IMG/VR virus record: IMGVR_UViG_3300025806_000268
Span: 1-21,437 of that record
DNA length: 21,437 bases
Strand: one strand, 5' to 3'
Origin: a virus
Shown piece by piece: positions 1 to 21,437 of this stretch. The notes under the pieces are model-generated. The model saw only the letters and a list, made by a program, of their open reading frames with translations, made no database searches and was not told the origin of the DNA. Position 1 is the first letter of the stretch, and each line of letters opens with the position of its first letter. Both the position numbers and the translations under genes were made by a program.

Positions 1-1768
1 TGTTCTGGGTGGCGATGTTGAACTTGGAATACTCGGTCGCCAGAACACCGAGACTGATGCCCAGTCGGTCCGACGTGCGACGAACAAAGTCCAGTTCCTG
101 CGCCACCCGGCTCGTGTCGCTGTCGAAGGCGACGTTTAGACGGGCCTGCGCGGCTTCTAGCTGTTGCGTGGCGTCCACTGTGCCCTGAAGGACCCGGATA
201 GCCCCATATAGACCGCCATAGGCCGCCACGAGGGACAGGACCTCGCCCCGGATACGTTGGAGCAGGGAAAGCGAGCGGCGGGTGTCACCGTAGAACTGGC
301 GGTAGGCGTCAGCGAAGCGGCCCGTAGCCGTGGCCGCCCGTGTGTTCGCGTTTGCCAGACGATCTGAGTCGGAGGCCAGACGGCGCGATCCTGTCGCGGC
401 TGCGCTGGTCGCCGAGGCCAACCGCTGGACCGAGGCTGACGTCTGGGACGTGGCTGAGTCGGCACGACGCATGGCTGCGATCTGCTGGTCGATGGTTGCG
501 AGGAACCTAGCCTGCGCTGTGCGCAGCCCCTCATAGTTCCGCTCCGAGCCTTTTAAGGTCTGGGCCATCTGCTGAAGCGCGGATCGTTGGGCTTCTAGCT
601 GGGTTTTCAGCCGCGTGGATTCAGACGCGGCCCGTGTGAACTCAGCCACCATCTCTTTGGTGGGCTTGGTCGTCTGGGCCAGCGCCTTACCAAGCGCAGT
701 CGCTTTGGCCCGTGCCTGATCGTATGCTTGGCTGGTTTCCAGCATCACCCGCTTTTGGTCGCGGCTTGCGGACACCAGTGCGAGGAAGCCCCGCTTGGTC
801 AGTTGCTGAAGTTCTCCCGTCGCTTTGGCCGAGGACGCAGACAGGCGGTCGAGACCAGAGCGGGTCTGTTCCAACTCACCTTCAAGGCGGTTCATCGACC
901 CCGTAGATCGGTTCAGATCGGACGACAGCCGCGACTGGCGCTGGGACACAGCAGCGGTCGCGGCTTTGATCCGCTCGTAGCTTTGCGACATCGACTTCAG
1001 GATGCTCTCTTGCTTAGAGAGGTTCTGCCCAGCCTTGGACGCCTGCGCCCCGAACAGGGTCATCGCAGACCCGGCGGCGTTCAGGTTCGATCCTATGCTC
1101 CCGAACTCAGTCCGCAGCTTGGTAAGTCGGGTTCCCGTCTCTGCCATCCGGCGCTCTGCGTTCTGGAAGCGGTCGATCAGCGCCTTGGTAGGGCTGCTGG
1201 TGCCAGCGATCTCCGCCGACAGGTTGTCAAAGTTCGTCGCGGCCTTGGACGCGGCAGTTCCTGCCTTGGCGATCAGTGCGGGAAGTTGCTGTTGCCGACG
1301 TTGCAGCTTCTCCTGCGCGGAGGCTGCCTGCTCGTAGGCGCGTGTCAGTTCCTTCTGGTCGACCTTGGCCTTGGCGACTACAGCCTTCTGCCGCTCCTGC
1401 ACAGAGAGGTTTCGTTCCAGCTTCCCTGTGTAGGTCTCCAGCGTTGCCTTGGACTGCTTCAACTGCTTGTCGAGACGGGCGGACTCATTGGAGGCTCCGC
1501 TGAACGACTGTTCGAGGCGAGCCAGTGCCTCGTTCGACTTGCCCAGTTCGGACGCCAGCTTCTGTCCGGCGGTGAGGCCCTTCAGAGCCGCGTCCAGCTT
1601 GCCAATGGCCCCACCAAGCTGGGTGAGGGTAGTCTGGGTCTTGTCGGCTCGGCTATCGAGGTTCTTCTGGGCTTCGACGAAAGTGTTCAAAGCCTTCGTA
1701 ATGGAGTCCACAACGGACGCGGCCTGATCTTTGGCCTTGATTACAAGATCGACATCACGACGGGCCAT
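1..1768 (-). CDS. Tail tape measure protein (lambda gpH-like), N-terminal part
   Basis: Sets tail length and is later ejected with the DNA. The reading frame is open from an ATG at 1768 to the left edge (589 complete codons), so the C-terminus lies outside the window. The start MARRDVDLVIKAKDQ has an AGAGG Shine-Dalgarno 8 bases upstream and lies 13 bases after the stop of the tail chaperone frameshift product. Residues about 15-490 are almost entirely Ala, Gln, Ser, Lys, Arg and Leu with heptad-like spacing, as expected for a long coiled coil. From about residue 510 comes a hydrophobic helix (VLSLVAAYGGLYGAIRVL), then a segment with a DRLGISLGVLATEYSKF motif, matching the conserved N-terminal domain of tape measure proteins. 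Lambda H is 853 residues, so several hundred more codons are expected. Position right after G/GT supports the call. Confidence 0.93.
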   Translation of the reverse strand, partial: MARRDVDLVIKAKDQAASVVDSITKALNTFVEAQKNLDSRADKTQTTLTQLGGAIGKLDAALKGLTAGQKLASELGKSNEALARLEQSFSGASNESARLDKQLKQSKATLETYTGKLERNLSVQERQKAVVAKAKVDQKELTRAYEQAASAQEKLQRRQQQLPALIAKAGTAASKAATNFDNLSAEIAGTSSPTKALIDRFQNAERRMAETGTRLTKLRTEFGSIGSNLNAAGSAMTLFGAQASKAGQNLSKQESILKSMSQSYERIKAATAAVSQRQSRLSSDLNRSTGSMNRLEGELEQTRSGLDRLSASSAKATGELQQLTKRGFLALVSASRDQKRVMLETSQAYDQARAKATALGKALAQTTKPTKEMVAEFTRAASESTRLKTQLEAQRSALQQMAQTLKGSERNYEGLRTAQARFLATIDQQIAAMRRADSATSQTSASVQRLASATSAAATGSRRLASDSDRLANANTRAATATGRFADAYRQFYGDTRRSLSLLQRIRGEVLSLVAAYGGLYGAIRVLQGTVDATQQLEAAQARLNVAFDSDTSRVAQELDFVRRTSDRLGISLGVLATEYSKFNIATQN

Positions 1769-1781
1769 TCAGTTCGCCTCT

Positions 1782-2587
1782 CTACATTGCTTCTGGGGGT
1801 GCTTGTGGAACCCCTTTCGGCATGACTGCATCCGCCAACGACTTCTTCTTCTGCGGACCTTTCCGCTGCTCTGGTGTCAGTGCCGGGGGCTCCCCGAAGT
1901 AGTTGGTCGACGGCTTGTTTTCGACATTAAGCGATTTAACCAGTTTTGAAAACTGTTTACGCGATTCTTTAACCATCAGGCCCGCGACGGCCTGCCGGAT
2001 CAGTTCGGCTTCTGTTATCATCCGGGTGCTTTCACGCTCTTGGATGAAGTTCGTTTCGTCCATTAGGAAGCCGATGGGGTAGTGGTAGGCTCCGGAGTGC
2101 CCGTGGGAGATGCACAGATTTACTGAACGGCGGATGCCCCAATACCAGTCGGCGAAGGTAATTGTATGTCCGTCAGAGCCCCAGATACCTCCGCCATCAT
2201 TGTCGTCAGGGACCCTATCAGCTTTTTTATCTCGCCCTCCTGAGAGAACGTGAGGCCGAAGATCGCTTCGACGACTTCAATCTGCTTATGGAACGGGATG
2301 CGCTTTAGGATGGCGATAGTATCCGGGTCGTAGTTCTCTGCGGCCAGAGCCATCGCTGCCGCGACCATGTCGGGGAACTCGGTCGCTACTGAGCCTAGCA
2401 AGGCTCTGATGTCCGTCACTTCCAGAGAGTCCATCTTCTGGACCTTGCCGAAAGCCATAGCGCACTCCGGGCCGTAGACGTTGACGATGGTCATAAGGTC
2501 CGAGAGGCTGATGCCTCGGACGGAGATTTCACCGACATCGCCGACCTTGATCGTGCGCTCCGGGATCGTGAGGTTTTTAATAGCCAT
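1782..2587 (-). CDS. Tail assembly chaperone frameshift product (gpGT-like)
   Basis: Predicted fusion made when ribosomes slip back one base at A AAA AAG (2228-2222): 122 residues of the G-like protein joined to 146 residues read in the -1 frame, about 268 in total (lambda GpGT is of similar size). The -1 frame is open from the slip site to the TAG at 1782. After the shift it reads ADRVPDDNDGGGIW, then an aromatic and His-rich part (FADWYWGIRR, HSGAYHYPIGF), then a charged helical tail ending in PPEAM. An ATG at 2063 could give a separate 93-codon protein, but it has no visible Shine-Dalgarno, and the frame upstream of it encodes a plausible protein. In lambda the T part recruits tape measure and tube subunits. 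The slip is inferred from sequence, not shown. Confidence 0.8.
2120..2587 (-). CDS. Tail assembly chaperone (gpG-like), unshifted form
   Basis: 155-residue protein immediately upstream of the tape measure gene, the fixed place of gpG in siphoviruses. It is thought to coat the tape measure protein and keep it soluble until the tube polymerises. The sequence begins MAIKNLTIPERTIKVGDVGE, is largely helical and acidic, and has no membrane segment. An AAGGA Shine-Dalgarno stands 7 bases before the ATG. Codons 120-122 are ATA AAA AAG, a classic -1 slip site; unshifted ribosomes add a further 33 residues ending in GIGASAVQ. Size matches lambda G (140 residues). It follows the tail tube gene by 66 bases that hold a strong hairpin. 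Confidence 0.85.
   Translation of the reverse strand: MAIKNLTIPERTIKVGDVGEISVRGISLSDLMTIVNVYGPECAMAFGKVQKMDSLEVTDIRALLGSVATEFPDMVAAAMALAAENYDPDTIAILKRIPFHKQIEVVEAIFGLTFSQEGEIKKLIGSLTTMMAEVSGALTDIQLPSPTGIGASAVQ
2222..2228 (-). promoter_or_regulatory. Programmed -1 ribosomal frameshift site A AAA AAG
   Basis: On the minus strand the in-frame codons ATA AAA AAG give the X XXY YYZ heptamer A AAA AAG, one of the most slippery -1 sites known in bacteria. It lies 33 codons before the stop of the G-like frame. The -1 frame entered here stays open for 146 codons. Location between tail tube and tape measure is where almost all long-tailed phages carry such a shift. I did not identify a stimulatory pseudoknot downstream. 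Confidence 0.85.
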
Positions 2588-2600
2588 TATGCTGTCCTTG

Positions 2601-2614
2601 GAGAGAGAGAGAGA
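2601..2614. repeat. (GA)7 dinucleotide tract in leader of tail chaperone gene
   Basis: Seven perfect GA units on the plus strand, read as a (TC)7 pyrimidine run in the mRNA, placed between the GC hairpin and the Shine-Dalgarno of the G-like gene. It is the clearest simple repeat in a non-coding part of the window. It could act as an unstructured spacer keeping the ribosome site open; that is inference. Confidence 0.7.
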
Positions 2615-2621
2615 TGGAATC

Positions 2622-2645
2622 CGGCCCGGGGTTAGCCCCGGGCCG
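2622..2645 (-). other. GC-rich intergenic hairpin after tail tube gene
   Basis: A perfect 10-bp inverted repeat (CGGCCCGGGG and its complement) around a 4-base loop starts 8 bases after the tail tube stop codon. No U-tract follows; instead a TC-rich run leads to the next gene. It may be a partial terminator, an RNase barrier protecting the abundant tube mRNA, or a factor-dependent stop. The structure is directly visible, the role is not. Confidence 0.6.
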
Positions 2646-2653
2646 TCGTGGTC

Positions 2654-3448
2654 TTAGCTGTAGACTGGATCGCCGTCGCGGTAAATCGCTTCGACGTTGG
2701 TCAGCTTCAGCACTTCGAGCGACATCGGGATTTGCTGCCACTCGTCGCCTTTCAGGGCGTAGTCGCCGTTCGGGGATACCTTCACATAAGGGAAGTAGAA
2801 GGTCGTGTCTGCGCCCTTCGGGTTCACCGTGCGATAGATCATCGCGCCTTCGACGGGCTCGGAGCCTGAGATCACGCGGGTCCGAGTGTTGGCCGCCAGA
2901 TCGTAGGTGACAACGATGTCTTCGCCGCCTGCGAGAGACCCGCCAGACAGGAGAGTAATCATACCGTTGTCATAGTCCAACTCATAGTCGGTGCCGAGGA
3001 CAAGTGTCGCGCCACCGTCAATCTCGACCGTGTTGGTGCCACCACTGTCCAGACCGAAGACGCCAGTCGGGTTGTTGACCGTCGCGTCGATCATGTAAGC
3101 ACGGTTCAACTCGATGCCCACCAACGTCGCGGCGACGTTAGCCAACGAGCCTGAAGTGGTCTCTACCGACGCGGTGCCGAAGAAGAACAGCGCAACGTTT
3201 TCAGGGTCAATGTTATCCGTGGTCAGTGACCCGGTCCGGTTCACCTCAAGTGCAACGCTGTCATCCTTTTCACGGATGCCTGCGTCGGAGTTGTAGTGAT
3301 CGAGTGTTTCGGATTCGATGGTCAGCGATACCTCGGGCGTGTTGCCGATGTAGCGAAAGCCACCGGGGGTGGTTCCCGTCGAGAAACGAGCGAACCAAAT
3401 TTCGCCTCGTCCGAGGGTATAGTTGTTGGAGTGGGTGCTAGGTGCCAT
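2654..3448 (-). CDS. Major tail tube protein (lambda gpV-like)
   Basis: 264-residue subunit whose stacked rings form the tail tube through which DNA passes. Residues 10-65 carry the conserved tube motif: YTLGRGEIWFARF, then FRYIGNTPEVSLTIE and a HYNSDAGIREKDDSVALE-like loop. The C-terminal part (about 195-262) returns to the tube fold with FYFPYVKVSPNGDYALKGDE. Residues about 125-185 (TNTVEIDGGATLVLGTDYEL region) look like a small inserted beta domain, which may project from the tube surface like the extra domain of lambda V (246 residues). Start ATG has a strong AAAGGA site about 8 bases upstream, and the leader resembles that of the capsid gene. Followed by a GC hairpin. Confidence 0.9.
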   Translation of the reverse strand: MAPSTHSNNYTLGRGEIWFARFSTGTTPGGFRYIGNTPEVSLTIESETLDHYNSDAGIREKDDSVALEVNRTGSLTTDNIDPENVALFFFGTASVETTSGSLANVAATLVGIELNRAYMIDATVNNPTGVFGLDSGGTNTVEIDGGATLVLGTDYELDYDNGMITLLSGGSLAGGEDIVVTYDLAANTRTRVISGSEPVEGAMIYRTVNPKGADTTFYFPYVKVSPNGDYALKGDEWQQIPMSLEVLKLTNVEAIYRDGDPVYS

Positions 3449-3464
3449 TTGAAGGTTCCTTTCC

Positions 3465-3992
3465 TTATGACTCTACTTGATAGGGGTCTTCGAGGTCTTC
3501 GGCCAATTCTAACTCTATCGTGAGCCAAAAGTAAGCCTTCGCGGAGATTTCGTCTGGTGGCCGAACAACGCCCGGGCCGATTGCGAAGTTGGTGATGGTC
3601 CTTCCTAGACCAAGTATCCCGGCTGTCGAGCCTTGGGTTGGCCCCCAGCTTAGTTTCTTCCGCTCGGTAGCAAGCCGCTTTTTCACGTCGGCAAGCATGA
3701 TGTGCGCAGGGTCCGTGGGGTTGTCCCGGTCGTCCGCTGCGAAGCCTTGAACCATAAGTTCCCATCCACCACTGCCATAGGTCGAGTCGCCCGGCGCTGG
3801 CCGTTGGTCGATGGGGATTGGAACTTCCAAGATCGACACCATCGGAAGGGGGTCGCTCTCCCCGTAGATCGCTCTGCCCCGAAACACCTTACCCTCAAGG
3901 TCCACGGCGTAGCCGTTTGCTACTGTGATCTCTTCTAGGACCGCAGTCAGCCGCTTGTGAATCTCAAGCCGGAGGGGGTTCGAAAGAGCCAT
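3465..3992 (-). CDS. Tail terminator / tail completion protein (lambda gpU-like)
   Basis: 175-residue protein between the Z-like and tube genes, the place of U in lambda (131 residues). U-type proteins form a hexameric ring on the finished tail tip and stop tube growth before head joining. Visible features: N-terminal helix NPLRLEIHKRLTAVLEEI, then MVSILEVPIPIDQRP, GGWELMVQGFA with a conserved Asp-rich turn (DDRDNPTDPAH), and a C-terminal strand AYFWLTIELELAEDLEDPY. This alternating alpha/beta pattern is typical of the terminator fold. Its ATG shares one base with the Z-like stop (TGATG), so translation is coupled. Assignment rests mainly on pattern and position. Confidence 0.8.
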   Translation of the reverse strand: MALSNPLRLEIHKRLTAVLEEITVANGYAVDLEGKVFRGRAIYGESDPLPMVSILEVPIPIDQRPAPGDSTYGSGGWELMVQGFAADDRDNPTDPAHIMLADVKKRLATERKKLSWGPTQGSTAGILGLGRTITNFAIGPGVVRPPDEISAKAYFWLTIELELAEDLEDPYQVES

Positions 3993-4606
3993 CAGACGTT
4001 CAACAACCTCAAAAATTCTGCACTTAGGTCCCTTTCTATCTCGGGAACCATCGAGTTGGCAACTCCTGTGCCGTCGTTAGCACGGAAAACCTGATCGACG
4101 GACGGTCCGTAGAGCAGATAAAGGCCAGAAGAGACTTTGCGGGCGGTGACTTTGTTCTTCAGGGTCTCGCCTTTGCGGAGGCGGATTGCCAGTCCAAGGT
4201 TGTAGACTGTGTCCGTCTGGGCAGAGCCCTGCGGCAGCTTAATCAGGAAGGCCCGCTTCATGTAGCGGCTCTTACCCGGGGCGACCGAGACGTAGAGGCC
4301 CGGCTTGCCCACCTTGCCCGGGCTCTGCACAAAGCGAGCCAGAGATGTCGCACGGCCACGGGCTGTGATCCGGGCTTCCAGATCGCCGCGTGTGGCCTGC
4401 TTGGAGACGTGCAGGCGCTTCTGGCCGGGGCTGACATAGCTGGCCGGGAAGTTCACCTGATTGCGGATGATGCGGGCCGCTCTGGACCGCTTGTCGCGGG
4501 CGATCTTGTTGATGGCCTTGGTCGCGGCAAAGCGAATGTCTTGCTTCAGGTTTTTGAAGTCCTGAAGTTCCGATAGCCCCTCGGCGAAAACTGCAAAATC
4601 AGACAT
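3992..4606 (-). CDS. Minor tail protein, lambda gpZ-like
   Basis: 204-residue, strongly basic protein. Lambda Z (192 residues) acts in tail completion at the head-proximal end and is needed for infectious particles. Seen here: N-terminal helix with FKNLKQDIRFAATKAINKIA, then ARIIRNQVNFPASYV, a basic stretch GRATSLARFV typical of Z-like proteins, and a C-terminal helix PEIERDLSAEFLRLL. It sits directly before the U-like gene and overlaps it by one base. The first 8 bases overlap the end of the preceding 163-codon gene. No signal peptide or membrane segment is visible. Confidence 0.8.
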   Translation of the reverse strand: MSDFAVFAEGLSELQDFKNLKQDIRFAATKAINKIARDKRSRAARIIRNQVNFPASYVSPGQKRLHVSKQATRGDLEARITARGRATSLARFVQSPGKVGKPGLYVSVAPGKSRYMKRAFLIKLPQGSAQTDTVYNLGLAIRLRKGETLKNKVTARKVSSGLYLLYGPSVDQVFRANDGTGVANSMVPEIERDLSAEFLRLLNV

Positions 4607-5090
4607 CCCTAATCCTCTGCGTTTGGAGGTTAGAAGCGCGAGCGTGGTCCCGCGCCGATAGTATGTCGAGACGGTCTTGCGGAGTAAACCCTCCCCCAGC
4701 TACGACCACTTCTACTTTGTCGACCGTGAAAATAAGCGTCACGACCACTCCCGGATCGAGGGCGATCAGATCGAAGTTCCCCGCCGAAGCGAAGCCGTCG
4801 TCTGTGAAGGTTTCCCGAGTGAGAGTAAGGACGTGGCTTGCGGACCTGTATGGGACAACCCTGCATCCATTAAGGAGTTGGACGTATGGTTGGGTATATG
4901 TCTGGCCCGCGATCTTCTCGATGTTGCCACCACCGACAATCATCGGTCGAAACTTTTGATGATCGTCGGTGGATCGGCGGAGAACCCGAACCTCCCGGTA
5001 AACGTCCAACATATCCAAAGAGATGTCCACCGTGTCGATGGACAAGTAAATCCGCTTTGTCAGATAGTCGACAGACTCCACCAGAGGCAC
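4599..5090 (-). CDS. Conserved phage structural-region protein of unknown function
   Basis: 163 residues, start GTG at 5090 chosen because a GGAGG site sits 8 bases upstream and the preceding gene stops 18 bases earlier. The sequence PLVESVDYLTKRIYLSIDT, then DVYREVRVLRRSTDDHQKFRPMI, GGGNIEKIAGQTYTQPYVQL and TFTDDGFASAG resembles a family I recall from many tailed phage genomes next to head or tail appendage genes, without an assigned role. It appears beta-rich and lacks membrane segments or catalytic motifs. It follows the 500-residue appendage gene and overlaps the Z-like gene by 8 bases, so a virion role (adaptor or anchoring of the appendage) is plausible but inferred. Confidence 0.75.
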   Translation of the reverse strand: MPLVESVDYLTKRIYLSIDTVDISLDMLDVYREVRVLRRSTDDHQKFRPMIVGGGNIEKIAGQTYTQPYVQLLNGCRVVPYRSASHVLTLTRETFTDDGFASAGNFDLIALDPGVVVTLIFTVDKVEVVVAGGGFTPQDRLDILSARDHARASNLQTQRIRDV

Positions 5091-5108
5091 GGCACGTTCC
5101 TCCCTTTC

Positions 5109-6611
5109 TTACGCATTCAGGTCCGTAGGAGGGGCACAAGTGATAGGGACAATCGTCGACCGCGTGATCGTGGCCGCTGTGATCGCCTGTGCGGCCCCAC
5201 CATCGCCCTCGACGATCACGATGATGTCCTTGTCCGTATTAGCCGTCAGGCCAGCCTGCGTGTTTGTGTCGTAGGCATAAGGGAAGCTGATTTTCCCTCC
5301 GACCTGATCGGCCTGCACGTTGCCCTTGACCGCTACCACCGAACTGTCCTCCACCGTGACCGCGCCATCCGTGTCGAAGTCCGCAGCCGCAGCACCATCG
5401 AGATAGTAGACGTGATACCAAGCTAGAGGGTCCGCGAGAGCCGCAGCGCCCACGGTGATCTGAACGTCGGGGAAGAAGGGGTAGGTCTTGGTCGTTGCTG
5501 CGTCGTCCGTCATTATGACGTTCTGTTTTTCCGCAATGGAGAGACCTTCAATGAACAGGCCCTCGCCACCAACGGATGACGTGACCACCTTACCCGCAGC
5601 GTTTCTCGCATACCAGACACGGCCATACTTGCCGTTGTAGTTCCCGACTCCTGCATCGACGTCGCTGTCTTGCAGCGCGAGAGCATCCAGATACGCAGCA
5701 CATTGCGCGACGGACCCGTTTCCTGTGTTATTCAGGACCCAAGTGAAGTCACCATCCGCTTCGTTAAAGCCCGTCTCCGTCTGGGGTGTAACCAACTTTT
5801 CGAGTGTCATCCCTGTCCACGGCGCGATCTGCGAACCCCCGAAGACATCCGCCAGCGCGTAGATGTTGGCCGGGTTTAGGCTCTCGCCGACACCATAACC
5901 AGCGGAGAAGCCGGAGAACTCGGTGATCCCGGTTGCAACCGAAGTCGTCTCGCCGGGGTTGTAGCCCCAAGACCGGACACGAACGACGAGGTTTCGAGTG
6001 GTGTAGTCGAAGTCGCCAGCCCCTGCGTCGCCATAGGTGGTATCGCCGTAGGCTTGGACCGCCTCATTGATGTTGCCAAGGCGCACGAAGTCGGTCCACG
6101 TCGCGGCCTGAAGGGTGGCCTCGTCTGTGGCCGTCACCAGAGCCCAGTAGGACGTGGTGGTGGCTTGGATGGCGACCAGCGACAGGACGCCGGGGTAAAT
6201 CCGGTCGACGTCAGTCGCGCCGTCGCCCGTGTTCGCGTATTCAATCCAGCCCGAGCCTCGAACCTTTTCACGGTCCGTCCCGTCCAGCTTGACGCCATTG
6301 ATGAAGGCAAACGCACCCGCGAATCGGTAGTTACCCTTGCTGCCGCGTTCATACTTGCGGAGCGTCTCGTCGGTTCGCCGCTCTTGGTTCTCGAAGTTGT
6401 AGAGGCCCCGGAGTGTGATCCCGTCCGCATTATTCAGAGGGTTCGTGACCGCACCACCGCCAAAGTCAACCGTCGGCAGTTCATCGACCCCAATCAGTTC
6501 GAGAACGTTGTTGGCAACGTCGAAGTAGACGTTGCCGTCTGGCGTCCCGCCTCGACTCTGGGTGGATTGCTTTAAAGTGGTGGTGTAGTTGGTGTGGTCA
6601 ATAAGTGCCAT
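5109..6611 (-). CDS. Putative virion appendage protein, 500 residues
   Basis: Large, acidic, Gly/Ala/Thr/Asp-rich and almost Lys-poor protein starting MALIDHTNYTTTLKQS. The N-terminal third has a motif set (NVYFDVANNVLEL, NPLNNADGITLRGLYNFENQ, FAFINGVKLDG, RGSGWIEYA) I associate with structural proteins of several tailed phage groups. The middle and end are beta-rich repeats of small Gly and Thr residues; the last 80 residues (GAVTVEDSSVVAVKGNVQA onward) look like an Ig- or jelly-roll-like strand series. No signal peptide, no enzyme motif. ATG preceded by AAGGAG. It lies between another large beta-rich protein and the 163-residue unknown, in a block lambda lacks. Head fibre, tail fibre or capsid decoration are all possible. 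Confidence 0.7.
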   Translation of the reverse strand: MALIDHTNYTTTLKQSTQSRGGTPDGNVYFDVANNVLELIGVDELPTVDFGGGAVTNPLNNADGITLRGLYNFENQERRTDETLRKYERGSKGNYRFAGAFAFINGVKLDGTDREKVRGSGWIEYANTGDGATDVDRIYPGVLSLVAIQATTTSYWALVTATDEATLQAATWTDFVRLGNINEAVQAYGDTTYGDAGAGDFDYTTRNLVVRVRSWGYNPGETTSVATGITEFSGFSAGYGVGESLNPANIYALADVFGGSQIAPWTGMTLEKLVTPQTETGFNEADGDFTWVLNNTGNGSVAQCAAYLDALALQDSDVDAGVGNYNGKYGRVWYARNAAGKVVTSSVGGEGLFIEGLSIAEKQNVIMTDDAATTKTYPFFPDVQITVGAAALADPLAWYHVYYLDGAAAADFDTDGAVTVEDSSVVAVKGNVQADQVGGKISFPYAYDTNTQAGLTANTDKDIIVIVEGDGGAAQAITAATITRSTIVPITCAPPTDLNA

Positions 6612-6623
6612 TAGGTCTGCTCC

Positions 6624-8228
6624 TTAGGTGTTTGTGTCTGCCTTCAGTGTCATGTTTAGCGTCTGCGCCGACGCAGGCATGGTCACTGCTTGCACAAACT
6701 CTTCAAATCCGTCTTTCATCACTTGAACCACTATATCGTTTCCGGAACTCCCCGAATATACAAAAGTGCTTCCTGCGTTACTCTCCGTGCCAGCCAGTTC
6801 CGTTCCATAGCTTCCAGCAGGAGAATTATCGTCATCATAGATTCGGACTTCGGCTCCGACAAGGGATACATTTGCGGAGAGAGTCAGGTTTACCGTTGCG
6901 TTGACGACCGTTGTCGCGCCTGCCCCGTTCCGGATCGACGGCACATCGCCTCCGCCGGAGATGTTCAAGGTGACGAGGCCACCCGAGTTGTTATAGATCG
7001 CAGCGCCCGTGGAGCCTGAAGAAGCGGTTCCATTGGAGCCCGGGGTTCCGAGATAATTGGTAAACTTGTTTCCCGAGAAGGTATAGGTTCCGGGGGTCGT
7101 CAGGACGATTGCGTGGCCTGCCGAGTATGTGAATCTGCTATCAGTGATAAGGGTTGGATTTGCGCTCGTGACATAGCCGACCCCTGCCGCTGTATTGGCA
7201 CTAGCAACGACTATTCCGGTGAGCGTGGCTCCCCCTTGCACCAAACTGTTGCCGTTGATTAGCGTCGTTCCAAGAAGCGTTGTCTTGCTGTTCAAGGAGA
7301 TGATGTTCGATCCTGACCAGACGCCGCTGTTGTCCGTGAAGCCCCCCGTCGTGGCTCCCAGCCCACTGTCGACCGTCAGCGACCAGCGGGAGTTCCCCGG
7401 GACCGCTGCCGCGATGCTGGCGAGGGACCAAGTAACCGTGGTGTTTCCACCGCGCATCCTGATGTCGTAGAAGGTAGCCGAGACGAACTCGTCTTGGAAA
7501 ACCACAGAGAAGGCGCTGTCCACGAACCACGATGCAACGTCGCCAGACTCGGGGCCTATGTAAGCCCGGCCCTTGGCACCGTAGGACTTCCCGACCCCGG
7601 ACCACCAGCCGTAGAAGTTCGTGTCCTGATCGTCGACCTTGAAGGAGTCGAACGTGTTCGGGGTGCCAGATGTCCCGGCATCAGCCCGAAGCCCGAAGCC
7701 AACCGTGGCCCTGTCTACTTGGAGGTTGTTGAACGAGCCCATGATCGACGTAACTGTGGTGAACCTGAAGCCCATGATCGAGACGTCGTCGAGTTGAGCC
7801 GGGTTGCCTCCTACAGTCCATGTCGTCACGCCATCGAAAGCCCGCGCCGGGTTGATGACCCGCGTCGTGAACCCACCCTTGTAGAAGTAGGTCGGCATGT
7901 TGTTCCAGTAGCCAAGATGCCCCGCTGCGTTCTTAAAGTAGGTCTGGATTCCGGAGGTTGCATCAATCGGGGTCTTGGTGTTGATCCAACCGATGAAGTG
8001 CTTACCTTCGTCCGCTCCACCGACCGCGAAGTTGTAGACACCCGACGCGCCCCCGAGCAGGGCGTTCGACGCCAGAACCTCCGTGGTGTTGGACATCTTG
8101 TCGCCGACAGCGCCAGTCCCTTGGACGAAGTCATCGTCGCCCGAGATGTTCGCGCCGCCATTTTCAGCCGTGAAGTTGGTGGCCGCGTCCGCATTGTAGA
8201 CGACATCGCCGACGAGGGTTATAGTCAC
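6624..8228 (-). CDS. Putative virion appendage with beta-helix-like body, 534 residues
   Basis: Begins with GTG at 8228 whose last two bases form the TGA stop of the preceding gene (GTGA); a GGGAGG site 8 bases upstream supports this start. The protein is rich in Gly, Ser, Thr, Asn and Val with very few charged residues. Residues about 280-440 show irregular short repeats (ISLNSKTTLLGTTLINGNSL, TLTGIVVAS, TYTFSGNKFTNY) that read as rungs of a parallel beta-helix. Residues about 445-534 (NVSLVGAEVRIYDDDNSPAG, VVQVMKDGFEEFVQAVTMPA) look like a carboxypeptidase-regulatory or Ig-like beta sandwich, common at the end of phage adhesins. Role in surface binding is inferred. Catalytic residues of a depolymerase are not evident. 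Confidence 0.7.
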   Translation of the reverse strand: MTITLVGDVVYNADAATNFTAENGGANISGDDDFVQGTGAVGDKMSNTTEVLASNALLGGASGVYNFAVGGADEGKHFIGWINTKTPIDATSGIQTYFKNAAGHLGYWNNMPTYFYKGGFTTRVINPARAFDGVTTWTVGGNPAQLDDVSIMGFRFTTVTSIMGSFNNLQVDRATVGFGLRADAGTSGTPNTFDSFKVDDQDTNFYGWWSGVGKSYGAKGRAYIGPESGDVASWFVDSAFSVVFQDEFVSATFYDIRMRGGNTTVTWSLASIAAAVPGNSRWSLTVDSGLGATTGGFTDNSGVWSGSNIISLNSKTTLLGTTLINGNSLVQGGATLTGIVVASANTAAGVGYVTSANPTLITDSRFTYSAGHAIVLTTPGTYTFSGNKFTNYLGTPGSNGTASSGSTGAAIYNNSGGLVTLNISGGGDVPSIRNGAGATTVVNATVNLTLSANVSLVGAEVRIYDDDNSPAGSYGTELAGTESNAGSTFVYSGSSGNDIVVQVMKDGFEEFVQAVTMPASAQTLNMTLKADTNT

Positions 8229-8656
8229 GGGTTCAACCTCCCGTATCGGTCAAACATCGTGGCTGAGAAGACGTGGGTGGCGTGGCAAGCCCCGGTCCCT
8301 GCTTGGGGTAGGTAGACCCCGTTGACGGGGGCGTTCCACCCGCTGGCTGGGCCAAAGACATACCAGTCGACCAGCGCGTGATCTAGGGAGGAAAGAGGGA
8401 CGTGAGTCCCGGGGCTCCAAGGGGTCGTGAACTGTGCTACGACCCCATCCAGATTCAGTTCGTCATAATCTTCGACAAAGGCAAAATCCATATTCACGTC
8501 GAATGGGGTCAGGACCTGCTCGGTCTTGTTGACCACCCGAACCTTGTCGAAGCCTCCGCCAACTTTGCAGGCGTAGTTCCACGGGTCAAGAGACCTGATG
8601 CATCCCGAGAAGACGTCCACTCCTTCGTCTTCGTAGTGGAAAACTAAGCCAACCAT
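8225..8656 (-). CDS. Hypothetical protein in appendage block, 143 residues
   Basis: Not recognised. Starts MVGLVFHYEDEGVDVFSGC with an AGGAG site that overlaps the stop codon of the upstream gene, so the two are coupled. It is acidic and aromatic, with segments FVEDYDELNLDGVVAQF, HALVDWYVFGPASGW and HATHVFSATMFDRYGR. Three cysteines and several His and Trp residues are present but no known enzyme motif. No membrane segment. The stop overlaps the GTG of the 534-residue appendage gene, and the tight packing suggests the product works with it, for example as attachment base or small virion protein. Confidence 0.7.
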   Translation of the reverse strand: MVGLVFHYEDEGVDVFSGCIRSLDPWNYACKVGGGFDKVRVVNKTEQVLTPFDVNMDFAFVEDYDELNLDGVVAQFTTPWSPGTHVPLSSLDHALVDWYVFGPASGWNAPVNGVYLPQAGTGACHATHVFSATMFDRYGRLNP

Positions 8657-8665
8657 GTCTTTCTC

Positions 8666-9301
8666 CTAAGAGTATGTGAGCGTCAGGTAGTCGACCCACG
8701 CTGCGGTAAGGTTCGCATAACCTGAATTGTTGCTGGCGTCTGCATCGGTGTAGTCGAGCGCCGACCGCAACTTCCTGCGGACTAGCCAGTCGGGGCCGGA
8801 GCCTTCCCAACCCATGTAAAAATATGTGGCATCCTCGGCCAGAAGATCGGGTATGGGGAGAAATTCATCAGCCCCGGAGAGCCCTGACGGCGCTGCCGGA
8901 TACCACGTCTGGGGTAGACCTAGTTCGTAGGAGCCTGCGGCATCCGGGAGTGGGAGCCCCGCTGATTCAACCGCCGAGGCTCTGGTGCATATCGCTTTGA
9001 CGATTATGTCGTCGGGGGGCTGGGTGTATTCCACATAATATGCTTCGCCAAGTTCGACGGATATTTTCATTCCTCGAACGGGAACCATCTGGTATCGCCA
9101 GAAAATGATCTCGAAGTTGTCCTCCGAGGTTTCTGCGTAGCTGAGATTGGTCCCAGCCAAGTCTCCGGGCATGGCGAGTTTACGATGCACTCGAACCGAA
9201 ACAGGATATTCGTTGGCTCCCGATATAACAATAGCAGGGACTTGCATGACGCCATGCACTTCCCTGCGAGCGTTACGCTTTATGGAACGCCAAGGCTCCA
9301 C
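8666..9301 (-). CDS. FII-like head-tail joining protein with extra C-terminal domain
   Basis: 211 residues; GTG start 2 bases after the stop of the preceding gene, no clear Shine-Dalgarno, so reinitiation is likely. Residues 1-108 (SIKRNARREVHGVMQVPAI, VSVRVHRKLAMPGDL, FEIIFWRYQMVPVRGMKISV, GEAYYVEYTQPPDD) match the pattern of lambda FII-type head-tail joining or stopper proteins (117 residues in lambda), which close the head and present the surface for tail attachment. Residues 157-211 (ATYFYMGWEGSGPDWLVRR, then AAWVDYLTLTYS) resemble a short stand-alone protein found in other phages. A linker rich in Pro and Gly joins them. The first part fits the lambda position after E and FI; the second has unknown function. 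A later ATG (codon 19) would cut into the conserved start. Confidence 0.75.
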   Translation of the reverse strand: MEPWRSIKRNARREVHGVMQVPAIVISGANEYPVSVRVHRKLAMPGDLAGTNLSYAETSEDNFEIIFWRYQMVPVRGMKISVELGEAYYVEYTQPPDDIIVKAICTRASAVESAGLPLPDAAGSYELGLPQTWYPAAPSGLSGADEFLPIPDLLAEDATYFYMGWEGSGPDWLVRRKLRSALDYTDADASNNSGYANLTAAWVDYLTLTYS

Positions 9302-9303
9302 CG

Positions 9304-9570
9304 CTAAACCAGATCGTCGTCGTCTGCGAGTGCTTCAGCTTCTGGCGCTGCTTCAGCTTCTGGCGCTGGTGCAGCTTTCACTGTTTTCTTCGCGGGGGCG
9401 GCCTTAACTTCAGCCACTGCGGCGTTGCCACTTTTGGTGGCCGCGCCCAGTGCGACCAGCTTATCGCCGTCCTTCTCTTCCATCATAAACCCAGTTTCGG
9501 GTTCGATGTAGGTCAGCGGCTTGGCCTTGGTCATAATGCGGTGGACCGCCGTGTATTTAACTTTTCCCAT
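9304..9570 (-). CDS. Small FI-like head protein with acidic tail
   Basis: 88 residues directly after the major capsid gene, the place of lambda FI (132 residues), which helps terminase dock on proheads. Residues 1-45 (KYTAVHRIMTKAKPLTYIE, then GDKLVALGAA) resemble small phage head proteins that end a short beta domain with LLxLGAA. Residues 50-88 are a low-complexity Ala/Pro/Lys/Glu tail with APEAEA twice, ending in ALADDDDLV. An AAGGA site precedes the ATG. The match to FI is by position and the long Ala/Glu tail, not by clear homology. Confidence 0.7.
   Translation of the reverse strand: MGKVKYTAVHRIMTKAKPLTYIEPETGFMMEEKDGDKLVALGAATKSGNAAVAEVKAAPAKKTVKAAPAPEAEAAPEAEALADDDDLV
9331..9366. 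repeat. Tandem repeat, 2 x 18 bp
   Basis: Two perfect adjacent copies of an 18-base unit (9331-9348 and 9349-9366) inside the FI-like gene, encoding the repeated APEAEA residues. A degenerate third start follows. Copy number may vary between relatives without breaking the frame. Confidence 0.8.
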
Positions 9571-9605
9571 CAGGAGATTCCTTCTGTGAGTTTAGGGGTT
9601 GAGGT

Positions 9606-9642
9606 GAACCGGGGGAGGAGGGAGTTGGACCTCCCCCGGTTC
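9606..9642 (-). other. GC-rich hairpin downstream of the major capsid gene
   Basis: A perfect 13-bp inverted repeat (GAACCGGGGGAGG and complement) with an 11-base loop begins 13 bases after the capsid stop codon. The next bases are ACCTCAACCCC, not a U-tract, so a classical intrinsic terminator is unlikely; a partial stop or an mRNA-stabilising barrier behind a highly expressed gene fits better. Confidence 0.65.
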
Positions 9643-9655
9643 GCATCGCTGGGCC

Positions 9656-10726
9656 TTATGGAGCAGCGACGACAGTGGCCTTGAGCGTGGCGTTAGGCGA
9701 CATCGGCACCATCAGGGGCGCAGACTGTGTCATAACGAACGTGACCGAGGGGTCCTGCTCGTTCCACATCTTCGGGAACATCGAGAGCGGCTGGAACTGC
9801 GCGTCGATGTCTTGGATCGCACCGAAGCAGCGAACCCCGTTCATCGCGGGCGAGGTCAGCACGATGTCCTGCGGCGACATGAACTCGGTGACGGTGCCGT
9901 CAGCCAACTCGTAGTAGTCCGAGTAGACGTAGACTTCCATCGTGCCGCTGATCTTGCCGACGTATTCGACGTCCAGACCTTCCATCACGCCGAGGTTCAA
10001 GTTCATGCCGTTGGCCTGAGACTTGTAGTCCGCATTTAGGAGTTCGCGCAGTTCGGTGTCGGCCCGCATGATGTCCCAGACGTCCGTGCCGACCGTGATA
10101 CGGTTCGGGACGCCGCCGTGCTTGGAACGGCGCATGGCCTTCTTCCAGTCTTCCAACAGGCTGATGATGGACACGCCTGAGTCGCCCCAATAGTTCGTCG
10201 GGGTCAGCGTAACGGTGTGACCCGCATCGCGCTGGAAGTCGACAACTGTCTTAGGGTAGCGCTCGCCTTCGAGCGTGACCGCACCGCCTTGGATCGCTTC
10301 CGAGGCCAGCCATTCCCAGCGACGCTCGATGGCGCGACGATGCTGACGAAGGATGTCCGCAACGATTGCCATGTAGCGCATCTGAGGCGACATCGACTGT
10401 GAATCGGGTGCCAGTTCGCCGTATCCTGCAACCCGGCGGATGACGCGAGTCGCCGTCACTGGGTCCTTCGGCTTGACGTAGGCTGGCTTGACCCGGTTGA
10501 CCTGCTCGGCTGCCGAGTAGATCGGCACACCTTGCGCGGTCGGGACGACCAGCGGGGCGATCTTCCGGTTTTCTTGGATACGGCCAAAGTCCACGAACTC
10601 GTCTTCAAACTGGACTTCGCTGCCAAACATGGACAGCCAGTAGTTCGATGGGGGTTCCATCATATCACGATCACGGATCACGCCAAGTAGCGTGGACGTG
10701 TCGTAGAGTGTTGCTCCGATAGCCAT
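9656..10726 (-). CDS. Major capsid protein (lambda gpE family)
   Basis: 356-residue HK97-fold coat protein; lambda E has 341. It starts MAIGATLYDTSTLLGVIRD, with NYWLSMFGSEVQFEDEFVDF near the N-terminus and the E-family stretch RKIAPLVVPTAQGVPIYS. Further hallmarks are PYVKPKDPV-like AYVKPKDPVTATR, RRAIERRWEWLASEAI in the spine region, GVPNRITVGTDVWDIM, and a C-terminal part with SDYYELADG, MSPQDIVLTSP and KMWNEQDPSVTFVMTQSAPLM. Order after a gpD-like gene and before an FI-like gene is exactly lambda's. The ATG follows AAAGGAACCT at good spacing. A short hairpin covers the upstream gene's stop, and a long hairpin follows this gene. Confidence 0.97.
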   Translation of the reverse strand: MAIGATLYDTSTLLGVIRDRDMMEPPSNYWLSMFGSEVQFEDEFVDFGRIQENRKIAPLVVPTAQGVPIYSAAEQVNRVKPAYVKPKDPVTATRVIRRVAGYGELAPDSQSMSPQMRYMAIVADILRQHRRAIERRWEWLASEAIQGGAVTLEGERYPKTVVDFQRDAGHTVTLTPTNYWGDSGVSIISLLEDWKKAMRRSKHGGVPNRITVGTDVWDIMRADTELRELLNADYKSQANGMNLNLGVMEGLDVEYVGKISGTMEVYVYSDYYELADGTVTEFMSPQDIVLTSPAMNGVRCFGAIQDIDAQFQPLSMFPKMWNEQDPSVTFVMTQSAPLMVPMSPNATLKATVVAAP

Positions 10727-10762
10727 CTTTGAGGTTCCTTTCTAGGTTCTGCCTCTCGCGCT

Positions 10763-10780
10763 GCGATCTTAGTAGATCGC
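10763..10780 (-). other. Short hairpin spanning the decoration gene stop codon
   Basis: A 7-bp perfect stem (GCGATCT with AGATCGC) and 4-base loop covers the last codons and the TAA of the gpD-like gene, 37 bases before the capsid start. Could modulate coupling of the two genes; could also be chance. Confidence 0.35.
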
Positions 10781-11200
10781 GTTCGCGTTATGAGCGGGTT
10801 TGCTGACGAAGATCGTCGGTGAGACAGAGCCCTCGAAGGCTGCTGCTTTCTTGGAGTCTGTATCGTAGGACACATCCCAGACGAGGGCGTCCATGTTCCA
10901 GTGGCCGGAGCGGTAAACCGCAAAGGTCATCGAGTCGCCGTCCGCGATGAAGATCGGCTCGGCGAGGATGTAGTTCGCGGAGCCCGCGTCGCGGGTGACG
11001 TTCCAATCGGCCAGCAGGCCAACAGAACTCAGAACCGAATAGAGGCCGAGGTCGAGGTCAGAGCCAGACGCTGTGACTGTGATCTCGGTCGTAGTGGCCG
11101 GGCCGTCGCCAAAACGGGGTTCAGCAGGGCCGCCGAAAGTCTCGGTTGCGAAGCTGGCTACGCCCGGTTCGCCCGGGCCGATGGTGGAGTCTACAGCCAT
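10769..11200 (-). CDS. Head decoration protein (lambda gpD-like)
   Basis: 143 residues between protease/scaffold and major capsid genes, the place of D in lambda (110 residues). D trimers bind at three-fold sites of the expanded head and hold it against DNA pressure. Seen: a Gly/Pro/Thr-rich flexible N-terminus, then the beta-rich core LDLGLYSVLSSVGLLADW, SANYILAEPIFIADGDSMTF and YRSGHWNMDALVWD; the ILAEP plus aromatic strand pattern suits the D fold. An AGGAG site lies 8 bases before the ATG, and 41 bases separate it from the protease. The unusually long N-terminal arm may clamp neighbouring subunits, which is inference. Confidence 0.88.
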   Translation of the reverse strand: MAVDSTIGPGEPGVASFATETFGGPAEPRFGDGPATTTEITVTASGSDLDLGLYSVLSSVGLLADWNVTRDAGSANYILAEPIFIADGDSMTFAVYRSGHWNMDALVWDVSYDTDSKKAAAFEGSVSPTIFVSKPAHNANAIY

Positions 11201-11241
11201 GATAATTCTCCTATGACTGGGTTTCGGTTATACGGACGCCC

Positions 11242-11724
11242 TTAGTGGGTCGCCTGCTTGCGGGGTTTGCCGATGGACATCGACAAGGCGTCAAGCATAG
11301 TGGCGCTCGTCGGCTTCTCGTTTTGATCGGCGGTGGGAGTGCCTTCCGGCTGTGCGCCCACGTTCGGGTTGTCGCTTTTTGCCATCGCGGCATTGAAGCC
11401 TGTGTTGGTGGCAGCGGGAGCCGGGGCGGGTGCATCAGCGGCAGGCGCAGCAGCGGGCGCTTCGGCGGCTTTCTCTTCCTGTAGACCGCCGAGGAAGCCG
11501 ATGGCTTCTTCCGAGGACATGGAAGTCTTCAGCGCGGCAGATAGAGCAGCCTTGGGGCGGGCCTTACCTTCGTCGCTGTCGAGGATCGCGTTGATCCGGG
11601 TCTTCTCCGCAGTCGCACCTTCGGACGACGCGGTCGAGACCGCTGCATCCATTTGCTCTTGCGTGATCGCGCTCTGGCCGTCCTGAGTGGCAGCCGGAGC
11701 GATGGGGGTTTTAGGCGTAGCCAT
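11242..11724 (-). CDS. Internal scaffolding protein (lambda Nu3-like), in-frame within protease gene
   Basis: An ATG at codon 301 of the protease gene, in the same frame, has an AGGAG site 9 bases upstream, stronger than many starts in this window. The 160-residue product begins MATPKTPIAPAATQDGQSA, contains helical segments (TQEQMDAAVSTASSE, EKTRINAILDSDEGK), an Ala/Pro linker and ends KPRKQATH. In lambda the scaffold Nu3 is made the same way from within gene C and directs coat assembly before the protease removes it. The position at the boundary between catalytic domain and low-complexity helical part supports this. Expression is predicted, not shown. Confidence 0.75.
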   Translation of the reverse strand: MATPKTPIAPAATQDGQSAITQEQMDAAVSTASSEGATAEKTRINAILDSDEGKARPKAALSAALKTSMSSEEAIGFLGGLQEEKAAEAPAAAPAADAPAPAPAATNTGFNAAMAKSDNPNVGAQPEGTPTADQNEKPTSATMLDALSMSIGKPRKQATH

Positions 11725-12624
11725 GAACTCACTCTCCTGTGCATCGGCCTCTTCAGAGAAGACAGCCATTTCGTTTTCAAAGGTTCCGACGCGATCAGCA
11801 AAGCCGACCTCAAGCGCCTCGGAACTGTCGTATGTCAGAGCCTCGGTTCCCCGAACTGCTGACTCGTCCATTCCACGGTTCGCTGCCACGAGGGCTGTGA
11901 ACTCGCCGTAGATACGGTCGACTTTGGTCTGGATACGCGCTTTTGCGCCATCCGACAACTTTTCATATTGATTACCCTCGACCTTATGCTTGCCCGCATA
12001 GATGAATGTAATCTTCATGCCCATCTCACTCAGCATCTCGGACATCTCAGCATGGGCCACGACGACACCCACGGAGCCGACGCCGCCGGAGCGCGTCATA
12101 ATGATCTGGGAGCCAACGGTGGCGATGGAGTAACCCGCCGAGTAGGCGTGGTCTGAAGCAAAGGACCGGACGGGCTTCTCGCCGCGCCGAGAGGCCATCA
12201 TCTCGACCAATTCAAAGTTCCCCGCGACCTCGCCGCCGGGGCTGTCGATCACGAGAGCGATGGCCTTGACCTCGGGGTCCGCCATGCCGCGCTCGTATGC
12301 TTTCTCGATGTATGTGTAGCCCGTCGCCCGGCGTCCAAACTGGAAGCTGAAGCGGTGGAGCAGGACGCCTGAGACCGGGATTTGCAGGACGCCGTTAGCG
12401 ACGTTGTAAGGGCGGAACGCTGCGACCCGTGGGTCGCTGTCGTCCCAGAAGTCGCCGCCTTCCTGCATGGTCGTGCGAGACGCCTCGTAGCACTCCATGA
12501 ACTCGCCGTCGGTTGCCAGTTCCTGAAGGTAGGCCGAGAACATGGTCTCGGACCCTTGGGCCAACAGGAGTGGCTGATCCGTGATCCCGGAGATCAGACT
12601 ATTTTGCGTCTTTTTCGTCGGCAC
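11242..12624 (-). CDS. S49-family prohead protease with C-terminal scaffold (lambda gpC-like)
   Basis: 460 residues (lambda C 439). Start GTG at 12624 is backed by AGGAGG 8 bases upstream and overlaps the portal end by 26 bases. Residues 75-290 form the ClpP-like S49 domain: IDSPGG at 126-131, nucleophile Ser162 in HAYSAGYSIA, and Lys212 or Lys214 in GKHKVEG as general base, matching the Ser-Lys dyad of lambda C. It matures the prohead by degrading scaffold and trimming the portal. Residues 301-460 are a helical, Ala/Pro/Glu-rich scaffold region also made alone from an internal start. The C-terminus (TSATMLDALSMSIGKP) probably binds the coat protein, by analogy with Nu3. Confidence 0.95.
   Translation of the reverse strand: MPTKKTQNSLISGITDQPLLLAQGSETMFSAYLQELATDGEFMECYEASRTTMQEGGDFWDDSDPRVAAFRPYNVANGVLQIPVSGVLLHRFSFQFGRRATGYTYIEKAYERGMADPEVKAIALVIDSPGGEVAGNFELVEMMASRRGEKPVRSFASDHAYSAGYSIATVGSQIIMTRSGGVGSVGVVVAHAEMSEMLSEMGMKITFIYAGKHKVEGNQYEKLSDGAKARIQTKVDRIYGEFTALVAANRGMDESAVRGTEALTYDSSEALEVGFADRVGTFENEMAVFSEEADAQESEFMATPKTPIAPAATQDGQSAITQEQMDAAVSTASSEGATAEKTRINAILDSDEGKARPKAALSAALKTSMSSEEAIGFLGGLQEEKAAEAPAAAPAADAPAPAPAATNTGFNAAMAKSDNPNVGAQPEGTPTADQNEKPTSATMLDALSMSIGKPRKQATH
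11732..11738 (-). promoter_or_regulatory. Internal ribosome binding site for the nested scaffold
   Basis: AGGAGAG on the minus strand, 9 bases from AGGAG to the in-frame ATG at 11724. Codons here spell Gln-Glu-Ser-Glu, so the site is embedded in coding sequence at the end of the protease domain. It decides the nested start. Confidence 0.7.
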
Positions 12625-14290
12625 TTTTCTCGCCTCCTGTCTCGTCTTCGCGTGGTGATCCGGACGCGGCGTTCACGCTGTTGTCTTCCAACAAAACGAT
12701 CCCACGGGCCTCCATCTCTTTCTGCTCACGTTCTTTCTGGACGAAAATCTTCCGCCAGTCTTTCCCTAGTTTAGCCAATTCGTCTTCGTGAGTCGACAGC
12801 CCGTATTTTATCCGCAGAACGGCAGCCTGTGTCTCCTTCAATTCGTCGATCTGGCCGCGTGACGCACCGATCCAGTCGGCACGGGTCAGGGCGTCAAACG
12901 CCATGTTCTGGTGGCCGTTGGTGTATAGCACCTCGGACTCTGATGCCCGGAAGGTTTCGAGACGGTCGTTGTTGATCGCCTCTTCAATCCACAAGCGGTA
13001 GACGGTGTTCGCCAGCCCGTCCGCGACGATCTTCTTGCGCGACTGCATGAACCGCCACGTCTGCATCATCGCAGCCCGGGCGGAACTGTAGTTCGTATTG
13101 GAAAAGTCCCTGCTCAGTTCTTCGTAGCTGACGTTCAGGGACGCTGCGATATATCGCAGCAAGGACTGCTCGAAGCCCTGACCGACCCCGCCGGGAGTTC
13201 CCGCAGGGTGCATGTTCAGCTTCGTGCCCGGGAACAGGTGGGGCACCTTGACGCCGTCGATACGCATGTTCTTGGAACTGCCGACGTAGTCATTGATCGC
13301 GCCGAGGTAAGCCGAGGCGTAGTCTGTGACAGAGTCGCCGATGTTGCCGCCGCCCATCTGCTGGTAGACGACCTCGCTCGGAAGTTCGCTCTCGATGCTG
13401 GCGGCGTAAGTAGCGTTGACCACCGCGTTCTGTAGGGTCACGTCCCGGAACTTCCGGGTGATCGCGATCTCCCGGAGACCTGCGACGATGTCAGCCACGG
13501 CACGGGTCTGGTCGACACGTTGTTGCTCGCGGATGTGGATGACTTGCTTGCGGCCCCACGGCTTCCAGTAGCCAACGGCTTTGAAGTCGTTTAGTGGGAC
13601 GCGCATGTTCATGCCGAAGTCCGCCGGGTGGCGGGTCCGGATGAAGGCTGTGACGGGCGCACCATAAGCGTCGTGCTTGATGCCGCCCTTGACTGTTGGG
13701 TCGTTGGCGTATTCCCACGGGGTCTGAAGGCGGTCAGTGTCGACCATCTGGATCGCGGTCGCATACTCCCGGCGGTTCCGACTCAGCCACTCGGCTGTCG
13801 CCAGAACCTCACCGCCGAAGGTGTAGACACCCACGGCCAGTCGGATCATATCGGTCAGGTCGTTCTGCCGCGAGGCGTCGACCCACTTGTGCGGGCTGTC
13901 GGCCCACGTCTGGAATTTGGCTTCGACTTCCTTCTGGAAAGCCTCCGCACGGTCCTCAGACCAGCCTAGTATCTCGATCTGAGGCTTGGCGTTCAGCATA
14001 TACATGTGACCCACGATGGAGTCTTTGTGGAGCGTCCCGCCGCCTGCGATGTAAGCATCGTTCCGTGCGACGTCCCGGGCGCGGGCGTCGAGCGTCCGCT
14101 TCTCGGGGATCATGTCTCTGTCGGCTGATTGGAGGGGTGGCGACCATGTCGAGAGGTTCTTCTCGAAGACCGCAGCCCCGTCATAGGCCCCAGTGAAGGC
14201 CATCTCCCGATACTGAGGGCCGATCAACTCGGCGATGGAGTCGGAGAGGTCCATCTGCTCGGGCGTTACGATTCGGGGCATTTGGGTCAT
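12599..14290 (-). CDS. Portal protein (lambda gpB family)
   Basis: 563 residues (lambda B 533). Forms the dodecameric ring at one head vertex through which terminase pumps DNA and onto which W and FII stack. Family marks: STWSPPLQSADRDMIPEKR followed by LDARARDVARNDAYIAGGGT, TDMIRLAVGVYTFGGEVLA, TDRLQTPWEYANDP, GYWKPWGRKQVIHI, and LRYIAASLNVSYEELSRDFS followed by SNTNYSSARAAMMQTWR, the signature of lambda-type portals. The C-terminus is charged (ETGGEKSADEKDAK) and disordered-looking; in lambda the portal N-terminus is trimmed by the protease. ATG lies one base before the end of the W-like stop context, and the 3' end overlaps the protease gene. Confidence 0.97.
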   Translation of the reverse strand: MTQMPRIVTPEQMDLSDSIAELIGPQYREMAFTGAYDGAAVFEKNLSTWSPPLQSADRDMIPEKRTLDARARDVARNDAYIAGGGTLHKDSIVGHMYMLNAKPQIEILGWSEDRAEAFQKEVEAKFQTWADSPHKWVDASRQNDLTDMIRLAVGVYTFGGEVLATAEWLSRNRREYATAIQMVDTDRLQTPWEYANDPTVKGGIKHDAYGAPVTAFIRTRHPADFGMNMRVPLNDFKAVGYWKPWGRKQVIHIREQQRVDQTRAVADIVAGLREIAITRKFRDVTLQNAVVNATYAASIESELPSEVVYQQMGGGNIGDSVTDYASAYLGAINDYVGSSKNMRIDGVKVPHLFPGTKLNMHPAGTPGGVGQGFEQSLLRYIAASLNVSYEELSRDFSNTNYSSARAAMMQTWRFMQSRKKIVADGLANTVYRLWIEEAINNDRLETFRASESEVLYTNGHQNMAFDALTRADWIGASRGQIDELKETQAAVLRIKYGLSTHEDELAKLGKDWRKIFVQKEREQKEMEARGIVLLEDNSVNAASGSPREDETGGEKSADEKDAK

Positions 14291-14291
14291 A

Positions 14292-14534
14292 TCACACCAT
14301 CCACGGACGCATGGGGCCGCAGACAGTTCTCTTGCCCAAGGCCAGTTTCAACTCGGCGATATAAGCCCGAAGTTTATCTGCGTTTCCTGCGGTAAATTCG
14401 ACACGTTCACCGTTACTGTCGACGATAACGCGGGCGTGGCCCCCGATCAACAGCTTGTGTAAAGCCGCCTCTGCCTCCGCCAAGCGGGCGGTGTAGGCTA
14501 TAGTTTCTTCTGGTGTCAGGGTCGTCGTTGCCAT
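14292..14534 (-). CDS. Head-tail connector gpW-like protein
   Basis: 80 residues (lambda W 68). W binds below the portal after packaging, retains DNA and makes the site for FII. The sequence fits the W pattern: helix ETIAYTARLAEAEAALHKLL, then GGHARVIVDSNGERVEFTA hairpin, then helix NADKLRAYIAELKLAL. Placement between large terminase and portal is identical to lambda. ATG preceded by GAGG within 7 bases after the terminase stop; its TGA is separated from the portal ATG by one base. Confidence 0.92.
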   Translation of the reverse strand: MATTTLTPEETIAYTARLAEAEAALHKLLIGGHARVIVDSNGERVEFTAGNADKLRAYIAELKLALGKRTVCGPMRPWMV

Positions 14535-14541
14535 GCGGGCC

Positions 14542-16680
14542 TCACGCTAGGTTCTGGGCAAGGTCGGATAGTGACCTCTTCTTGTCATCGCCTTCAAATG
14601 GTTTATCGGCGATTTTGGGATCAAATACAAGGTCGTTCATATCCCACTGCTCCGCCCAGCCCGGGGGGTCTCCAAAATCAAGATGCTCCAATCCGATGTC
14701 ATGTGTCAATGTTCCTGCAATACAATAGACCAAAAGGTCCCAGCTTTCGTTCCTGAAGTTGTTCGGGTTCGTCCAGATATTCTTCACTTTGTCTTTGATC
14801 TCGACGGTCAATTCGATGAAGAAGTTGTCGTCAAGCCAGTTTGGGAACTCGATCTGCCCGCCGGGGTCCGTGCGGTTCAGCATGTTGTCGAGCATGTCTT
14901 TGATCGAGTTAGTGTTGATGAACAGCACGGGAATTTCGCCCCGGGCCCCTGCGTTCCGGTCTTTCCGTTGACTGTCGGGGAAGCTGAGTTTGACCCGGGG
15001 GTGTTCCTTTGTCGATGCACCCTTGATAAGCGTGAACCGCCCGGCGAGGCCCGGGGTCCACTCGTATGTTCCCTCTTCAGTCTCGTCGCCGTCCTGCTTG
15101 TCCTCGTCGCTGTCACCCCAGCGGAGCCAGCGGTAGAAGTTGTATGCGTTGGCGGTCACGCCTGCTTTACCACCAGAGTCGCAGTAGGTGTTCTTGATCG
15201 CCATCTTCCGGCCCGACCCGTCGCCTAGTTCGTAGGTCTTCAGTATGACCTCGTCGACCAGCAGCTTCCAGTCCTCGGCATAAGCCCCGGGGTTCACCCA
15301 TGACCACCCGCCCGCGACCTTGTCTTCGCGCCGTGACTTCTGAATGTCGAAACGGTCGATCACCACGATGTCGCGGGTCCGCGTGATCCCGTGGACCTGC
15401 ACCACGAAGCGGTGCTTCTGGATGTCAACTGTGGCGACCATAAAGCGGACGTTGGTCGGGACGACCTTGTGACCGCGCTCCTTGGATCGAGCCTTTAGTG
15501 CTTCAGGCACCCGGTCGGAAGATAGGTTCTTGGGGATGTAGGCTTCGCCCTGATCGGTGTTGACCGTGGCTTTCAGTGACTCCTCGTTCATCGTCCGGTC
15601 ATATTCCCGCGAGGCCGACAGATAGTTGAACACCAGTGTTTTCCAGTCGGAGAACGCAGCAGCCACACCCTTCAACCAGAAGCTGGCGATGGACGACCGA
15701 GGCGGCGACCCTGTGATGTTCCCCTCCTTGTCAATCTGGCAGAAGTCGGGAACCCACTTGCCTGTATGGTTCAGTATGTGTTTTCCCGGGCGGCCCTTGT
15801 GAGGATCGTGGTGATATTGCCCGGCGCAGTGCGGACACTCCAGATAGCAACTCTCCGCCGACTCCATGATGTCGTCGCTCTCGTCCCAGCGTAGTAGATC
15901 GAAAGAGGGCTCGAACCACTCGCGACAGTCGATGCACTGCCAATACCAGCGACGCCTGTCGCCCTGATTGTAAAGACCAAGGATGCCTTGGGTTGGTGGG
16001 GCCTCGTGCTTGGAGCCGCGCACCCATTTCGGGTTGTCGACCGTAAAGCCGGGGCTACTCTCCGCCGCGCACATGCCGTTCGAGCGGAACGTGGTCGCCC
16101 GCTTCCGAGACAGGAAGAAAGGCGAACCCTCCCCGTCGACGTCTTGCTGCATCCGGTCGTAGTCCGTCAGCCACAGTCGCGGAATCGGCTTACCTGAGAG
16201 TTCGTTGATCGTCGGCCACGAGAGCGACAGAAGCATCCCGGATCGGTAGGTTTTGTCGTAGGTGTTGTCGGCCTGCTTGGTGTTCATCAGGCGCTCCCCG
16301 ATCTTTGGGCTATGCCTGTGAAGGCGGTCGATCCGGCGCATCGAGAAGTCCCGGGCCGTGGTCTGGCTGGTCTGAACCAGCATCATATCCGCCGGATCGC
16401 AAATGGCTGAATACCCAATCCAGTTGGGGAACATGTCGGTCTTGCCACACTGGGCCGGGCCGACGAACACCATCCCGGTGAACTTCCAACTGGTGAGGGT
16501 GTTCATCGGGTCGACGAGATACGGCGTAGTCGCGTTCCTCCACGGGCCGACATAGGCACCGGGGTTGTTGATGTAGCGATATTCTTCGGCTGCCTCGGCT
16601 ACCGTCATCCGCTTAGCTGGGCGGACCGCTTCGGCGGCGTCCGCGATCATAGCCTCCAAGGAACTGAACGTCATACTCAT
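14542..16680 (-). CDS. terL: Terminase large subunit (lambda gpA family)
   Basis: 712 residues (lambda A 641). Packaging motor and cos-type endonuclease. Walker A GPAQCGKT at 74-81, probable Walker B IPRLWLTDYD at 166-175, and a putative zinc ribbon with CIDC (249-252) and CPHC (282-285) as in the GpA family. The C-terminal nuclease half has acidic residues in MVATVDIQ (Asp419) and YCDSGGKAG (Asp501), typical metal-binding positions of the RNase H-like fold. GpA-type enzymes usually cut at fixed cos sites, so cohesive ends are expected. It overlaps the small subunit by 4 bases (ATGA). The last 60 residues, beyond lambda length, may dock on the portal. Confidence 0.97.
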   Translation of the reverse strand: MSMTFSSLEAMIADAAEAVRPAKRMTVAEAAEEYRYINNPGAYVGPWRNATTPYLVDPMNTLTSWKFTGMVFVGPAQCGKTDMFPNWIGYSAICDPADMMLVQTSQTTARDFSMRRIDRLHRHSPKIGERLMNTKQADNTYDKTYRSGMLLSLSWPTINELSGKPIPRLWLTDYDRMQQDVDGEGSPFFLSRKRATTFRSNGMCAAESSPGFTVDNPKWVRGSKHEAPPTQGILGLYNQGDRRRWYWQCIDCREWFEPSFDLLRWDESDDIMESAESCYLECPHCAGQYHHDPHKGRPGKHILNHTGKWVPDFCQIDKEGNITGSPPRSSIASFWLKGVAAAFSDWKTLVFNYLSASREYDRTMNEESLKATVNTDQGEAYIPKNLSSDRVPEALKARSKERGHKVVPTNVRFMVATVDIQKHRFVVQVHGITRTRDIVVIDRFDIQKSRREDKVAGGWSWVNPGAYAEDWKLLVDEVILKTYELGDGSGRKMAIKNTYCDSGGKAGVTANAYNFYRWLRWGDSDEDKQDGDETEEGTYEWTPGLAGRFTLIKGASTKEHPRVKLSFPDSQRKDRNAGARGEIPVLFINTNSIKDMLDNMLNRTDPGGQIEFPNWLDDNFFIELTVEIKDKVKNIWTNPNNFRNESWDLLVYCIAGTLTHDIGLEHLDFGDPPGWAEQWDMNDLVFDPKIADKPFEGDDKKRSLSDLAQNLA

Positions 16681-17387
16681 ATCAGGCCCCCAAACTCGTC
16701 ATCGTCATCGTCGTCACCAGCGTCTTCGACCTCGTCCGCCAGCAGAGGTATCCGCATGTTCTCGGGAATCTCTTCCATTTGTGAACCTGTCCGGTTCTCC
16801 TTGGCTCTTTGCACCATAGAGTCGAACAGTTCCTGCTGCATCCCGTCGATCATGCCCTGCATCAGTTCTCTCTGCTCGTCCGTCAGCCCGGTCTGGCGCT
16901 CGATTGTCTCCGGCCAGAGTTGCATCGTGAACTTCAAAGTCTGGAACGTCCCGGACAGCACTTCCCAGACCTTCTCGGTCCGCCAAAGGTCTCCTGCGTT
17001 CTCTTCGTATTTCTGCTTCTTCAGCAGGGCGTCCCAGTAGGCTGTGGATATAGCTGGGGGTAAGTCTTCGCGCTTCAGCCGTCCGATCAGGGTCTTAACA
17101 TCCAGATCGGTCTCGACGAGGAACTTGCAGGCCGTCGCCAGATCGTAAAGGTGCTGGACCTGCGTGGCCCCCCGGCGTCGGCTTTCGAGGATGGGGCAGT
17201 TGACCAACTTCCGCTTAACGGCGGCATTGTCAATCCGGAAGACTTGCGCCAAAAAACTGACCGTCACACCCTGAAGCGCACTGTCCGCCAGACCGTTCAT
17301 CGACAGGGGTGATGTCGCCTCGCGCTGGGCGGTGATGTGTGCTGCCAGTCGGTCGCCCGGCCCTAATTCTCTCGCCACCTTCGTCAT
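16677..17387 (-). CDS. terS: Terminase small subunit (Nu1-like)
   Basis: 236 residues directly before the large subunit. Residues about 35-65 (LADSALQGVTVSFLAQVFRI and RIDNAAVKRKLV) read as a winged helix-turn-helix for binding the packaging site, as in lambda Nu1 (181 residues). A middle helical region (DLATACKFLVETDLDVKTLI; ELMQGMIDGMQQELFDSMVQ) probably oligomerises. The C-terminus is strongly acidic with six Asp in a row and ends DEFGGLI; in lambda the C-terminal part of Nu1 binds gpA. Start ATG overlaps the helicase stop by 4 bases, stop overlaps the TerL start by 4. Confidence 0.87.
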   Translation of the reverse strand: MTKVARELGPGDRLAAHITAQREATSPLSMNGLADSALQGVTVSFLAQVFRIDNAAVKRKLVNCPILESRRRGATQVQHLYDLATACKFLVETDLDVKTLIGRLKREDLPPAISTAYWDALLKKQKYEENAGDLWRTEKVWEVLSGTFQTLKFTMQLWPETIERQTGLTDEQRELMQGMIDGMQQELFDSMVQRAKENRTGSQMEEIPENMRIPLLADEVEDAGDDDDDDEFGGLI

Positions 17388-18883
17388 ATCATCCGCTCCA
17401 ATCTGACCCTCACGGTCTCAGTAATCGCATCCTGCGTCGCCCCCTTCGTTCCGAGGGTCCGCAGCACATCCCAGTCCGCCGTCCCGTTCGCTAAGATGCG
17501 ATGGAGGAAGACCCGGTCTTCTTTTTGTCCCGAGCGCCAGAGCCGCTTGATGAACTGCAAATACAGTTCGAGCGACCATGTCAGCCCATACCACACCGCG
17601 ATGTTCGAGCCCGCCTGAAAGTTCAGGCCGTGCCCAGCGGAGGCCGGGTGCATCAGCATGATGGGGTAACGACCTGCGTTCCAATTCCGTTTGTCGTTAG
17701 GCCCATCGCCGAACACTCTCGCGAACGGGAACCTCTTTAGTATAGCATCTTTATCGAATTTGAAAGAATAGGCAACTAGCAGTGGCTTGCCTCCGGACTC
17801 TTCGTAGATGGATTCCAAAACGTCCAGCTTGCGGGAGTGGACCGGGTGGTCTGTGCCGTCCTCCCCGTAGAGCGAGCCATTGGCGAACTGGAGCAGCTTC
17901 CCGACGAGGACGCCTCCGTTGACGGCCTCGATCATCTCGGGGTCGCCCCAGCGGCCCTGAACCTCCAAGGCGCTCTCCCGTTCCAACTCCTTATACTGCG
18001 CCTTCTCCTTCGGGGATAAGTTGACCGCGTGGTCGATCTCGATCAGCGGGGGCAGTTCCAGATAGTCCTCGGATCGGAGGCTGAAGAAGACGTCCTCCAG
18101 TGCCCGGGTGATGTCTTCCAGAGCGCCCTCCCGGGGCTCGACCTTTCCCGTGTATTTGTCTTCGATAAACCAGCGCCGTTTGTAAGCCGTCATGCTCGAA
18201 CCTAGTCGCTTGCCTTGGTCGATGGCGTAGATCGGGCCGTAGAGGTCAATCAGCCCGTTGGGGGCTGGCGTCCCGGACAGTTCGACGAGCCGCTTGGTCT
18301 TGAACCGGACGGCATCTAGGACGCCCAGTTCGGACACGCGAGGCTTGCTCTCGGTCCCGTCCTTCCGCTTGGTCGGACGGGTCCGGGTCATGCCTCGCTT
18401 GAGTCGGCTGGCTTCGTCGTAGGCGATGAAGTCGAAGCACCACCGCTTTAGCCCCAGCTTGCGCAGCAGCCAGCGCAGGTTCTCTCTATTGACGATGGTC
18501 AGGTCGCCCGGCCCCAGCTTCAGCGCGGCGATCCGCTCTGGCTCCGTCCCGGTGATGACGCGATAGCGCAGGCCCCGGGCAAAGGCCCACTTGGCAATCT
18601 CTTCCGTCCACGTTTCCTCGGCCACATAGAGCGGGGCGATAATCAGGCCGTGCTTGACCGTGCCAGCCTTCAGGAGCCGCACTAGCGCATGGAGGACGGC
18701 CCCGGTCTTGCCCAGCCCCATGTCGGCACCGAGGTAGACTCCGTCCTTCTCCACGATCAGGTCGGACATCCACTTCTGGTATCCGCGCATGTCGCTGGCC
18801 TTCAGCATCCTGTCTGGCGGCCCCCAGATCAGTTCCTCGGCTTCGAGATCGTTGAGGTGCTTGGGGAGGACGATCTTACTCAT
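17384..18883 (-). CDS. SNF2-type superfamily 2 helicase/ATPase
   Basis: 499 residues with both RecA-like lobes. Motifs in order: MRGYQ (32-36), Walker A DMGLGKT (54-60), Ia GLIIAPLYV, II AYDEAS (154-159), III LSGTPAPNG (202-210), then lobe 2 with PLLVAYSF (IV), MHPASAGHGLNFQAGS (V, 411-426) and QFIKRLWRSGQ (VI, 443-453) with the arginine finger. SNF2-type enzymes translocate on duplex DNA; phage copies next to DNA polymerase are thought to support replication or recombination. No extra nuclease or bromodomain is fused. The N-terminus overlaps the VRR-NUC gene by 8 bases, forming an apparent functional pair. Confidence 0.95.
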   Translation of the reverse strand: MSKIVLPKHLNDLEAEELIWGPPDRMLKASDMRGYQKWMSDLIVEKDGVYLGADMGLGKTGAVLHALVRLLKAGTVKHGLIIAPLYVAEETWTEEIAKWAFARGLRYRVITGTEPERIAALKLGPGDLTIVNRENLRWLLRKLGLKRWCFDFIAYDEASRLKRGMTRTRPTKRKDGTESKPRVSELGVLDAVRFKTKRLVELSGTPAPNGLIDLYGPIYAIDQGKRLGSSMTAYKRRWFIEDKYTGKVEPREGALEDITRALEDVFFSLRSEDYLELPPLIEIDHAVNLSPKEKAQYKELERESALEVQGRWGDPEMIEAVNGGVLVGKLLQFANGSLYGEDGTDHPVHSRKLDVLESIYEESGGKPLLVAYSFKFDKDAILKRFPFARVFGDGPNDKRNWNAGRYPIMLMHPASAGHGLNFQAGSNIAVWYGLTWSLELYLQFIKRLWRSGQKEDRVFLHRILANGTADWDVLRTLGTKGATQDAITETVRVRLERMI

Positions 18884-19151
18884 TGGTCAGCCACAGGATG
18901 CGCAGGGCGTCGGTGATGTTGTCGCAGACATGGACCTCCATCCCGGCCTCTCGCATGCGCTTATGCTCGTTCAGTTGCAGCCGGGTCGGGACCTCGCCAG
19001 TGTCTTTGAACTCGATCCAGACCTCGCCGCGATCCTCCCGGGCGAACAGCCTGTCGGGGGCGCTGCGTCGTCCGACCCACTGCACCTTGCGCACGAAGTA
19101 TCCGGCGCGTTCCGCCCGGGTGACGACTGGGTTCTCGATGGCGCTTTCCAT
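18876..19151 (-). CDS. VRR-NUC domain nuclease
   Basis: 91 residues, only the nuclease domain. PD-(D/E)XK signature: Asp33 in RRSAPDRLF, Glu47 and Lys49 in VWIEFKD, then Gln59 in TRLQLNEHKRM and the closing strand MEVHVCD. Such stand-alone phage proteins are predicted structure-specific nucleases (relatives act on Holliday junctions or flaps) and almost always sit beside an SNF2 helicase gene, as here. ATG is one base after the polymerase TAA (TAATATG), and the 3' end overlaps the helicase start by 8 bases, so it is co-translated with both. Confidence 0.95.
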   Translation of the reverse strand: MESAIENPVVTRAERAGYFVRKVQWVGRRSAPDRLFAREDRGEVWIEFKDTGEVPTRLQLNEHKRMREAGMEVHVCDNITDALRILWLTNE

Positions 19152-19152
19152 A

Positions 19153-21315
19153 TTAGTCCTTCTTGAATACTTGCGAGATGAAACCAGCAGAGCCCAGCGG
19201 CAGGCCGACCGCCCAGTCAGGGGGAGTCTCCATGCAAGCGTTCATAATTTTAAGGGCTTCCTCGGCTTGATCCTCTTTCACCAGCGCGAGGTTTTGGTCA
19301 TGGACGTGCAGGCGGATGTCGAGGCCGTGCCCCCAGCGGGCCAGCTTCATCCCGTGGACGAGCAGGTCGCGGCTGATTGCTTGGTCGGCGTTCTCTGTCA
19401 GCTTGCCCGGGTGGGTCGACATCCGGGCCCATTGCTTCTTGTCGTTGACGCCCTCGTATGTCAGGGATTCACGGTAGACAGCTTTCCCCTGATCGTCTTT
19501 CCACGGCATCTTGGTTGGTTGGATACTGGGGCGGTAGTAATGCAGGTAGCGCCCGCTGGGCAGCTTCATCCGCATGAAGTTCCCGCCGACCTTCATCTTC
19601 TGGCCGTTCACGTCGATCTCGACTTCACCCTCTTCCATGTCGAAGACGACGTGGCCGCAGGAGGTCGTGCGACGTTCGCGGACGCAGGTCACTGCGGCCC
19701 GTTCGATTGCATACCAATAATCCTTGACCTCCTTGAACTCTCGGCGGAAAGTCTTCACAGACAATTCGCTTTGTGCAGGAGTAAATTGGACACCCATGTT
19801 CCATGCGTAACCTAACAGCCCGGTCGCCTCGATCTCACCCGATTGACTATTCTCGTATTGCTTCCCCGGTCCGAGCATATAGCCACACCCGAGAACCCCG
19901 GGCTTGGCGATGGTTCGCTTGGCACTGTTCCCCCGCTTATATTCGTCCCAGAGGTCGTCGTAGTTCTCTTCAAACAGGTATGTGGCGAAGTCGATGTATG
20001 GGTCGCGCCCAAGTTCAAAAACTCTAAGGATTTTCGGGCAGTTCGCCAGCCAGCCGAGGACTCGGTTCTCGATGGCGTTCAGGTCGGCGTCCACGAACAG
20101 GTATCCCTCCGGAGCCTGCGCGGCAGGCCGGATGCAGGACGCCAGCAGATCAAACGTGTTGTCATAGATCAGTTCGATCCCCTCGAAGTCGAGCCGGGCG
20201 ACGTTGGCCGCATGTATCTCGATCTCTTTCTCGAACCGCTTCTCTGGCCGTGGTAGGTTCTGTGGCTGATAGGTCCGCCCAGCCCAACGTCCGGTGCGGC
20301 TGGCCCCCATAAATTGCAGCACATTCCGCAGGTTCCCATCTGGGCTGACGGCTGTCTCCAAGGCGTGGAACTTCTTGATCGACGAGCGGCCTAATTCGAG
20401 CCGCAAAGACAGTGCATCTTTTAAGCCGTCGTTGGACCTGTATTCGTCCCATTGGTCCTTGTCCCAATGGTCCGGCTGTTCCTCAAAGTAGGTCCACGCC
20501 TGCTTGATGTGGCCCTTCTTGGTATCCTCGAACATGTAGCCCTGCTGTTGGAGCCACGGCAGTAGCTGGGCTGGCGCGTTGGGGTTCGAGAGGCCCGTAA
20601 CCTCCCGCATCTCCAGCAACCCCTTGGCATAGGCTTCGTCGTAGATGCGGACCGCATTGCGGACCATCCTCATGTTGATCGGCAGCCCTGCCTGATTGAT
20701 CTCTTGGTCGAGGAACCAGTTCTCCCACTCCCACGACGGCAGGTCGTGCTTAATCAAGATTTCCCTGATCTGGGACTCAGCTTCGACGTCGTCCATATTG
20801 TATTCGAGATAGCCGTGCCAGTCTCCGATGGCTTCCCACCAGAGGGTCCGTTCCAGTTCACCCTTGTTTGCTTTCTTCAGGCTCTTCTTCATCATCGAAA
20901 ACTTACGCATCAGGCGCTTGCCGCTCGGGTTCTTACACATCTCTTCCGGCAGTCCGAGCGCCGGGCCCGCCTTTTCAAGCTGTCCCGGGAACCCGGTGTA
21001 GTGGCCGAGGACCATCGTGTCGCGCCACTGGCGGACATCGACGTTCTTGCCCCAGACGTTCTTCGTGATGACCATCTCGAAGGCCGCGTTCCACGCCCAC
21101 TTCTCTACCTCGGGATCGGTCATGGCCTCGGCAAGTTCTGGCGGGCAGGGGTCCCCCTCGGCAGGCACCCATTGCTTCTTCGGACCCATGTTGATCCGGT
21201 AAGCGCACATCAGGATTTCTGTCGACGGATGCAGGGCATAGTTGTGGGACCCGACTTGGGTCAGATCGGCCTCCGAGAAGGTCTCGAAGTCAAGGTTCAT
21301 AATATCTTTGGGCAT
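19153..21315 (-). CDS. Family A DNA polymerase with 3'-5' exonuclease
   Basis: 720-residue replicative polymerase lacking a 5' nuclease domain. Exonuclease: Asp9 and Glu11 (LDFETFS), NAAFE 76-80, YNMDD 172-176. Polymerase: template-binding RTGRWAGRTYQPQNLPRP (340-357); motif A with Asp411 and Glu416 (DLNAIENR); motif B with Arg467, Lys471, Leu475 and Tyr479 (RTIAKPGVLGCGYM); motif C His672-Asp673-Gln674. Leu475 aligns with E. coli Pol I Phe762. Gln674 replaces the usual Glu of HDE. Motif B continues into a region (485-520) that looks like an insertion. ATG is preceded by AAGAGG at about 7 bases. It follows a gene whose Gly/Asp tail suggests a single-strand DNA binding protein, a common pairing. 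Confidence 0.96.
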   Translation of the reverse strand: MPKDIMNLDFETFSEADLTQVGSHNYALHPSTEILMCAYRINMGPKKQWVPAEGDPCPPELAEAMTDPEVEKWAWNAAFEMVITKNVWGKNVDVRQWRDTMVLGHYTGFPGQLEKAGPALGLPEEMCKNPSGKRLMRKFSMMKKSLKKANKGELERTLWWEAIGDWHGYLEYNMDDVEAESQIREILIKHDLPSWEWENWFLDQEINQAGLPINMRMVRNAVRIYDEAYAKGLLEMREVTGLSNPNAPAQLLPWLQQQGYMFEDTKKGHIKQAWTYFEEQPDHWDKDQWDEYRSNDGLKDALSLRLELGRSSIKKFHALETAVSPDGNLRNVLQFMGASRTGRWAGRTYQPQNLPRPEKRFEKEIEIHAANVARLDFEGIELIYDNTFDLLASCIRPAAQAPEGYLFVDADLNAIENRVLGWLANCPKILRVFELGRDPYIDFATYLFEENYDDLWDEYKRGNSAKRTIAKPGVLGCGYMLGPGKQYENSQSGEIEATGLLGYAWNMGVQFTPAQSELSVKTFRREFKEVKDYWYAIERAAVTCVRERRTTSCGHVVFDMEEGEVEIDVNGQKMKVGGNFMRMKLPSGRYLHYYRPSIQPTKMPWKDDQGKAVYRESLTYEGVNDKKQWARMSTHPGKLTENADQAISRDLLVHGMKLARWGHGLDIRLHVHDQNLALVKEDQAEEALKIMNACMETPPDWAVGLPLGSAGFISQVFKKD

Positions 21316-21339
21316 GATAACCTCTTGGTCAGGAGAGGA

Positions 21340-21363
21340 AGGGGGCCAGTTGCCCAGCCCCCT
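21340..21363 (-). other. GC hairpin between the upstream gene and DNA polymerase
   Basis: Perfect 7-bp stem (AGGGGGC and complement) with a 10-base loop, 9 bases after the upstream stop codon, followed by a pyrimidine-rich run TCCTCTCC and then the polymerase ribosome site. No U-tract. Similar placement to the hairpins at 2622 and 9606. Confidence 0.45.
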
Positions 21364-21372
21364 AAGGGTCGC

Positions 21373-21437
21373 TTAGATCAAGTCGCCGTCGCCGCCGTCG
21401 CCGCCGCCGTCGCCGTCGTCTCCGCCGCCACCGTAAC
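21373..21437 (-). CDS. 3' end of a gene with Gly/Asp-rich C-terminal tail (possible ssDNA-binding protein)
   Basis: Only the last 20 complete codons are in the window, ending with TAA at 21375-21373. They encode Tyr followed by 17 residues that are all Gly or Asp, then Leu-Ile. An acidic flexible tail with a hydrophobic tip is what single-strand DNA binding proteins use to bind partners, and phage replication modules with this polymerase, VRR-NUC and SNF2 set often carry such a protein (DUF2815 type) just before the polymerase. The identity is inferred from the tail and position only. Confidence 0.5.
   Translation of the reverse strand, partial: YGGGGDDGDGGGDGGDGDLI

Follow-up and report, generated by a model that had tools for sequence, protein, structure and literature searches.

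The G and T genes of this metagenomic siphophage are very probably joined by a programmed −1 frameshift at A AAA AAG, giving a G-T fusion. A chaperone fusion of this kind was the core of the original prediction and is supported here by homology, phase and conservation, from which we infer the slippage and its rate. The window, that is the whole stretch of DNA analysed, is a virus record of 21,437 bases.

The overlapping frames and their slippery site

The G gene (2120-2587, minus strand) encodes a tail-assembly chaperone of 155 aa, the product of standard translation, and carries AAGGA (2599-2595) 7 nt 5' of its ATG. The G codons ATA AAA AAG occupy 2230-2222 of the minus strand, with the heptamer proper, A AAA AAG, at 2228-2222 in the phase of G and 33 codons ahead of the G stop (2122-2120), in agreement with the position and phase originally assigned to it. 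The −1 frame has no stop between 2276 and 1785 and closes at a TAG (1784-1782). The T domain (1782-2222, minus strand), which would be reached via the slip, comprises the predicted 146 codons plus this stop, and the virtual G-T fusion has 268 residues.

Because the −1 frame is open only from 2276, a productive −1 slip is restricted to the 157 nt between 2276 and 2120, within which A AAA AAG is the sole in-phase X XXY YYZ heptamer. Among 7,009 positions in the window's 22 reading frames, in-phase A AAA AAG is found once, and there are five in-phase heptamers of the (A or G)-then-A type, which puts the chance expectation for the overlap at about 0.04. The six A residues of the site also constitute the longest such run on the window's minus strand. 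Taken alone, the open −1 frame carries little weight, since long spurious ORFs abound in the DNA of the window; the comparative sequence data settle the question left by it.

Protein identity, gene context and known systems

Judged by profile matches and gene order, G and T are a tail-assembly chaperone pair. G matches Pfam PF23789 (Pre_tape_measure) over residues 1-137 with 99.8 bits, against a cut-off of 27, and also PHROG 5260 (tail protein). PHROG 11703 spans residues 1-221 of the fusion in one stretch (7.6e-36) and T alone is matched by PHROG 9221. The label of both PHROG 11703 and PHROG 9221, 'tail length tape measure protein', is considered a misnomer because of the gene order: the pair sits between the major tail protein (2654-3448, minus strand; PHROG 807, 8.5e-64) and the tape measure protein gene itself (2-1768, minus strand; PHROG 2335, 2.3e-51), which is cut by the window end, and the upstream neighbours also include a tail terminator and a neck or tail completion protein. 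The tape-measure misnomer has been carried through the databases on G or T pieces, in several phage records. Searches of Rfam and NCBIfam gave no match. In a profile search of the Protein Data Bank G matched TAL effectors, with no single stretch passing, and this match was judged an artefact of their tandem repeats.

By its G-T protein the nearest named relative is Synechococcus virus S-ESS1, whose record has no gene annotated across G and T. The other named relatives with examined records belong to the Casjensviridae too, and on the evidence of this protein the window, a 21-kb fragment, may belong to that family. Three records filed as Staphylococcus phages (OR850348.1, PV593182.1 and GU169904.1) have a Chi-like G-T matching that of Salmonella or Proteus phages, which suggests, on sequence similarity, contamination or wrong host labels. 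The stretch that separates the stop codon of the major tail protein from the start of G contains a perfect GC hairpin of 10 bp, CGGCCCGGGG-CTAA-CCCCGGGCCG (2622-2645, minus strand; z = -4.7), which is not followed by a run of T. A similar hairpin is found between the same genes in one relative (L004), and in the Seifer and Season12 records a terminator is annotated there. This hairpin may lower transcription or protect mRNA between an abundant tail protein and a scarce chaperone.

Frameshifting is annotated, or the two frames are joined, in the records of SP-088, AH2, Seifer, Saba, Stilesk and RcWhiteOak. SP-088, Seifer and Saba share A AAA AAG at the homologous codon with the window; compared with them, the T of the window is distinguished by the greater length of its C-terminal tail and by a Trp-rich stretch that follows the slip. 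For the gp55/gp56 pair of Burkholderia phage AH2 (Casjensviridae) a −1 frameshift at AAAAAAG has already been predicted, and the same heptamer has been listed for several other phages (PMC3483164). AH2 resembles the window in its homologous G and T, its gene order and its heptamer at the homologous codon, but its G and T are only ~25% and ~40% identical to those of the window, its T is shorter and the bases downstream of the site differ. Given these annotated relatives and the heptamer predicted in AH2, the window represents a further case of an already known G-T frameshift, and is a well-supported but ordinary example of it.

The precedent for frameshifting in tail chaperones is the G/G-T pair of phage lambda (reviewed in PMC5009743). 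As in lambda, the two frames overlap, T lies in the −1 frame behind an in-phase heptamer and is, by sequence, without a start. A further property of the lambda type is that G-T amounts to a few per cent of G. No profile match to lambda gpG was found in Pfam or PHROGs for the proteins of the window. That the heptamer differs from G GGA AAG of lambda, a point made in the original prediction, holds true; it is not an unusual site, however, A AAA AAG being the usual form in the family. In a reporter study of phage tail assembly chaperone genes that resemble HK97, values of 6 and 7% were measured (PMC3711429).

Conservation of the site and alternative explanations

Relatives with both G and T were located by profile search (n = 59, consisting of 54 plus a set of five, L084-L088), and T occupies the −1 frame in each of the 59. 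Once near-duplicates had been taken out, 45 non-redundant sequences were left, counting the window, and in 41 of them the homologous codon carries a canonical heptamer (28 A AAA AAG, 6 A AAA AAA, 1 A AAA AAC and 6 G GGA AAN), although these sequences share ancestry and the counts are not independent events. The other four depart from strict X XXY YYZ and have, at the same place as the canonical heptamer, G GAA AAG (L023, L028 and L084) or G CGA AAG (L050). The comparison of relatives that had been proposed as a check therefore came out in favour of the frameshift, the heptamer persisting at the homologous codon amid drift in the bases around it, and T staying always at −1. Relatives lacking the heptamer, which the original prediction regarded as one case that would count against it, are confined to these four among the non-redundant sequences, and they retain a related site. 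The G GAA AAG carriers are relatives of alphaproteobacterial phages plus two contigs (L023:1240-1246; L028:1139-1145, approximate; L084 and L085 at the homologous codon). G CGA AAG occurs in an S-ESS1-like contig (L050:1495-1501), all of whose relatives have A AAA AAG, and T is still in the −1 frame in it.

The A6 form of the heptamer imposes rare codons on these genes, namely GTA (9%), ATA (2%), CTA (5%), CCA (4%) and GCA (14%), expressed as the share per amino acid counted upstream in the same genes. Given this codon usage, the wobble bases seen at the 35 A6 sites have a joint probability of ~10^-55, a figure that overstates the case because the sequences are treated as independent and only sites of the A6 form are considered. 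The A6 heptamer form is absent from the other 14 Lys-Lys pairs of these genes.

A short T that begins at a downstream ATG is what gene finders and several records annotate, as would be expected if G and T were separate genes and T had a start of its own, either ATG 2063 or a non-standard codon. That ATG (2061-2063, minus strand) is the first ATG, GTG or TTG of the −1 frame after the slip and the T start that a gene finder would be likely to choose. No Shine-Dalgarno-like sequence is seen before it (upstream bases ..CCCATCGGCTTCCTA ATG), as had been pointed out previously, while G has its AAGGA, and use of ATG 2063 is considered unlikely. Initiation there would also remove T residues 1-53, and with them seven of the nine T columns invariant in 13 relatives (R31, V34, G41, H42, A45, Y48 and P49), so that a separately started T would be truncated, its best-conserved residues preceding the ATG. 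By these sequence features T is without a usable initiation site of its own. A separate T would, in addition, leave the conserved in-phase heptamer unexplained, and we regard it as very improbable.

The fusion could alternatively be encoded by a shifted mRNA, if RNA polymerase slipped on the six-A run. Such slippage is known for poly-A runs, and this one is the longest on its strand; six A residues are, however, fewer than the cited length (n > 7), and in relatives the same codon has GGGAAA-N or G GAA AAG instead of A6, in phase. Exchanges between AAAAAA-N and GGGAAA-N at a single codon never disturb the phase, which fits tandem tRNA re-pairing and not polymerase slippage on an A run, and transcriptional slippage is accordingly given even less credence than a separate T. 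The least probable explanation is a sequencing or assembly error, in which an indel in the A run would make one ordinary G-T gene look like two. Homopolymers are in general error-prone, but the same two-frame layout is present in every independent phage record and contig examined, and this shared arrangement effectively refutes an error. Programmed −1 frameshifting at A AAA AAG is thus strongly preferred.

Flanking elements and proposed mechanism

Two elements flanking the heptamer, an upstream AGGAGG and a downstream stem, are new details that the original prediction did not include. The Shine-Dalgarno-like AGGAGG (2236-2241, minus strand) lies 7 nt 5' of the heptamer and perhaps stimulates slippage, to judge from its sequence and position. 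Compared with synonymous shuffles, Shine-Dalgarno-like strength is slightly higher across the family (p = 0.018), but the window by itself shows no such excess (p = 0.37).

The putative stimulatory stem (2174-2217, minus strand) pairs UAGGGUCCC (2217-2209) with GGGGCUCUG (2182-2174) around a loop of 26 nt and starts 4 nt 3' of the heptamer (4-5 nt in the nearest clade); the stem search in the window gave p = 0.005. In the 13 sequences of this clade 92% of stem cells are paired, and two pairs are altered on both sides, one from A-U to G-C and the other from G-C to A-U. The clade covariation score was reached by only 1 of 500 shuffles and every slid version was worse. These observations constitute moderate evidence of covariation, from related sequences in which both stem arms are coding in two frames. 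Exceptions are L004, which breaks two inner pairs, and L048 and L050, which lack some outer pairs. The local fold z-score of the window at the stem is only -1.21, and free-energy z-scores 3' of the heptamer are not notably low family-wide. A family-wide stem test gave a Fisher value of 1e-5, yet p = 0.003 was obtained as well at one of the three control positions upstream, and for this reason only the clade-level stem is relied on here. The exact stem of the clade was looked for out-of-sample in L084-L088 and was not found there. L084 and L085 have a different and stronger stem, of a perfect 10-11 bp, 3-4 nt 3' of G GAA AAG. An H-type pseudoknot between the loop GGCGGAGGUA and downstream UACCUUCGCC has 10 bp in the window and dominates a longer fold; it is left uncounted and unclaimed because the downstream bases vary widely within the clade. 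From its position and covariation, the stem is predicted to stimulate the frameshift.

The arrangement of A AAA AAG with AGGAGG on its 5' side and a stem on its 3' side resembles the signal of E. coli dnaX, which consists of A AAA AAG, an upstream Shine-Dalgarno-like element and a downstream hairpin (PMC3711429). The gene itself is unrelated, its shift leads to a shorter product at ~50%, whereas that of the window would lead to a longer one, and the 7 nt between the upstream element and the heptamer are a further point of difference.

In the proposed mechanism the majority of ribosomes would produce the 155-aa G, and a minority would stall at A AAA AAG, where both tRNAs would re-pair one base back to give the 268-aa G-T. 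The stem 4-5 nt downstream would probably assist the slip, and AGGAGG perhaps does so via pairing with 16S rRNA. By analogy with lambda (PMC5009743), many copies of G and a few of G-T would attach to the tape measure protein, and the tail-tube subunit would be brought in by T so that the tube polymerises to set length, with neither G nor G-T expected in the virion. For the proteins of the window these binding roles are suggested by gene order and homology.

A more speculative proposal, which we put forward as possible but on balance doubtful, is that strengths of the elements trade off against each other so as to hold the G:G-T ratio. The S-ESS1-like clade would then use a three-part signal (an AGGAGG-like element, A AAA AAG and, 4-5 nt away, a covarying stem), and in other members of the family the weaker G GAA AAG would sometimes be accompanied by a very strong stem (L084, L085). 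The 45 distinct sites, with their swaps among AAAAAA-N, GGGAAA-N and G GAA AAG, offer a natural series on the control of G:G-T by heptamer and stem. As regards the virus itself, an unannotated metagenomic siphophage very probably carries a classic tail-chaperone frameshift, and its true products would include a fusion of 268 aa, which a gene finder would report in two pieces or cut short.
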